Source: Flavobacterium gilvum (GTDB lineage: Bacteria > Bacteroidota > Bacteroidia > Flavobacteriales > Flavobacteriaceae). Taken from it: a stretch of 64,000 nt of DNA. The position numbers were made by a program, and so were the translations under genes. This document shows, one piece after another, positions 1 to 64,000 of the stretch. Where the stretch lies: NCBI RefSeq assembly GCF_001761465.1, contig NZ_CP017479.1, positions 1,178,001-1,242,000 on the forward strand. Reading direction: 5' to 3'. The notes beneath the pieces are model-generated. The model had not been told where the DNA came from. It worked only from the letters and a program-made list of their open reading frames with translations, and ran no database searches. The first letter of the stretch is position 1. Every line of letters starts with the position of its first letter.

Positions 1-740
1 CTGCTTTGGCTGCGAATCCTTCCAATGTTGCGGGTGCTGCTGCTTTGCTGGAATCTGCAAATGTTGAGTTGGTTCGTCCGGAAGAAGTAAAAGCCTATGA
101 GGTTGGGTATCGTTCTGTAATTAACAATGATTTGTCGATTGATCTGAATGCGTATTATAATCAATACAATCATTTTCTAAATACTTCGAGAGTTGCGGGT
201 GTTTACTATGGAGATGTAAATGCACCTCTTAATTTGTCGGATCCATTAAGTCCGGTTTATGCTTTGACGAGAACCGATAGAAGAATTTATCAGGTGTATA
301 CCAATACTAATGCCAATGTTTCATCTTATGGTTTTGGTGCCGGATTGTCCAAAAAAGTATATAAAGATTTTGAATTAGGAGTAAATTATAATTATTCGGA
401 ATTGGATTTTAATCAAGCAGATGATCCAGGATTTGTTACAGGATTCAACACTCCGAAACACAGGGTGAAAGCTTCGTTTGGAAATGCGAGATTGTTTAAA
501 AATTTTGGATTTAATACTAATGTAAGATGGAATTCGGAATATTTATGGCAATCTTCTTTTGCTGATGGAATGATTCCTCAAAACACCGTGGTTGATGCTC
601 AAGTGAATTATGCTGTTCCGAAATATAAATTACTGTTCAAATTGGGAGGAACAAACATAGGAGGCAAGGATTATATTCAGGTAATCGGTGCGGGATATAT
701 AGGGCAACAATGGTTTGCTTCATTGACTATTAATCCGTAA
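1..740 (+). CDS. TonB-dependent receptor, C-terminal part (cut by window edge)
   Basis: The reading frame is open to the left edge, so only about the last 245 residues are present. The sequence alternates aromatic and polar residues in the pattern of outer-membrane beta strands and ends in SLTINP, a short barrel-closing strand. The stretch VRPEEVKAYEVGYRS is the usual lead-in to the last strands of Bacteroidota TonB-dependent receptors, which import ligands through the outer membrane with TonB energy. The substrate cannot be read from this fragment. A GDSL lipoprotein follows 36 bp downstream on the same strand and is probably cotranscribed. The true start lies outside the window. Confidence 0.85.
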   Translation, partial: ALAANPSNVAGAAALLESANVELVRPEEVKAYEVGYRSVINNDLSIDLNAYYNQYNHFLNTSRVAGVYYGDVNAPLNLSDPLSPVYALTRTDRRIYQVYTNTNANVSSYGFGAGLSKKVYKDFELGVNYNYSELDFNQADDPGFVTGFNTPKHRVKASFGNARLFKNFGFNTNVRWNSEYLWQSSFADGMIPQNTVVDAQVNYAVPKYKLLFKLGGTNIGGKDYIQVIGAGYIGQQWFASLTINP

Positions 741-776
741 TAAAAAAAGACAAGTCAAAACTTAAAAATATAGAGT

Positions 777-2246
777 ATGATGAAAAATTTCAAATGGTTG
801 CTTCTGGCTTCTTTAAGCTTTGTGGCATGTAATAATAACGATGACGATTCGGCTCCGGCAGAAGTTCCTATCACTCCAGGGTCTGCATCTTTTGCAAAAT
901 ATGTGGCGTTGGGAGATTCTTTTGCAGCTGGATATAGTGATGGAGCTCTTTTTAAAGCAGGTCAGCAAAATTCGTATGTAAATATATTGGCACAACAATT
1001 TATGCCTGCTGGAGGAGTCGCAATTACCACGCCATTAATGTCTGATAATATTGGGGGATTGTTGTTGGGGGGTAATGTGATCGCTGGGCCGCGTTTGTAT
1101 TTCAATGGAAAAGCTCCAGTATCGGTTACGGGAACTCCAACAACCGAAGTGACCAATCATTTAACCGGGACTTTTAATAATCTAGGAATTCCGGGCGCCA
1201 AAAGTTATCATTTGGTAGCGGCAGGGTATGGGAATACTGCCGGGGTGGCTTCTGGGAAAGCAAATCCGTATTTTGCACGTTTTTCAAGCTCGCCATCAAC
1301 AACAGTTTTGGCAGATGCAATGGCGCAGTCTCCAAGCTTCTTTACTTTGTTTATAGGAGGAAATGATGTTCTGGCTTATGCTACATCAGGAGGAGTAGGT
1401 GTAAATCAAACCGGAAATATGGATCCTTCGACTTATGGCTCAAATGATATTACCGATCCTACCGTTTTTGCAAATGTTTATGGCGCTTTGGCGACCAGTT
1501 TAACAGCCAATGGAGCAAAAGGTGCAGTCGCTAATTTGCCTTATGTGACGACTTTGCCTTATTTTACAACGGTACCATACAATCCCGTTCCGCTTGATGC
1601 TGCGACTGCGAATCAGTTGAATGCTGGATATGCACAATACAATGGTGGTTTACAACAAATGGTTGCCAATAAATTACTGACTGCAGATGAGGCGGCCAGA
1701 AGAACGATAAAATTTGCTGCGGGTAATAATGCGGTGGTTATTGTTGATAGTTATTTGACAAACTTGTCAGCTTTTGGCCTGCCTTCCTATAGACAAGTAA
1801 CAAAAGAAGATTTGGTTGTGTTAACTGCAAGAACATTTATCGGTACAACTGTCGGTGGTGATCCAACAAAAATAAATGGGGTCTCTGTTCCGTTGGCAGA
1901 TCAATGGGTGCTTTCTAAGGATGAGGTCAAAGAAGTTCAGGTGGCGACAGACGCTTATAATAAAACAATTGTTTCGGTTGCAGATTCAAAAGGATTGGCA
2001 ATGGTTGACACAAAATTGGCGATGACGCAATTGTCAACTTCCGGAGTTCGGTTTGGGAATTTTCATATGACAGCTGCTTATGTAACTGGAGGAGCTTTTT
2101 CCTTAGATGGTGTTCATCCGAGTCCAAGAGGATATGCTTATATAGCAAATCTTTTTGTGAGTGCCATTAATGCAAAATATGGTTCAACTTTAAGAACAAC
2201 AGATTTGTCGCAGTACCAAATTCAGTATCCGGCGGTCATACAATAA
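777..2246 (+). CDS. SGNH/GDSL-family lipolytic lipoprotein
   Basis: This 489-residue protein has a lipoprotein signal peptide (hydrophobic stretch, then SFVAC with the lipidated Cys at 18, followed by an Asn/Asp-rich tether). Block I of the SGNH hydrolase family is ALGDSFAAG with nucleophile Ser48; block II glycine lies in NLGIPGAKS; block III is GGND; block V is DGVHPS with Asp444 and His447. All four catalytic or oxyanion elements are therefore present, and an esterase or lipase activity at the cell surface or periplasm is inferred. It follows a TonB-dependent receptor gene closely, so the pair may release and import a shared ligand. A strong terminator follows. Confidence 0.88.
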   Translation: MMKNFKWLLLASLSFVACNNNDDDSAPAEVPITPGSASFAKYVALGDSFAAGYSDGALFKAGQQNSYVNILAQQFMPAGGVAITTPLMSDNIGGLLLGGNVIAGPRLYFNGKAPVSVTGTPTTEVTNHLTGTFNNLGIPGAKSYHLVAAGYGNTAGVASGKANPYFARFSSSPSTTVLADAMAQSPSFFTLFIGGNDVLAYATSGGVGVNQTGNMDPSTYGSNDITDPTVFANVYGALATSLTANGAKGAVANLPYVTTLPYFTTVPYNPVPLDAATANQLNAGYAQYNGGLQQMVANKLLTADEAARRTIKFAAGNNAVVIVDSYLTNLSAFGLPSYRQVTKEDLVVLTARTFIGTTVGGDPTKINGVSVPLADQWVLSKDEVKEVQVATDAYNKTIVSVADSKGLAMVDTKLAMTQLSTSGVRFGNFHMTAAYVTGGAFSLDGVHPSPRGYAYIANLFVSAINAKYGSTLRTTDLSQYQIQYPAVIQ

Positions 2247-2267
2247 GCTTGATTTTATAATATCGAT

Positions 2268-2302
2268 AAAACCACCCGTTTATGACGTGGTGGTTTTTTT
2301 TA
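2268..2302 (+). terminator. Rho-independent terminator after the GDSL gene
   Basis: The arm AAAACCACC at 2268-2276 pairs perfectly with GGTGGTTTT at 2289-2297, followed by a T run. It closes the receptor-lipoprotein unit. Confidence 0.85.
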
Positions 2303-2384
2303 GTAAAGAAAGCAGTGTTTTAATAGTTTAAAACTGCCTTGTAATCAATTCAATAAAAAAATAGGTTTTTTTATAAAAAAAATA

Positions 2385-2414
2385 TTGATTTTATATTTTA
2401 AAAAATTATCTTTG
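2385..2414 (+). promoter_or_regulatory. Bacteroidota-type promoter of atpDC
   Basis: A TTG at 2385-2387 is followed after 19 bp by TATCTTTG at 2407-2414, matching the TTG/TAnnTTTG promoter pattern of Bacteroidota. Transcription would start near 2420, giving an untranslated leader of about 80 nt before atpD. Confidence 0.65.
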
Positions 2415-2496
2415 CGCTCTGAAAAAAGTATCCATTTCGATGAGTTTCGGTGGGCTGTATTTCATGAACCTAAATAGCTATTTAATAAATACATAA

Positions 2497-4008
<1,512 letters not shown>

Positions 4009-4014
4009 TAAACA

Positions 4015-4074
4015 GTTTATTGTTTGTAGTTTGTTGTTCAACAGCAAACCATAAACAACAAATCATAAACAATA
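4015..4074. repeat. AT-rich imperfect inverted repeat between atpD and atpC
   Basis: The spacer is built of GTTTATTGTTTG-like words on the left and their complements (AAACCATAAACAACAAAT) on the right, with a short loop. A similar mix of words recurs at 60765-60868 between araA and araD. It could fold in the atpDC transcript and tune atpC expression; this is inference. Confidence 0.5.
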
Positions 4075-4078
4075 AAAG

Positions 4079-4360
4079 ATGATTTTAGAAATAGTATCAC
4101 CAGAAGCGAAATTATTTTCAGGAGAAATCACCTCTGTTTCTGTTCCAGGAGTGGATGGACGTTTTCAAATGTTGAATAATCACGCGCCAATAGTATCTTT
4201 GTTGCAAAAAGGAACGGTTAATATTACTGCTCCTAGTTTTAATCTAGACGAAGAAACTGCAAGTTTATTTACCAAAATAAACGATCAGAATTATACTTTG
4301 GAAATTAACTCAGGAACTCTTGAGTTAAAAAACAATAAAGTAATTGTTTTAGCAGACTAA
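4079..4360 (+). CDS. atpC: F0F1 ATP synthase subunit epsilon (short form)
   Basis: The 93-residue protein matches the N-terminal beta-sandwich domain of the epsilon subunit, with the family signatures VSPEAKLFSGE near the N-terminus and GVDGRFQMLNNHAPIVSLL around residues 25-45. The C-terminal helical hairpin that inhibits ATP hydrolysis in many bacteria is absent, as is common in Bacteroidota, so ATPase inhibition by extended epsilon helices is not expected. It lies 70 bp after atpD and is followed by a strong terminator. Confidence 0.95.
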   Translation: MILEIVSPEAKLFSGEITSVSVPGVDGRFQMLNNHAPIVSLLQKGTVNITAPSFNLDEETASLFTKINDQNYTLEINSGTLELKNNKVIVLAD

Positions 4361-4380
4361 GACAATCGAGTTATAAAATG

Positions 4381-4412
4381 AAAATGCCTGACGAAAGTCG
4401 GGCATTTTTTTT
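4381..4412 (+). terminator. Rho-independent terminator after atpC
   Basis: A 12-bp stem (AAAATGCCTGAC with GTCGGGCATTTT, one G-T pair) around a GAAA tetraloop, followed by T8. Confidence 0.92.
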
Positions 4413-4467
4413 GGCTATAATTCATCTGATTTCTTTTGTTTCCAAATAAAAACCATTGCTTACTTTT

Positions 4468-4567
4468 TATCCCTGATGGAAGCGGCATCTCCCGATTTAG
4501 AAAAACAAGGCTTTTTTTAGCCGTAGTTTTTGTTAATCGGGAATATAGGGGACAGCAGGAAACCATG
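4468..4567. repeat. Degenerate dispersed intergenic repeat, copy 1
   Basis: The block starts CCCTGATGGAAG, contains an inner inverted repeat (TCCCGATT with AATCGGGA flanking GGC...GCC), and ends GGGGACAGCAGGAAACCATG. Copy 2 at 34902-34983 has the same frame of words (CCCCGATGGGAG at the start, GCGGACAGCGGGAATCCATG at the end) around an unrelated stem. Conserved ends with a variable hairpin suggest a repeat family; from memory such sequences recur in Flavobacterium genomes. The rest of the 4413-4725 spacer shows no gene. Confidence 0.55.
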
Positions 4568-4725
4568 TTTGTAAATCAAGCCAATTGTTTCGATCCTTAT
4601 TAAGATAATTGCTTTGTCGTTGATATTGTGTAAAATAAAGAAGGTTGTAAAAGAATTACAGTAATATTTTGTTTAACTTTACTAAATTAGTTTTTCCAGT
4701 TTATAGTAATTTAAATTTATAGAAA

Positions 4726-5850
4726 ATGAAAAATAATAGTTTTTTAGTATTTCTTTTTTTATTGATAAGCGCTATAGGTTTTTCTCAGGTATACACCAAT
4801 AAGGTTGTAGGGAAAAAAAACGCTGAGTTATTGGATAGTCTTAAAGTTCAGGAGTATCCTTATGCTTTGCCCATTTGGGGAGACAAAGCTACCAAAAAAG
4901 GTTTCCAATTGCCGTATTCGGCAGGTGTTTCGCTAAATTATTTTTGGCAGGAATCTGAGATGACGTTCAAAAATTTGGAGGTTGGTTTCAATAATGGGCC
5001 AATGTATAATCTGGATCAGATTGTGCGTTTTCACAGTGCCAAAGTTAGCGGTTCTGCACTCAATGTAAGGCCGGATATTTGGTTGTTTCCTTTTTTGAAT
5101 GTATATGGAATTTTGGGAAAAGCTGATATGTCCACAAATATTAATGCCGGGGTTTGGGTTCCCGATGCGGATAATAATTGGACAGAAGTATTGCCTTTCA
5201 ATACTAAAACCAATTTTGATGGGACCACTTTTGGGTTGGGTTTGACTCCTACCATAGGTATAGGAGGTGGATGGCTTGCTCTTGATATGAACGTTGCCTG
5301 GACGGATATCCCTCAACTAGAAAAACCAGCGATGAGTTTTATATTTGGGCCAAGAGTAGGGAAAACATTCAAACTGGCCAAGCCGGAAACAAATATTGCG
5401 GTTTGGGCTGGAGCTTTTAGAGTTCATATAAAAAGCGAAACAAAAGGATCACTGCCTTTGTCTGACATATTTCCTTCTGATGGAAGCGCACAGAGTAAAG
5501 TGGATCAGGCTCAAGCAAAAGTTGATGAGAAGCAAACTAACGTAAATAATTGGTGGAATAGCTTGTCTAATGCCGAACAAGCAAAACCTTCTAATAAAGC
5601 CAAGTATGAAACAGCTAATAGAGCTTTGGAAGCCGCTGGTAATTTGTTGAATGGTATCGATGGGGCATTAAGTACTCTTGGAGATTCTTCGGTGCAATAT
5701 TCTCTTGAAAAATCTCAGACAAACATGTGGAATTTTATTTTAGGATCGCAATATCAGTTTAACAGACATTTTATGCTCCGTGCCGAATGTGGTTTCCTTG
5801 GAACAAGAACTCAGTTTATGACTAGTTTTCAATATCGTTTCGGGTTGTAG
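4726..5850 (+). CDS. Predicted outer-membrane beta-barrel protein with helical insert
   Basis: The 374-residue protein has a signal peptide (MKNNSFLVFLFLLISAIGFSQ) and a body of amphipathic strands ending in SFQYRFGL, whose terminal aromatic/hydrophobic residues fit an outer-membrane barrel. Around residues 255-310 the pattern breaks into a Lys/Gln/Ala-rich helical stretch with coiled-coil character (QAQAKVDEKQTNVNNW), then the barrel resumes. I do not recognise the family beyond a Bacteroidota outer-membrane protein of unknown function. Another small barrel protein follows 55 bp downstream, so they may form one unit. Confidence 0.75.
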   Translation: MKNNSFLVFLFLLISAIGFSQVYTNKVVGKKNAELLDSLKVQEYPYALPIWGDKATKKGFQLPYSAGVSLNYFWQESEMTFKNLEVGFNNGPMYNLDQIVRFHSAKVSGSALNVRPDIWLFPFLNVYGILGKADMSTNINAGVWVPDADNNWTEVLPFNTKTNFDGTTFGLGLTPTIGIGGGWLALDMNVAWTDIPQLEKPAMSFIFGPRVGKTFKLAKPETNIAVWAGAFRVHIKSETKGSLPLSDIFPSDGSAQSKVDQAQAKVDEKQTNVNNWWNSLSNAEQAKPSNKAKYETANRALEAAGNLLNGIDGALSTLGDSSVQYSLEKSQTNMWNFILGSQYQFNRHFMLRAECGFLGTRTQFMTSFQYRFGL

Positions 5851-5905
5851 TCTAGTGATGATATAAAATGAATCTTTTTTCAAGAAAATTAATAAATATC
5901 ATTAC

Positions 5906-6652
5906 ATGAAAAAACTTTTATTCGTCATCACTTTATTTTTTAGTTTTCATACAGCGGAATCCCAAGTGATAATGTCTTTGATTTTTGGAGACAAATTGAA
6001 CTCGCCGAATATCGAATTTGGTTTGGATGGTGGTGTCAATTTTTCGAGTATTTCGAATTTGGATTCAGATTATAAAAGAGACTTCAATTTGGGGTTTTAT
6101 TTTGATTTTAATCTAAAGAACCCTTCTTGGATTTTTAACACCGGAGTAATTGTAAAATCAACAATGGGAGCCAAAGATATTGCTGTTTATTCGTTGCATG
6201 ACGATAAACTAGATGCTGTATTCGCCGAAGGATCCGTTAAAAGAAATATAAACTACTTCAATGTTCCTTTGACTATTAAATACAAGTTTGACAATAATAT
6301 TTATGTCAAAGCAGGAACGCAATTGGGATTGTTGTCTACAGCCCATGATTTATTCCGTCAAAACTATAATGGGGAAGATGTAGAGTACAAAAACAACATA
6401 CGCGACAAAATCCATGTTGTTGATGCAGGTTTGCTTGTTGGTGCCGGATATCGAATAAAAACCAAATACGGTATGAATGTTGGCCTGTCATATTATTATG
6501 GCTTGGTACCGCTTCTTAAGGGGGATAACAGTCCTACTCAATACAATCGTTCGTTATATGTAACGGCAGGCCTGCCAATAGGCAAAGCCAAAGCTGCTAA
6601 AAGAGCGGCTGAAAAGGAAAAGAAGGAGGCTGAAGGCAGTAAAAGTAATTAG
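5906..6652 (+). CDS. Outer-membrane beta-barrel (PorT-like) protein
   Basis: The 248-residue protein carries a signal peptide (MKKLLFVITLFFSFHTAESQ) and a PorT-type outer-membrane barrel pattern: FGLDGGVNFSSI near the start, repeated Y-x-K and G-x-x-Y strands, and GLSYYYGLVPLL near the end. The C-terminus is an unusual charged tail (AKRAAEKEKKEAEGSKSN) after the last strand, probably periplasmic. It follows another barrel gene in the same direction. Function is unknown. A long palindrome follows the stop codon. Confidence 0.78.
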   Translation: MKKLLFVITLFFSFHTAESQVIMSLIFGDKLNSPNIEFGLDGGVNFSSISNLDSDYKRDFNLGFYFDFNLKNPSWIFNTGVIVKSTMGAKDIAVYSLHDDKLDAVFAEGSVKRNINYFNVPLTIKYKFDNNIYVKAGTQLGLLSTAHDLFRQNYNGEDVEYKNNIRDKIHVVDAGLLVGAGYRIKTKYGMNVGLSYYYGLVPLLKGDNSPTQYNRSLYVTAGLPIGKAKAAKRAAEKEKKEAEGSKSN

Positions 6653-6672
6653 CTGTTAGTGAATTATCGTTC

Positions 6673-6709
6673 CAAGACCTAACAGGTTTTTAAAACCTGT
6701 TAGGTCTTG
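6673..6709. repeat. Near-perfect 37-bp palindrome, possible terminator
   Basis: CAAGACCTAACAGGTTTT at 6673-6690 is the exact complement of AAAACCTGTTAGGTCTTG at 6692-6709, with a one-base centre. There is no T tract after it, so it is not a canonical terminator, but it sits between convergent genes. Its form suggests a dispersed palindromic element. Confidence 0.8.
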
Positions 6710-6756
6710 CTGGAAAACAACAATGTTTTATTTCAGTTCTTGATTCACATTAGGTG

Positions 6757-6963
6757 TCAATCTTTAACATATTCTATTATGTCAGCCGGTTGACACTCCA
6801 ATGTTTCACAAATCAATTCCAAAGTAGAAAAGCGAATAGCTTTCGCTTTTCCAGTCTTCAGAATCGAAAGGTTTGCAGTTGTAATTCCAATTTTTTCTGC
6901 CAATTCATTAGAACGCATTTTGCGTTTGGCAAGCATAACGTCAAGGTTTACTATTATCGGCAT
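6757..6963 (-). CDS. Small XRE/Cro-type HTH regulator
   Basis: The 68-residue protein is a single helix-turn-helix domain: LAEKIGITTANLSILKTGKA is the HTH core, and CQPADIIEYVKD the closing helix. Short regulators of this type (YozG-like) are usually encoded next to a DUF2975 membrane protein, and that is the case here: its start is 3 bp after the stop of the upstream membrane gene on the same strand. A role in controlling the pair is inferred from the context; no operator was identified. Confidence 0.88.
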   Translation of the reverse strand: MPIIVNLDVMLAKRKMRSNELAEKIGITTANLSILKTGKAKAIRFSTLELICETLECQPADIIEYVKD

Positions 6964-6966
6964 AAT

Positions 6967-7851
6967 TTAAATTGTTAGTTCGTTTTCTTCTTCTAATGTT
7001 TGTCCTCTTTTTATGAGTTTAGTTAATAATACCAATACCGCACCCAAAAGGATTATGTAAATATTCATATCAACAGTTGGATTAAATGAGACTCTAATAT
7101 TTTCAAAATAACCATCTTTTAATGATTGTAAAACATGTGGAGTTATAGTGATGTTTCCAAATAATTTCCTGTCAATAAAAACATAAATTAAAGGTATTAC
7201 TTGGGAAAAAAGCATTAAAAAACCAAGATTGGAAATATATTTTGAAAGAACTTTTGAGAAATAAATTTCTTTGGCTAATTCTTTTAAGATTTTTGCTAAA
7301 AAAAACATTTGCATTATATAAAAAAGAAAATTTATTGGACTTCTTAATCCTAAAACTATGTTTGTAAAAGAATCACCGGTTTTTATACTTAAATATTGAG
7401 TGTTTCCATCATTTACATATTTGATAAATTTAAAACTAGGTTTAAGGTTTTTGTAATTTCCGTTTTCTTCAATTGAAATGGATTGAAATTTTTTGCCTTC
7501 AGGAAAAGGCACAGCAACATCATATAGATTTATGGCTTTTGCTTTTTTGTTTTCTTTTAAAAACATATTGTTTATAGAAGGATAGGAGTCTTCGGCAACT
7601 ATACCCATATATTTTTCATTAATTTTAATTGAATCAGGAATTTGTAAAGTTAGTTTAACTGGGACTAACGATCCTTCAGAATTTTTATTCCCAATAGTTG
7701 TCCAAGAATTATCATCGTATTTATAAATATATTGCCCATCATTACCAAAAAATTTTGCAGATAGACTAATTATAAAAATTACGGTTGCAACGATAAAACA
7801 AAATAGTACCATAAAGTACATAAATGAAGCAATGTATTTGGTTGTTCTCAT
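6967..7851 (-). CDS. DUF2975-like membrane protein
   Basis: Starting at the ATG at 7851 (MRTTKYIASF) the protein has 294 residues; an upstream in-frame start would overlap the divergent bioF promoter and add 44 unusual residues, so it was not chosen. There are four hydrophobic segments: one at the N-terminus (residues 8-30), one in the middle (FLFYIMQMFFLAKIL), then two near the C-terminus (FLMLFSQVIPLIYVFI and IYIILLGAVLVLLTKLI). An extracytoplasmic domain lies between the first two. The architecture and the downstream small XRE regulator fit the DUF2975/YoaS-like group, whose function is not established. Confidence 0.75.
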   Translation of the reverse strand: MRTTKYIASFMYFMVLFCFIVATVIFIISLSAKFFGNDGQYIYKYDDNSWTTIGNKNSEGSLVPVKLTLQIPDSIKINEKYMGIVAEDSYPSINNMFLKENKKAKAINLYDVAVPFPEGKKFQSISIEENGNYKNLKPSFKFIKYVNDGNTQYLSIKTGDSFTNIVLGLRSPINFLFYIMQMFFLAKILKELAKEIYFSKVLSKYISNLGFLMLFSQVIPLIYVFIDRKLFGNITITPHVLQSLKDGYFENIRVSFNPTVDMNIYIILLGAVLVLLTKLIKRGQTLEEENELTI

Positions 7852-7932
7852 AATTGATTTAAGTTTAGCTATCTGTAAAAATACAAAAATTATCGAATAA
7901 CAATAATTAAATATTAAAAAACAATTATTGTG

Positions 7933-7967
7933 TTGAAATTTTATTCCAATGAGATTTTCTACATTTG
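7933..7967 (+). promoter_or_regulatory. Putative bioF promoter abutting the start codon
   Basis: TACATTTG at 7960-7967 matches the Bacteroidota -7 box. The nearest upstream TTG (7933-7935) is 24 bp away, slightly long. Transcription would begin at or next to the bioF ATG at 7974, implying a leaderless or nearly leaderless mRNA. Confidence 0.45.
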
Positions 7968-7973
7968 TATTAT

Positions 7974-9128
7974 ATGAAATCATTTCCGAAATCTTTGTCT
8001 ATTAAATTGCAACAACGAAAAGAGGCTAATGCTTTTCGTTTTTTGCCTGTATGTAATAATTTAATTGATTTTGCTTCGAATGATTATATAGGTTTTTCAA
8101 AATCGGAAAACATTTTCGATGCAACCCATCAATTTTTGTTGGATAAAAATATCAAAATCAATGGAGCAACGGGTTCTCGATTGCTCTCAGGAAACCATTC
8201 TTTATACACCGAAACTGAAAATTACATTTCTCAATTTCATCAAGCGGAATCGGCCTTGATATTCAATTCTGGTTATGATGCCAATGTTGGTTTCTTTAGT
8301 GCGGTTCCCCAAAAAGGAGATTTGATTTTGTATGATGAATTGTGTCACGCTTCAATTCGCGACGGAATCCAATTATCGAATGCGAAGTCTTATAAATTCA
8401 AACACAATGATTTTGAGGATTTGGAACGGTTAATTTCAAAACCATCAACCATCAACCATCAACCATCAACCATTTACATCGTAACCGAATCTGTTTTTTC
8501 GATGGATGGGGATTGCCCCAATATGGAAGAATTGGTGTCTGTTTCAGAAAAGCACAATTGTTATTTAGTGGTTGACGAAGCCCATGCTTTGGGTGTTTTT
8601 GGAGAAAAAGGAGAAGGGCTGATTCAGCATTTGCATTTGCAGGACAAAATATTTGCCAGAATTATGACTTTTGGCAAAGGTTTAGGCTGTCACGGAGCTG
8701 TTGTTTTGGGTTCATCAGCATTGAAATCGTATCTCGTTAATTTTGCGCGAAGTTTCATTTATACGACGGGACTTTCGCCTCATTCGGTTGTCACTATTTT
8801 GATGGGATATCATCATTTGGGAAAAGATAAAAATGCGCTGGAGGCACTTCGAGATAATATTGTTTTTTTTAATCAGGTGAAAAAAATGCTTGGTTTGAGT
8901 CCGCTTTTCATTCGAAGTAAATCGGCTATTCAAAGTGTCATTATACCGGGAAATGAAAAAGTCAAAAGTATTGCCCATTCACTTCAGCAAAATGGTTTTG
9001 ATGTCAAAGCGATACTTTCGCCGACAGTCCCCGAAGGACAGGAGCGACTGCGTTTTTGTTTGCACAGTTATAATAGCAAGGAAGAAATGACTAAAGTGTT
9101 GACGTTGTTAAGTACTTTTGTTTTTTAA
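7974..9128 (+). CDS. bioF: 8-amino-7-oxononanoate synthase
   Basis: BioF joins pimeloyl thioester and alanine, using PLP, in the first step of biotin ring assembly. The ATG at 7974 gives 384 residues, the family length. Visible hallmarks are GATGSRLLSGNH, the CHASIRDG segment, the PLP-Asp segment VVDEAHALGVFG, and TFGKGLGCHG with the PLP lysine at about 235. Odd: residues 156-167 (KPSTINHQPSTI) are encoded by a 7-bp tandem repeat, a low-complexity insertion before IYIVTESVFSMDGD. The gene heads a run with a DUF2007 gene, bioD, bioA and a ketoacyl synthase, all on the plus strand. Confidence 0.93.
   Translation: MKSFPKSLSIKLQQRKEANAFRFLPVCNNLIDFASNDYIGFSKSENIFDATHQFLLDKNIKINGATGSRLLSGNHSLYTETENYISQFHQAESALIFNSGYDANVGFFSAVPQKGDLILYDELCHASIRDGIQLSNAKSYKFKHNDFEDLERLISKPSTINHQPSTIYIVTESVFSMDGDCPNMEELVSVSEKHNCYLVVDEAHALGVFGEKGEGLIQHLHLQDKIFARIMTFGKGLGCHGAVVLGSSALKSYLVNFARSFIYTTGLSPHSVVTILMGYHHLGKDKNALEALRDNIVFFNQVKKMLGLSPLFIRSKSAIQSVIIPGNEKVKSIAHSLQQNGFDVKAILSPTVPEGQERLRFCLHSYNSKEEMTKVLTLLSTFVF
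8441..8475 (+). repeat. 7-bp tandem repeat (ACCATCA x4, plus a degenerate fifth) inside bioF
   Basis: Units at 8441-8447, 8448-8454, 8455-8461 and 8462-8468 are identical; a fifth, ACCATTT, follows. Seven is not a multiple of three, so gain or loss of one unit would shift the bioF reading frame. Confidence 0.95.
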
Positions 9129-9132
9129 ATTT

Positions 9133-9540
9133 ATGGAAGACATTTTCAAATTAATAGGAAGTTATCAATATTCATCAGAAGCAATAATTTTTAAAGGGAA
9201 ATTAGAGTCTGAAGGAATTGAGGTTTTTATGCGGGATAATTTTACTGTTGAAGCAAATCCATTATACAGTAATGCTGTCGGTGGGGTTAAACTTTTTGTC
9301 TATCAAAAGGATTATCATAAAGCTAAAGAGATTATTTCTCAAGTAAGCAAATATTCATTAGATGAAAATGATAAATTGTTAAAATGCCCAAAGTGTAATG
9401 CCGAAGAAATTAATGTTGTAACTTCTGTAAATGATTTTAAATCTCTTGTCTTTTTTGTTTTTTCATTACTCTTATCAATATTTCCATTTTATGTTAATCG
9501 TAAGTACAAATGTAGAAAGTGTAAATTCGAATTTAATTAA
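9133..9540 (+). CDS. DUF2007-type protein with a zinc-ribbon split by a hydrophobic segment
   Basis: The ATG at 9133, 4 bp after the bioF stop, gives 135 residues. The N-terminal 70 residues (IFKLIGSYQYSSEAIIFKGK...GIEVFMRDN...GGVKLFVYQKDYHKAKEII) fit the DUF2007 fold, a small alpha/beta domain annotated as a putative signal-transducing protein. The C-terminus has CPKC (about residue 87), then a hydrophobic segment (SLVFFVFSLLLSIFPFYV), then CRKC: two half zinc ribbons bracketing a possible membrane segment. It lies inside the biotin gene run, but a role in biotin synthesis is not supported by its sequence. Confidence 0.8.
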   Translation: MEDIFKLIGSYQYSSEAIIFKGKLESEGIEVFMRDNFTVEANPLYSNAVGGVKLFVYQKDYHKAKEIISQVSKYSLDENDKLLKCPKCNAEEINVVTSVNDFKSLVFFVFSLLLSIFPFYVNRKYKCRKCKFEFN

Positions 9541-9609
9541 ATAAACCCTTTGTGAAAATTTTAAATCAGTGATAATCCGTTCCATCCGTGTTATCCGTGG
9601 GCCAAAAAA

Positions 9610-10230
9610 ATGAAACTATTTATTACAGGAATTTCTACCGATGTGGGCAAGACCATTGCATCATCAATCATTGTTGAAGCGCTGCAGGCAGATTATTGGA
9701 AACCCATTCAGGCGGGCGATTTGAATGATTCCGATAGCCATAAAGTCAAACGTTATGTTTCAAACTCAAAGTCGCATTTTCACCCCAATGCTTATGCGTT
9801 ACATACGCCGGCGAGTCCGCATCTTGCTGCCGCGTTGGACGGAATTACCATCAATTTAAAGCAGATAAAAGAGCCCAAAACCGACAATCATTTGGTTATA
9901 GAAGGAGCTGGAGGTGTTTTTGTTCCGTTGAATGATACTGATTGTGTAATTGACTTAATTCAGCCCGATTATAAAGTGATTGTGGTTTCAAGGCATTATC
10001 TGGGAAGCATCAATCATACTTTATTGACAATAGAATCCTTGCTTAATCGTAAAATAGCGATTGGAGGAATTATCTTTTCCGGTGATGAAAATAAAGCAAC
10101 CGAATCAATAATTTTGAGTAAAACAGGTGTTAAATGTATCGGTAGAATCGAGCAGGAACCATATTTTGACCAAAGTGTAATCAAGGAATACGCCGATAAG
10201 TTTAGAGAGCAACTTTTACAAATGCAATAG
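9610..10230 (+). CDS. bioD: Dethiobiotin synthase
   Basis: BioD closes the ureido ring of dethiobiotin from 7,8-diaminopelargonate, CO2 and ATP in the cytoplasm. The 206-residue protein starts with the family P-loop MKLFITGISTDVGKT (Lys14), with the substrate-binding signatures WKPIQAGD and EGAGGVFVP further on. Length is typical. It precedes bioA by about 96 bp and follows the DUF2007 gene by 69 bp; that upstream spacer holds a string of ATCCGTG words of the kind seen repeatedly between Bacteroidota genes. Confidence 0.96.
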   Translation: MKLFITGISTDVGKTIASSIIVEALQADYWKPIQAGDLNDSDSHKVKRYVSNSKSHFHPNAYALHTPASPHLAAALDGITINLKQIKEPKTDNHLVIEGAGGVFVPLNDTDCVIDLIQPDYKVIVVSRHYLGSINHTLLTIESLLNRKIAIGGIIFSGDENKATESIILSKTGVKCIGRIEQEPYFDQSVIKEYADKFREQLLQMQ

Positions 10231-10326
10231 CAAAAATCAATTTCAATTTCAATAGTCAAAACCAATGATTATTTATTGCCAGCCCAATCTAAAATCTAAA
10301 ATCGTTAATCAACAATCTAAAATCAA

Positions 10327-11598
10327 ATGACTTTAATCGAAAGAGATAGCCAACATCTTTGGCACCCTTATACGCAACATAAAACAGCGGCGCTTCCTAT
10401 CGCGATAACCAAAGGCGAAGGCGCTTTGCTTTGGGACGAAAACAACAAACAATACATAGACGCTATCGCTTCGTGGTGGGTCAATCCGTTTGGGCATTCC
10501 AATAAATTTATTGCCGATGCGATTTACAAACAGTTGACTACCCTAGAACACGTTTTGTTTGGCGGATTCACGCATGAACCTGCCATTGTTTTGGCCGAAA
10601 AACTTTTGGCAATTTTACCAGACAATCAAAAGAAAGTATTTTTTTCGGATAACGGATCGACATCCGTTGAAGTGGCAATCAAAGTAGCTTTGCAGTATTT
10701 TTATAATAGAGGTCAAAAGAGAACAACGATTATTGCTTTCGAAAATGCCTTTCATGGCGATACTTTCGCCGCGATGGCTGCGAGCGGAATTTCGTTTTAC
10801 ACCCAGGCTTTCCAGGGAATGTTTATCGATGTGGTTCGGTTTCCAGTTCCTGTAAAAGGGCAGGAACAGGCGAGTTTTGACGCATTACGGGAAACAATTA
10901 AAAATAATGATTGTGCCGGTTTCATATTCGAACCTTTGGTGCAGGGAGCGGCCGGAATGGTGATGTATGAGCCCGAAGCATTAGACAAATTAATTCAGAT
11001 TTGTCAGGAAAATAATGTGCTCACGATTGCCGATGAAGTAATGACAGGTTTTGGAAAAACAGGAAAAACCTTTGCGTGCGATTATTTGACTCAAAAACCA
11101 GATATAATGTGCTTGTCCAAAGCCTTGACGGGCGGAACCATTCCGATGGCGATTACAACTTTTACTCAAGATCTTTTTGATGCTTTTTATGACGAAGATA
11201 TCAACAAAGCATTATTCCACGGACATACTTTTACCGCAAATCCTACGGGTTGTGCAGCGGCTCTTGCCAGTTTGACTTTATTGGAAACCGAAGAAATGCA
11301 GCAAAATTTAGTTCGAATCAACAAATGCCATTTGGAGTTTAAAGAACGGGTAGAAAAACATCCTCTGGTTACAACGACAAGAGTACTAGGAGTTATTTTT
11401 GCATTGGAAATAAAAACAGCGACTTCGGCAAGTTATTACGGAACGCTACGTAACAGGCTTTATGATTTTTTTATAGAAAATGGAATAATTCTGCGTCCTG
11501 TTGGGAATATCGTTTATATTTTGCCTCCTTATGTGATTACTGATGTACAATTGCAAAAAGTGTATGAAGTGGTCGAAAGCGCTTTGGAAATTATTTAA
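10327..11598 (+). CDS. bioA: Adenosylmethionine-8-amino-7-oxononanoate aminotransferase
   Basis: BioA is the PLP-dependent class III aminotransferase that converts 8-amino-7-oxononanoate to 7,8-diaminopelargonate with S-adenosylmethionine as amino donor. The 423-residue protein has the family N-terminus LWHPYTQHK, substrate-binding ASWWVNPFGH, the PLP-binding DEVMTGFGKTG and the Schiff-base lysine in CLSKALTGG (about Lys265). It is intact and of typical length. It lies between bioD and a ketoacyl synthase gene in one orientation. Confidence 0.97.
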   Translation: MTLIERDSQHLWHPYTQHKTAALPIAITKGEGALLWDENNKQYIDAIASWWVNPFGHSNKFIADAIYKQLTTLEHVLFGGFTHEPAIVLAEKLLAILPDNQKKVFFSDNGSTSVEVAIKVALQYFYNRGQKRTTIIAFENAFHGDTFAAMAASGISFYTQAFQGMFIDVVRFPVPVKGQEQASFDALRETIKNNDCAGFIFEPLVQGAAGMVMYEPEALDKLIQICQENNVLTIADEVMTGFGKTGKTFACDYLTQKPDIMCLSKALTGGTIPMAITTFTQDLFDAFYDEDINKALFHGHTFTANPTGCAAALASLTLLETEEMQQNLVRINKCHLEFKERVEKHPLVTTTRVLGVIFALEIKTATSASYYGTLRNRLYDFFIENGIILRPVGNIVYILPPYVITDVQLQKVYEVVESALEII

Positions 11599-11618
11599 GA
11601 ATTTTGGTTTTTGAAAAA

Positions 11619-11686
11619 AATCTGCAAAAGTCTGCGGAGTCTGCGTGCGATATTTTTCACACAGACTCCGCAGACTTCCGCAGATT
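11619..11686. repeat. Long inverted repeat (TCTGCGG words) after bioA
   Basis: Arms 11619-11643 and 11662-11686 are complementary except for one two-base mismatch, built on GTCTGCGGAGTCTG. Farther downstream, 11757-11777 reads ACTTTGCGACCTTTGCGGTT. The 195-bp spacer has no gene. The stem may act as a partial terminator or mRNA stabiliser between bioA and the ketoacyl synthase gene. Confidence 0.7.
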
Positions 11687-11793
11687 ATAAAATTTAAAAA
11701 GGACTGAAAAAACTCAAACATTATACTATTTTAATAGTTTTCATTTTTACCAAAAACTTTGCGACCTTTGCGGTTAAATCAAAATAGCACATT

Positions 11794-12948
11794 TTGTCAC
11801 AAACCATTTCCATAATAGCCATAGCTTCTATTTCGTCTTTGGGAAATTCTCCTGAAAAGGTCTGGCAAAATTACCTCTCGGAAAATCCTTGTTTCTCGAC
11901 TCAATTTTTGGATCATCAAACTACCAAGGTTGCCGCTCTTGATGGCGATTCCCTATCAGAAGTTGAAGCTTTACGGGAATCGGATGTGAAATACAAATCG
12001 TTAGATATATCGGTGCTTTTTGCAATGGTAGCTTCCCGAAAAGCGATTGAAAAAGCAGGTTGGGGAAAAGGAGCAGAATTTGGAATTAATATTGGTTCTT
12101 CTCGAGGTGCAACGGATTTGTTTGAGAAACATTTTCAGGAATATTTAGAAACTGGTAAAGCGCAGACTTTGGCTTCGCCAACGACAACTTTGGGTAATAT
12201 TTCTTCGTGGATAGCACATGATTTGCAAAGTAACGGCCCTGAAATTTCACATTCCATTACGTGTTCAACAGCTTTGCATGCCGTACTCAATGGCGTAGCT
12301 TGGTTAAGAGCCGGAATGTCCGATAAATTTTTGGTAGGCGGAAGCGAGGCTCCTTTGACCGATTTTACAATTGGCCAAATGCGAGCATTGAAAATCTACT
12401 CCAAAAGTGAAGAACAGTATCCTAATCGCGCTTTGGATTTGGATAAAAAACAAAACACCATGATTCTGGGAGAAGGAGCCGGTGTGTGTTGTCTCGAGAT
12501 TGGAAAAAAAGAAAATGCTTTGGCTTTTATCGAAGGCATTGGGTATGCGACAGAGATTTTGGAACATAATATTTCAATTTCTGCCGAAGCGGTTTGTTTT
12601 CAGAAATCTATGAAAATGGCCCTTGAAAATACACCAATCAGTGAAGTCGATGCTATCGTTATGCACGCGCCTGGAACGATAAAAGGCGATTTGACAGAAT
12701 ACAAAGCTATCGAGAAAGTCTTTGGCGAAAATGTCCCTTTGTTAACTACCAATAAATGGAAAATAGGCCATACTTTCGGAGCTTCGGGGATTTTGAGTAT
12801 GGAAATGGCTATTTTGATGATGCAGCACAATCAGTTCATCGGAGTTCCTTTTGCGAAAGCGCAAAAACAAATGAAACCGATAAAGAAAGTTTTGGTCAAT
12901 GCAGTTGGTTTTGGCGGAAATGCGGTGAGTGTTTTGTTGAGTTTGTAA
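11794..12948 (+). CDS. Beta-ketoacyl synthase (FabF/KAS II-like) in the biotin cluster
   Basis: The 384-residue protein is a thiolase-fold condensing enzyme. The Cys-His-His triad is complete: Cys157 in HSITCSTALHA, His291 in MHAPGTIKGD (a variant of the usual HGTGT), and His326 in WKIGHTFGASG. GEGAGVCCLE is the usual glycine-rich segment. It starts with TTG, since no ATG lies near the conserved N-terminus (ISIIAIASISSLG). Its place after bioF, bioD and bioA suggests it elongates acyl-ACP toward the pimeloyl moiety used by BioF. That role is inferred; a general fatty-acid or polyketide role cannot be excluded. Confidence 0.88.
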   Translation: MSQTISIIAIASISSLGNSPEKVWQNYLSENPCFSTQFLDHQTTKVAALDGDSLSEVEALRESDVKYKSLDISVLFAMVASRKAIEKAGWGKGAEFGINIGSSRGATDLFEKHFQEYLETGKAQTLASPTTTLGNISSWIAHDLQSNGPEISHSITCSTALHAVLNGVAWLRAGMSDKFLVGGSEAPLTDFTIGQMRALKIYSKSEEQYPNRALDLDKKQNTMILGEGAGVCCLEIGKKENALAFIEGIGYATEILEHNISISAEAVCFQKSMKMALENTPISEVDAIVMHAPGTIKGDLTEYKAIEKVFGENVPLLTTNKWKIGHTFGASGILSMEMAILMMQHNQFIGVPFAKAQKQMKPIKKVLVNAVGFGGNAVSVLLSL

Positions 12949-13003
12949 TGGCGTTATTGGCCTCGGATTAAACTGATAAAAAGGATTTGGCACGGATTTT
13001 TAG

Positions 13004-13480
13004 TTACTGACCACTGTTTTCTAATTCCTTCACTTTGTCATAAATTAAATTACTTTCAAAGCCACGGCGAAGCATATAATCGCAGAATTTCTTTCTTTTT
13101 TTGAGGGTGTTGGTCTCCGTTATGGAATTCCAATTTCTTTCAGCCAAATCTTCAAAAGTGGCAATATATTCCTCGGGTTCAATTTCTTTTAAGGCAAGAT
13201 TAATCTGGGTTTGATTAATGTTGCGCATTTTTAGCTCATTAACAATTCGGATTTTCCCCCAATGTTTCATGCGGTGTTTTCCTCGGGCAAAACTACAGGC
13301 AAATCGAGATTCGTTTAAGAAATTTTGTTCGATAAGATGGACGATGATTTCGTCTATTTCGTTTTGGTTTAATTTCATGCTCCACAGTTTAGAAACCACT
13401 TCTTCGTGGCAGCGTTCTTGATAGGCACAAAAATGTTCAATTTTTAATTTGGCTTCTTTGAGAGAATAGACTTCTTTCAT
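13004..13480 (-). CDS. recX: RecX family regulatory protein
   Basis: The 158-residue protein is built of three RecX-type three-helix repeats: ALKIEHFCAYQERCHEEVVSK-like N-terminal repeat, the ESRFACSFARGKHRMKHWGK segment with the conserved F-A-x-x-x-x-R pattern, and the C-terminal KFCDYMLRRGFESNLIYDKV. RecX binds RecA filaments and modulates recombination. It is convergent with the biotin gene run and stands alone; recA is not in the window. Confidence 0.9.
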   Translation of the reverse strand: MKEVYSLKEAKLKIEHFCAYQERCHEEVVSKLWSMKLNQNEIDEIIVHLIEQNFLNESRFACSFARGKHRMKHWGKIRIVNELKMRNINQTQINLALKEIEPEEYIATFEDLAERNWNSITETNTLKKRKKFCDYMLRRGFESNLIYDKVKELENSGQ

Positions 13481-13981
13481 CTTTTTCTTCCTGCTTTTAT
13501 TTGATTCAAAAATAGTATTTTTTGGCGGTATTCAATCGATTTTATCCAAAAGGCGATGAAGTTGAGTATTTATTAAGAACGTTAATCATTGAATAATGAG
13601 CTTTAACCATTTTTATGACTGTAAATAGGTGGTATTGAGGTGGTTTAATGTTTGTTAAAAGTAGTAAAAATTGTATGTGTTAGTGTTGTTTATAGTTTTT
13701 AAGCGATAAAAAAGTATGGATTATCGAAAAGGGAAATGTTTACAAATCAATGCAACTTATGTTTCATAATTTTACAGATTAATTGCTTGTTATACAAAAT
13801 ATTGGTTTTGATTAAGAATGAGATCTTGTGACGACTTGCTGAATGTTAAAAATGATTAATCATGAAAATAAAAATACTTTTTTGGGAGACTTTTTTCAAT
13901 GATTGTATAAAATATTAATATTCGGTTTTGTCATAAGGGACTTACATTTTGGGTTATTTTTTCAGAATAAAAAATAAAAAC
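13481..13981. other. 500-bp AT-rich spacer upstream of the first T9SS giant
   Basis: I see no gene, RNA or strong hairpin. It separates the divergent recX gene and the large secreted-protein gene and should hold both promoters. A partial -7-like TACATTTTG lies near 13944, too close to the consensus limit to call. Confidence 0.5.
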
Positions 13982-16900
13982 ATGACAAAATTTTTACGCC
14001 CCTTTAAATTTTTTTCCATTGTTTTACTGTTGTTGTTTTCAACAAGTATGGTTTTTGGACAGACTCCTGCGATAGGTGATTATCAATCTGCACCGTCTAC
14101 AGCAACAACTCCCGGTGCTTGGACTTCACTTTCAAGTTGGCTATATTATAATGGCCCAGCAACGGGATGGTTAACTCCAACAGCTGCTCAAGGGTATCCA
14201 GGGGAGAAAGACAATGGGATTGATGAGGCTGTTACAATTTTAGCTGGGCATACAATTCGAATTGGTGATGGTTCGGGCGCAAATTTTAGCAGTCAACCTA
14301 TGGGTAAAATTACTATTATAGGAAAATTATATTTGGCTGGTAATATAAATAATCCTATTCCAAGATTTGAACTTGACGCACAATGGGTTTATGTGGAACC
14401 TAATGTTGGACTTATTGAATTTAATAATAAAGTAAATTTGTGGTTAATATCTTCACTATATCCTGGAACGGGTGTTTTTACCGTTAATAAAGATGAGAGT
14501 ATAGGTTATAAATCTATCATAGGGGATTGTAGTAACAACCAGGATATTAATTTTGGACCCGACGCCACTTCTTATTGTGCGGGTAAAAAATTTACTTTTG
14601 ATGATTTAATGACAAGTGGGGGGTCTTTAAACGCTGCTATTGGATCTATAGCTGCTGTTTGTCAAGGTAGTAGTGTTAGTTTATCGGGGAGTTACACAGG
14701 CTTGGTTGGAACACCTGCAGTCTATGGTTGGCATATAGTTGATTCATTCGGAAATACTCAGGATTTTATAGGGAAAAACGTTTCTTTTCCTAATGCCATA
14801 GGAACATCCTATACCATCAAATTAACGGTTTCTACTGTATATAACGTCACTCCTTTTACAAATTCGGAAACCGTTACTGTTGCAGTTAATGCCCCTCCAA
14901 CGGCACCGGTAGCAACTGCTGGTACTGCTTTGAGTTGTACATCAGTAAGGGCCAATTGGCAGGCAGTTTCGGGAGCCACTTCTTATGTGTTAGATGTAGC
15001 CACCAACAGTGGTTTTACTAGTATGGTTAGCACTGTCAATGTGGGTAATGTTTTATCCAAAGATATTACAGGTTTAACATCGGGGACAACTTATTATTAT
15101 AGGGTAAGAGCTTTTAATGGAACCTGTAATAGTCCCAATTCAAATGTAATAACTGTTGTGGCTCCATCTGTTCCAGCCGCACCTGCCAATTTTAATTATG
15201 GAGCTATTAGATGTACCCAAGTCGATTTAAGTTGGAATGCTGTAACAGGAGCTAACACATATACTGTTGAAAGTTCTACAGACTCAGGGTTTTCTCTCGG
15301 GAATACAGTTGCTGTTACAGGTCTGACAAGTACGTCTTATACCGTTAAGAATTTAACCAAAGGAACTAATTATTATTTTAAGGTAACAGCAGTGAATAGT
15401 TGCTCGAGTACCAATTCTGCAACCATTGGGGCGGTGCTCACTTTGAATACTCCGGTACAACCAACGAATGTTGAATCTAACACTGTTTTGTGTGCTCAGT
15501 TCAATGTAACTTGGACAGAGGCTTCCGGAGCTGTAGATTATACAGTTGAGGTATCGACTGATCCAGCTTTTCCATCAGCGGGATTAAAATCATTTGAACA
15601 TGTTCTAGCATCTCCTTATACGGTTACAGGTTTATCACCTAGCAAAGTATATTATTATAGGGTTATAGCTGTAAATGGTTGTGGAAGTGGAGATCCAGTG
15701 AATGGGCCAGATTATATAACAACAATAGCTTCTGAACCCAGTGTCCCTAACTTAGAGGCTCCAATAGTAGGTTGTAATCAGTTAACTGTAAATTGGACGG
15801 CATCTCCTCTTGCTGTTGATTATACTGTAGAATTAGCCACGAACCCTGGTTTTCCATCTGGTTTGATTAGTACAGTTCCAAATATAACCGGTACCTCACA
15901 TACTTTTACGAACCTTTCCCCTGGTGCAACTTATTATTATAGGGTTTCTGCTCGAAATGGTTGTGGATCTAGTGCTTATGGTACTCCGAATCCGGCTTCT
16001 TTAACTACGGGAACTGTGGCTACAACCCCAACCATTAGCTGGAAAAGTTCGACAATTAGTGGTTCCACAACTAATATTTGCCAAACAGATATGATTACCT
16101 CTAGTGCTTCATCTGGTATTTTATGGTCTACAGGAGAAACCACACAGAGTATTACTCCTCCTGTATCAGGAAATTATACTGTTCAAGTTGTAAATCCTGG
16201 AGGTTGTAGTAGTGCTGTTTCTCAGCCAGCTACAGTTGTTGTTCAGGGATTACCTACTGCAGTTGCCGGTGGCAGTGAAACTATTTGTTCCAATACCAGT
16301 GCTACCATAAGTAGTGCTTCGGCTAGTAATGGTACCATTCAATGGACGGCAAGCGGTGGGGCGGGGACCTTGATTAATAGAACTACTATTACCCCTATTT
16401 ATAGACCACTATTAGGAGGCCCTGCAGAAACTGTTTTATTAACAATGACTGTTACTGGTATCAATGGTTGTTCGTCTGTGGTCGCAACTGCTAGTCATAC
16501 AGTAAATGTCCTAGGAGACGCTCCAACCGCAACGGCTGGTGGTAGCCAAAACATTTGTGTTGGTGGAAGTGCTACTGTGAGTGGCGCTTCAGCAACTAAT
16601 GATAGTGCTATTTCGTGGACGCATAATGGCGCTGGAACGCTGACAAATGAAACAACTCTTGCACCAACATATACTTCTGCAGTCGCTGATGCGGGATTAC
16701 CGATAACCTTAACGATGACTGTTACTGGCTCACCAAGTTGTAATCCGCCATACGAGGTGACAGCTATTTACACAGTTTTTGTTAATCCCTTGACGACATT
16801 GATTAGTGCTTTACAGTCTGCACCTGTCTGTGATAGCTCGGCAGCCACCATAAATCTGACTGGGTTATTAGCCAATAGTACCTCTACGATAAATTATGCT

Positions 16901-19792
16901 ATAAACAGTGTTGCCCAAACTGCAGTTGCTGGAGTAGTTGCTGATGGTTTTGGAAATGCGAGTTTTAATACCGGAGCACTGTCTTTTGCTAATAATGGTC
17001 AAACATTAACAATTACAGGAATTACAAATACAAGTGTTACTCCAAATTGTTCAGCAAGTTCTCCACAAAGTGTTACCTTAAGTGTTTTGCCTAGTTTGCC
17101 TGCAAGTGTAAGTATTGCAGCTTCTCCATCGGCTGTGATTTGTGCGGGAACATCGGTGACTTTTACGGCAACACCAACCAATGAGGGAACAACACCGGTG
17201 TATCAATGGCAACTAAATGGGGCAAATGTCGGAACTAACTCGGTTACTTATACCAATTCTACATTAGTGGATGGAGGTATAGTGACCTGTGTGATGACTT
17301 CGAATGCGACTCCCTGTCTGACAGGAAGTCCAGCTACTTCAAATATCATAACGATGACGGTCAATCCGAATTTGCCTGCGAGTGTGACTATTACAGCTTC
17401 TCCTTCGGGTGCGATTTGTGCGGGTACACCAGTTACTTTTACAGCCATGCCAACCAATGGAGGAATAACACCTGTGTATCAGTGGAGATTGAATGGAACA
17501 GATGTAGGAACCAATTCGGCAACTTATAATAATTCTGGTTTAGTCAATGGAGATGTGGTGACTTGCGTGATGACTTCGAATGCTGTTTGTACGACAGGCA
17601 CACCTGCTACTTCAAACAGTCTAACAATCATAGTAAATGATAAACCAACCATTGCTTCTATTAGTACTCCGGCTGCATTGTGTGAGGGAACTTCTTTGAA
17701 CGCACCGACACCAACAGTTAATAATAATGGCACAATACTTACGGTATTTGGTTGGGAATTGGAAACAAATGCTAGTGGAATATTTGCGAGTTTAAGTTTA
17801 CCATATACTGTTGCATTAGCTGATAATGGCAAGAATCTTAGATATACTGCGAGAAATAGTTGTGGTATGACAAGCAGTAATCCTGTTGTGGTAACAGTTA
17901 ATGCTAAGCCAGAAGAACCAATAGCGACACCTACGCAGCCTACTTGTCTTGTTTCGACGGGGACTATTACAGTAACATCGCCATTAGGATCAGGTCTTAG
18001 TTACAGTATAAATGGTATTGATTATAGTAATACTTCTGGGATTTTTAATAATGTGGCTGCTGGATCTTATTATGTAAAAGCCCAAAATAGTTCCGGTTGC
18101 ATTTCATTGGATTCAAATCAAGTTCTGTTGAATGCGATAAAGACAACTACTTGGAACGGCTCTGGTTGGGATAATGGCGTTCCGAATGATGGTATAAAAA
18201 GAGTTATTTTTTCTGGAAATGCAATAATAACCGCCCAAATAAGCGCTTGCTCATGCGTAATAAGCCCTAACGTAAATGTTGTTGTGGGAGTTCCTGGTGG
18301 AGTAAATGCAGATGCCATTGTTAAATTAGAGAATGGTTTGGATGTTCAAGGTAATGGTACATTAACTTTTGAAAATAATGCGAGTTTGATTCAGGTGAAT
18401 GAGGCTGTAAATACAGGAAAAATTATTTACAAGCGTATTTCGACTCCAATGAAGAATTTTGATTTTACCTATTGGTGCTCTCCTGTGGAGGATCAGGTTT
18501 TGTATGATTTGTCCCCAAATACGTTATGGGATAAGTATTATAGTTTTAACGCTGGTAATTGGGTAATTGAACCAGTATCTAATACAATGAATCCGGCAGG
18601 AAAAGGGTTTGCAATTCGTGTTCCAAAACCCCCATTTTGGGATGATCCTAATGCTCCTACGTATGCACAGCCAGTTCAGTTTGTTGGTGTTCCATACAAT
18701 GGCAATAAAACAATTAAAGCTCAAGGACTTAATATGGATAATTTAATAGGTAATCCGTACCCTTCAGCAATAGATGCAAAAAAGTTTATGGAGGACAATT
18801 CGACGCTGATAAGCGGTGCTTTGCAGTTTTGGACTCACAACACGGCCGTCACACCAAGTGGTGCTTTTTTTGTTTATGATGACGGAGATTATGCACTCTT
18901 TAACTTAACCGGAGGGGCAAAGGCTACAACAGGAGGAAAAATTCCAGATGGAAAAATAGCAGCCGGGCAAGCCTTTTTTGTGACCAGCAATAGTGGTAGT
19001 GATTTTGTTTTTACTAATGCTATGCGTAACACCCCAATTGTTTTGCCTTCTGGATCTAACAGTACATTTTTCAGAATGTCCCAAACCAAGAAAATGACAA
19101 CTATTGAGGAAAATAGGGTTTGGCTGGATTTAACCAATTCCGGAGGGGCATTTAAGCAATTGTTAGTGGGATACATTGCCGGAGCCACCAACGAATTTGA
19201 TAATTTATACGATGCCCTTAGTATGGATTCAAATACGTATGTTGACTTTTATAGTATAAATAACGGTAATAATCTATCAATCCAAGGACGTGCTTTGCCT
19301 TTTGAAAATACAGATGAGATACCTCTTGGCTACAGAAGCACAATTCAGGGAAATTTTACTATTGGTATTGAAAAAACAGATGGAGTCTTAGTTAATCAGG
19401 ATATCTTTATTGAAGACAAAGTGACAGCAACGATTACAAATCTTAAAAACGGGCCTTATACTTTTTCTACTACCAGTGGAGTTTTTAATAATCGTTTTGT
19501 GTTGAAATTTACAGCTGGCAGTATTTCAAAAATGAGTACCAAAGTCACTGCTGATACAGTAGATAAGACAGTCCTTGTATCGGTTAAAGATAAACAGATC
19601 AATATCAATTCGCTTGAAGATGTAATAGATAAAGTGATGATTTATGATTTAAAAGCAAGTTTGCTTTATGAAAAAGAAAATGTGAACAGTAATGTGTTTA
19701 GCGTTTCTAATTTTAATTCTGCTGAGCAATTTTTAATTGTGCAAGTCTTGCTTAAAAACGGTCAGTGGGTTACTAAGGAAATTATTTTTTAG
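13982..19792 (+). CDS. Giant multidomain T9SS type C cargo protein (paralog 1)
   Basis: The ATG at 13982 begins a clear signal peptide (FFSIVLLLLFSTSMVFGQ); an upstream in-frame start would spoil it. The 1936-residue protein has a unique N-terminal domain (to about 210), a PKD-like repeat, four fibronectin III repeats (about 310-680, each with YYYRV), several Ig/PKD-like repeats including a near-duplicate pair around 1035-1220, a SprB-like unit (TGTITVTSPLGSGLSYSING), then a 550-residue C-terminal module shared with the next two genes. It ends in a type C T9SS sorting signal (VMIYDLKASLLYE...GQWVTKEIIF). It is probably exported by T9SS and surface-attached; the adhesive role is inferred. Confidence 0.9.
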   Translation: MTKFLRPFKFFSIVLLLLFSTSMVFGQTPAIGDYQSAPSTATTPGAWTSLSSWLYYNGPATGWLTPTAAQGYPGEKDNGIDEAVTILAGHTIRIGDGSGANFSSQPMGKITIIGKLYLAGNINNPIPRFELDAQWVYVEPNVGLIEFNNKVNLWLISSLYPGTGVFTVNKDESIGYKSIIGDCSNNQDINFGPDATSYCAGKKFTFDDLMTSGGSLNAAIGSIAAVCQGSSVSLSGSYTGLVGTPAVYGWHIVDSFGNTQDFIGKNVSFPNAIGTSYTIKLTVSTVYNVTPFTNSETVTVAVNAPPTAPVATAGTALSCTSVRANWQAVSGATSYVLDVATNSGFTSMVSTVNVGNVLSKDITGLTSGTTYYYRVRAFNGTCNSPNSNVITVVAPSVPAAPANFNYGAIRCTQVDLSWNAVTGANTYTVESSTDSGFSLGNTVAVTGLTSTSYTVKNLTKGTNYYFKVTAVNSCSSTNSATIGAVLTLNTPVQPTNVESNTVLCAQFNVTWTEASGAVDYTVEVSTDPAFPSAGLKSFEHVLASPYTVTGLSPSKVYYYRVIAVNGCGSGDPVNGPDYITTIASEPSVPNLEAPIVGCNQLTVNWTASPLAVDYTVELATNPGFPSGLISTVPNITGTSHTFTNLSPGATYYYRVSARNGCGSSAYGTPNPASLTTGTVATTPTISWKSSTISGSTTNICQTDMITSSASSGILWSTGETTQSITPPVSGNYTVQVVNPGGCSSAVSQPATVVVQGLPTAVAGGSETICSNTSATISSASASNGTIQWTASGGAGTLINRTTITPIYRPLLGGPAETVLLTMTVTGINGCSSVVATASHTVNVLGDAPTATAGGSQNICVGGSATVSGASATNDSAISWTHNGAGTLTNETTLAPTYTSAVADAGLPITLTMTVTGSPSCNPPYEVTAIYTVFVNPLTTLISALQSAPVCDSSAATINLTGLLANSTSTINYAINSVAQTAVAGVVADGFGNASFNTGALSFANNGQTLTITGITNTSVTPNCSASSPQSVTLSVLPSLPASVSIAASPSAVICAGTSVTFTATPTNEGTTPVYQWQLNGANVGTNSVTYTNSTLVDGGIVTCVMTSNATPCLTGSPATSNIITMTVNPNLPASVTITASPSGAICAGTPVTFTAMPTNGGITPVYQWRLNGTDVGTNSATYNNSGLVNGDVVTCVMTSNAVCTTGTPATSNSLTIIVNDKPTIASISTPAALCEGTSLNAPTPTVNNNGTILTVFGWELETNASGIFASLSLPYTVALADNGKNLRYTARNSCGMTSSNPVVVTVNAKPEEPIATPTQPTCLVSTGTITVTSPLGSGLSYSINGIDYSNTSGIFNNVAAGSYYVKAQNSSGCISLDSNQVLLNAIKTTTWNGSGWDNGVPNDGIKRVIFSGNAIITAQISACSCVISPNVNVVVGVPGGVNADAIVKLENGLDVQGNGTLTFENNASLIQVNEAVNTGKIIYKRISTPMKNFDFTYWCSPVEDQVLYDLSPNTLWDKYYSFNAGNWVIEPVSNTMNPAGKGFAIRVPKPPFWDDPNAPTYAQPVQFVGVPYNGNKTIKAQGLNMDNLIGNPYPSAIDAKKFMEDNSTLISGALQFWTHNTAVTPSGAFFVYDDGDYALFNLTGGAKATTGGKIPDGKIAAGQAFFVTSNSGSDFVFTNAMRNTPIVLPSGSNSTFFRMSQTKKMTTIEENRVWLDLTNSGGAFKQLLVGYIAGATNEFDNLYDALSMDSNTYVDFYSINNGNNLSIQGRALPFENTDEIPLGYRSTIQGNFTIGIEKTDGVLVNQDIFIEDKVTATITNLKNGPYTFSTTSGVFNNRFVLKFTAGSISKMSTKVTADTVDKTVLVSVKDKQININSLEDVIDKVMIYDLKASLLYEKENVNSNVFSVSNFNSAEQFLIVQVLLKNGQWVTKEIIF

Positions 19793-19817
19793 GACATCTA
19801 AAATTTTTTATTAATAA

Positions 19818-19847
19818 AAATCCTTTCTGGGTAACCGGAAGGGATTT
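19818..19847 (+). terminator. Hairpin after paralog 1
   Basis: AAATCCTTTCTGG at 19818-19830 pairs with CCGGAAGGGATTT at 19835-19847 with two G-T pairs and a GTAA loop. The T tract is weak (TTTCTGTGTTTT), so termination may be partial. Confidence 0.65.
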
Positions 19848-20170
19848 CTGTGTTTTAATACTTGTTAAATTATTAAAATAAGGTTGTTTAACTGATATTT
19901 AGATTGTTTGTCAAGCTTAACGAAAGAAATAATTTTTAATTTTTAATTTTGATCATTATATATCTGTTTTGCTTTAGCATTTACCCTTTTTTTAGAATGC
20001 AGCAATTGTAGATTTTTTTTTAATAATAAAATAGCCCCAAGCGACATGAATCAACTTTTCCTCTTTTAATCCCACAAGTATAAGCTTAAGTACCTAGCAA
20101 CTACCTTTTTCCGGAAAGAGTAGTCAGGCTGATGTTTGTCTTAAATTAAATTCTTAAAACCGCCCCACTT

Positions 20171-20248
20171 ATGAGTAGAATTTTACTTTCAATTTTTTTG
20201 TTTTTTGCAATAGCCCCAAATAATATGAATAAACTTTACCTCTTTTAA
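20171..20248 (+). other. Mini-frame in tandem unit 1 (25 aa)
   Basis: It reads MSRILLSIFLFFAIAP, then NNMNKLYLF and a stop. The first 12 residues match the signal peptide of the downstream 1578-residue gene (MNRILLSIFLCLFF), while the tail crosses into unit 2. It could be a truncated duplicate, a leader peptide or a small secreted peptide; translation is unproven. Confidence 0.35.
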
Positions 20249-20366
20249 TTCCAAAGTATCAGCCCGAGTATCCCCTAATAACTGTCTTTTTCAGGAAAGA
20301 GCAGCCAGGCTAATATTTGTCTCAAAATAAAATCCAATAAATTAAATTCTAAAAACCACCCCACAT

Positions 20367-20450
20367 ATGGATAGAATTTTACTTTCAGTTTTTTTATGTT
20401 TATTTTTTGTAATAGCCCCAGATATTATGAGTAGACTTTCCGTTTTCTAA
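20367..20450 (+). other. Mini-frame in tandem unit 2 (27 aa)
   Basis: It reads MDRILLSVFLCLFFVIAP, then DIMSRLSVF and a stop. Compared with unit 1 the reading frame and the motif IAPxxMxxLxxF are kept despite base changes. Whether it is translated is unknown. Confidence 0.35.
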
Positions 20451-20567
20451 CTCCACAAGTATAAGCCAAAGTACCTAATAACTGTCTTTTTCAGGAAAGA
20501 ACAGCTAGGCTAATATTTGTCTCAAAATAAAAATCCAATAGATTAAATTCAAAAAACAGCCCCATTT

Positions 20568-23500
20568 ATGAATAGAATTTTACTTTCAATTTTTTTATGT
20601 TTATTTTTTGTAAATACCGCTTTTAGTGCAACAATTACTAGTACAGGAAATGGTAATTGGGGTGCTGCATCAACTTGGAGTACAATAAGTAGAACTGGTA
20701 CGATTTCAACAACAAGTAGTTCGAAAATTGTTACTGGTGTTGGGACATCATTTACAACAGAGTTGGCAGTTGGCAGTATTTTGTATAAAGATGATGGTAC
20801 TACTGTAATTGGTACTGTTTCTTCCATTACCGATAACACGCATTTAACATTAGTTGCAAATACGGCTACTGTTTTTTCTTCTCAAAGTTATATGGCAAAG
20901 ATTGTACCTACAACTATTGACGATGTAGTGATTTCATCTGGAACGACCGTGACTTTGGATACAACTACTGCTTCGGCTAACAGCATAACTGTTGATGGAT
21001 TATTGGAAATGGTTTTTAAAATTGATATTACTCTAACTACACAATTGATAGTTGTTAGTTCTACTGGGCAAATTAAGTTTGACCATAATACACTTAAATT
21101 GCCTTCGGGTGCTGCCATATATCTTGAAAATGGTTCTAATAGTTTGAGTGGTTCGTGTAATAACAATGACGAATTAGATCTAGGCGGTGTACATTATGCT
21201 GTTTGTACAGGAGGTGGTGCAATATATTCCTTTGCTGAAGTTGAAGCGGCTGGTGGTGTTAATAATATTTCGGCAGGTTCTATAGAAGAATCACAAACGG
21301 TTTGTTATGGATTTGTTCCATCTACTTTGAGTTCAACAAGAGACGGTGCGGGTTCAGGGACAATATCATACGAATGGCAAACAAATGAAAGTGGTAGCTA
21401 TGTTGATATTCCAGGCGCTACAGGAAAGGATTATTCTCCACCGGCTCTGACTGTAAGTGCAAGTTATCGACGAAGAACGGTTTCTGTAATTGGAGGCAAA
21501 ACTTTTAAATCAGCATATACAACACCAGTAACCATTACAGTTAATCCGAAAACTGTAATCACTGCGCCAGCAACTGGTTCTGTTTGTAGTGGTTTTTCTT
21601 ATTCAAGTGGAGCAATCACCTCGACTGGAACAAAATTTGACTGGACTCGTGCAGTGGTAACAGGAATCAGCAATACAGCAGGTTCAGGTACCGGGGTTAA
21701 CAATGCTTCAGGAGTTACCGAAACCTTAATCAATACAACAACTTCTGCTATTACGGTTACTTATATTTTAACTCCAAGATTGGCTTCAGGTTGTCCCGGG
21801 AGTCCGTTCAATTTAGATGTTACGGTAAATCCGAAACCTGTAATCACTGCGCCAGCAACCGGTTCGGCTTGTAGCGGGGTTTCTTATTCTAGTGGAGCAA
21901 TCACTTCCACTGGAACAACATTTGATTGGACTCGAGCAGCAGTGACGGGCATTAGCAATACAGCAGGTTCAGCTACTGGAGTTGCCAATGCTTCAGGAAT
22001 CACAGAAACCTTGATCAATACAACAACTTCTGCTATTACGGTTACTTATGTTTTAACTCCAAAATTGGTTTCAGGTTGTCCCGGGAGTCCGTTCAATTTA
22101 GATGTTACGGTAAATCCTAGACCTGTAATCACTGCGCCAGCAACTAGTTCTGTTTGTAGCGGGGTTTCTTATTCTAGTGGAGCAATCACTTCCACGGGAA
22201 CAACATTTGATTGGACTCGCGCAGCAGTGACCGGCATTAGCAATTCAGCAGGTTCGGCTACAGAAGTTGCCAATGCTACAGGAATCACAGAAACTTTGAT
22301 TAATACAACAACTTCAGCTATTACTGTTACTTATATTTTGACTCCAAAATTGGCTTCAGGTTGTCCCGGAAGTCCGTTCAATTTGGTTGTTACTGTAAAT
22401 CCAACTCCAGTAGCTCCCGTTTTAAGTAATATCACTTTGGGATGTAATCAAACTACTGCTACAGAAACTTGGACAGCAATTTCAGGTATTACAAATTACC
22501 GATTTGATGTTTCTACAGATCCTTTATTTGGGACTTATCTCACGGGTTATAATAATCTTTCAGTTTCTGCAGCAGCTACTTCATTAGCCATAAACGGACT
22601 GTCTCCAGGTGTAACGTATTATGTTAGAGCAAGATCACAAAGTGGTTGTGGGACAAGTGTCAATTCTTCTGTAGTAACAATTACGGTAAATTCTTCCCCA
22701 ATAAAACCAATAGCATCAGCTACCAAACAGCCTACTTGTGTAGTTTCAACAGGAACTATTACAGTAACATCACCAACTGGAGCAGGACTTAGTTATAGTA
22801 TTGATGGAACTAATTATAGTAATACATCTGGAATATTTAATAGTGTGCCAGCTGGAGATTATTATGTAACAGCCAAAAATGCTTCAGGTTGCGTTTCGGT
22901 AGCTTCAGATAAAATTTCATTAAATGTTGCAGGGACAACTACTTGGAGTGGTTCCAGTTGGGATAATGGTGTTCCGGATGCTACCAAAAGAGCTGTTTTT
23001 GCGGGTAATGTTACCATAACGGCTGCTTTAAATGCCTGTTCATGTCAAATTAATTCTGGTGTAGCAGTTGGCGTAGCTTCTGGTGTAGTTTTGACAATTG
23101 AAAACGGTTTGGATGTTTTGAGCACTGGGACATTAACCTTTGAAAACAATGCAAGTTTGATTCAGGTTAATGATGCTGCAATAAATAATGGGAAAATTAT
23201 ATACAAGCGCATTACCAGTCCGATGAAAAATTTTGATTTTACGTATTGGTCTTCTCCAGTAAAAGATCAGGTGTTGAATGTTTTGTCACCTAATACTCTT
23301 TGGGATAAATATTATAGTTTTAACAATGGCAATTGGAAGGTTGAAGGGGTAACCAACAAGATGAATCCTGCTGGAAAAGGATTTATTATCCGCGTGCCAA
23401 AACCTGGAGTCGTTTACCCTAATGGAGAAAAATGGTATACAGCTACCTATGCTCAGCCGGTTCAATTTGAGGGAATTCCAAATAATGGTTCCATTTCAAT

Positions 23501-25304
23501 TGCGACAGAGGGAACTGGAATGGATAATTTAATAGGGAATCCTTATCCTTCTGCCATAGATGCCGATGCGTTTATCAATGCTAACGCGTCAGTCATAGGT
23601 GGGGCACTGTATTTTTGGACACATAACACTGCTATTACGCAAAGTGGCTCGTTTTATGTTTATAATTCCAATGATTATGCAACTTATAACTTGACAGGAG
23701 GAGCAGGAACTAGAGGCAATTTTATTGATGCGAATAATAATGGTGTTCTCGATGCTGGTGAAACTATAGATGATAATAATAAACCGAATGGTAAAATTGC
23801 GGCTGGACAGTCCTTTTTTGTGATCAGCAAAGCGTCTGGTGATTTTGTGTTTAAGAATTCGATGCGTAATTCTACGGCTGGATCGAATAGTCAGTTTTTG
23901 AGAATGGCTCAAACCAAAAAAACGGTTGCTGTCGAAAAGAGTAGAGTTTGGCTGAATTTGTCCAATTCTGATGGGGCTTTCAAACAATTGTTGGTGGGCT
24001 ATATTACAGGTGCTACCAATGAGATGGATAAATTGTATGACGGCATTAGTTTTGATGGGAATGATTATGTTGATTTTTATAGTGTTAACAAAGAAGATAA
24101 ACTTACGATACAAGGGCGTGCTTTGCCATTTGATAAAGGGGATAAGGTGCCTTTGGGTTACAAAACTGCAATACAGGGAACTTTTAGGATAAGTATCGAC
24201 AAAGTAGACGGAGTTTTGACTAATCAAACTGTCTTTCTTGAAGATAATGTAACCAAAGCTGTTCATAATCTAAATGATGGTCCTTATTCATTTACTACGG
24301 CCAAAGGAACTTTTGATAATCGCTTTACTTTGGTTTATGTTGATAAAAATGCTCCGATTGTAATTGAGCCACCGGTTGTTGTGAATCCACCAATTGTAAC
24401 CGAACCACCAGTAGCTGTAGAACCTCCGGTTGTCGTGAATCCGCCAATTGTAACCGAGCCTCCTGTAGCGGTAGAACCACCTGTTGTTGTCAATCCGCCA
24501 ATTGTAACCGAGCCTCCTGTAGCGGTAGAACCACCTGTTGTTGTCAATCCGCCAATTGTAACGGAACCACCGGTAGCAGTAGAACCACCGGTTGTTGTGA
24601 ATCCGCCAATTGTAACCGAACCGCCTGTAGCTGTAGTGCCACCAGTTGTCGTGAATCCTCCAATTGTAACTGAGCCACCGGTAGCAGTAGAACCACCGGT
24701 TGTCGTGAATCCTCCAATTGTAGCAGAACCACCTGTAGCTGTAGATCCTCCAGTTGTCGTGAATCCTCCAATTGTAACAGAACCTCCTGTAGCTGTAGAA
24801 CCTCCGGTTGTCGTGAATCCGCCAATTGTAATCGAACCACCAGTGGCTGTAGAACCTCCGGTTGTCGTGAATCCGCCAATTGTAACCGAACCGCCAGTTG
24901 CTGTAGAACCACCAGTTGTTGTGAATCCTCCAATTGTGACCGAACCGCCAGTGGCTGTAGAACCACCAGTTGTTGTGAATCCACCAATTGTGACCGAACC
25001 GCCAGTAGTTGTCGTGCCACCAGTTGAGAGTTTGGATCCAACTATTGAAAAACCAACTGAGAGTAAAAATAAATCCCTTGTTGTTTCTGTAAAGAATCAT
25101 CAAATAAAAATCAACTCTTTTGATAAAACGATGGGCACTGTCTTGTTGTATGATTTGAGAGGAAGGAAGATTTTTGAAAACACTAATGTGAAAAGTAATG
25201 AATATGTGATTCAGGGATTGAATTCCAGCGACCAGTTTTTAATTGTTATGATTCAATTGACTGACGGGAAATGGGTCACAAAAGAGATTATTTTTAAGAA
25301 CTAA
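20568..25304 (+). CDS. Large multidomain T9SS type C cargo protein (paralog 2) with Pro-rich repeat stalk
   Basis: The 1578-residue protein has a signal peptide (MNRILLSIFLCLFFVNTAFSA), an N-terminal region resembling a G8-type secreted domain (GNGNWGAASTWS), and three near-identical 95-residue repeats at about 325-610 (VITAPATGSVCSGVSYSSGA). A fibronectin-like repeat and a SprB-like unit follow. The C-terminal module (about 790-1265) is shared with both neighbours. Then come twelve 18-residue Pro/Val repeats (VVVNPPIVTEPPVAVEPP; residues 1270-1485) and a type C T9SS sorting signal. The Pro-rich part resembles a rigid stalk before the anchor. Surface location is inferred from the sorting signal; its ligand is unknown. 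Confidence 0.9.
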   Translation: MNRILLSIFLCLFFVNTAFSATITSTGNGNWGAASTWSTISRTGTISTTSSSKIVTGVGTSFTTELAVGSILYKDDGTTVIGTVSSITDNTHLTLVANTATVFSSQSYMAKIVPTTIDDVVISSGTTVTLDTTTASANSITVDGLLEMVFKIDITLTTQLIVVSSTGQIKFDHNTLKLPSGAAIYLENGSNSLSGSCNNNDELDLGGVHYAVCTGGGAIYSFAEVEAAGGVNNISAGSIEESQTVCYGFVPSTLSSTRDGAGSGTISYEWQTNESGSYVDIPGATGKDYSPPALTVSASYRRRTVSVIGGKTFKSAYTTPVTITVNPKTVITAPATGSVCSGFSYSSGAITSTGTKFDWTRAVVTGISNTAGSGTGVNNASGVTETLINTTTSAITVTYILTPRLASGCPGSPFNLDVTVNPKPVITAPATGSACSGVSYSSGAITSTGTTFDWTRAAVTGISNTAGSATGVANASGITETLINTTTSAITVTYVLTPKLVSGCPGSPFNLDVTVNPRPVITAPATSSVCSGVSYSSGAITSTGTTFDWTRAAVTGISNSAGSATEVANATGITETLINTTTSAITVTYILTPKLASGCPGSPFNLVVTVNPTPVAPVLSNITLGCNQTTATETWTAISGITNYRFDVSTDPLFGTYLTGYNNLSVSAAATSLAINGLSPGVTYYVRARSQSGCGTSVNSSVVTITVNSSPIKPIASATKQPTCVVSTGTITVTSPTGAGLSYSIDGTNYSNTSGIFNSVPAGDYYVTAKNASGCVSVASDKISLNVAGTTTWSGSSWDNGVPDATKRAVFAGNVTITAALNACSCQINSGVAVGVASGVVLTIENGLDVLSTGTLTFENNASLIQVNDAAINNGKIIYKRITSPMKNFDFTYWSSPVKDQVLNVLSPNTLWDKYYSFNNGNWKVEGVTNKMNPAGKGFIIRVPKPGVVYPNGEKWYTATYAQPVQFEGIPNNGSISIATEGTGMDNLIGNPYPSAIDADAFINANASVIGGALYFWTHNTAITQSGSFYVYNSNDYATYNLTGGAGTRGNFIDANNNGVLDAGETIDDNNKPNGKIAAGQSFFVISKASGDFVFKNSMRNSTAGSNSQFLRMAQTKKTVAVEKSRVWLNLSNSDGAFKQLLVGYITGATNEMDKLYDGISFDGNDYVDFYSVNKEDKLTIQGRALPFDKGDKVPLGYKTAIQGTFRISIDKVDGVLTNQTVFLEDNVTKAVHNLNDGPYSFTTAKGTFDNRFTLVYVDKNAPIVIEPPVVVNPPIVTEPPVAVEPPVVVNPPIVTEPPVAVEPPVVVNPPIVTEPPVAVEPPVVVNPPIVTEPPVAVEPPVVVNPPIVTEPPVAVVPPVVVNPPIVTEPPVAVEPPVVVNPPIVAEPPVAVDPPVVVNPPIVTEPPVAVEPPVVVNPPIVIEPPVAVEPPVVVNPPIVTEPPVAVEPPVVVNPPIVTEPPVAVEPPVVVNPPIVTEPPVVVVPPVESLDPTIEKPTESKNKSLVVSVKNHQIKINSFDKTMGTVLLYDLRGRKIFENTNVKSNEYVIQGLNSSDQFLIVMIQLTDGKWVTKEIIFKN
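24375..25022 (+). repeat. Twelve tandem 54-bp units (Pro/Val-rich coding repeat)
   Basis: Each unit encodes VVVNPPIVTEPPVAVEPP with small variations (unit 5 ends AVVPP, unit 7 has AEPPVAVDPP, unit 9 has VIEPP, unit 12 ends VVVVPP). Codon choice varies between units (CCA/CCG/CCT) while the protein stays constant. Unit length is divisible by three, so copy-number changes keep the frame. Confidence 0.95.
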
Positions 25305-25485
25305 TTTACAATACCCCCGTTTTTTAAAGTCTCATTCCGATTTATAGGAATGGGACTTTTTCGTTTTAAAAACAGGACGAATTAAAAATTGTAAGAAAAT
25401 AAATTTAATATTTTATTTAAATTATAAATAAATTCTTATTTTAGTATTAATATGTTTTCTGAGTATTCATTAATGCTATCATTTT

Positions 25486-27972
25486 ATGAAACAATTTTTC
25501 TTGGCGTGTTTGTTTTTTATTGTTTCACCAGTTCTTATTTTTTCTCAATCAATATTTAATAATCCAATTACGGGAACTTATCCCGGTCAATCAAATCCTT
25601 ATACGATAGGACAAAATGTGGATCCCGGCATTAAAGTTAGTGGTATTGGCAGGAGTGGGGCTTTGAGTTATGTAAATGCAAATAATAGATATGATGCGAA
25701 GGGTTGGAAGGTCGACGACTCTGATTCCGACACTTATTTTGAGTTTACCATTACTCCAAATCAGGGTAGGCAAATAAATTTTATCAGTTTTGTTTATACA
25801 GGGCAAGTTTCGGCTAATGGTCCAAGACTTTTTGCATTTCGTTCCAGTGTTGATGGTTTTTCAACAAATATAGGGTCTGTTTCAGGAGCTAGAGGAACGG
25901 TTTCTTTGTCTTCGACGGCCTTTCAAGGAGTTGATTTTCCGATTACTTTCAGGTTTTATGGATGGGCTGCTATAACGAGAACGGGAGCTTTTAGTATTAA
26001 TGATTTCCAGTTTAATGGTGTGGTTTCCTGCGTAAAGTCGCAAGCGCCTACTTTGCCAGAAGTGAACCTTGCTTGTACTTCTACTTCTTTTATTTTGAAT
26101 TGGGCGGCTTGTTCAAATGCTTCGAATTATTTTATTGATGTGGCTACCGATTCCGGTTTTATTAATAATTTAGAAGGTTACAAAAATAAGATTTTAGGAA
26201 ATACTTTGTCTGAAACCGTTGAAGATTTGGCTGCAGGTGGACCTTATTATGTTCGACTGAAATCAGCCAATGAATGTGGTGAAATCAGTTATTCGAATGT
26301 TATAAAAGCAGCTCCGCCAGAAACGATTTATAATGGTTCTTGGTCTAATGGTCTTCCAGATTCGGGTAAAAATGTACGCTTTTCAAAAGATTTTAATCTG
26401 AATGAATCATTAGAAACCTGTTCTTGCCAAATCGATAACGGTGTAGCCGTTCATGTTGATTCTGGAGGGGTTTTAAAGCTTCAAAATAGATTAGATGTTT
26501 TGGGTGCAGGAACAATAACTTTTGAGAACAATTCAAGTTTGATTCAGGTGAATGATGCTGCAGTAAACATTGGTCAGATTATTTACAATCGCATTACTTC
26601 ACCGATGAAAAATTTTGATTTTACTTATTGGTCGTCTCCAGTGCAGGGTCAGATTTTGAATGTATTGTCTCCAAATACACTTTCGGATAAGTATTTTAGT
26701 TTTGCAAATGGGAATTGGGTGTACGAAAATGGTGCTAATTCAATGGATCCTGCAGGTAAGGGATTTGTAATTCGTGTGCCAAAGCCTGATACTAAATACT
26801 CCAATAAAGAATATTGGACAGGATCAACTTATTCTCAACCAGTTCAGTTTAAAGGGATTCCTAATAATGGCGTTATCGAAATTCTTTCGGAAGGTATTGG
26901 AATGGATAATTTAATAGGCAATCCTTACCCTTCTGCCATTGATGCCGATGAATTTATCAAGGCCAACTCTGCAATAATTGTGGGAACGCTTAACTTTTGG
27001 ACACATAATACAGCTATTAAGCAAGATGGGGCTTTTTATGTTTATAATTCAGATGATTATGCTTCTTATAATTTGACGGGAGGAACAGGAACAGCCGCAC
27101 CGAGTGCCGGTGATTCGGGAACAATTCCAAATGGTAAAATTGCTTCAGGAGTATCCTTTTTTGTGACGAGTAAAGTAGCCGGGAATTTTGTGTTTAATAA
27201 CGCCATGCGAAATTCGGGAAAAGTTTTGGCGTCTAATTCCAATAATCAATTTTTTAAAATTTCAAATACTAAGAAGGATTCATCAATTGAGAAGAATAGA
27301 CTATGGTTGAATTTAACAAATTCCGAAGGTGCTTTCAAACAATTGTTGGTAGGATATGTTACGGGAGCTACCAATGAAATGGATAATCTATACGATGGCA
27401 CAACTTCTGACGGAAATGCTTTTGTCGATTTTTATAGCATTAGCGAAGAAAATAAATTGGTTATTCAAGGCCGGGCTTTACCTTTTGATTATACAGATAA
27501 AGTAGCATTAGGTTTTAAAACCAACATTGATGGTGCTTTTGAAATAAAAATTGACCACACCGATGGTTTGTTAAGCAATTGTGCTATTTTTTTAGAAGAT
27601 AAAAATACAGGAATACTCCACGATTTAAAAGAAAGATCTTATCCGTTTTCAGCATCAAAAGGAGAATATAATAGTCGCTTTGTGTTGAGTTATAAAGAAC
27701 TTGATATAAAGTCCACTTCGAAGCAAGAGACGGAAAAAACAAAACAGGGACTTGCAATTTATACTCAGGAAAAACAATTGAGTATTAATTCTGCTGTTGA
27801 AAAAATTTCGATGATTGTTATTTATGATTTGAATGGAAAATTACTCTATAAAAAGAAAGATATTGATAAAGAGCAAATTGTGATTCCTAATTTAACCTCG
27901 AAGCATCAAATTTTAATTGTAAAAACGGTTTTCGATAATTCTGATTATCAGATAAATAAGGTCTTTTTTTAA
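25486..27972 (+). CDS. T9SS type C cargo protein (paralog 3)
   Basis: The 828-residue protein has a signal peptide (MKQFFLACLFFIVSPVLIFSQ), an N-terminal secreted domain unlike those of its neighbours (residues 25-180), one fibronectin-like repeat (about 190-270), and then the C-terminal module shared with the two upstream genes, with the landmarks LENNSSLIQVND-like, PMKNFDFTYWSSPV, GMDNLIGNPYPSAIDA and GAFKQLLVGYVTGATNEMD. It ends in a type C sorting signal (MIVIYDLNGKLLYKKKD...INKVFF). It is the compact member of a three-gene paralogous cluster and is probably secreted by T9SS. Function is otherwise unknown. Confidence 0.9.
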   Translation: MKQFFLACLFFIVSPVLIFSQSIFNNPITGTYPGQSNPYTIGQNVDPGIKVSGIGRSGALSYVNANNRYDAKGWKVDDSDSDTYFEFTITPNQGRQINFISFVYTGQVSANGPRLFAFRSSVDGFSTNIGSVSGARGTVSLSSTAFQGVDFPITFRFYGWAAITRTGAFSINDFQFNGVVSCVKSQAPTLPEVNLACTSTSFILNWAACSNASNYFIDVATDSGFINNLEGYKNKILGNTLSETVEDLAAGGPYYVRLKSANECGEISYSNVIKAAPPETIYNGSWSNGLPDSGKNVRFSKDFNLNESLETCSCQIDNGVAVHVDSGGVLKLQNRLDVLGAGTITFENNSSLIQVNDAAVNIGQIIYNRITSPMKNFDFTYWSSPVQGQILNVLSPNTLSDKYFSFANGNWVYENGANSMDPAGKGFVIRVPKPDTKYSNKEYWTGSTYSQPVQFKGIPNNGVIEILSEGIGMDNLIGNPYPSAIDADEFIKANSAIIVGTLNFWTHNTAIKQDGAFYVYNSDDYASYNLTGGTGTAAPSAGDSGTIPNGKIASGVSFFVTSKVAGNFVFNNAMRNSGKVLASNSNNQFFKISNTKKDSSIEKNRLWLNLTNSEGAFKQLLVGYVTGATNEMDNLYDGTTSDGNAFVDFYSISEENKLVIQGRALPFDYTDKVALGFKTNIDGAFEIKIDHTDGLLSNCAIFLEDKNTGILHDLKERSYPFSASKGEYNSRFVLSYKELDIKSTSKQETEKTKQGLAIYTQEKQLSINSAVEKISMIVIYDLNGKLLYKKKDIDKEQIVIPNLTSKHQILIVKTVFDNSDYQINKVFF

Positions 27973-27986
27973 TTGGCAAAAAAAAC

Positions 27987-28021
27987 AAAACCCCCATTTT
28001 TATCTTCAAAATGGGGGTTTT
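27987..28021. terminator. Bidirectional terminator between paralog 3 and bioB
   Basis: AAAACCCCCATTTT at 27987-28000 is the exact complement of AAAATGGGGGTTTT at 28008-28021, with a 7-base loop; A and T runs on both sides serve both convergent genes. Confidence 0.9.
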
Positions 28022-28038
28022 ATAGTTTTAAAAAAGTC

Positions 28039-29124
28039 TTATTTCCCTTTTACAGAGGCTTCAAGATTTTTTTCGATAATATGGTTTGGGCGCGACCATT
28101 TTGGCTTTTCGCCAAGAGCTTCAAATTGTGAATCTACAGCTTCAACGGTTGGTCTTTGTGATTTTTTTGTAAATGGTTTTTGCGGTTTTAAACCCAATAA
28201 ATCAAACATTTTCATGTCTTCGTTAACATCGGGATTTGGCGTTGTAAGCAATTTATCTCCAGCAAAAATAGAGTTAGCTCCAGCAAAGAAACACATTGCT
28301 TGACCTTCTCGGCTCATGTTCATTCTTCCTGCCGATAGACGAACTTGTGTCTCAGGCATTACAATTCGGGTGGTTGCAACCATTCGAATCATTTCCCAAA
28401 TTTCGACTGGTTTTTCATTTTCCATCGGAGTTCCTTCTACGGCAACCAAAGCATTGATTGGCACCGATTCTGGTTGAGGATTCAATGTAGAAAGAGCCAC
28501 AAGCATTCCTGCTCTGTCATCGATACTTTCTCCCATTCCAATAATTCCACCACTACAAACTGTAACACTTGTTTTTCTTACGTTTTCTATAGTTTGCAAA
28601 CGGTCTTCAAATCCGCGTGTCGAAATAACTTCTTTGTAATAATCCTCAGAAGTGTCTAAGTTGTGGTTATAAGCATAAAGACCTGCTTCGGCTAGTCGCT
28701 GTGCTTGATTTTCGGTAATCATACCAAGAGTACAGCACACTTCCATATCCATTTTGTTGATGGTACGAACCATTTCCAAAACTTGGTCAAACTCAGGTCC
28801 GTCTTTTACGTTTCTCCAAGCAGCACCCATACATACGCGGGAAGAACCTCCAGATTTGGCTTGAATTGCCTGTTCTTTTACTTGGTTTACAGACATTAAA
28901 TTGTTTCCTTCAACACCGGTGTTGTATCTTGCGGCTTGCGGGCAATATCCGCAATCTTCAGAACATCCTCCTGTTTTTATGGAAACCAAAGTAGAAACCT
29001 GAACCACATTTGGGTCGTGATGTTCGCGATGGATTGTTGATGCTTCAAAAAGCAAATCCATCAAAGGTTTATTATAAATTGCAATAATTTCTTCTTTCGT
29101 CCAGTTATGTTTTGTGATACTCAT
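28039..29124 (-). CDS. bioB: Biotin synthase
   Basis: BioB is the radical SAM enzyme that inserts sulfur into dethiobiotin. The ATG at 29124 (MSITKHNWTKEE) gives 361 residues; a TTG 24 bp upstream is less likely. The radical SAM cluster motif CSEDCGYC places cysteines at about 54, 58 and 61. The [2Fe-2S] ligand segments CCTLGMI, CSGGIIGMGES and the basic RLSAGR motif are intact. It lies about 15 kb from the other bio genes, on the opposite strand, separated from them by recX and three secreted-protein genes. No biotin operator was recognised. Confidence 0.97.
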   Translation of the reverse strand: MSITKHNWTKEEIIAIYNKPLMDLLFEASTIHREHHDPNVVQVSTLVSIKTGGCSEDCGYCPQAARYNTGVEGNNLMSVNQVKEQAIQAKSGGSSRVCMGAAWRNVKDGPEFDQVLEMVRTINKMDMEVCCTLGMITENQAQRLAEAGLYAYNHNLDTSEDYYKEVISTRGFEDRLQTIENVRKTSVTVCSGGIIGMGESIDDRAGMLVALSTLNPQPESVPINALVAVEGTPMENEKPVEIWEMIRMVATTRIVMPETQVRLSAGRMNMSREGQAMCFFAGANSIFAGDKLLTTPNPDVNEDMKMFDLLGLKPQKPFTKKSQRPTVEAVDSQFEALGEKPKWSRPNHIIEKNLEASVKGK

Positions 29125-29223
29125 TGATCCTTGTTTTTGATGCCCCAAAAGTAATCAAATTGTTCTAAAGTAACACAACGCACAAGTCTTAAAATGTCTT
29201 AATATAAATAGATTAAATGAGTT

Positions 29224-29661
29224 CTAGTCGGCGGCAAACTTGTCATTATAGTACAGAACTAGCAGTAAGGTGACGATTACGGACGACGCAATTCCCTCAA
29301 AAAACAAGGAGAAACAATACATATTGATGGAAGGATGACCTCCGAATAAAAAACTCTCCGACAAATTATGAATATAAGCATCTCCACCTCTCATATAGCT
29401 ATAAATCAAAAGACCAAGGATAGATAATGTGACTCCGACAAGAGAAGTAGTTAATGCTGCCTTGATATTGTGCAAAAAACTTGTGTTACCGTTTTTAACC
29501 CTTGACTTTAATGTGTCATTTACGGCATAAAGGACAAAGAAAACATTCAGTAATCGTAAATAGAAAACATTGGATAAACCCAAAAATTCCATCAAGAGAA
29601 AATAGGTTCCTATTGATATAAAAATAAAGTACCCGTTTTTAATTTCTTTTTTTACTTTCAT
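29224..29661 (-). CDS. Small membrane protein (DUF4199-like)
   Basis: From the ATG at 29661 the protein has 145 residues with four hydrophobic segments: NGYFIFISIGTYFLLMEFLG, FYLRLLNVFFVLYAV, ALTTSLVGVTLSILGLLIYS and the C-terminal GIASSVIVTLLLVLYY. The layout resembles DUF4199 membrane proteins of Bacteroidota, but I am not certain of the assignment. An upstream in-frame start would add 28 hydrophilic residues and was not chosen. It stands between bioB and ribF with no evident operon partner. Confidence 0.6.
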   Translation of the reverse strand: MKVKKEIKNGYFIFISIGTYFLLMEFLGLSNVFYLRLLNVFFVLYAVNDTLKSRVKNGNTSFLHNIKAALTTSLVGVTLSILGLLIYSYMRGGDAYIHNLSESFLFGGHPSINMYCFSLFFEGIASSVIVTLLLVLYYNDKFAAD

Positions 29662-29875
29662 GGCTTGTTTTTTTTTAAAAGTTAGAAATGCAATAGGTGT
29701 TTGGTATTCAGTATGTTGATATAAATTTACGAAAAATTTTAACAAAAAAGAGGTGATAACGACAAGAGTTTTTTCTTATTATTGTCATTTTCGTAAAAAG
29801 TTGGATGATTCGGCCTCAGGGTTGTCATTCCGAGGAACGAGGAATCGCATAATCCGATAACGCTATGTTATTCGA

Positions 29876-29966
29876 AGCTAGCGCGAGCGTCCCGCTCGTG
29901 CCCGCAAACAAAGGTTTTAAGATTATGTAAATTGGAACGGGCACGAGCGGGACGCTCGCGCTAGCT
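29876..29966. repeat. Perfect 29-bp inverted repeat, GC-rich
   Basis: The left arm 29876-29904 (begins AGCTAGCGCGAGCGTCCCGC) and right arm 29938-29966 are exact complements around a 33-bp AT-rich loop. GC content contrasts sharply with surroundings. Just upstream (29822-29850) is the phrase TCATTCCGAGGAACGAGGAA. No transposase is nearby; a non-autonomous repetitive element is likely. Confidence 0.9.
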
Positions 29967-29984
29967 GTGCTAAATGCTTAAAAT

Positions 29985-30932
29985 CTAAAGTTTAGATTTG
30001 AAATAAGCCAAAGCTGTTTCTTTGTCTTTTTCTAATTGTTCTTTCAAAAGTGCAACCGAATCAAATTTTACTTCGGATCGGATTCGTTCCAATATGGAAA
30101 CGGTGATTTTTTGGTCGTATAAATCTTCGTCAAAGTCAAAATAATTGATTTCGATTGTTTGATGTTTCCCATCAACAGTAGGGTTGAAGCCAATGTTCAT
30201 CATGCCTAAAACCGTTTTTGTTTGGATGATACTTTTTACAATATAAACGCCATTCTTGGGAATAAGCTTGAAGGTTTCGGCAATTTTTAAATTTGCTGTG
30301 GGAAATCCTATTGTTCTGCCCAGTTGTTTTCCTTTGGCTATAATTCCAGTTAAAGAATAATTATAACCTAGATATTCATTGGCCAAAGCCATATTTCCTT
30401 CGGATAAGGCGTGTCTAATTTTTGTTGAACTTACAGATACTTCTTTGATTTCCTGAGCCGAAATTTCTTCTACTTCAAAATCATATTGTGCTCCAAAAGC
30501 TTTTAAATCATTAATATTTGCAGTTCTGTTACGTCCAAATCGATGGTCATGACCAATTATGATTTTATAGATATGAAATTTATCTACAAGAATGTTTTTT
30601 ACAAATTCTTCGGCGGTTAACCTTGAGAAACTTTCGTCAAAAGGATGGATGACCAAATTTTGAATCCCGATTTTATCCAGCAGTTCAATTTTTTCTTCTA
30701 TAGTATTGAGTAGTTTGATATCTGAATCCTCTTGTAGGACCATTCGCGGATGCGGAAAAAATGTAAGTACGAGACTTTCGTATTTCTCGTTTTCGGTATT
30801 TTGAGTGACTTTTTCCAATATTTTTTTATGTCCAAAATGAACGCCATCAAAGGTTCCTAATGTAAGAATTGTCTTTTTTGCATTTTCACCAGATGCAATT
30901 TGGAAATCGTTTATAGAATGAAATATTTTCAA
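29985..30932 (-). CDS. ribF: Bifunctional riboflavin kinase/FAD synthetase
   Basis: RibF phosphorylates riboflavin to FMN and adenylylates FMN to FAD. In this 315-residue protein the N-terminal nucleotidyltransferase half shows LGTFDGVHFGHKKIL (residues about 26-40) and IIGHDHRFGRNR; the C-terminal kinase half has GRTIGFPTANLK and the IEINYFDFDEDLY segment. Order and length match the bifunctional family. It stands alone on the minus strand. No FMN riboswitch was seen near it. Confidence 0.96.
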   Translation of the reverse strand: MKIFHSINDFQIASGENAKKTILTLGTFDGVHFGHKKILEKVTQNTENEKYESLVLTFFPHPRMVLQEDSDIKLLNTIEEKIELLDKIGIQNLVIHPFDESFSRLTAEEFVKNILVDKFHIYKIIIGHDHRFGRNRTANINDLKAFGAQYDFEVEEISAQEIKEVSVSSTKIRHALSEGNMALANEYLGYNYSLTGIIAKGKQLGRTIGFPTANLKIAETFKLIPKNGVYIVKSIIQTKTVLGMMNIGFNPTVDGKHQTIEINYFDFDEDLYDQKITVSILERIRSEVKFDSVALLKEQLEKDKETALAYFKSKL

Positions 30933-31084
30933 AATACCTTTTTTAAAATATTTTGCAAATTTATATTATCTATTTTAAAAAGCAGGATAAGAAGTTTTTA
31001 AATTTATTAGCTACCGCATTCTTTATGTTAAATAAATATTTTAAATTACGTTATATTATTCTTTTGTTAAATCGTTTTCAAAAC

Positions 31085-31118
31085 TTTGGTTATTCCATTG
31101 TAAAATGAGTTAATTTTG
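31085..31118 (+). promoter_or_regulatory. Promoter upstream of the secreted metalloprotease
   Basis: TTTG at 31085-31088, then 22 bp, then TAATTTTG at 31111-31118, fits the Bacteroidota pattern and would leave a leader of about 160 nt. The remainder of the 350-bp spacer 30933-31283 shows no gene. Confidence 0.5.
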
Positions 31119-31283
31119 TAAAATAATCATGAAGTAATAGTATCGAGAATTGGCCCCAATCGAAATGAATTCTTCTGTTCGCGTATTGGTAGCAGTTGAT
31201 GAATTCTAAAATTAATAGGACGGATAGAACAAAAATAGAGTGAAATTATATGAATTTGTCAATTCATAAAACACGGTCAGCTT

Positions 31284-33965
31284 ATGAAGAGATTATTATT
31301 TTTCCTGATAGTATTTGTTTTGAATTTCGTTGGGTTTTCACAGGTTAAATCATCCTGGAAATCCATAAATCCTACTCAAAAGGTACTTGTTTCAAAACAG
31401 GAAAATGATTTGGGATTGAATCATCAGCTTTTGTTCTCCTTGAATGAATCCGAATTCAGGCAGTCGCTGACAGCACTTCAGTCCAAAACTGAAACAACCA
31501 TAGCTGTTGCAATTCCTAATGGAGAAGGAAAAACAGAAGAGTTTGCTGTTGTGGAATCTTCCAATTTTGCACCCGAATTACAAGCGAAATATCCAGAAAT
31601 TAGATCCTATTCTGGGACAGGGATTACTGATCCAAAAGCATCAATTAGTTTTAGTGTGTCTCCAGACGGTGTTTCTACAATGGTTTTGAGAGGAGATAGC
31701 GATTCGGAATTTATTGAACGGGCAGATAACGATAAATCGATATATGTTCTTTCCAGTTCGAAGAAAAGAGAAAAGGGAATTTTGCCATTGACTTGTAAAA
31801 CGGTTGATGTGGTGTTGAATAAAGATTTAGTGAAGAAAACTGCCGAAATCAAGGCCACTAATGGAGTTTTTAAAACTTTGAGACTAGCTCTGTCTTGTAC
31901 AGGTGAATATACTCAGTTTTTTGGAGGAACAGTAAATAATGCCCTGGCAGCAATGAATGCCACAATGACACGCGTTAACGGTATCTTTAATAGAGACCTA
32001 GCTACTAAACTTGAAATTATTTCCAACAATTCGATTATAATATACACAGATGCCGCTACCGACCCCTATTCTGATGCGAAGGCTGGAGTTGCCGGTGCAT
32101 GGAACACAGAATTGCAGAAAAATTTAACTTCGGTTATTGGGGATGCAAATTATGATATTGGGCATTTGTTTGGTGCGTCTGGAGGTGGAGGAGATGCTGG
32201 TTGTATAGGGTGTGTTTGTGTTAATCCAACGACTGCGGAACCAAAAGGAAAAGGAAGCGGTTTTACTTCACCATCCAATGGTACGCCAAAGGGAGATCTT
32301 TTTGATATCGATTTTGTAGCTCACGAAATGGGGCATCAATTGGGAGCCAATCATACTTTTTCCTATGATATTGAAGGTTCTGGCGTAAGTGTAGAGCCGG
32401 GAAGCGGTTCTACTATTATGGGTTATGCTGGAATAACCGATTATGATGTTCAGGATTATTCGGATGATTATTTTGCCTATGCCAGCATCGTGCAGATACA
32501 GAGTAATTTAAGTACAAAAACCTGTCCCGTCAGTACCACATTTCTCAATCAAAAACCTGTGGTCAATGCGGGATTGGATTATACAATTCCTAAAAGTACC
32601 GCTTTTGTTTTGAATGGTACTGCTACCGATCCTGATGGTAATACAATGACATATTGTTGGGAACAAAATGATTCTGCGAGTTCGCCCGAAAGTGACTCCA
32701 AGAGTATCGCTTATGCGACAAAAACCAATGGGCCTAACTTCAGGTCGTTTTTACCTGTAAATGTTACCAATCGTTATTTTCCGGCTTTTGCTAAAGTTTT
32801 GGGTGGTCAGTTGGTTTCTACCTGGGAGGCAGTTCCTTCGGTGGCAAGAAATTTGAGTTTTGCATTTACCGTCCGTGACAATGCGGCTTTGGGTTCAGGA
32901 CAAACGAATTCAGATGTGATGATACTCACTGTTGACGCAACTAAAGGGCCATTTGCAATAACATCGCAAAATGTCGCTGATTCCAGTTGGGTTTTGGGTT
33001 CTTCGCAAACTATTACTTGGAGTGTAAATGGATCTGATGTTTTGGCGGGGGCATCCAATGTGAATATAAAAATGTCTACAGATGGTGGTTTGACTTTTCC
33101 GATTGTTTTGGCACCTAATACACCAAATGATGGTTCTGAAGTTGTTACAGCTCCTTTAACCGCAGCCAAGAATTGCAGGATTTTGATTGAGCCAACAGCA
33201 AATGTTTTTTATGCCATAAATAGTAAGCCTTTTGCTTTGGGATATTCGATTTCGACTACGTGTAATACGGCTGCCTATTCAACAGGATTGCCTGCAGCAA
33301 TACCCGAATCAACAACTTATGCAGAGAGAACTATTGATGTGCCTGCAACTACTTCGGAAATTAGTGATGTTAATGTTAATGTGAAATTTACCCATACATA
33401 TATTTCAGATGTTCAAATTGAGTTGGTAAGCCCAAAAGGGACTGTTGTGAAATTGTTTGACAAGGCCTGCGGGTCGACAAACAGTAGTTTAGACTTGACT
33501 TATGACGATACGGGAGGAGCTTTAACCTGCGGTATGACTGCGAACCAAACAGTGACCCCTGCCGGAAATTTGTCTGCTTTTAATGGCGAAAATCCAAGTG
33601 GAACCTGGATATTAAGGTTTAGGGATAACGGCGTTGGCGATTCGGGAACACTCAATTCGGCTTCTGTAACGATATGCTCGAGTTCATATACTACTTTGGC
33701 AACTAAGCATTTTGAAACCAATGATTTTGTGTTGTACCCAAATCCGAACAAAGGGAATTTTAATATTCGTTTTTCAAGTTCCAATACGACCGATATTCAG
33801 GTTTTGGTGACCGATTTGTCGGGAAGAAAGATTTATGATAAAAAATTTGCAAACACAGGCGATTTCAATCAGAATATTCAGTTGAAGAATGCTGCAGCGG
33901 GAACTTATATTGTAACGGTTGTAGACGGTGATCGAAAAGAAGTTTCTAAAATTATTGTGAAATAG
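31284..33965 (+). CDS. Secreted reprolysin-like zinc metallopeptidase with T9SS type A sorting domain
   Basis: The 893-residue protein has a signal peptide (MKRLLFFLIVFVLNFVGFSQ), a propeptide-like region, and a metzincin catalytic domain with HEMGHQLGANH at residues 347-357 (three zinc histidines and the catalytic Glu348) and a downstream Met-turn (TIMGYAG). An Ig-like region follows, then a proprotein-convertase P domain at about 665-800 (SDVQIELVSPKGT, GTWILRFRDNG), then a type A T9SS sorting domain (FVLYPNPNKGNFNI...GTYIVTVVDGD). It is therefore expected to be an extracellular protease exported by T9SS. The gene stands alone, with its own promoter and terminator. Confidence 0.95.
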   Translation: MKRLLFFLIVFVLNFVGFSQVKSSWKSINPTQKVLVSKQENDLGLNHQLLFSLNESEFRQSLTALQSKTETTIAVAIPNGEGKTEEFAVVESSNFAPELQAKYPEIRSYSGTGITDPKASISFSVSPDGVSTMVLRGDSDSEFIERADNDKSIYVLSSSKKREKGILPLTCKTVDVVLNKDLVKKTAEIKATNGVFKTLRLALSCTGEYTQFFGGTVNNALAAMNATMTRVNGIFNRDLATKLEIISNNSIIIYTDAATDPYSDAKAGVAGAWNTELQKNLTSVIGDANYDIGHLFGASGGGGDAGCIGCVCVNPTTAEPKGKGSGFTSPSNGTPKGDLFDIDFVAHEMGHQLGANHTFSYDIEGSGVSVEPGSGSTIMGYAGITDYDVQDYSDDYFAYASIVQIQSNLSTKTCPVSTTFLNQKPVVNAGLDYTIPKSTAFVLNGTATDPDGNTMTYCWEQNDSASSPESDSKSIAYATKTNGPNFRSFLPVNVTNRYFPAFAKVLGGQLVSTWEAVPSVARNLSFAFTVRDNAALGSGQTNSDVMILTVDATKGPFAITSQNVADSSWVLGSSQTITWSVNGSDVLAGASNVNIKMSTDGGLTFPIVLAPNTPNDGSEVVTAPLTAAKNCRILIEPTANVFYAINSKPFALGYSISTTCNTAAYSTGLPAAIPESTTYAERTIDVPATTSEISDVNVNVKFTHTYISDVQIELVSPKGTVVKLFDKACGSTNSSLDLTYDDTGGALTCGMTANQTVTPAGNLSAFNGENPSGTWILRFRDNGVGDSGTLNSASVTICSSSYTTLATKHFETNDFVLYPNPNKGNFNIRFSSSNTTDIQVLVTDLSGRKIYDKKFANTGDFNQNIQLKNAAAGTYIVTVVDGDRKEVSKIIVK

Positions 33966-33983
33966 ATTTGTTATAATCTAAAG

Positions 33984-34016
33984 AAAGGGGAAACAGTTGT
34001 AAATTGTTTCCCCTTT
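33984..34016. terminator. Bidirectional terminator between the protease and pth
   Basis: AAAGGGGAAACA at 33984-33995 pairs perfectly with TGTTTCCCCTTT at 34005-34016, followed by T residues. Confidence 0.9.
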
Positions 34017-34017
34017 T

Positions 34018-34692
34018 TTATTTTCCGTTAAAAGTAGTCATGGTGTTTTCGACTCCTGCTGTTCCGAATGATCTTATGATTTCAGAAGCAAGTTCGAGCC
34101 TTTCAGGAAGTTTGGCTTGTTCGTTTTCGTCCCAATCTCCCAGTACGTAATTGATTTGTTGGCCTTTTTTAAATTCGTCACTGATACCAAAGCGGAAGCG
34201 GGTGTATTCTTGCGTACCCAGAATTTGATTGATATTTTTGAGTCCGTTGTGACCTCCGTCGCTTCCTTTTTTGCGGATACGAATGGTCCCGAATGAAAGA
34301 TTCAAATCATCGGTGATGACAAATATGTTTTCCAGAGGAATGTTTTCTTTGTCCATCCAGAATTTTACGGCTTTACCGCTTAAATTCATATAGGTGTTTG
34401 GTTTTAAAAGAAAAAAGGTTCTTCCTTTGAATTTGTATTCGGCGAGCGCTCCCAGTTTTACGGTTTCGAATGGGATTCCTTCTTTTTTGGCAAGGAAATC
34501 AAGGACTTTGAAACCAATATTGTGTCGGGTGTTTACGTATTCGGAACCTATATTTCCTAGACCGACGATTAGAAATTTATTACTCACTTTTTTTATATTG
34601 TTTTTTTGGTGTTCGTGAACCTCCGGTTTTATGTTATTTGTGTTCTCTTCTGTTTTTGGTGATGAAAACAGGTTTTGCATCCATTTTATCAT
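34018..34692 (-). CDS. pth: Peptidyl-tRNA hydrolase with N-terminal extension
   Basis: Pth cleaves peptidyl-tRNA released by stalled ribosomes. The core begins at residue 38 with FLIVGLGNIGSEYVNTRHNIGF, containing conserved Asn47 and catalytic His57; further on are KPNTYMNLSG, the catalytic Asp in VITDDLNLSFG, and the GSDGGHNGLKN motif. A 37-residue, Asn/Lys/Glu-rich extension precedes the core (MIKWMQNLFSSPKTEENTNN), which lengthens the protein to 224 residues against about 190 usual. The ATG at 34692 was kept because no start lies at the core boundary. It is followed by a bidirectional terminator. Confidence 0.95.
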   Translation of the reverse strand: MIKWMQNLFSSPKTEENTNNIKPEVHEHQKNNIKKVSNKFLIVGLGNIGSEYVNTRHNIGFKVLDFLAKKEGIPFETVKLGALAEYKFKGRTFFLLKPNTYMNLSGKAVKFWMDKENIPLENIFVITDDLNLSFGTIRIRKKGSDGGHNGLKNINQILGTQEYTRFRFGISDEFKKGQQINYVLGDWDENEQAKLPERLELASEIIRSFGTAGVENTMTTFNGK

Positions 34693-34767
34693 GCTGCAAA
34701 AATAGGTTTAATCTGTTAATTTAAGAAACTTGTGTGTTGGAAAATGGTTTGGGGAGTTGCACCGGGG

Positions 34768-34853
34768 CCACCCCGCCTTTCAGGCACCCCTCCAGAGGAG
34801 GGGAAGTCGCTTGTGTTCCCCTCCTTTGGAGGGGTGCCCAAAGGGCGGGGTGG
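34768..34853. repeat. GC-rich 38-bp inverted repeat
   Basis: Arms 34768-34805 and 34816-34853 are nearly perfect complements (CCACCCCGCC...GGAGGGGAA against TTCCCCTCC...GGCGGGGTGG) with a 10-bp loop and a few mismatches. Each arm also folds on itself through CCCCTCC/GGAGGGG. It lies in the gene-free 34693-35074 spacer, and resembles a recurrent Flavobacterium intergenic element (from memory). Confidence 0.85.
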
Positions 34854-34901
34854 TTTTTCTCAATCTTGTAAATGATGACAAGAACAAAACCATAAAACCT
34901 C

Positions 34902-34983
34902 TTTAGCCCCGATGGGAGTGAAAATCCTCGCATCTCGTCTTTTGGGACGAGAGGAGAGATTGTAGCGGACAGCGGGAATCCAT
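34902..34983. repeat. Degenerate dispersed intergenic repeat, copy 2
   Basis: It begins TTTAGCCCCGATGGGAG, has an inner stem (CTCGTC around GACGAG), and ends GCGGACAGCGGGAATCCATG, matching the ends of the block at 4468-4567. Confidence 0.55.
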
Positions 34984-35074
34984 GTTTTTTGAAGATGCCT
35001 AATCATTCGCTTCAAATCAAAAAAAAAGCACCAGTTGTGAAACTGATGCTTTTGGTATAGTGATTGAAAAAGTA

Positions 35075-35686
35075 TTATTTTTTCTTTCCTTTTGCAGGAG
35101 CTTTTGCAGCTTTTGCAGCTTCTTGAGCAGCTTTCATCGCCGCACGAGAAATCTTCACTTGACAAATTACTGTATTGTCTGGGTGCATGATTTTGAAGTT
35201 TGGAGTTGGCACTTTAGTAACGTATAATTTGTTACCCATGTCAAGAGGTGTGATATCAGCCTCAACAAAATCAGGAAGGTTTTTTGGTAAAGCTTTCACT
35301 TTTAATTTACGGTTGTTCATACGTAAATCTCCACCAGCCATAACTCCTTTTGAGTTACCAATAATTTTTACTGGAACTTCGATAGTGATTTCTTTGTCAT
35401 CATGGATTTGAAAGAAGTCAATGTGTAAAATTTTGTCTGATACTGGGTGTACCTGGATGTCTTGTAAAACTGCATTGTAAGATTTACCGTTTCCAAGTTC
35501 AATCACAACTGTGTGTGCGTTTGGAGTGTAAACCAAGTTCTTGAAAGCTATAACTTCCGCTGAAAAATGAACTGCCTGATTTCCTCCGTATAATACGCAA
35601 GGAACCAATCCAGCATTACGTAAGGCTTTTGTAGCAACTTTGCCCACGCTTTCTCTTTCTGATCCTTTAATTGTAATCGATTTCAT
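35075..35686 (-). CDS. rplY: 50S ribosomal protein L25 (general stress protein Ctc type)
   Basis: The 203-residue protein has the L25 5S-rRNA-binding domain at the N-terminus ([26 protein letters not shown]) followed by the CTC/TL5 beta-domain with [29 protein letters not shown] and [11 protein letters not shown]. The C-terminal 25 residues are a Lys/Ala-rich tail ([14 protein letters not shown]), common in Bacteroidota L25. It binds 5S rRNA in the large subunit. It lies about 115 bp downstream of prs on the same strand, the common prs-rplY-pth order, and is probably cotranscribed with prs. Confidence 0.96.
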
Positions 35687-35723
35687 TTTAAATATTTATA
35701 TAGTTATTAATTAAACTCTTTTT

Positions 35724-35795
35724 TTAGTCCTCAGTGGTTAGTTTTTTAGTCCATAGTAGCTGACTAATCACCAAGGACTAATCGCTGAGGACTAA
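35724..35795. repeat. Imperfect inverted repeat between prs and rplY
   Basis: TTAGTCCTCAG at 35724-35734 pairs with CTGAGGACTAA at 35785-35795; inside are further TAGTCC / GGACTA words. It lies in the prs-rplY transcript and may act as an attenuating or stabilising hairpin. Confidence 0.7.
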
Positions 35796-35801
35796 GAAAA
35801 T

Positions 35802-36743
35802 CTACATTAAAAACTTTCCACTAATGGAATTGTTGTGATGTACCATGTACATTACTTCGGCAAAAAGTGGGGCGCAACTTACCACTCTTATTTTGCTTGA
35901 TTGTTTTTTTAACGGAATAGAATCGGTTACGATTAATTCTGATAATTTTGAATTTTCTATTTTTTCGTAAGCATTACCGGATAAAATAGCGTGAGTACAA
36001 ATTGCTCTTACGCTCAAGGCTCCTTTTTCGATCATCAAATCGGCTGCTTTTGCCAATGTTCCTCCTGTGTCAATCATATCGTCAACAAGGATTACGTTTC
36101 TGCCTTTTACTTCTCCGATAAGCTCCATAGTTTCGATTATGTTGGCTGCTTTTCTTTGTTTGTAACAGATAACTACTTCAGAATTTAGGAATTTAGAATA
36201 AGCATAAGCTCTTTTTGATCCTCCCATATCTGGCGAAGCGATAGTTAAATCGGTAAGCTCAAGACTTTCTACGTATGGTAAAAAGATAGTCGATGCAAAA
36301 AGGTGATCTACTGGTTTTTCAAAGAATCCTTGTATTTGATCGGCATGCAAGTCCATTGTCATAATTCGGGTTGCTCCGGCCGCATTTAAGAGATTGGCTA
36401 CCAATTTGGCTCCAATCGGCACTCTTGGTTTGTCTTTTCTATCCTGTCTTGCCCAACCAAAGTATGGGATAACAGCTGTAATATGTCTGGCAGAGGCGCG
36501 TTTGGCTGCATCTATCATTAGTAACAACTCCATTAAATTATCGGCAGAAGGGAAAGTGGAACAAACGATAAAAACTCGTAATCCACGTATGGACTCTTCA
36601 TATGAAGGCTGAAATTCGCCGTCGCTATAAGTAGACATAGTCATTTTTCCCAATGGGATTCCATATTCTTTTGCAATCTTCTCTGCAAGATATTCACTTT
36701 TTGAACAGGCAAAAATTTTAGCTTCTGGTTCTAGGTGTGACAT
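35802..36743 (-). CDS. prs: Ribose-phosphate pyrophosphokinase
   Basis: Prs makes PRPP from ribose 5-phosphate and ATP for nucleotide, His and Trp synthesis. The 313-residue protein has the family motifs: YSDGEF near residue 40, YFGWARQDRK (ATP site), the metal and PRPP loop MTMDLHADQIQGFF, and the C-terminal PRPP loop VILVDDMIDTGGT. Length is typical. It is the first gene of the prs-rplY(-pth) minus-strand group. A TAAATTTG on the minus strand at 36872-36865 may be its -7 box. Confidence 0.97.
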   Translation of the reverse strand: MSHLEPEAKIFACSKSEYLAEKIAKEYGIPLGKMTMSTYSDGEFQPSYEESIRGLRVFIVCSTFPSADNLMELLLMIDAAKRASARHITAVIPYFGWARQDRKDKPRVPIGAKLVANLLNAAGATRIMTMDLHADQIQGFFEKPVDHLFASTIFLPYVESLELTDLTIASPDMGGSKRAYAYSKFLNSEVVICYKQRKAANIIETMELIGEVKGRNVILVDDMIDTGGTLAKAADLMIEKGALSVRAICTHAILSGNAYEKIENSKLSELIVTDSIPLKKQSSKIRVVSCAPLFAEVMYMVHHNNSISGKFLM

Positions 36744-36938
36744 TTAATTTGTTGTTTTTATTTCGTTGCGGTTTATATGAGTTCGGCTATACAATATTGT
36801 TTGGCCTGAAAAAATATAAATACCTCGAATGTAGTTAGTTGTGTGTGATGTTTTTTACGAGGTGCAAATTTAGAAAATAAAATCAACACTGAAAGGAAAA
36901 ATTTCAGTATTTTTATTAGAATGTTTAAAATTTTTTTC

Positions 36939-36946
36939 TACATTTG
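36939..36946 (+). promoter_or_regulatory. -7 box of the tRNA-Leu promoter
   Basis: TACATTTG fits TAnnTTTG and lies 86 bp before the tRNA. No clear TTG lies at the expected upstream distance. The leader (36947-37032) contains a small inverted repeat, GTGTTA with TAACAC. Confidence 0.5.
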
Positions 36947-37032
36947 CACCGTGTTAAAGGAAAAGATAATTGTAACACAATTTATCTCTTTATTGCGTTT
37001 GAAATAATTGTTTATTATTTCATGTCTGCTAA

Positions 37033-37112
37033 GCCCGGATGGCGGAATTGGTAGACGCGCTGGTCTCAAACACCTGTGGGAAACCGTGCCGGTTCGACTC
37101 CGGCTCCGGGTA
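37033..37112 (+). tRNA. tRNA-Leu (anticodon CAA)
   Basis: The acceptor stem GCCCGGA pairs with TCCGGGT (37105-37111) and the D-loop GGCGGAATTGGTAGACGCGC is typical of tRNA-Leu. The anticodon loop CTCAAAC gives CAA; its stem CTGGT/ACCTG has one T-T mismatch. The T arm is GCCGGTTCGACTCCGGC. The variable arm is rather short for a class II tRNA. CCA is not encoded. The 3' end is the integration site of the island, and the insertion rebuilds an intact tRNA. Confidence 0.93.
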
Positions 37113-37113
37113 C
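37099..37113 (+). other. attL, 15-bp direct repeat at the tRNA-Leu 3' end
   Basis: TCCGGCTCCGGGTAC here is repeated exactly at 56836-56850 in the same orientation, where it is not part of a tRNA. Together they bound the integrated island. Confidence 0.9.
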
Positions 37114-37119
37114 TTAAAA

Positions 37120-37158
37120 AGTCTGTAATCACTTGTTTTTCAAGTATTACAGGCTTTT
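37120..37158 (+). terminator. Terminator for tRNA-Leu supplied by the island
   Basis: A stem formed by AGTCTGTAATcACTTG and CAAGTATTACAGGCTT (one bulged C, one G-T pair) with a T5 loop is followed by a run of T. The original terminator was probably displaced to 56851-56880. Confidence 0.85.
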
Positions 37159-37168
37159 TTTTATTCAA

Positions 37169-37190
37169 GTTGCCAAACTATTGCCAAACC
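37169..37190 (+). promoter_or_regulatory. Putative integrase arm sites, left end
   Basis: Two copies of TTGCCAAAC with an 11-bp period, about one helical turn. The same pair occurs at the right end at 56664-56687 in the same orientation. Arm-type binding by the recombinase's N-terminal domain is inferred. Confidence 0.65.
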
Positions 37191-37210
37191 ATTTCAAAAA
37201 CATACATTTG
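37181..37210 (+). promoter_or_regulatory. Strong promoter at the left island end
   Basis: TTG at 37181-37183, 19 bp, then TACATTTG at 37203-37210 is an ideal Bacteroidota promoter. The TTG is the first three bases of the second TTGCCAAAC arm site, so recombinase binding would compete with RNA polymerase. Confidence 0.7.
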
Positions 37211-37212
37211 TA

Positions 37213-37287
37213 TTGGTTTACGATGCCAATTATAAACCAACGTTTGAAAAACGTAAAACGGGAGCCTGAACAACTCCCGTTTTTTAT
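37213..37287 (+). ncRNA. Candidate small RNA, three hairpins with terminator
   Basis: Immediately after the promoter come three perfect hairpins in 71 nt: TTGGTTTA/TAAACCAA (37213-37220 with 37233-37240), ACGTTT/AAACGT around GAA (37240-37254), and the terminator AAAACGGGAG/CTCCCGTTTT (37255-37264 with 37274-37283) followed by T. No reading frame of note fits. The transcript would be about 70 nt. I do not recognise a known RNA family. Confidence 0.6.
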
Positions 37288-38196
37288 ATTTCTATTTTTT
37301 ATGTAATGTTCTTCGTAATATATCTAGTACCACATAGAGGAACACAAAATCAAAATGATTTAAAAATCAGAAATTACTTTTTTGTTTTCTTCCAAAAAAA
37401 GTTAACCCAAAAGTGATTTATACAAAATGTTGTTTTTATTATAATGAATACTGGGTTTTCAATTTATTTTTGAATCAAAATAAATGCTGTTTTAAGCCTG
37501 GTTATTAAAATTAATAAAAACCCTTTTTTAAAGAATGCTAAAAAAATGGGGGTATGGTGTTAAGCTAAATCCAAACCTATAGAAATTATTTTATTTGTTG
37601 CATCAGGTTACATAACTGCTACCGCAATTCGTCTATTTTGCGTTAACACTTTTGAATGTATTTTTGATTTGAATAGCGTAACTCACCATAAATATTTTTA
37701 TAAGTAAAACACTACACCTAATAATCTAATTAATGAGTTGTCGGGTAATAGTCGGGTAAAACCAAGAGACAAACACAGTATTATTCATATTATCAATTAG
37801 TTAGTTTTAAAAAAGGTACTCTTGCCTAGAGTAACATCGCCAATAGCTTCCTTTTTTATAATCAAATAGGCAAGTAAAAAAGTCAAAAGTTTTGCAAACG
37901 AGACCTATTAAAAAACACCCCCACCACTAATCATAATCGACTTTTATTTTTTGTGTTTTGTTGTTAATGCAGGGGTATAATATTGTATCCAAATATTCCT
38001 CACTGAATATTTAACGCAACATTCTGATCCTTGTCGAAGTTAGAAAGTTTGCAGCAGGATATCTTTATCATTTTCTCCTGCCATTTACTGCGTGGAATAT
38101 TTCCACATGTCACAAGGATGCTTAATTGTAGTTGTCATCGGTGTCTACCTTTTCAGTTAATCTTATTTTTAACCCCTTGTAAAAAGATTTTTTAAA
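37288..38196. other. 900-bp gene-free AT-rich stretch near the left island end
   Basis: No convincing gene was seen. Small structures include a hairpin ACTCTTGCCTAGAGT near 37818-37832 enclosed by A6GG/CCT6, and the palindrome GTGGAATATTTCCAC at 38092-38106. It may hold regulatory sites or a decayed segment. Confidence 0.5.
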
Positions 38197-39276
38197 TTAA
38201 AATGGAACATCCCAATCTTCATCCTCATCCCAATTCTCATCATCCTTATCTTCATCTTCATCAGAATTGGAGTCCAATATTCCAAAAGCTTCTTCATAGG
38301 TTGGAAGTTCACGAGTATCATTCCGAATTTCGTTAAACATATTTTTCACAATTTCACCCACTAATTGAGGCTCATTTTTTATATTTTCTTGAATTACATT
38401 GCTGCTTTGCAAATTTGATACTGGTGTAAATCTTAAATTTATTGAACCATCGGTTTGGATCCACCCACTATAAATATACTTCTCTTTTGCTCTAAATATT
38501 ACGTCCCTTTGTAATGTAAATGCCCCACTATAATCTGGATGGTTAATTGTTTGCTTATATTCCTTTCTAGCAAGTGAAAAACGTAATTCATCCAATGCAG
38601 TAGATGGTTCTCGATCCTTATCAGAATCTGCTTTGTTGAGAAATAAGTTTTTAATTGCTTCATTTATTCTTTCGTCAAATTCTAATTTATCAACCCAAAT
38701 ACCATTTCTAATTGCATTAAAAAAACCTAGACTTTCAAATTTATAAACATATCGCCACATTGATTTATCACCTCTATTTCCGTTAAAAACATTGGCAAAA
38801 ATCTTATTCATTGTTTTGTTTTCAATAAGTTTATAAAGTATATTTAACTCATTTTTAGGTAATTCAAGCCATTTTTTTTCATTTACGACTTCATCAAAAA
38901 ACGCGAGCTTTTCTTTTCTTTTTTCTTCCTGCCTATTTTGATGTTCCTTCCACTCCTTTTCATTTTTTCTACGAAATTCTTCTCTACATTCTGAACAGTT
39001 ATTAACTTTGCTCTTAAAAGTGTAATTAAAATCGCTTCTTAAGAAAATTTTGTCCTTCATTTCTTTATCACATTCACAACAATTGCCATGATTTATTTCA
39101 CAATGAGCATGTTTTTCAAGCAGTGTGTTAAGTTCTCCTTGTTTGATACCATGCATTTTGATAATTCCCGCGACTTTATTTAAGAAAATACCATCCTGAA
39201 TAAGCCAATAATCGTTAAGCATCTGTTTAGATTTAGCATCTAAATCTTCGTCAATATGTATTTCATAATCCTTCAT
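38197..39276 (-). CDS. Uncharacterised Cys-rich protein with acidic tail
   Basis: I do not recognise this 359-residue protein (start at the ATG at 39276; a TTG start 66 bp upstream would run into the divergent regulator). Residues about 55-100 hold clustered cysteines and histidines (HCEINHGNCCECDKEM, then NNCSECREEF about 30 residues on), suggesting a zinc-binding domain. A highly charged Arg/Lys/Glu helix follows, then a globular part, and the last 25 residues are almost all Asp/Glu/Trp (DEDEDKDDENWDEDEDWDVPF). It is divergent from an XRE regulator, which probably controls it. It is the leftmost protein gene of the island. Confidence 0.65.
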   Translation of the reverse strand: MKDYEIHIDEDLDAKSKQMLNDYWLIQDGIFLNKVAGIIKMHGIKQGELNTLLEKHAHCEINHGNCCECDKEMKDKIFLRSDFNYTFKSKVNNCSECREEFRRKNEKEWKEHQNRQEEKRKEKLAFFDEVVNEKKWLELPKNELNILYKLIENKTMNKIFANVFNGNRGDKSMWRYVYKFESLGFFNAIRNGIWVDKLEFDERINEAIKNLFLNKADSDKDREPSTALDELRFSLARKEYKQTINHPDYSGAFTLQRDVIFRAKEKYIYSGWIQTDGSINLRFTPVSNLQSSNVIQENIKNEPQLVGEIVKNMFNEIRNDTRELPTYEEAFGILDSNSDEDEDKDDENWDEDEDWDVPF

Positions 39277-39360
39277 ACTCCATTCTTTTAAATATTTGTA
39301 AATATTGTCATATATGGCATTACAAGATGCTAATATATACAATTCCTTGCCTTGTCAAAT

Positions 39361-39603
39361 ATGTCAAGAATGGAAAAATCAGATTTATTGGAATTATTAG
39401 GAAAAAGGATAAAGGAACTACGATTAGAAAGAGGAATGTCTCAAGTTGATTTAGTAGCAAAAATGCAAGGAAACATTGATACTACAAACATTTCGAGAAT
39501 TGAAGCTGGCAGAACAAATCCAACAGTTTATAGTCTTTATAGATTAAGTGAAGCGTTGGAAATTTCAATGAGTGAGTTAGTAAATTTCAATGTTAAAAAG
39601 TAA
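39361..39603 (+). CDS. XRE-family HTH regulator
   Basis: The 80-residue protein from the ATG at 39361 is a single Cro/CI-type HTH domain: LGKRIKELRLERGMSQVDLV, then NTTNISRIEAGRTNP-type recognition helix region (here DTTNISRIEAGRTNPT) and a closing helix SEALEISMSELVNF. It is divergent from the Cys-rich gene with about 84 bp between starts, so it may repress both. Similar small regulators are common in Bacteroidota islands. Confidence 0.9.
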   Translation: MSRMEKSDLLELLGKRIKELRLERGMSQVDLVAKMQGNIDTTNISRIEAGRTNPTVYSLYRLSEALEISMSELVNFNVKK

Positions 39604-39866
39604 CACAGCTAATGATCTTAAAATCAATTTGATTAATAATCCGAATAAGACTTATGTAATAATTGTATAAATTGTCGAAAGTAATTAATAAAAGTATTCA
39701 GAAAACTAGTTAAAAGCACCTTCTGGACTACTTCTTAAGTATTTAAATTATAATTTTAAAATTTACTATTAAAGTAGCTGACTAAAGATAGATAGTACCA
39801 GTTTTAACACGGTATTAATAATCAATCCATAAAATTTGATTAAATTTGGTGTAAATTAAGACTAAA

Positions 39867-40232
39867 ATGAACAAATTTCACATAATAGTAATCGTATTAT
39901 TTGGCTTTTTATTGATGCCAAGTAGTTCTTTTGCGTGTGAAAATAATTCTGCAAAACATTCTTCTCAAAAAGCAGTTTCATCAAATACCTGTAATGAAGA
40001 TTGTTGTAAAAATGATGGTCATTCAAAAAACAAAAAACACCAAGGTTGCGGTAAATGCAACCATTCGAATTGTGGTTGTGCTTCTACTTGCAATTCATCT
40101 GTTTCTATAAATGAATGGTACATTACTACCAATTGTTTTAATTTCTCTTCAGAAAAACCAAATTTTTACAACTATGAAACCGCCATTTCTTCCGGTTTCA
40201 ATTCTTTATGGCTTATACCTAAAATAAGCTAA
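39867..40232 (+). CDS. Small exported Cys/His-rich protein at the head of the metal operon
   Basis: The 121-residue protein has a signal peptide (MNKFHIIVIVLFGFLLMPSSSFA) followed by a mature region with about a dozen Cys and several His, in clusters such as CNEDCCKNDGHSK and CGKCNHSNCGC. This pattern fits metal binding in the periplasm or at the cell surface. A TAAATTTG -7 box at 39841-39848 precedes it by 18 bp. It is followed in the same direction by the metal-binding and efflux genes, so a role as metal buffer or sensor is inferred. Confidence 0.72.
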   Translation: MNKFHIIVIVLFGFLLMPSSSFACENNSAKHSSQKAVSSNTCNEDCCKNDGHSKNKKHQGCGKCNHSNCGCASTCNSSVSINEWYITTNCFNFSSEKPNFYNYETAISSGFNSLWLIPKIS

Positions 40233-40460
40233 ATCAAATTTTGACAGCCATAAGTGTGTCAAATTCAAAGCAATTCTTGCTTTAAAATCATTTATTCTAT
40301 CGATTAAAATTATTTGTAAATTTATAGCTTAAGACTCTTATTTACAATTATTTACAACTCTATAGAATTCATAATTATTTCAAACGTATAATAAAATGGA
40401 AATTCACTGAATCGATTCTTTCGATGAAGTCAATTCTCTGTTTAATAAAAATCCAAAAAA

Positions 40461-41075
40461 ATGAAAAATTTAATTATAGTATTAAGTGCAGTTTTTGCAT
40501 TTACTACCGTAGCATCAGCACAAATAGCTACAAAAGAAGAAGAACAAAAAATTGTGTATGTGTGTCCAATGCATCCAGACGAAACGAATCTAAGCTCCGG
40601 AAAATGTCCAAAATGCGGAATGGAATTGAAAAAAGTTACCGAAAAAATACCGACCTATGCTACAAAAGGAAGTCAGCCTCAAAGCAAAACGATAATAAAA
40701 TATGTCTGTCCAATGGACAGCACAACTTCGGATAAACCTGGAAAATGCTCCAAATGTGCAATGGCAATGGTAAAAACTACTGAAAAAGTAGACACACACG
40801 CTCAAAAAGGAAGCCAACCTAAGACTAAAACTGTGATAAAATATGTTTGTCAAGTAGACGGTACAACTTCAGCTACTGCAGGAAAATGTTCTAAATGCGG
40901 AACTGAAATGGTAAAAATTACCGAAAAAGTGGACTTACACCCGCTAAAAGGTAGCCAGCCTAAAACTAAAACTGTGACAAAATATGTTTGTCCAATGGAC
41001 GGCACAACTGCCGACACCAAAGGGGAATGCCCTAAATGTGGGATGGCAATGATTCAAAAAGAAAACAACAAATAA
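40461..41075 (+). CDS. Periplasmic protein with four heavy-metal-binding (HMBD) repeats
   Basis: The 204-residue protein has a signal peptide (MKNLIIVLSAVFAFTTVASA) and four repeats of the heavy-metal-binding domain: YVCPMHPDE...GKCPKCGMELK (about 33-58), YVCPMDSTT...GKCSKCAMAM, YVCQVDGTT...GKCSKCGTEM and YVCPMDGTT...GECPKCGMAM. Repeat 3 lacks the usual Met-Pro (CQVD for CPMD). The same domain occurs singly in the two adaptor proteins downstream. It is probably a periplasmic copper or silver sponge or chaperone delivering metal to the efflux pump; this is inferred. Confidence 0.88.
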   Translation: MKNLIIVLSAVFAFTTVASAQIATKEEEQKIVYVCPMHPDETNLSSGKCPKCGMELKKVTEKIPTYATKGSQPQSKTIIKYVCPMDSTTSDKPGKCSKCAMAMVKTTEKVDTHAQKGSQPKTKTVIKYVCQVDGTTSATAGKCSKCGTEMVKITEKVDLHPLKGSQPKTKTVTKYVCPMDGTTADTKGECPKCGMAMIQKENNK

Positions 41076-41110
41076 TTAATCAAAGTTTTATAAACCTAAA
41101 AAAAATAAAG

Positions 41111-41677
41111 ATGAAAAAATTAATTCTTTCAGCCGTAGTACTATCATTAGCATTAGTTTCTTGTAACCAAAAAAACAAACAAGAGGAAACAGTTAATCCA
41201 GCCACAGAAAATACTGAGACTGCAACTGTAAAAGTCGACCCAAATGCATTTTCCGTTAAAGATATTGTTACGGATTATTTGTCTTTAAAAAATGCATTGA
41301 CCAAAGATGATTCTAATGGAGCTTCAAGTGCAGGAAAAAAATTGGTGGAAACTTTAGGGAAAACGGATATGAAAAAATTGTCTGGCGAACAGATGAAAAC
41401 CTATATGGATATTGCCGATGACCTTAAAGAACATGCCGAGCATATTGGAGATAACGCCGGAAAGATTGCCCACCAAAGAGAACATTTTGTTTTAATGAGC
41501 AAAGACATCAACGACTTGGTACAAAATTTTCAATCTGAACAAAAACTGTATCAGGATTTTTGCCCAATGGCCGATAATGGTAAAGGTGCAATTTGGATAA
41601 GCGAATCAAAAGAAATTAAAAACCCTTATTTCGGTTCTGAAATGCTTACTTGTGGTTCTGTGAGAAAGGAGTTCTAA
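41111..41677 (+). CDS. DUF3347 lipoprotein
   Basis: From the ATG at 41111 the protein has 188 residues with a lipoprotein signal (MKKLILSAVVLSLALVSC; lipid Cys18). The body fits DUF3347: DYLSLKNALTKDDSNGAS, QREHFVLMSKDINDLVQNF and the C-terminal signature YQDFCPMADNGKGAIWIS...NPYFGSEMLTCG. This domain is frequently found near or fused to CusB-type adaptors in Bacteroidota, and its CPM and MxxCG elements suggest copper binding. The next gene starts 1 bp after the stop, a tight operon. Confidence 0.88.
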   Translation: MKKLILSAVVLSLALVSCNQKNKQEETVNPATENTETATVKVDPNAFSVKDIVTDYLSLKNALTKDDSNGASSAGKKLVETLGKTDMKKLSGEQMKTYMDIADDLKEHAEHIGDNAGKIAHQREHFVLMSKDINDLVQNFQSEQKLYQDFCPMADNGKGAIWISESKEIKNPYFGSEMLTCGSVRKEF

Positions 41678-41678
41678 G

Positions 41679-42134
41679 ATGAAAAATATCTTCAAAAAGA
41701 TATTAGGTATTGGATTAATTATTTTTTTGCTCTTGCAGTTATATCAGCCTGCTCGAAACGTTGCTTTCGAGCAGGATTTAACTGCTGATTTTTCAAAAGC
41801 ATATCATGTCCCTTCTAAAGTTGAGACGATATTGCGAAACTCTTGTTATGATTGTCACAGCAATAACACTAATTATCCCTGGTACTCCAATATTCAGCCT
41901 GTTAGATTTTTTTTGGAAAACCATATACAAAATGGGAAAAAAGATTTGAATTTCGATGAATTTGGAACTTATTCAAAACGCAAGCAAAATAGCAAATTGA
42001 AAGCTATAAGTAAACAAATTAAGTTGAATGAAATGCCTTTGAGGTCTTATACTTTAATTCATAAAAATGCAATGCTTTCCACTGGCCAAAAACAGGAAGT
42101 AATCAATTGGATTAATAGCCTTAAAGACAACTAA
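41679..42134 (+). CDS. Haem-binding domain protein with CxxCH motif
   Basis: The 151-residue protein has an N-terminal membrane anchor or signal (FKKILGIGLIIFLLLQLYQ) and the sequence LRNSCYDCHSNNTNYPWYSNIQP, where CYDCH is a c-type haem attachment motif typical of the Haem_bd domain. A lysine-rich helical part and NEMPLRSYTLIHKNAMLS follow. It sits one base after the DUF3347 gene in the metal operon. Redox support for periplasmic copper handling is a plausible inference; the sequence shows only the haem site. Confidence 0.85.
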   Translation: MKNIFKKILGIGLIIFLLLQLYQPARNVAFEQDLTADFSKAYHVPSKVETILRNSCYDCHSNNTNYPWYSNIQPVRFFLENHIQNGKKDLNFDEFGTYSKRKQNSKLKAISKQIKLNEMPLRSYTLIHKNAMLSTGQKQEVINWINSLKDN

Positions 42135-42174
42135 TAATCAAACATGAATTATTCTTTATAAATTAAAAAACAAA

Positions 42175-42774
42175 ATGAATATCAACAATAATATAGATAA
42201 ATTAGGCACACTTGGACTTTTCCTAACAGCAGTATTTTCTCCATGCTGTTTTCCTCTTTTTGCATTCATCGGTTCAGTTTTTGGATTGGGTAGTTTCGAA
42301 TTGTTTGGTGGATGGACAATGTGGATATTTCAGACAATGATTTTAGTATCAATTTCAGGCTTGGTTATTTCGTATAGAAAACATCAGAATCTTTATCCTT
42401 TATTGATAGCTATTCCAAGTGGAATAATTATTTTATTCGGATACTATTTCAGTATTAATTATTCACATGTTTATATAGGGATGTTTGGTTTATTAATTGG
42501 AACTGTAATTAATTATTACTCAAATAAAATGGTAAGTAATTGTAAAACTTGTATCGTATTCAACGGTAAATCTGTGGAGCTAAAATCAACTCTGACTTGT
42601 CCAAACTGTGGACATAAAAAAGATGAAATGATGCCAACAGATGCTTGTCAATTTTTTTATGAATGTGAAAATTGTAATACAGTTTTGAGACCCAAACAAG
42701 GCGATTGTTGTGTTTTTTGTAGCTATGGGAATATAAAATGTCCGCCAATACAAGCTGGAGACAAATGTTGTTAA
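42175..42774 (+). CDS. MerC-like membrane protein fused to a GDCCVxC metal-binding domain
   Basis: In this 199-residue protein the first 120 residues form a four-helix MerC-type unit with the metal-binding motif SPCCFPLFA in helix 1 (about residues 22-30). The cytoplasmic C-terminus (about 122-199) has CKTC, LTCPNCGHKK, YECENC and GDCCVFCSYGNIKCPP, ending CC; this matches the GDCCVxC family, usually a separate small protein. The fusion suggests uptake or transfer of a soft metal directly to a cysteine-rich acceptor. It lies 12 bp before cusA. The metal (Hg, Cu or Ag) cannot be told from sequence. Confidence 0.82.
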   Translation: MNINNNIDKLGTLGLFLTAVFSPCCFPLFAFIGSVFGLGSFELFGGWTMWIFQTMILVSISGLVISYRKHQNLYPLLIAIPSGIIILFGYYFSINYSHVYIGMFGLLIGTVINYYSNKMVSNCKTCIVFNGKSVELKSTLTCPNCGHKKDEMMPTDACQFFYECENCNTVLRPKQGDCCVFCSYGNIKCPPIQAGDKCC

Positions 42775-42788
42775 AAAATTAAAACGTG

Positions 42789-44078
42789 ATGGTAGAAAAA
42801 TTAATATCATTTTCATTAAGAAACAGATTTATAGTCCTGCTCATTTCAGCCGGTCTATTTGCTTGGGGTGTTTATTCTGTGCAACAAAATCCCATAGATG
42901 CCATTCCTGATTTATCCGAAAATCAAGTAATTGTATTTACGGAGTGGATGGGAAGAAGTCCGCAGGTTATCGAGGCACAAGTAACCTATCCCTTGGTGTC
43001 CAATCTACAAGGAATACCAAAAGTCAAGAATATTCGTGGTGCTTCTATGTTTGGGATGAGCTTCGTATATATTGTTTTTGAGGACAATGTAGATATCTAT
43101 TGGGCAAGAACCCGGGTTTTGGAAAGACTCAATTATGCCCAGCGCCTTTTGCCTCAAAGTGTGGTTCCAACTCTTGGCCCAGATGGAACAGGTGTAGGTC
43201 ATGTTTTTTGGTACCATTTCAAGGCGAATGGTATGGACTTGGGAGAACAAAGAGCATTACAGGATTGGTACGTGAAATTTGCATTGCAAACTGTTCCGGG
43301 AGTTGCCGAAGTAGCTTCGTTTGGTGGTTTTGAGAAACAATACCAATTGGTTTTAGACCCTTTGAAAATGCAACATTACAAAGTCAGTATGATGGAAGTG
43401 ATGAACGCTGTAAAAGCCAATAATAATGATGTAGGCGGACGGAAATTCGAAATGAGTGATATGTCATACATAATAAGGGGATTGGGATATATAAAAAACA
43501 TAAAGGACGTCGAGGACATAGCCATTAAAAATTACAATTCTATTCCGGTTCGAATAAAAGATATTGGCTCCCTGCAAATGGGTGGCGATTTGCGTTTAGG
43601 AATTTTTGACGAAAACGGTTCTGGCGAAGTAGTTGGCGGTATTGTAGTGATGCGATACGGAGAAAATGCCGATAATGTCATTAAAGCTGTCAAAGCAAAA
43701 ATGAAAGAAGTGGAGAAAGGACTGCCGGAGGGTGTGACTTTTAAAACATCCTATGACCGAAGTGAATTGATTGAAAAAGCAATCGATTCTGTCAAAGGAA
43801 CGCTAATCGAAGAGATGATTGCAGTATCAATAGTGGTTTTACTATTTCTTTTTCATTGGCGAAGCGCATTGATAATACTCATCCAATTACCCATATCGGT
43901 TGCTATTGGCTTCATTTTACTTGAAGCATTTGGTATTTCATCAAACATTATGTCATTGACGGGAATTGCTTTGGCAATTGGAGTTGTCGTAGATGATGGT
44001 ATCGTAATGGTAGAGAATGCCTATAGAACAATTTCGGAAAAACAGGAAGAAATGGACAATAACCAACATCTTACTTAA
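42789..44078 (+). CDS. cusA: CusA-type RND efflux pump, N-terminal part (frame ends early)
   Basis: The ATG at 42789 opens a 429-residue frame equal to the first third of a heavy-metal RND pump: TM1 (FIVLLISAGLFAWGVYSV), the first porter subdomains, and TM2-4 (EEMIAVSIVVLLFLFHWRSA, IILIQLPISVAIGFILLEAF, GIALAIGVVVDDGIVMVENAYR), the last containing the proton-relay Asp. It stops at TAA (44076-44078) 19 residues after MVENAYR, in the loop before TM5. The rest of the pump continues in the +1 frame. A single extra T in CTTACTTAAAATG would explain the break. It may be a real frameshift, a sequencing error or a split protein. Confidence 0.85.
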   Translation: MVEKLISFSLRNRFIVLLISAGLFAWGVYSVQQNPIDAIPDLSENQVIVFTEWMGRSPQVIEAQVTYPLVSNLQGIPKVKNIRGASMFGMSFVYIVFEDNVDIYWARTRVLERLNYAQRLLPQSVVPTLGPDGTGVGHVFWYHFKANGMDLGEQRALQDWYVKFALQTVPGVAEVASFGGFEKQYQLVLDPLKMQHYKVSMMEVMNAVKANNNDVGGRKFEMSDMSYIIRGLGYIKNIKDVEDIAIKNYNSIPVRIKDIGSLQMGGDLRLGIFDENGSGEVVGGIVVMRYGENADNVIKAVKAKMKEVEKGLPEGVTFKTSYDRSELIEKAIDSVKGTLIEEMIAVSIVVLLFLFHWRSALIILIQLPISVAIGFILLEAFGISSNIMSLTGIALAIGVVVDDGIVMVENAYRTISEKQEEMDNNQHLT

Positions 44079-44079
44079 A

Positions 44080-46017
44080 ATGAAAGACAAACTCAAAAAT
44101 ATATTCAAAAAAGAAAACGACCCATTATCTTCAGAAGAGAAACGAAAGCTAATAGAAGCCTCTTCTAAATTAGTTGGCCCGGGTGTGTTCTATTCGACAA
44201 TAATCGTAATTGCATCTTTCTTGCCCGTATTTCTGCTAACGGGAATGGAAGGTAAATTATTTGGCCCATTGGCATGGACAAAATCGTTCATACTGATAGT
44301 TGATGCTTTTTTAGCCATTACACTTGCCCCAGTGCTGATTAGTCTTTTACTAAAAGGAAAACTTCGTCCAGAAAACAAAAATCCAATAAACAGGAAATTG
44401 GAAAGCATTTACACTCCTATTTTGACCCTTTGTTTAAAATGGAGAAAAACAGTTTTGGCGGTCAACATTGTGGCACTGTTAATAGGCATATTGATGTTTA
44501 CTCGTTTGGGGTCAGAATTTATGCCTCCGCTCGATGAAGGTTCTGTTCTTTTTATGCCTGTAACTCTGCCTGATGTTTCCAATTCCGAAGTGAAACGAAT
44601 TTTGCAGATTCAGGACAGATTGATAAAATCAATTCCCGAAGTGGCTCACGTTTTAGGGAAAGCAGGCAGAGCCAATACTGCAACCGATAACAGCCCCATA
44701 AGTATGATTGAAACTATTGTTTTGCTAAAGCCCAGTAACGAATGGAGAGAAGGCAAGACGAAAGCCGATATCATAAATGAAATCAATAATAAACTGCAAA
44801 TACCAGGAGTTACTAATGGTTTTACGCAACCTATTATTAACCGTATCAATATGCTTTCCACAGGCATTAGAACCGATGTAGGTATAAAAATCTACGGCGA
44901 AAGTTTAGATACGATTAATGCTTTATCACAAAAAATAAAAATGGCATTGGATGGAACATCGGGGGTTAAAGATTTGTATTCCGAACCCATTACAGGTGGA
45001 AAATACATTGATATCGAGCCTAAAAGAGAAGTTATAGGCAGATATGGACTTTCAATAGACGATATAAACGCTGTTGTGGAAGCTTCTATCGGTGGAATGA
45101 AACTCACCACAACTATTGAGGGAAGACAGCGTTTTTCGGTCAATGCGCGATATGCACAAGAATACCGAAACAGCATTGAAGCCTTGAAAAAACTGCAAGT
45201 ACAAACAATGGAATTTGGCCCCATACCATTAGAAACGGTTGCCGATGTAAAAATAAGTGATGGCCCGCCTATGATAAACAGCGAAAATGCGATGCTTCGA
45301 GGCAGTGTATTGTTTAATGTTCGGGATAGGGATTTAGGAAGTACGGTCAAAGAAGCACAAAGAAAATTGAATGAAATGATTACTAAAATGCCAAAAGGCT
45401 ATTATGTGGAATGGAGCGGGCAATGGGAAAATCAAATTAGAGCCAATAAAACTTTGGGTATAATTCTCCCGATTGTTGTCGTGATTATTTTCCTCATTTT
45501 ATATTTCACTTATCATTCTATGAAAGAGGCCTTGATTACTATGATAACGGTTCCGTTTGCATTGATTGGCGGAATTTTTATGGTCTATTTTTATGGAATT
45601 AATTTATCGGTTGCCGTGGCTGTCGGTTTTATTGCCTTGTTTGGTTTGGCTGTCGAAACGGCGATGCTGATTACCATTTATTTGAACGAAGCAATGAATA
45701 AAATGGTCGAAAAATACGGCAACAGCAACGAAACCTTGACTGAAGAAATAGTAAGAGAATATATTATTGACGGTTCCGCCAAGAGATTACGCCCAAAACT
45801 GATGACCGTTTCGGTTTCTTTGTTTGGTCTGATTCCCATTCTTTGGGCAACAGGAACAGGAGCTGATGTAATGCTTCCTATCACAGTTCCGCTCATAGGC
45901 GGGACAATTACTTCAACGATTTATGTATTATTGGTAACCCCTGTTGTTTTTGAAATGGTAAAACTTCACGAATTAAGAACAAAAGGAAAAATTAATCTTA
46001 TAGATGCAAAACATTAA
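44080..46017 (+). CDS. cusA: CusA-type RND efflux pump, C-terminal part
   Basis: This frame carries the rest of the pump (645 residues from the ATG at 44080). It starts one base after the upstream stop (TAAAATG), a spacing that allows translational restart. It holds TM5-6 (FYSTIIVIASFLPVFLLTG), the second porter region and TM7-12 through TSTIYVLLVTPVVFEMV. Three methionines at sites equivalent by eye to the CusA copper-binding triad are present: FMPVTLPD, PISMIETIV and NMLSTGIR. This favours Cu(I)/Ag(I). The upstream reading before the ATG is also open to 44017. The cusC-like gene overlaps its end by 14 bp. Confidence 0.88.
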   Translation: MKDKLKNIFKKENDPLSSEEKRKLIEASSKLVGPGVFYSTIIVIASFLPVFLLTGMEGKLFGPLAWTKSFILIVDAFLAITLAPVLISLLLKGKLRPENKNPINRKLESIYTPILTLCLKWRKTVLAVNIVALLIGILMFTRLGSEFMPPLDEGSVLFMPVTLPDVSNSEVKRILQIQDRLIKSIPEVAHVLGKAGRANTATDNSPISMIETIVLLKPSNEWREGKTKADIINEINNKLQIPGVTNGFTQPIINRINMLSTGIRTDVGIKIYGESLDTINALSQKIKMALDGTSGVKDLYSEPITGGKYIDIEPKREVIGRYGLSIDDINAVVEASIGGMKLTTTIEGRQRFSVNARYAQEYRNSIEALKKLQVQTMEFGPIPLETVADVKISDGPPMINSENAMLRGSVLFNVRDRDLGSTVKEAQRKLNEMITKMPKGYYVEWSGQWENQIRANKTLGIILPIVVVIIFLILYFTYHSMKEALITMITVPFALIGGIFMVYFYGINLSVAVAVGFIALFGLAVETAMLITIYLNEAMNKMVEKYGNSNETLTEEIVREYIIDGSAKRLRPKLMTVSVSLFGLIPILWATGTGADVMLPITVPLIGGTITSTIYVLLVTPVVFEMVKLHELRTKGKINLIDAKH

Positions 46018-47257
46018 ATTTCATATCGTCCTAAGTTGTTTGATTTTATGCGTTGCAATCAGCAAAGCCCAAACACTTACGTTGGATAATGTCTTGAGTA
46101 CAATCAATACAAATAATCCACAATTGAAAATGTATGATGCCGATATCCAAAGTATGGATGCTTCGGCCAAAGGAGCCAGAAGTTGGATGCCTCCACAAGT
46201 GGAAACGGGATTATTTATGACTCCCTATAATACCAAAATGTGGAAAGCAGATGAAATGAACCCCGGTATGGGAAGCTATATGTTGGGTGTAACCCAAATG
46301 ATTCCGAATGCTTCTAAATTAAATGCCAATGAAAATTTGATGAAAGCGATGTCATCGGTCGAAAATGAAAATAAAAATTTCACTCTGAACCAGTTAAACG
46401 CATTGGCAAAAACTTATTATTACGAATGGATTATCATTAGAAAAAAAATAAAAATAGCCCAAGACAATCTCCAGCTCCTTGATTATATGATTAAAAGCAT
46501 GGAAATACGTTATCAGTACAACATGGATAAATTGCCATCATATTATAAAGCCAAGTCGCAATATGCTACTTTGCAAAGTATGATTGTGATGTTGGAAAAT
46601 GATATTTCCCAGCGAAAATACATGCTCAATACTTTAATGTCGCGTGATAAAAATGTGGATTTTGACATTGATTCAAACTACGAGATTAAGGATTTCAATC
46701 TTTTTGAAACCGATTTGTCTTCTTATATCAACAATCGCAGTGACATCAAAGCCATTGACAAAACCAAGGAAATCAATAATTATAAAATTGAGGTGGAGAA
46801 AGTATCAACCAGACCGGAATTTGGCGTAAAGTACGACCATATGTTTGCTTTCGGGAATCAGCCACAGCAGTTTTCATTAATGGGAATGATGACAATTCCG
46901 ATGTCTTGGTCAACTAAAATGAATAAAGCGAATATCGAAAGTTATCGTCTAAAAAACGAAAGTTTGGATTGGCAAAAACAAATGATTGCCAACGAAGTAA
47001 ACGGAATGATAAAAGGCATGAATGCTGAATTTTTGAATCTGAAAAAACAATACCAAATTACCCAAGACAACATTATTCCTGCTTTAAAAAGAAATTATGA
47101 TACCGCGATTTTAGCTTGGCAAAACAACACCGGGGATTTATTCGTTGCATTAGAAGCTTGGGAAGCTATGAATATGACTCAAATCGATGCATTGGATAAA
47201 TTAAAATCAATTTTAACAACACAAGTAGAAATAGAAAAACAACTAGAAGTCAAATAA
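46004..47257 (+). CDS. cusC: TolC/CusC-family outer-membrane efflux channel
   Basis: The 417-residue protein has a signal peptide (HIVLSCLILCVAISKAQ) and the duplicated helical-barrel pattern of outer-membrane factors: LTLDNVLSTINTNNPQLKMY at the start and long heptad-rich helices (LNQLNALAKTYYYEWIIIRKKIKIAQDNLQLL; WQKQMIANEVNGMIKGM). There is no lipobox Cys, unlike E. coli CusC. It forms the exit duct for the RND pump. It starts inside the last codons of cusA and ends 2 bp before the first adaptor gene, so translation is coupled. Confidence 0.9.
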   Translation: MQNIKFHIVLSCLILCVAISKAQTLTLDNVLSTINTNNPQLKMYDADIQSMDASAKGARSWMPPQVETGLFMTPYNTKMWKADEMNPGMGSYMLGVTQMIPNASKLNANENLMKAMSSVENENKNFTLNQLNALAKTYYYEWIIIRKKIKIAQDNLQLLDYMIKSMEIRYQYNMDKLPSYYKAKSQYATLQSMIVMLENDISQRKYMLNTLMSRDKNVDFDIDSNYEIKDFNLFETDLSSYINNRSDIKAIDKTKEINNYKIEVEKVSTRPEFGVKYDHMFAFGNQPQQFSLMGMMTIPMSWSTKMNKANIESYRLKNESLDWQKQMIANEVNGMIKGMNAEFLNLKKQYQITQDNIIPALKRNYDTAILAWQNNTGDLFVALEAWEAMNMTQIDALDKLKSILTTQVEIEKQLEVK

Positions 47258-47259
47258 TT

Positions 47260-48507
47260 ATGAGTAAATACACGAAATATGGTTTAGTTGGGATTGCTAT
47301 TTTGATTGTTGGAATTGCAATCTATTTCCTTGCAACCAAATCAGGAAATCATTCTGAAATGGAACATCAAAATGAAGTTTACACTTGCTCGATGCATCCC
47401 GAAGTGATTAAAGACAAACCGGGCAGTTGTCCTATTTGCGGAATGGCTTTGGTAAAAAAAATAACCGAAGACCATTCTGACACAAATGATTCTATCGACG
47501 ACCTTCTGAAACCCACCGATAAGTTTGTCGTGGGAAATTATCAAACCACCACTGCGAAAGACACCATTATAAGAAGTAATATCAGTTTGCCTGGAATTGT
47601 CACTTACGATTCGAATTCTGCGGTAAATATCTCGGCAAGAATCAATGGTCGAATAGAGAAAATGTATGTCAATTATAAGTACCAAAGAGTAACGAAAGGA
47701 CAAAAAATATTTGAATTATACAGCCCGGAATTATTGACTGAACAGCAAAATTTTATTTATTTGATTTCCAATGACAGTCAAAATACATCGATTATCAATT
47801 CAGCAAAACAGAAATTATTGCTTTATGGAATGTCCAATAATCAGATAAGTGCATTGGCTTCCGCTAAAAAAGTAAATCCTGTAATTGCTGTTTATAGTCC
47901 TGCTAACGGAATCATTACCGGAACCGAAAAAATGACTAATCCTGATACTTCTTCGATGCAGAATGTAAGCAATACTACAGAAGCTTTGGATGTTAAAGAA
48001 GGAAGTTATATCAAGAAAGGAGAAGTTGTTTTTAAGTTGATGAATACCGATAAAGTTTGGGGTATTTTCAATGTTTTGCAAGGATATAGTAGCCTAATTA
48101 AAATCAATCAGTCCATTGACATCACTTCTGAATTGGAAGAAAAGAATACTATTTACGCAAAAATAAATTTTGTGGAAACGCAATTAAATCCAACTGACAA
48201 GACCAATAGAGTCCGGGTATATCTGAATAATGCAAATATAAAACTGCCCATAGGCACAAGATTGCAGGGAAGCGTGCAATTAAATTCCACAAAGGCAATT
48301 TGGTTGCATAAACAAGCTTTGGTTAGTTTAGGTAACAAAAAAGTTGTTTTTATAAAATTGGACAATGGTTTCAAAGCAAAAGCCATCCAAACAGGACTGG
48401 AAATAGATGATTTTGTTCAAATACTTGAAGGGCTTTCTGTGGGAGATACAATAGCCCAAAATGCACAATATCTAATCGACAGCGAAAGCTTTATTAAAAC
48501 CGAATAA
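47260..48507 (+). CDS. cusB: CusB-type RND periplasmic adaptor 1 with HMBD
   Basis: The 415-residue adaptor has an N-terminal membrane anchor (YGLVGIAILIVGIAIYFLA), then one heavy-metal-binding domain YTCSMHPEVIKDKPGSCPICGMAL (residues about 40-63), then the barrel-sandwich/lipoyl part (NISARINGRIEKMYVN...KGQKIFELYSPELL), a helical hairpin and beta-barrel domains. It links the pump to the outer-membrane channel and may hand metal to it. Its stop overlaps the upstream start region of adaptor 2 (TAATGATG). Two adaptor genes for one pump is unusual. Confidence 0.92.
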   Translation: MSKYTKYGLVGIAILIVGIAIYFLATKSGNHSEMEHQNEVYTCSMHPEVIKDKPGSCPICGMALVKKITEDHSDTNDSIDDLLKPTDKFVVGNYQTTTAKDTIIRSNISLPGIVTYDSNSAVNISARINGRIEKMYVNYKYQRVTKGQKIFELYSPELLTEQQNFIYLISNDSQNTSIINSAKQKLLLYGMSNNQISALASAKKVNPVIAVYSPANGIITGTEKMTNPDTSSMQNVSNTTEALDVKEGSYIKKGEVVFKLMNTDKVWGIFNVLQGYSSLIKINQSIDITSELEEKNTIYAKINFVETQLNPTDKTNRVRVYLNNANIKLPIGTRLQGSVQLNSTKAIWLHKQALVSLGNKKVVFIKLDNGFKAKAIQTGLEIDDFVQILEGLSVGDTIAQNAQYLIDSESFIKTE

Positions 48508-48563
48508 TGATGAAATACGAAGTATTCACCAATACAATTAAAATCAAAATGATGAGTAATACA

Positions 48564-49772
48564 ATGAAAAAAATCAGTTTACTATCATTACTCTTTACAA
48601 CAATGATAGCTTGTAATACTAAAAACAAAGAAGACCACAGCGGACACAAAACGACAGCTGAGGATGTTTTCTATACTTGTTCTATGGATCCGCAAGTGAA
48701 GGAAGACAAACCGGGGAAATGCCCTATTTGCCACATGAAGCTTACGCCAATAAAGCATGATAACTCCGAGGCCAACGAAATAAGTTTGAGTAAACAGCAA
48801 ATCCGACTAGGGAATATTACTACTCAAACCATTTCAAAAAGCCAAAGCAGTCTGGAGCAAAATTATACCGGAGTATTAGCCATTAATCAGGAAAAAGCCA
48901 ATACTGTTTCGGCAAGAGCAATGGGACGCATCGATAAGTTGTTTTTCAAAACCATTGGCGAGTATGTCAAAAAAAATGAACCGGTTTATTCTTTATATAG
49001 CGAAGATATAGCTATTGCAAAACAGGATTATTTAACAGCCTACAAACAATTGGCCATGCCGGGGGATTTTGGCAAAAATGCCCAAAATATGCTCAAATCG
49101 GCCAAACAAAAATTATTGTTTTTTGGATTAACCAATGCACAAATTGAAAGTATAAAGACCAAGGCTGAAGTTTCTCCCAATACTATTTTTCACAGTACGG
49201 CTAGTGGTTATATTTCTGAAATAATTGCAACAGAAGGCAGTTATGCGATGGAAGGTTCGGCAGTGATTAAATTGGCCGATTTAAGCAGTCTTTGGCTCGA
49301 AACCCAAGTAAATGTGTCCTATGCCAAAAATGTACATCCTGGACAAATCGCGAAAGTTGTTTTTCCTGATTTTCCTGATAAAATAATTAATGCAAAAGTT
49401 TCATTTATTAATCCCGAAATCAATCCCGACACCAGACTGCTTCTGGTTCGATTGGAAATTCCCAATCACGATTCCCAATTAAAACCCGGAATGCAAGCCG
49501 TAGTTAAATTGACCCAATCCAATGTAAAAGGATTGTTTATACCTGTAGATGCAGTGATTCGGGAAGAAAATGCCTCTTATATTTGGGTAGAAAAAAGACC
49601 CGGTGTGTTTGAAAATGTTATGGTAGAAACAGGAGCCGAAGTCGAGGGCATGATTGAAATTAAATCTGAAATAGACAGCTCCAAAAAAGTGGTTATCACA
49701 GGAGCCTATGCCATAAACAGCGAATATAAATTCCGTAAAGGTAGTGACCCTATGGAGGGGATGAAAATGTAA
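48564..49772 (+). CDS. cusB: CusB-type RND periplasmic adaptor 2 (lipoprotein) with HMBD
   Basis: From the ATG at 48564 the protein has 402 residues and a proper lipoprotein signal (MKKISLLSLLFTTMIAC). An in-frame ATG at 48507, overlapping the previous stop, would add 19 residues before the signal; translation may begin there, but the signal argues for the inner start. An HMBD (YTCSMDPQVKEDKPGKCPICHMKL) is followed by adaptor domains (ARAMGRIDKLFFKTIGEYVKKNEPVYSLYSE; LKPGMQAVVKLTQ). It differs clearly from adaptor 1, so it is not a recent tandem copy; a mixed adaptor hexamer or a second pump partner is possible. Confidence 0.9.
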   Translation: MKKISLLSLLFTTMIACNTKNKEDHSGHKTTAEDVFYTCSMDPQVKEDKPGKCPICHMKLTPIKHDNSEANEISLSKQQIRLGNITTQTISKSQSSLEQNYTGVLAINQEKANTVSARAMGRIDKLFFKTIGEYVKKNEPVYSLYSEDIAIAKQDYLTAYKQLAMPGDFGKNAQNMLKSAKQKLLFFGLTNAQIESIKTKAEVSPNTIFHSTASGYISEIIATEGSYAMEGSAVIKLADLSSLWLETQVNVSYAKNVHPGQIAKVVFPDFPDKIINAKVSFINPEINPDTRLLLVRLEIPNHDSQLKPGMQAVVKLTQSNVKGLFIPVDAVIREENASYIWVEKRPGVFENVMVETGAEVEGMIEIKSEIDSSKKVVITGAYAINSEYKFRKGSDPMEGMKM

Positions 49773-49833
49773 TACATTTGCAATAATCAAGAAAAAAGAA
49801 ATATTTAAAAAAAATTATACTGTAGAAAAAAAA

Positions 49834-51078
49834 ATGAACAACCTCTCTCAAATAATTCAACAATACAAAACAGATAAAGAAAGTGTTCACAATACATGGT
49901 TTGTCGATAATGACCAGCGATTAAAAGCATTTCGCACTATCCGTCGTGGTGTTTTACAAGTCATTGATGATATTAAAAGTAAAACTTTCCCAAACGATTT
50001 CAAGGGCAGTAGCTTAGAATTTGTATTGAGTTGCATCGCTGAACAAAAACAAATATTTGTTGGTGTGGCGCATCCTTTTTATTGGAAACCCAAATTACGA
50101 ATTCCAGATATTTACGAAAACCAAAACAACAAAATCGCTTTTGGCCAATTTCTCGAAAACTGTATTAATGCCAAAACCGAAGAACAGGTCGTAAAGGAAA
50201 TTGTAAGATTGGATAATTTAAAAATAAAGGGGTTGGGCCCTGCTGTAGCCAGTATTTTATATTTCTTGCATCCAACTTGGTTTCCGCCATTTAATACAGC
50301 TATTCTCAATGGATTTAACTTTTTATTCAAAGACAAAAAGAAATTAGGCAGTTGGTCAGAATACTTAAAAATTAGAGAAACCTTAATTGAAATCAACAGT
50401 AAACATAAATCAGAATTATCTAACGATTTAGGAGCAATAGCAGGATTATGTTTTGAAATCGGAACGCAAAAAATGCTTATCGGTAATGATGAATATTTGA
50501 GTGAAGAAGAACGTAATAAGTTTGAAAAAAATATCTTAAAACGCCAAAAAGAAATACAGGAGGAAAAGCAAGAAGAAAATCTTCACAATGAAATGCAATA
50601 CCATTTATTGAAAATTGGAGTTTCATTAGGTTTTGATGTAACCCCAGCGAGTAATGATAAAAGCAAATCATTCAATGGTCAAAGCTTCTCATTTATTTCC
50701 ATCAATAAGTTTCCTGAACTGCCTTGTGATAAAGATACCCAAAACACAATAAAACTTATTGATGTTCTTTGGTTTGAAAAAGGGACAAATAATATAATTG
50801 GAGCATTCGAAGTAGAGAAAAGCACGAGTATTTATTCGGGAATTCTCCGCCTATCCGATTTATATTTTAGTATTTCTGATGGCGATGAGGTTTTCTATAT
50901 CATCATTCCAGACAGCAGAGAGAAAGATGTAATCCAACAACTCAACAGACCAGCAATAAAAAATTCAAAAATGATTATTAAATACATATTGTTTTCCGAA
51001 TTGAGAGCCAATTGTGATGCCATTTGCAAATTTGGTTCTGACCATTCCATTATGGATAAAATTGCAAAATCAATTTAA
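49834..51078 (+). CDS. Putative HhH-containing PD-(D/E)XK nuclease
   Basis: I do not recognise the family of this 414-residue protein. The middle (about 128-170) reads LDNLKIKGLGPAVASILYFL then HPTWFPPFNTAILNGF, which looks like a helix-hairpin-helix DNA-binding or glycosylase-like motif. A charged coiled region follows (about 220-255). The C-terminal part has IDVLWFEKGTNNIIGAFEVEKSTSIYSG split by about 15 residues between Asp and Glu-x-(x)-Lys, as in PD-(D/E)XK nuclease folds, then LRLSDLYFSI and YIIIPDSR. A restriction-like or DNA-repair nuclease is inferred. It follows the metal operon by 61 bp in the same direction. Confidence 0.6.
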   Translation: MNNLSQIIQQYKTDKESVHNTWFVDNDQRLKAFRTIRRGVLQVIDDIKSKTFPNDFKGSSLEFVLSCIAEQKQIFVGVAHPFYWKPKLRIPDIYENQNNKIAFGQFLENCINAKTEEQVVKEIVRLDNLKIKGLGPAVASILYFLHPTWFPPFNTAILNGFNFLFKDKKKLGSWSEYLKIRETLIEINSKHKSELSNDLGAIAGLCFEIGTQKMLIGNDEYLSEEERNKFEKNILKRQKEIQEEKQEENLHNEMQYHLLKIGVSLGFDVTPASNDKSKSFNGQSFSFISINKFPELPCDKDTQNTIKLIDVLWFEKGTNNIIGAFEVEKSTSIYSGILRLSDLYFSISDGDEVFYIIIPDSREKDVIQQLNRPAIKNSKMIIKYILFSELRANCDAICKFGSDHSIMDKIAKSI

Positions 51079-51124
51079 ATCCAAGTTAATCATTTACCAG
51101 ATTATATCCATTTCAAACAACATG

Positions 51125-51219
51125 GGCACCCGAGAGCTTTAGCTCGAACAGGCGAAGCAATCAAGCGGTCTCACTCCGCTCGTTCGCTTTGTTCCGTTCG
51201 GCTGTTCCAGTCGGTGCAC
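51125..51219. repeat. GC-rich nested inverted repeats after the nuclease gene
   Basis: Nested complementary words lie in order: GCACCCGA with TCGGTGC (outer), GAACAG with CTGTTC (middle), AGCGG with CCGCT around TCTCACT (inner), plus a side hairpin GAGCTTTAGCTC. GC content exceeds the surroundings. It may be a terminator-like structure, or a cruciform with a role in transfer or replication. Confidence 0.6.
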
Positions 51220-51254
51220 AAGAACCAATTTATATTCTAGGAATGTTCGTAATC

Positions 51255-51482
51255 TTATTCTTTGAAAATTTCTCTCAAGTCATAGCCTAATGCATAAATT
51301 AGTTCTGCAATGGTATTTACGGAGCAGTCTCTTATTTTACCTTTTTCGATATTTCCGATTCGTGTTGCCGAACATTTGTTTTTATATACTTTAATAGATA
51401 ATGCTGTTAGGCTTAACTTCTGTTTTTTCCGCTCGTTGTAAATGAATTTACCAATTGCTTCTTGAATGGTTTCTTTTGACAT
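51255..51482 (-). CDS. XRE-family HTH regulator
   Basis: The 75-residue protein is a compact Cro/CI-type domain: YNERKKQKLSLTALSIKVYK is the first helix pair, CSATRIGNIEKGKIRDCS the recognition helix region, and IAELIYALGYDLREIFKE the closing part. It lies just upstream of nothing on its strand except the nuclease region (convergent), and about 47 bp downstream of the DUF6371 gene, so it may belong to the replication module's transcript. Its target is unknown. Confidence 0.85.
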   Translation of the reverse strand: MSKETIQEAIGKFIYNERKKQKLSLTALSIKVYKNKCSATRIGNIEKGKIRDCSVNTIAELIYALGYDLREIFKE

Positions 51483-51529
51483 GACTAAATAAGTTGTGGG
51501 ATTAGATAATTAAAATTATATAATTTATA

Positions 51530-52573
51530 TTATAACCTATACGTATCCGTATTGTGGTCAATAAAATCTTGGATTGCTTTATAAGATTCCTCTTTTGTCA
51601 TTTCTAACCTTTTGATTTTCCGATCCTGAAACATCCGAAATACTTCAAGGCTTTCTTCTGAAAATTCACCATCATTCTTTTCTGGAAATTTTTCGGTATA
51701 TGATATAGTACTTTCAGTTACTGTATTTGATTTTGTTCTTAATTCAATATATACATCTGCCAAATCGGTTCCTTTTGGGTAATCCCTATTTTCTATAAAA
51801 TCATTCACTATTATCTTGAAACCCTTTTTATTTAGCTCAATTGCTTTTTGCACCCAATCATCATATTCCCCTTTATCAGGGAAAGCAATAATGGTGCAAT
51901 GCTTAATTGGTTTCAATAAATCATATTTAAAACTACCTTTATTTCCTCCTGATACCCATGTAATTTCACGCTTAACCATACTCATTATAAAGAGTGTTTT
52001 ATAAGCTTCTACAAAAGCTACTATCTTAGTGTTTTCGTTGATTAAATGCAATCCACATAAACAACGATCATCTTTGAATTTCCATAACTTCAAACTAACT
52101 CTCATAGAGGTTATGTCAGCATCGCCATTTTCCAGGTAAGAACGTTTACCTGTTTCTGGATCATATTCCATCACTTGGCCGTAGACCGCTTTCCATTGTT
52201 GGTTAACTTCCCAAAACACTACTTTTCCTCCCCATGTGCCGACAAAATATTTATTGATGTTCTCAATTATTATGTCATCAGGAAATAGTTTTCTATTGAA
52301 TTTGATAAAATTACTTATAGCATCATCCAATACGGTACTTTCCACCAATTCAGGACTGTAATAAGTTGGGGGTAAAGGAATTTCTTTTTTATATTTTATA
52401 TCAATTGGCTCAACTATTGTACCAACATCAGGAAAAAAAGTTTTACAGCAACTATGACAATGTCCATAATCTGTATAACCTTCAAAGGGAACAAATTTTC
52501 CATCTTTATTACTTTTTCCACAACGGCAATATTTTACTAAATTTCGTCTTTTGCTAAGTTTTAGATTTCTCAT
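51530..52573 (-). CDS. DUF6371-type primase-like protein with zinc ribbon
   Basis: The 347-residue protein starts with a zinc-ribbon-like segment: CRCG at 17-20 and CHSCC near 39-43. A middle domain follows, and then a Toprim-like fold: VAFVEAYKTLF (Glu in beta-strand 1), ITWVSGGNKGSFK and IIAFPDKGEYDDW (acidic D-x-x-x-x-D). This layout matches DUF6371 proteins, which occur with RepA-like ATPases in Bacteroidota mobile elements and are thought to be primase-like; catalysis is inferred. It is separated from the ATPase gene by a repeat-rich region that may be an origin or operator. Confidence 0.8.
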   Translation of the reverse strand: MRNLKLSKRRNLVKYCRCGKSNKDGKFVPFEGYTDYGHCHSCCKTFFPDVGTIVEPIDIKYKKEIPLPPTYYSPELVESTVLDDAISNFIKFNRKLFPDDIIIENINKYFVGTWGGKVVFWEVNQQWKAVYGQVMEYDPETGKRSYLENGDADITSMRVSLKLWKFKDDRCLCGLHLINENTKIVAFVEAYKTLFIMSMVKREITWVSGGNKGSFKYDLLKPIKHCTIIAFPDKGEYDDWVQKAIELNKKGFKIIVNDFIENRDYPKGTDLADVYIELRTKSNTVTESTISYTEKFPEKNDGEFSEESLEVFRMFQDRKIKRLEMTKEESYKAIQDFIDHNTDTYRL

Positions 52574-52622
52574 AAGTTTAACGGTTTAAACTAGTTTATT
52601 AAACTTCAAATTCAAGGTTTAG

Positions 52623-52733
52623 GGTTTAGGTGTGTATATAGCTTAAACCTTAAACCGATAAATTTTTTTTTTGAACTTTGTATTATCGGTTTAAGGTTTG
52701 ATACCTATATACACCTAAACCTTAAACCGATAA
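52623..52733. repeat. Long inverted repeat with iteron-like TTAAACCGATAA copies
   Basis: Arms 52623-52661 and 52683-52721 (39 bp each) are largely complementary: GGTTTAGGTGTGTATATAG pairs with CTATATACACCTAAACC, and CTTAAACCGATAA-type words pair with TTATCGGTTTAA. TTAAACCGATAA occurs three times (52650-52661, inverted at 52683-52694, 52722-52733). The left flank 52583-52622 has more GGTTTA words. It lies between two replication-type genes; an origin or shared operator is inferred. Confidence 0.85.
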
Positions 52734-52737
52734 AATT

Positions 52738-53916
52738 TTAATATTCTCCAAGAGTGTAGGGACCTTTATTGTCTTCCTGAATTAGCCAACCTTTGTTATA
52801 GCACTCAGTCGTTAAAATCTTAATACGATTATTGCCTATGTCCTTATTAAATTGATTCTTTAAAGCAAGCTTTATTTGGATGATCAATTGTCCATATTTA
52901 AATTCTTTATCCTGGCTAAATACTTCAGTTAATAATTTATATTTTTGATAGTCTTCTAAATCTGTTGGGTTAAAAGAACTGGATGTTCTTTTAATTGGCA
53001 GTTCATCCATTGGCACCAAAAAAGGTAGACCGTCTTCATCAATCTTAAAAGCAAAATTTTCAGGCTCACGGTTTCTGCATTGTTGGGTTTCAACTATTGA
53101 AATTTCTTTATCATTCTCCAAGGCAGTAACAGAAAGAACTATTTCCGCCTTGTTAATCAATTCAGTTCCAATATGTCCCCTTGCATTATTATCGCCTTTA
53201 TTTTGGTGCAATACGGTTAAAATATAAATATCCCTTTCCTCTGTCCACTTCAATAACTTCGTAGCTATCATTGTCGCTTCCGTCTCATCATTAATGGAGG
53301 TCACTAAATCTTTAATTCCATCAATTACAACAAATCCGATTTTATCATTTAAGTAAATTTCTAATTCGACAAATTGCAACCTTTCGGCTGGACTTAAACT
53401 TCTTAAATTAAATGCATGTAAGTTCGCAGGTTCGTCTACATTAATTAGCTTGCATATACGCTTGACAGCGTTCTGAACGTGATATTTGCTTTGCTCCGTA
53501 TCAATGTAGAGAACTTCATTTTTATTGCTTGGTAGATGGCTTTTGAATCGATTCAGCAAGCTTCGGTTGTTGTTTAATGCTGTTGCCAATGCTATTCCAA
53601 TAAAAAATGTTTTTTTGGACTTGGCTTTGCCAGTTATTAACCCAAAATTGCCCATAGTTCCAAAAATATCTTCCCCTGCGTTTTTTGAGCTACTAAGACT
53701 CCAAGCGATTTTTGGGGGCGGAATTTTTTCTTTTAAGTCAATTTTGAATTTAAGTCGATTAAGTAAGTGTAGTTCAACAACTTGATTTTCACTTAAATTA
53801 CTATTCATTGCTTCATCAATAGCAGTGCTAAGCTCATTTAAATCATTAAATTTTGTATCTTTGATAGGTCGATTTACCAAAGATTTCTCTGGGCTATTAG
53901 TATTATCCGTACTCAT
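52738..53916 (-). CDS. RepA/RecA-like AAA ATPase of the island
   Basis: The 392-residue protein has a P-loop-like motif LITGKAKSKKTFF at about 94-105 (the usual last glycine replaced by lysine), a Walker B strand IGFVVIDGIKDLV at about 196-208 and a sensor strand IYILTVLHQNKGDNNARGHIGTEL. This pattern is that of RepA-type hexameric helicases and related RecA-fold ATPases on mobile elements. It starts 5 bp after the HTH gene stop, so the two are probably cotranscribed. Replication or recombination of the excised circle is inferred. Confidence 0.85.
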   Translation of the reverse strand: MSTDNTNSPEKSLVNRPIKDTKFNDLNELSTAIDEAMNSNLSENQVVELHLLNRLKFKIDLKEKIPPPKIAWSLSSSKNAGEDIFGTMGNFGLITGKAKSKKTFFIGIALATALNNNRSLLNRFKSHLPSNKNEVLYIDTEQSKYHVQNAVKRICKLINVDEPANLHAFNLRSLSPAERLQFVELEIYLNDKIGFVVIDGIKDLVTSINDETEATMIATKLLKWTEERDIYILTVLHQNKGDNNARGHIGTELINKAEIVLSVTALENDKEISIVETQQCRNREPENFAFKIDEDGLPFLVPMDELPIKRTSSSFNPTDLEDYQKYKLLTEVFSQDKEFKYGQLIIQIKLALKNQFNKDIGNNRIKILTTECYNKGWLIQEDNKGPYTLGEY

Positions 53917-53921
53917 GGCCC

Positions 53922-54203
53922 TTATTTATTTAGTGGAATTAAGCTGGCTTCGATTTCTGAACGTAAGAAGTAAACGCGGGAGCCAATCCCTAAGGGATTA
54001 AGTTTTTTGGACTTGCACCAATTGTGAACCGTTGACAAATCCACGTCAAACATTTGAGCCACTTGTTGACGTGTCAAATATTCTGCGGGTTGTACTGGTT
54101 TGAAGTGTTTTAAAAATTCGTCTAATTTGCTGTCAACTCCTGCCATTAATTTGGCTTCTAGTTTTTCTGCGTCGTACTGGATAAATTGAACTGTTGCACT
54201 CAT
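53922..54203 (-). CDS. Helix-turn-helix (excisionase/HTH_17-type) protein
   Basis: The 93-residue protein has a MerR-like winged helix at the C-terminal half: LTRQQVAQMFDVDLSTVHNW, then CKSKKLNPLGIGSRVYFLRSEIEASL, where the wing (GSRVYF) is typical. Proteins of this form next to a tyrosine recombinase act as excisionases or element regulators in Bacteroidota. The N-terminal 40 residues are a charged helix. It lies between the ATPase and the 267-aa gene on the same strand. Confidence 0.87.
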   Translation of the reverse strand: MSATVQFIQYDAEKLEAKLMAGVDSKLDEFLKHFKPVQPAEYLTRQQVAQMFDVDLSTVHNWCKSKKLNPLGIGSRVYFLRSEIEASLIPLNK

Positions 54204-54312
54204 AACAATTTGATTAAAAATTAATATGGTGCAATATTATTTATATGGTATGTGGTTGTAAATCAATACGTAGATTACATATCAATTCCGTAAATTCCGT
54301 ATTGAAATCGTA

Positions 54313-55116
54313 TTATTTTGAGAAGTTTTTTAAGTCAAGATTCTCAAATCCGATAAAATAATCACGGAGTAAGTTTAGGTATTTTTGTTGCTTGCCGTAT
54401 GGCTTTCCTGCTATTATTTTGTAGTAGTTGTAAAATATTTTGACAATTCTGTTTTGTGTTTTAAGATTAAAACTCATTTTCTCCTGTGGTATTTTCATTT
54501 TTTCGAAAGCCAATTCTAAAAATAAATTTAAATCATTGGCTGATAAGTATTTTGTATCAACAAGGTTTTTTTTAAAATATTCATAAACTATGGTTTCATT
54601 TACGCTGTCGAATTGGTTTGCAAATTCAAATGATGGGGTGTTAGACAAATCAGGAGGTTCGGGGCGGTATCTGTCTAACGGTTCAAAGCTAAAATTCTCA
54701 AAACATTCTTCAATAAATTTAAAATCGTTATTGCATAAAATTACATTTGTATAAGTTGTTTTTCCGTTTACTTTCTTTACCGTTTCGGGGATTAAAAATT
54801 CCATATCAATATAATACCAACCATTTTTGAGATCATCAATCTCTTCTTGCGTAAGCAATGGTAGTTTTTTTCTTATTTCTTGTGTTTTTTTTTCACAATA
54901 TATCCTTAACGTTTCTACTGCCTTTTGACACTGAAACAGAAATTCATCATTTGTAACGAAGTATTTTATTTGGGCAACTTTTTGGCTTCTCATTAAAATT
55001 TGACGAAACAATTTTTTTCGGACTTCGTTTCGTGGTTCCTTAGTCACACTACCAACCATAAAGATTGTTTCAAAATAGGTTTCCCCTATAAGTCTTAAGT
55101 AATCTGATTCTTTCAT
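54313..55116 (-). CDS. Uncharacterised 267-aa protein of the integration module
   Basis: I do not recognise this protein. It is predominantly helical, Lys/Phe/Glu-rich, with no signal peptide or membrane segment. Landmarks are LIGETYFETIFMV near the N-terminus, the charged stretch TLRIYCEKKTQEIRKKLP, and NLFLELAFEKMKIPQEKM near the C-terminus. It lies between the integrase and the HTH gene on the same strand, a position where Bacteroidota islands often carry a helical protein of unknown function. Start codon position may be off by one base because of homopolymer counting. Confidence 0.7.
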   Translation of the reverse strand: MKESDYLRLIGETYFETIFMVGSVTKEPRNEVRKKLFRQILMRSQKVAQIKYFVTNDEFLFQCQKAVETLRIYCEKKTQEIRKKLPLLTQEEIDDLKNGWYYIDMEFLIPETVKKVNGKTTYTNVILCNNDFKFIEECFENFSFEPLDRYRPEPPDLSNTPSFEFANQFDSVNETIVYEYFKKNLVDTKYLSANDLNLFLELAFEKMKIPQEKMSFNLKTQNRIVKIFYNYYKIIAGKPYGKQQKYLNLLRDYFIGFENLDLKNFSK

Positions 55117-55182
55117 TTTTCTGTCCTAGTGTTATAAATAGTACTTTCATTTCAGGAGCCTTGTCTTTGTGTATGTCGCTGT

Positions 55183-55222
55183 AAAACTTCATAAACAAAA
55201 CGGCATTTTCGTCTGTGTCCTC
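55183..55222 (-). pseudogene. Fragment duplicating the integrase 3' end
   Basis: These 40 bp match 55349-55388 inside the integrase gene at all but three positions. On the minus strand the fragment reads EDTDENAVLFMKF, against EDTDENADLFMKF in the integrase (residues 406-418). It lies just downstream of the integrase stop and is probably a remnant of an older integrase end or a short duplication. Confidence 0.75.
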
Positions 55223-55250
55223 TGCTATTTACTCTAATTTTAAGTTTATT

Positions 55251-56603
55251 TTATTCGTTGGTTCCGTTTTTTATAACTGTAAATTGTGGTTTTGGTTCTT
55301 GCTCTGTTTTTTTTTGCTCGGCCTCCCTTTGTTTTTGTATAAGATCAGAAAACTTCATAAATAAATCGGCATTTTCGTCGGTGTCCTCCGGGGCATTTAT
55401 GTAAACGCGGAAGATGGATTCTTTGGAATGTCCGGAAATTCCCATTAATACAGGTGTGGGTATTTTCTTATAGTAGTTGCTACAGAAGGAGCGCCGAAAC
55501 GAATGCGTGGTTATGAGTTTATATTTTTCGTATTCCTTGAATTCTTTGCGCCCGGTCTTTGCATCAAATATTTTGCCCTCTGTCATTTGATTAATTTTGG
55601 CAATCTCACATACTTTTTTGATATGGTCGTTTAGTTTTTGAGTTGAAATTTTATAAGGGAAACTATTTTCGAGTAGGTCAATGATGTACGGGGATATTAT
55701 TCCAATTGTAACGGCTTTCTTTGTTTTCTGCTGAATTAAATCTAAATACATTTTCCCGTTTTTGTATCGAATATTGTCTTTTGTAATGTTAAGCAAATCC
55801 CCACCACGTTGTCCAATCTCGCACCCAATCAAAAGCCATTTTCGGGCGTTTTGATAGGCTTCACTTGTTATGTCTGCTTTGCGTATTTCGTCCAATTCAT
55901 TAAAAGACAATGTTTGAATATATCTGTCGTCATCGCTTTCAGATACTATGTTAATTTGCTTTGCATACGAATTAACTTGTATGCCTTTCTTTTCAGCTTC
56001 ATTGCAAACGGTCTTAATGTTTGCAATATGCTTTGAGGCTGTGTTTACAGCGTACTTTTTGGTTTTGAGTAACCAACGTTCAAATCCATCTATAAATCCC
56101 TGAGTAATGTCTATAAAATGAATTTTCTTTTTAGTTTTTTTTTCGTATTCACTGAGCATTTGTTTGGTTGATATAAAACTGTTTTTTCTGCTCAAAGAAA
56201 TACCGTGTTTAAAACCTCCCTTAACTTTTACTTTCCGGGTGTCTGCATTGTCAATTAAGTCTTGAATGTAATTTGTGATCAATCCCTCGTCAGTTTTTTT
56301 TACACGGTTGAAACACTCTTTAATTTTTGTTTCTAACCAAAAATTATCAATTACAACACTTTCACTCATGACGGCGTTAATGCTGTCAAAAAGGAACGAT
56401 TCTAGTTTTTTGAGGTTGTTAAAGAGAAGTTTGTTTTCTGCGGTGTTCTGTTTGGGACGATCGGTATTGTCGCTCCAGTCTTTTGGATTGATTGTAAATC
56501 CAGTGCTTACCTCAATCATATTTCCACGTCCAAGGGAGGTGTAAACTTTTATTGAAACATTTTTGTTTGCTGAACTTCTTAATCTGAAATTAATTGATGC
56601 CAT
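55251..56603 (-). CDS. Tyrosine recombinase (integrase) of the island
   Basis: The 450-residue protein has the three-part layout of Bacteroidota integrases: an arm-type DNA-binding N-terminus (about 5-90), a SAM-like core-binding domain (about 105-210) and the catalytic domain (about 230-405). The catalytic set is complete: Arg266 in CEIGQRGGDLL, a Lys near 293 in QQKTKK, His367 and Arg370 in HSFRRSF, His392 in GISGHSK and Tyr401 in FRVYINA. It would catalyse integration into and excision from tRNA-Leu. It is the gene nearest to attR and has its own promoter next to the arm sites. Confidence 0.95.
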   Translation of the reverse strand: MASINFRLRSSANKNVSIKVYTSLGRGNMIEVSTGFTINPKDWSDNTDRPKQNTAENKLLFNNLKKLESFLFDSINAVMSESVVIDNFWLETKIKECFNRVKKTDEGLITNYIQDLIDNADTRKVKVKGGFKHGISLSRKNSFISTKQMLSEYEKKTKKKIHFIDITQGFIDGFERWLLKTKKYAVNTASKHIANIKTVCNEAEKKGIQVNSYAKQINIVSESDDDRYIQTLSFNELDEIRKADITSEAYQNARKWLLIGCEIGQRGGDLLNITKDNIRYKNGKMYLDLIQQKTKKAVTIGIISPYIIDLLENSFPYKISTQKLNDHIKKVCEIAKINQMTEGKIFDAKTGRKEFKEYEKYKLITTHSFRRSFCSNYYKKIPTPVLMGISGHSKESIFRVYINAPEDTDENADLFMKFSDLIQKQREAEQKKTEQEPKPQFTVIKNGTNE

Positions 56604-56630
56604 ATTTTAACTTTGAACGGTTGAACAATT

Positions 56631-56661
56631 CAAAGATATTCAATATGTAGGACGTTTCCAA
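56631..56661 (-). promoter_or_regulatory. Integrase promoter
   Basis: On the minus strand TTG (56661-56659), 20 bp, then TATCTTTG (56638-56631) matches the Bacteroidota consensus, with about 20 nt of leader to the ATG. The paired TTGCCAAAC arm sites start 3 bp upstream of its TTG, which would allow autoregulation. Confidence 0.65.
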
Positions 56662-56663
56662 AA

Positions 56664-56687
56664 GTTGCCAAACATTTGCCAAACATT
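56664..56687 (+). promoter_or_regulatory. Putative integrase arm sites, right end
   Basis: Two TTGCCAAAC copies with an 11-bp period, within GTTGCCAAACATTTGCCAAA, mirror the left-end pair at 37169-37190 in sequence, spacing and orientation. Confidence 0.65.
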
Positions 56688-56835
56688 TTTACAATTCCTT
56701 TAAATTTTATTCCATTTCATTCTGTAAAAATTTGGTTGAGTTTTTGTTGTAAACTATTGAAATTGAATAATTTTATATGTGTTTTTGTCTGTTTTTGTAA
56801 AGTTTGTAAAAAGCGCCAAATCGAATGGTTTCTAT

Positions 56836-56850
56836 TCCGGCTCCGGGTAC
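56836..56850 (+). other. attR, 15-bp direct repeat
   Basis: TCCGGCTCCGGGTAC repeats the 3' end of tRNA-Leu exactly. The bases to its left do not form a T arm, so this is a site remnant and not a second tRNA. Confidence 0.9.
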
Positions 56851-56880
56851 AAAACCTCTTCGAAAGAAGAGGTTTTTTTG
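56851..56880 (+). terminator. Hairpin terminator right after attR
   Basis: AAAACCTCTTC and GAAGAGGTTTT form a perfect 11-bp stem with a GAAA loop and trailing T. It is probably the original tRNA-Leu terminator, separated from its gene by the island. The following stretch to 57253 shows no gene. Confidence 0.85.
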
Positions 56881-57253
56881 TTTTAAATGGCTTTCTAAAT
56901 ATTTTATTACGAGGAAAATACAATCCAATCGATAAATTTTCTATATTTGATTATGTTTTTTTTAACCTGTAATTGATTATCAAAAGAATGTTGTGGATTC
57001 TTTCGGTTTTGTAAAGGTTTTTTGTGAACCAAAAAATGATTTTGTATCTTTTTTAATAATTGCAGATTATACTGTTGTTAAAAAATTTCAGATTTTTTAT
57101 AAACCCAAATTCTTTGTTTTTAGTGAGTTACCTGCGTATTCAATAAAAAATAAAACGGATTCTTATTTTTTTAATACTTTTTTAATAAATTTCAAGTTAT
57201 TATCGAGTTCTTTGTATAAACAATTTTCTTTTAATTTTAATACTATTATTTTT

Positions 57254-57688
57254 ATGAAAAAAATATCCTTATTTTTCGTTTTTGCATTATTTTGTTGTGC
57301 AAGTGTTTTTGGTCAAGCTAGAAAAGAATTAAATTTTGGGCTTATTGGTATTAATTATGAAATTCCAGTTTCTAGAGACATTACGATTGCTCCAGGTGTT
57401 GGAACCGATTTTAACTTAGATTGGATTAATCTGGGTGTAAAAGGGAACTACTATTTTGATCATGCATTTGGTATTTCTGATCCTGCATGGGATGTTTACG
57501 GAGGATTGAATCTTGGTTACTCAATCTACAATGGTGATAATGATCATGATAATAGTAGTGATTTAAACCTTGGACTTCAAGTAGGAGGACGTTGGTTCTG
57601 GAATGATAAATGGGGGCTATATGTTGAGCTTGCCGGTGGAAACATTTCTGGGTTTTCTCCTGCAATTGGCTTGACCGTGAAATTATAA
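57254..57688 (+). CDS. Small outer-membrane beta-barrel protein
   Basis: The ATG at 57254 starts a signal peptide (MKKISLFFVFALFCCASVFGQ); the open frame upstream has no credible coding character. The mature part of this 144-residue protein consists of alternating strands (ELNFGLIGINYEI, WINLGVKGNYYFD, YGGLNLGYSIYN, DLNLGLQVGGRWFW, WGLYVELAGG) ending AIGLTVKL, typical of an eight-stranded outer-membrane barrel. A short acidic His/Asp loop (GDNDHDNSSD) lies between two strands. Function is unknown. A perfect terminator follows. Confidence 0.82.
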   Translation: MKKISLFFVFALFCCASVFGQARKELNFGLIGINYEIPVSRDITIAPGVGTDFNLDWINLGVKGNYYFDHAFGISDPAWDVYGGLNLGYSIYNGDNDHDNSSDLNLGLQVGGRWFWNDKWGLYVELAGGNISGFSPAIGLTVKL

Positions 57689-57709
57689 CAGCCGGTAACG
57701 ATGGTATTG

Positions 57710-57734
57710 AACCTGAGAGAAATCTCAGGTTTTT
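57710..57734 (+). terminator. Terminator after the small barrel gene
   Basis: AACCTGAGA and TCTCAGGTT form a perfect 9-bp stem around GAAA, followed by T. Confidence 0.92.
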
Positions 57735-57837
57735 TTGTGCTTTTTTTATTAGATTCTTTTAATAGGGTACAGATGTCACGTATTAAACAGATTGGCACAG
57801 ATTTTAAAATGCGTTGTAAACCAAAATTCAGAAATAA

Positions 57838-57868
57838 AAAACCCCGAAAGTATGAGGCCTTGCGGGGT
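57838..57868 (-). terminator. Terminator of the arabinose cluster
   Basis: Read on the minus strand, ACCCCG and CGGGGT flank a 16-base loop and are followed by a T run. It lies about 70 bp after the galM stop. Confidence 0.7.
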
Positions 57869-57938
57869 AAAAAATTAACAAATGTTTATTTTTAAACTAA
57901 ATGTTCAACCAGAAGCAACAGTCTGATAAGGGTTTTTA

Positions 57939-59126
57939 TTATTTAACTGAAAATTTGAAAGTTGTTTTTGTTTTATAAGTTTCTCCCGGACTTAAAACTG
58001 TAGTCGGGAAATTTTTTTGATTTGGCGAATCCGGATAATGCTGTGTTTCTAGACAAAAACCGGTTCTATGAGCGTAAGTTCCTCCATTTCTCATAGGCAA
58101 GGTTCCGTCAAGGAAGTTACCAGAGTAGAACTGAATTCCAGGTTGGTCTGTGTACACTTCCAAAAGTCTTCCGTTTGCAGGGTAGTAGGCAGAAGCAACC
58201 AAACGATCTCCTTTGTTTTGATTATTTAATACCCAGCAATGGTCGTAACCCAATCCTTTTTTCAATTGATCGTCATTGGCATTGATGTCTTTTCCAACTA
58301 ATTTTGGTTTTCTGAAATCGAATGGCGTATTGGTTACATCAGTCAATTGTCCTGTTGGGATAAGCGTTGCATCTACAGGAACCAATTTATCGGCATCAAT
58401 CATGATTTCGTGATCCAAAATTGGTTTAGTGAAATCAGATGACAGGTTAAAATACGAATGTTGTGTTAAGTTTACCACCGTTTTCTTGTCGGTTGTCGCT
58501 TCATAGGATACGTCCAACGCATTGTCTTTGTTCAAAGTATAAGTTACATAAACGGTTAAGTTTCCTGGATAACCTTCTTCCATATCTTTGGCAACATATT
58601 TTAATTTCAATGAAGCGGTGTCTCCACCTTTGGCTTCTTCGGCGGTCCAAACCACATTGTGGAAACCTAGAGGGCCTCCGTGCAAAGCATTTGGCTCGTT
58701 GTTGATTGCCAATGAATATTCTTTTCCGTCCAAAGTGAATTTTCCTTTTGCGATTCTGTTTCCAAATCTTCCGATAAGAGCTCCAAAATACGGATTGTCT
58801 TTTTGGTATTGTTCCAATGAATTAAAGCCAATTACCACCTCCTCGGATTTACCGTCTTTGTTAGGTACTTTTAGGGAAGAAATTCGGCCACCAAAAGTGA
58901 TGATGCTAACTTCCATTCCTTTGTGGTTTTTAAGGGTATATTGGTCTATTTGTACACCTTTATCGGTTTTTCCATATACCGATTTTGCTATAGATACTGA
59001 GTCTGCAGCATTGGCCTCAAGAGCAGTTTCTGCTCCATCCGTTTTTTTTTCTCCTTTACACTGTACATTCATACTTGCTAAACTTAAAATGGAAATTCCA
59101 TAAATACAACGTTTTACTAGATTCAT
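57939..59126 (-). CDS. galM: Aldose 1-epimerase, lipoprotein form
   Basis: The 395-residue mutarotase converts between alpha and beta anomers of sugars such as galactose or arabinose. A lipoprotein signal with SMNVQC (Cys about 23) places it in the periplasm or at the outer membrane, unlike cytoplasmic GalM. Conserved elements are FGGRISSLKVPNKDG, EPNALHGGPLGFH (catalytic His region), LTQHSYFNLS (second His), GYDHCWVL (substrate Asp) and the catalytic Glu in CLETQHYPDSPN. It is the last gene of the araB-araD-araA run and probably supplies the anomer used for uptake. Confidence 0.94.
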   Translation of the reverse strand: MNLVKRCIYGISILSLASMNVQCKGEKKTDGAETALEANAADSVSIAKSVYGKTDKGVQIDQYTLKNHKGMEVSIITFGGRISSLKVPNKDGKSEEVVIGFNSLEQYQKDNPYFGALIGRFGNRIAKGKFTLDGKEYSLAINNEPNALHGGPLGFHNVVWTAEEAKGGDTASLKLKYVAKDMEEGYPGNLTVYVTYTLNKDNALDVSYEATTDKKTVVNLTQHSYFNLSSDFTKPILDHEIMIDADKLVPVDATLIPTGQLTDVTNTPFDFRKPKLVGKDINANDDQLKKGLGYDHCWVLNNQNKGDRLVASAYYPANGRLLEVYTDQPGIQFYSGNFLDGTLPMRNGGTYAHRTGFCLETQHYPDSPNQKNFPTTVLSPGETYKTKTTFKFSVK

Positions 59127-59241
59127 AAATTATTTGGGTTTTTAGTTAATTAAAAGACTAAAAGTAAAAGCCCTAAAGTCAAAAGTATAAAAATTAAATT
59201 CTATTTTTCGGACTTTAGGGCTTTATTGTTTCTGTTAAAAA

Positions 59242-60753
59242 TTACAGACCGTGTTGAAACAAATGGAAGTACGCTTCATTTGCGTTAAGCGTATCTTTAA
59301 AGTTTCGGATAGTCGTATTGTTATCAATAACCACTAATTCGATTCCGGCGATATCAGCAAAATCTTCCATAAATTCTGTTGTTACCGCTTGGCTGTAAAC
59401 CGTGTGGTGCGCTCCACCGGCAAGAATCCAAGCTGTGGCAGCTACGTCAAGGTTTGGTTTACAATCCCACAATACACGGGCTACAGGAAGTTTTGGCAAA
59501 TCGGCCATTGGTTTTACTGCAGTCACTTCGTTTACGATTAATCTAAAACGAGTTCCCATATCTACCAATGATACGTTGATAGCATCTCCAGCTGGAGAAT
59601 TGAATACCAAACGAGCTGGGTCTTCTTTTCCTCCAATGCCTAGCGGATGTACTTCGCAAGCTGGTTTTCCGTCAGCGATAGATGGACAAATTTCCAACAT
59701 ATGTGATCCCAAAACATACGATTTTTGAGGGGTAAAGTGATAGGTGTAATCTTCCATGAATGAAGTTCCTCCTTCAAGTCCGATGTTCATTACTTTTAAC
59801 GCTCTAACCATTGCAGCAGTTTTCCAGTCTCCTTCTCCTCCAAAACCATAACCATCGGCCATTAAACGTTGTGTTGCAATACCTGGTAATTGTTTCCAGG
59901 CACCAAGGTTTTCAAAAGTATCTGTAAATGCTCCGAAACCGCCTTCTTCTAAGAAAGCTCTCAATCCCAATTCGATTTTTGCAGCATCAACCAAAGATTG
60001 TCTTTTGGCTCCGCCTTCTTTTAAATCATTTGTTAAGTTATAAGATGCTTCGTAAACTGCCAATAAATCAGCTAATTGTTTGTCTGTTACTTTTTCGATA
60101 TGTTTTGTAACATCCGAAGAATCATAGCCATTAACAGAAACTCCAAAACGAATTTGAGCTTCTACTTTATCACCTTCGGTAACGGCAACTTCACGCATAT
60201 TGTCACCAATACGGGCTACTTTTAGGTTTTGCAATTCGTTCCAGCCCAAAGCAACTCTTGTCCAGTTACCCAATTTGGTCAAAACACGGTCTTCTTGCCA
60301 ATGTCCTACAATTACCTTGCGTTTTTTACGCATTCTTGACATCATGAAACCAAATTCTCTGTCTCCGTGAGCCGATTGATTTAAGTTCATGAAATCCATA
60401 TCGATGGTTGCCCATGGAATTTCTGCATTGTATTGTGTGTGTAAATGACATAATGGTTTGTTTAAAATTTTCAAACCACCAATCCACATTTTTGCTGGAG
60501 AGAAAGTGTGCATCCAAGTGATGATTCCAATACAGTTTTTGGCTGAATTTGCCTCCAAACATAAATCTAATACTTGTTTAGGCGATTTTAAAGTGTCTTT
60601 GCAAACTACTTTTACCGGAATTTGAGCCGCGTCATCAAATCCTTTTGCCATAATTGCAGCGTGTTCCGCTACTTTTTTTAATGTTTCTGGTCCGTATAAC
60701 TCTTGGCTTCCTACTACAAACCACACTTCCTTTTGAGATATATCTATTTTCAT
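59242..60753 (-). CDS. araA: L-arabinose isomerase
   Basis: AraA converts L-arabinose to L-ribulose in the cytoplasm with Mn(II). The 503-residue protein has [16 protein letters not shown] at the N-terminus, [16 protein letters not shown], the [20 protein letters not shown] substrate region, the catalytic glutamates in [15 protein letters not shown] (about Glu308) and [10 protein letters not shown], and metal-binding histidines in SHMLEICPS and the C-terminal [10 protein letters not shown]. Length is typical. It follows araD on the minus strand after a 115-bp repeat-like spacer and precedes galM. Confidence 0.98.
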
Positions 60754-60764
60754 CGTTATTATGT

Positions 60765-60868
60765 TTATTGTTTATCGTTTATTGTTTGTTGTTTATCGTT
60801 TGTCGTTTGAGGATTTATGAAGATTGTATTTTAAAACTATAAACCATAAACCCAAAACTATAAACTCA
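60765..60868. repeat. GTTTATTGTTT-type repeat words between araD and araA
   Basis: The spacer consists of tandem variants of GTTTATCGTTTATTG on one side and AAACCATAAACCCAAAACTA on the other, able to form an imperfect stem in the ara transcript. It resembles the atpD-atpC spacer at 4015-4074. Confidence 0.5.
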
Positions 60869-61570
60869 TTATTGTCCGTAATACGAATCTTTTCCGTGTT
60901 TGCGTTCGTAATGCTTTTTGATTAATGAATCCTTCAATCGTGGGGCATTCGGATTGATTTGCAAAGTTAGGTACGCCATTTCAGCCACAACTTCAAGAAC
61001 TTTACTGTTGTAAACCGCTTTGGCAGCATTTTTTCCCCAAGCAAATGGACCATGATTTCCTATCAGAATCATTTCGACTTCTTCGTAGGAAAGGTTTTTT
61101 TCTTTGAAACAATCCAAAATCTGAATTCCGGTATTGTGCTCATAGTTTCCTTCAATAAGCGCGTCGGCCATCGGCGGAGCACAAGGAATATCGGCGGTTA
61201 AATGATCGGCATGAGTGGTTCCAAAAATGGGAATGTCACATTGTGATTGCGCCCAGGCCACAGAATAGGTTGCGTGGGTATGTGCCACACCGCCAATGTT
61301 TGGCCAGTTTTTGTACAAATAAGCATGTGTTTTTGTGTCCGAAGAAGGACGCATGTTTCCTTCGATGATATTGTTGTCAAAATCGACAATTACGATATCT
61401 TCTGGTTTCAAATCCTCATAAGGGACGCCGCTTGGTTTGATGGCAAAAACGCCATTTTTGCGGTCAACGGCACTAACGTTTCCAAAAGTGTAAACTACTA
61501 GATTCAATGCGTTCAACTGCATATTTGCCTCGTAGCATTCCTGTTTTAAATCTTTATATATAGAGCTCAT
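60869..61570 (-). CDS. araD: L-ribulose-5-phosphate 4-epimerase
   Basis: AraD interconverts L-ribulose 5-phosphate and D-xylulose 5-phosphate, feeding arabinose into the pentose phosphate route. The ATG at 61570 (MSSIYKDLKQECYEAN) gives 233 residues, the usual length. Class II aldolase features are present: NVSAVDRKNGVFAIKPSGVPY, the zinc-ligand region HTHATYSVAWAQ, the further His in GTTHADH and the NHGPFAWG segment. Its start overlaps the araB stop by 17 bp, so the two are translationally coupled. An upstream in-frame start at 61606 would lie deep inside araB and was not chosen. Confidence 0.97.
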   Translation of the reverse strand: MSSIYKDLKQECYEANMQLNALNLVVYTFGNVSAVDRKNGVFAIKPSGVPYEDLKPEDIVIVDFDNNIIEGNMRPSSDTKTHAYLYKNWPNIGGVAHTHATYSVAWAQSQCDIPIFGTTHADHLTADIPCAPPMADALIEGNYEHNTGIQILDCFKEKNLSYEEVEMILIGNHGPFAWGKNAAKAVYNSKVLEVVAEMAYLTLQINPNAPRLKDSLIKKHYERKHGKDSYYGQ

Positions 61571-63245
61571 TGTGTTGTTTTTTAATAGATGGATCGGCAT
61601 AAGCACTTAATTGTTCGTAGGCCAAAAGCAATTTGTTGTAAGCGGCAACTTTGTCTAGTTGTGGGAAATATTCGCTTTCAAAAGGGCTTCCCATTTTTTG
61701 GCTCGCTTCAATTACGTTTGGATAAATTCCGGCGGCAACTGCAGCATAAATGGCAGCTCCCAAAGCAGGAGCCTGATCGGATAAAGCTACTTTGATTGGT
61801 TTGTTGAGTACATTGGCCAAAGTCTGCATGATAAATGGGGATTTGCGTGCAACTCCTCCAATTCCGATTACGGTGTCAATTCGAACGCCTTCTTCCTCAA
61901 AACGATCAACGATTTTCTTGGATCCAAAACAAATGGCATTAACCAATGATTTGAATACATGAGGTGCTTTGGTTCCCAATGATAAATTTGAAATAGCACT
62001 TTTGAGTTCCTGATTGGCATCAGGAGTTCGTCGCCCGTTAATCCAATCCAAGGCAAATGGAATACTTTCGGTCAATGGAATTTTTTCAGCTTCAATAGTT
62101 AATTCTTTGATAAGATTATTACTGATTTCCGCTTTCAATTGTTCTTTTTGTTCGTTGGTCAAAAGGGTAGAAGCAGTCAATAAATTTTCGGTTGGCCAAA
62201 GTAATAATTCTTTGTACCAAGCCAATACATCTCCAAAAGCAGATTGCCCCGCTTCAAGACCTATGTATCCCGGAATTACGGATCCGTCAACTTGTCCGCA
62301 GATACCACGAACGGTTTTTGTTCCAATTGATTCTTTGGTGTCCACGATAATATCGCAGGTTGAGGTTCCCATAACGCGAACCAAAGTATGCTCCGCAATT
62401 TTGGCTCCTACTGCACCCGAATGGGCGTCGAATGTTCCAACTGCAATAACGGTATCTGTTGAAAGTCCCAATCGGGTTGCCCATTCTTGGTTTAGATTTC
62501 CTGCAACCAAGTCTGAAGTATAAGTTTCATCATATAAATTTCCGCGAAGCGTTGCTAAATATGGATCTAATTTTTCCAGAAATTCAACGGGAGGTAAACC
62601 GTTCCAGTCTTCATGCCACATCGCTTTGTGACCTGCTGCGCAACGGCTTCTTTTGAATGATTTTAAATCTTTATTGTCGATTAACAGATACGTCATCAAA
62701 TCGCAATGTTCCATCCAAGTGTATGCCGCTTGTTTTACCGCTTCGTCTTCTCTAGCAACATGTAGAATTTTTGCCCAAAACCACTCTGATGAATAGATTC
62801 CTCCTTCGTATTTGGTAAAATTTTCTCCACCCCAATTGGCTGCTAATTCGTTGATTTCGTTGGCCTCGTTTATGGCTGTGTGATCTTTCCATAACACCAT
62901 CATGGCATTTGGATTGTGTTCAAAACCTTTGGTCAAAGCCAATGGAGTTCCGTCTTCGGCAACTGGCACAGGAGAAGATCCAGTGGTGTCAATACAAATG
63001 CTTCGAATCAAAGTAGAATCGACTTTGCTGTTTTCTACCACATATTTTATCGTTGTTTCCAATCCTTCGATATGATCTAATGGATGCTGGCGAAATTGAT
63101 TTATTGATGCGTTACAATATTCTTTGTTTTTCCATCGCTTGTAATCACAAACGTTTGAGGCCAATTCCTGTCCATTTTCAGTGTCTATCAACACTGCACG
63201 TACAGAATCTGAGCCATAATCTAATCCTATTACATAATTTTTCAT
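61554..63245 (-). CDS. araB: L-ribulokinase
   Basis: AraB phosphorylates L-ribulose with ATP. The 563-residue FGGY-family kinase starts with the phosphate-1 motif MKNYVIGLDYGSDSVRAVLI; the ATG at 63245 is preferred to a GTG one codon earlier. Further features are SICIDTTGSSPVPV, the substrate region AGHKAMWHEDWNG, VGTFDAHSGAVGA with the catalytic Asp, and the adenosine motif IGIGGVARKSPFIMQTLANVL. Length is that of the long AraB type. It is the first gene of the araBDA-galM run and is preceded by an operator-like palindrome. Confidence 0.97.
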   Translation of the reverse strand: MKNYVIGLDYGSDSVRAVLIDTENGQELASNVCDYKRWKNKEYCNASINQFRQHPLDHIEGLETTIKYVVENSKVDSTLIRSICIDTTGSSPVPVAEDGTPLALTKGFEHNPNAMMVLWKDHTAINEANEINELAANWGGENFTKYEGGIYSSEWFWAKILHVAREDEAVKQAAYTWMEHCDLMTYLLIDNKDLKSFKRSRCAAGHKAMWHEDWNGLPPVEFLEKLDPYLATLRGNLYDETYTSDLVAGNLNQEWATRLGLSTDTVIAVGTFDAHSGAVGAKIAEHTLVRVMGTSTCDIIVDTKESIGTKTVRGICGQVDGSVIPGYIGLEAGQSAFGDVLAWYKELLLWPTENLLTASTLLTNEQKEQLKAEISNNLIKELTIEAEKIPLTESIPFALDWINGRRTPDANQELKSAISNLSLGTKAPHVFKSLVNAICFGSKKIVDRFEEEGVRIDTVIGIGGVARKSPFIMQTLANVLNKPIKVALSDQAPALGAAIYAAVAAGIYPNVIEASQKMGSPFESEYFPQLDKVAAYNKLLLAYEQLSAYADPSIKKQHNELYI

Positions 63246-63267
63246 CACAAATCTTTTAAATTACGGA

Positions 63268-63311
63268 CAAATATAAAAATAATTATTTAATAAGTGTATA
63301 AAAAACACTTA
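63268..63311 (-). promoter_or_regulatory. araB promoter with palindromic operator candidate
   Basis: A minus-strand -7 box TATATTTG lies at 63275-63268. No TTG is found at the -33 distance; instead the palindrome TAAGTGT-N7-ACACTTA occupies 63291-63311. Another half site, TAAGTGTTTT, is at 63391-63400. A sugar-responsive repressor or activator (AraR-like) is inferred. Confidence 0.5.
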
Positions 63312-63410
63312 ATTTATTTCTATCGTAACTTTAATTTAAGATTAAGGTTGCAAAGAATGTTAAACACGTCTTTTAAAATATAATATTTGATAAGTGTTTT
63401 TGTGTTTTGT

Positions 63411-64000
63411 TTATTTCTGTTCATCTATCCAAACTTTCATTTTTCCAATGCCTCTGTTTGACCAGGAATAATACGGAATAGCTTTTAGTTTGGAGTTTTG
63501 GATGGCATTTACTCCCTCCAAAAGGTTGTTTTCTTTGGTTACTTTGAAAGTGTCATGGGGTGCAATCGTGATTTTGTCAAAGGCGGTTGCGTTGTCAATT
63601 TCCTCGATAGCATACACAATCGGGCCGTATTCCAAAGCCACTTTTCCAATGTTGTTTTCTACTTTGGTATTGGTCACTACTTGTTTTACCTCCATTAGGA
63701 AATTGAGATTGATGATGTCGCCTTTTTTCCATTTTCGGGTAATGGTGAAGTAACCTTCTTTTTCTTGAGAGAGGAGAGGAGTGCCGTTTATTGTCAGGGA
63801 AGAAACTGCTGCTGATGCCGACTTATAACTGTATAAATCTCCTGGTAAAACTTGGTTTCTTGCCCATCCCGGAACTCTTAATTTGATAGTGAATTCACCT
63901 TCTTTTTTTGGAGAAACGGTCAATGTAATCTTTCCATCCCAAGGATAATTGGTTTGTTGTGCGATTTGCAATTCGGTTTTGTCCAATGTGATTTTTGCTG
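63411..64000 (-). CDS. GH127-family beta-L-arabinofuranosidase, C-terminal part (cut by window edge)
   Basis: The reading frame is open to the right edge, so only the C-terminal 195 or so residues are present and the start lies outside. The fragment matches the C-terminal beta-sandwich of glycoside hydrolase family 127 (formerly DUF1680): YPWDGKITLTVSP, FTIKLRVPGWARN, GYFTITRKWKKGDIINLNFLM and GKVALEYGPIVYAIE. The catalytic residues are upstream of the window. The enzyme would release L-arabinose from arabinan side chains, supplying the araBDA genes directly downstream. Confidence 0.9.
   Translation of the reverse strand, partial: AKITLDKTELQIAQQTNYPWDGKITLTVSPKKEGEFTIKLRVPGWARNQVLPGDLYSYKSASAAVSSLTINGTPLLSQEKEGYFTITRKWKKGDIINLNFLMEVKQVVTNTKVENNIGKVALEYGPIVYAIEEIDNATAFDKITIAPHDTFKVTKENNLLEGVNAIQNSKLKAIPYYSWSNRGIGKMKVWIDEQK

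Follow-up and report, generated by a model that had tools for sequence, protein, structure and literature searches.

Leader-peptide attenuators place the stop codon of a short upstream open reading frame (uORF) next to a switchable stem, and tandem riboswitches and other repeated cis-RNA modules place several copies of an RNA module one after another upstream of a gene. For Flavobacterium psychrophilum, a published account records 64 structured 5′ transcribed leaders, with leader lengths that have a mean of 65 nt and a median of 24 nt (PMC9723704). A study of Flavobacterium johnsoniae describes a species without Shine-Dalgarno sites, in which initiation benefits from A at −3 and −6, AUG is avoided around start codons, leaders average 33 nt, and promoters follow the consensus TAHHTTTG with 4–5 nt to the transcript start (PMC6847099). 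In the Bacteroidota, export-sensing arrest uORFs (uA_NSP-stop and uDF_NAP-stop) lie upstream of secretion-related genes (PMC10987492).

We analysed a window of 64,000 nucleotides from Flavobacterium gilvum (positions below are those of the window), in which three direct units, each with a start codon and signal-peptide codons, precede a gene for a 1578-aa T9SS substrate. Like the structured Flavobacterium leaders, the locus would have a structured leader ahead of a protein gene, without an Rfam match, but here it is a tandem triplicate with a start and signal-peptide codons, set against a median leader of 24 nt in F. psychrophilum. The units resemble leader-peptide attenuators in having a short uORF that ends 4 nt before a predicted bipartite stem, but they are tandem, their peptide residues are not conserved, and we found no terminator-like site on the + strand within the array. 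As in tandem riboswitches, copies of one putative RNA module lie in series before one gene; unlike these, the array matches no known aptamer family and has a start codon in each copy. Finally, as with the arrest uORFs, a uORF, here one with a signal-sequence-like start, lies upstream of a secretion-related gene, whereas the short frames of the array (mini-frames, below) have no proline before the stop, and the target is a secreted substrate, not secretion machinery (compared with PMC10987492). The titles and abstract openings listed by our searches, in a collection with few subscription journals, held no description of a tandem 5′-module array like this one.

Three tandem units before a T9SS gene

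The array and its boundaries can be read directly from the sequence. The 775-bp spacer between two T9SS genes (19793–20567) houses the three units, the last of which extends into the gene.

20030–20208, + strand: unit 1, 179 bp
20209–20410, + strand: unit 2, 202 bp
20411–20613, + strand: unit 3, 203 bp, the only unit continuous with the 1578-aa gene
20568–25304, + strand: gene for the 1578-aa T9SS type C substrate, with a G8 domain, three PKD_5 stretches, proline-rich repeats and a C-terminal sorting signal

The original prediction had described three tandem units of 180–200 bp, of which only the third enters a giant T9SS gene, and this description was borne out. Pairwise identity over ungapped columns was 83.7% for units 1 and 2, 79.3% for units 1 and 3, and 88.9% for units 2 and 3. 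Local alignment of unit 1 with unit 3 scored 142 (maximum of 32 among 1000 shuffles), and Tandem Repeats Finder reported 20142–20613 with a period of 201 and a score of 675. The gene starts within unit 3, at 20568, with MNRILLSIFLCLFFV..., so that the unit end at 20613 falls within its first codons. The same order is repeated in each unit: a 7-codon uORF, 4 nt, a predicted bipartite RNA hairpin, a linker, an ATG and signal-peptide codons.

The left flank of the array reads ...AAAATA/GCCCC and the right end ...GTAAATA/CCGC, AAATA being common to both in T-rich surroundings; the internal junctions read GCAATA/GCCCC and GTAATA/GCCCC. This shared AAATA at the block ends points to illegitimate recombination, which we infer to be the most likely mechanism of duplication. 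The array would stem from the 5′ module of the gene itself (7-codon uORF, bipartite hairpin, linker, start codon and first ~15 signal-peptide codons), duplicated in tandem step by step until there were three copies. By the pairwise identities, unit 1 would be the earliest to diverge, which suggests that it split off first and that units 2 and 3 parted later.

Conservation of the ATG and signal-peptide codons was not clearly higher than in the rest of the unit under machine alignment (P = 0.57, 0.06 and 0.09). With the 6-nt gap of unit 1 shifted by hand, the region counts had given lower values (P = 0.37, 0.017 and 0.077), so the apparent constraint depends on gap placement. We also sought an older internal repeat between the start-like motif at the unit start (A) and the true start region (B). 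Six of the nine pairings reached P < 0.05, but none of these involved A1, the one copy of the motif that does not lie behind a junction (P = 0.53, 0.80 and 0.44 against the true start regions), and therefore no such repeat is claimed.

At residues 1525–1576, the 1578-aa protein matched NF033708 (T9SS sorting signal type C) with 44.9 bits, above the cutoff of 40, and its N-terminus, MNRILLSIFLCLFFVNTAFS, has by eye the pattern expected of a Sec signal peptide. Between the body of the protein and its sorting domain lie proline-rich repeats (24369–25026; 54 bp, 12.2 copies, 88% matches), overlain by long antisense frames. Three 285-bp repeats with 90% matches (21535–22402) mark an in-gene expansion in the PKD_5 part, downstream of the array. 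This is one of three T9SS genes that lie at 13949–33965 among what we take, from their appearance, to be biotin genes; the first and third scored 38 and 40 with the type C model (cutoff 40). Elsewhere in the window, 40461–41075 encodes a protein with a signal-like start and four CxxxxxxxxxxxxGxCxKCxx repeats, metal-binding-like by eye.

Encoded peptides and RNA pairing

The original prediction had also placed mini-frames of 25 and 27 aa in units 1 and 2, and both are present, as is a shorter uORF near the beginning of every unit.

20171–20248, + strand: mini-frame 1, 25 aa, MSRILLSIFLFFAIAPNNMNKLYLF and stop; unit 1 start and signal-peptide codons fused in frame to the unit 2 uORF
20367–20450, + strand: mini-frame 2, 27 aa, MDRILLSVFLCLFFVIAPDIMSRLSVF and stop; unit 2 start and signal-peptide codons fused in frame to the unit 3 uORF
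20046–20069, + strand: uORF of unit 1, 7 codons, MNQLFLF and stop; stop 4 nt before hairpin 1
20225–20248, + strand: uORF of unit 2, 7 codons, MNKLYLF and stop; stop 4 nt before hairpin 2; doubles as the tail of mini-frame 1
20427–20450, + strand: uORF of unit 3, 7 codons, MSRLSVF and stop; stop 4 nt before hairpin 3; doubles as the tail of mini-frame 2

The ending that the mini-frames were said to share, IAPxxMxxLxxF and a stop, is there, but it consists of the first ~40 bp of the following unit and so reflects unit homology, not a feature of the peptide. Its homologue at 20030–20069 precedes the signal-peptide part of unit 1, with no signal-peptide frame before it. This origin of the tail, together with its copy ahead of unit 1, shows the mini-frames to be junction chimeras of the tandem duplication, in which the signal-peptide codons of one unit read in frame into the next.

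Between the two mini-frames there were three synonymous and ten nonsynonymous changes (pS 0.189, pN 0.161, pN/pS 0.85), small numbers obtained with the unit 1 gap placed by hand as two whole codons. In a selection-free simulation with substitutions only, the start, open frame and stop survived together in 63% of runs at 8% divergence, 39% at 16% and 30% at 20%. The reading frame is indeed kept despite the base differences, as had been pointed out, but open frames often survive without selection, and its retention is thus weak evidence. The suggestion that the mini-frames are small exported peptides is not supported, given their length of 25–27 aa, an amino-acid conservation that does not exceed DNA identity, and the survival of the frame in 39% of selection-free runs at 16% divergence.

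The distance from the uORF stop to the 5′ hairpin arm is exactly 4 nt in all three units, the adjoining of uORF and stem seen in leader-peptide attenuators. Because of this geometry, a ribosome terminating at the uORF stop would open the outer helix. The base at −3 is A for the uORFs of units 2 and 3 and G for that of unit 1; the true start at 20568 has T at −3, an unfavourable context.

20074–20139, + strand: predicted bipartite RNA hairpin 1, inner helix 20101–20124
20253–20320, + strand: predicted bipartite RNA hairpin 2, inner helix 20282–20305
20455–20520, + strand: predicted bipartite RNA hairpin 3, inner helix 20482–20505

The same bipartite stem is possible over 66–68 nt in each unit, its 3′ end lying 31–47 nt from the ATG. 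In unit 3 letters, the outer helix pairs ACAAGUAU.AGCC with GGCU.AUAUUUGU and the inner helix pairs CUGUCUUU with AAAG.ACAG. Of the 60 cells, one was set aside for a gap, and all 59 that could be scored held standard pairs; sliding the partner by 1–3 columns lowered pairing to 41–48% of cells. Two inner pairs had changed on both sides (A-U/G-C and C-G/U-G/U-A), and two outer pairs showed a one-sided wobble change to G-U. In the 106 columns of the hairpin region, the consensus fold had an energy of −13.5 (mean −5.5 in 1000 column shuffles; z = −3.57, P = 0.003), and structure conservation reached an index of 0.98 (mean 0.47; P = 0.001); the same test on the whole unit gave a weaker signal (P = 0.18 and 0.04, respectively). 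The covariation comes from three sequences only, and its observed score was reached in 119 of 500 trials when the 3′ letters were shuffled among them. Template switching at imperfect palindromes can also yield compensatory changes.

Folded singly, unit 3 scored well (z = −2.69), and units 1 and 2 weakly (z = −0.84 and −0.68). Variable columns made up 6 of 41 in stems and 9 of 24 in loops, a difference that was not significant (P = 0.065). Compared with the ~42 bp that open the unit, the hairpin showed less divergence between units 1 and 3 (P = 0.048) and units 2 and 3 (P = 0.038), but not between units 1 and 2 (P = 0.74). An Rfam scan of 19700–20800 returned six matches at E up to 5, all under gathering scores and without Flavo-1 among them. 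The pairing available in all three units and the codon comparison point to an RNA fold that is better preserved than the peptide, and so favour RNA over an encoded product. The proposal that units 1 and 2 are leader elements tuning translation fares accordingly in two ways: the RNA form of it is possible, with pairing available in all three units, but the peptide form is disfavoured by the pN/pS of 0.85.

Distribution in the genome and the genus

In the F. gilvum genome (one contig, 4,402,594 bp), a DNA search with the unit gave three matches, all within the array, and covariance model R1 found the three units only at E < 8, the next match having E = 8.2. The original prediction had proposed looking for copies of the unit in other Flavobacterium genomes; none was found among the 397 others sampled from a larger group (398 with its own). 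DNA matches in 105 of these 397 were short, and those listed outside its own genome all fell within query positions 112–232 (window 20511–20631), the region of AT-rich linker, start and signal-peptide codons. The covariance model gave three weak matches in the 397 (E = 0.005–0.03, not above chance for that number of genomes, under stricter filters that lose weak matches) and none at E up to 1 in 16 Flavobacterium loci (L033–L048). With the whole array as query against 199 relatives, matches at E up to 1e-6 were confined to its own genome and G028 (locus L004). Another 328 genomes, drawn with some overlap with the first sample, produced four short matches.

We read three of the short matches in context, together with the leader of L014. 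Those in L004 and L078, the latter from the 328-genome draw, were unrelated gene starts, and that in L018 fell on antisense leader-peptide genes. The L018 locus (genome G103, 951–2939, minus strand) carries seven complete tandem small genes and one cut off at the end. Six encode 50–53 aa and one 70 aa with an upstream start; the family reads MKKLKLKNLKVxKL...GG..., has double-glycine-like leaders and ends in Cys-(His/Asn)-x-Cys.

At the syntenic locus in Flavobacterium sp. A45 (L034), the gene's relative, whose best segment is 67% identical, has a spacer of 273 nt without the array. The frames that follow this relative keep the same order at similar sizes (828/829, 369, 173/145, 315/314 and 893/895 aa). 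None of the 300-bp stretches before eight gene starts from six fetched sources matched unit 3 better than shuffled sequence at P = 0.05 (the lowest value, 0.06, came from L006), and those before the two neighbouring T9SS genes did not exceed shuffles either (P = 0.70 and 0.10). We also searched for upstream copies of a gene's own start among 170 ATG-started frames of at least 200 aa in the fetched loci and the window, where the highest shuffled score was 40. Three scored above it: this gene (126), position 5854 of L049 (62) and window position 41036 (41); the latter two lie inside repeats of coding sequence and were rejected as further arrays. A lineage-specific array is the best reading of this distribution.

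Several signal-bearing genes are preceded, at 112–235 bp, by a direct repeat AACGA (or ATCGA) with the second copy ~20 nt on, a spacing that recalls LytTR-type operators. The repeat occurs upstream of large secreted-protein genes in L061, L062 and L064, and looser forms occur in L006, L039, L042, L044, L047, L048 and L075 and before window position 31284. A C-terminal pattern for picking T9SS genes gave three frames only and was replaced by a filter on size and signal-like start. Among the 53 large frames that have a signal-like start and passed this filter, six were preceded by the AACGA pattern; of 200 other frames six were too, and five of those six also had a signal-like start. In this count the pattern was absent from the 40–260 bp before the 1578-aa gene start.

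Transcription and rival explanations

Two features ahead of the array bear on its transcription.

19818–19847, + strand: 13-pair stem, terminator-like, downstream of the preceding T9SS gene, z = −4.55
19944–19951, + strand: candidate −7 promoter box TAATTTTG, upstream of the array; no other TAnnTTTG occurs on the + strand of the 775-bp spacer

Given the terminator-like stem after the upstream gene, the array gene is likely its own transcript. If the single canonical box at 19944 is used, the 4–5 nt spacing would put the transcript start near 19956 and give a leader of ~610 nt; one such box in AT-rich DNA is, by rough uncomputed estimate, little more than chance would give. The minimum-energy fold of 19956–20640 pairs unit 1 with unit 2, and only unit 3 keeps its own hairpin. 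Mean pair probabilities for the outer and inner helices in this fold were 0.00 and 0.23 in unit 1, 0.00 and 0.05 in unit 2, and 0.21 and 0.65 in unit 3, and the start codon at 20568 had two of its bases paired.

On balance, we lean towards regarding the triplicated start module as a structured long leader whose upstream copies are transcribed and act, if at all, as RNA. The upstream copies would most likely be transcribed as part of an unusually long leader carrying all three units, whose paired elements and decoy start codons would lower or condition initiation at the last, real start. Such a leader may tune the expression or translation of this one gene; the transcription start, the fold in vivo and the effect on translation are what we infer. 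The main rival, to which we give a real but distinctly smaller chance, is that units 1 and 2 are an inert spacer left by past recombination, a neutral duplication in decay that merely moves the promoter away. Neutral decay fits a peptide that is not conserved, frames that often stay open without selection, an array found in 0 of the 397 other genomes, units 1 and 2 that fold weakly when single, and a start region not clearly constrained in the machine alignment. It fits less well with pairing in every scorable cell, two compensatory pairs and a consensus fold at P = 0.003, or with a hairpin that, in two of the three comparisons, had diverged less than the ~42 bp at the beginning of the unit. 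The readings weighed here overlap in part, and their probabilities need not sum to one.

Were each unit instead to carry a promoter, the transcript that matters would begin in unit 3, with a normal leader of ~45 nt. Short leaders are usual in both species studied (average 33 nt in F. johnsoniae, PMC6847099; median 24 nt in F. psychrophilum, PMC9723704), and TAATATTTG stands at 20311 in unit 2 and 20511 in unit 3, a typical distance from the ATG. However, its TA-to-TTTG spacing is 3, not 2, the unit 1 counterpart reads TGATGTTTG, and the AT-rich −18 and −28 motifs described for F. johnsoniae promoters (PMC6847099) are not evident upstream by eye. Tandem promoters thus seem unlikely, the more so as the TAATATTTG bases also form the 3′ arm of the outer helix. 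We think it quite unlikely that the mini-frames are arrest or attenuation leader peptides that sense export and control the giant gene. Their N-termini are signal-peptide-like, and a uORF stop beside a hairpin arm, here 4 nt ahead of it in three of three units, is the geometry that attenuators use; against this stand the pN/pS of 0.85 and the length of the ribosome tunnel, within which a peptide of 25–27 aa stays until termination, too short to exit beforehand. Known export-sensing uORFs do carry signal sequences, but the reported Bacteroidota uORF clusters end in NSP- or NAP-stop (PMC10987492), and the mini-frames end in LYLF-stop and LSVF-stop. The original prediction had also raised spare 5′ ends exchanged with the neighbouring gene by recombination, and such exchange, there or with other loci, might vary the exported protein. 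The units do have a start and signal-peptide codons in common, and recombination between them at matching positions keeps the long frame intact, but this idea is very improbable: the unit was found in this genome only within the array, and the neighbouring T9SS genes have different signal peptides and leaders that do not match (P = 0.70 and 0.10).

As for the structured leader, an extension of it that we hold only as a long shot is that the units are tandem, self-contained RNA control modules, each equipped with a start codon and a 7-codon uORF next to a bipartite stem. Recombination between units could raise or lower their number without breaking the 1578-aa frame, which would make the array an evolvable rheostat for a secreted protein in a phylum that lacks Shine-Dalgarno sites. 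The full-leader fold pairs units 1 and 2 and leaves unit 3 its own hairpin, so the output could depend on whether the copy number is odd or even. If the RNA reading is true, the locus would offer a compact natural test of start selection in the Bacteroidota, where Shine-Dalgarno sites are missing and stray AUGs are kept away from start codons. One spacer would then hold three near-identical start regions, a single one of which leads to protein, in a leader whose unit number is able to vary without harm to the coding frame. If the array is neutral, it would document, in well-preserved form, a tandem duplication at a single gene.
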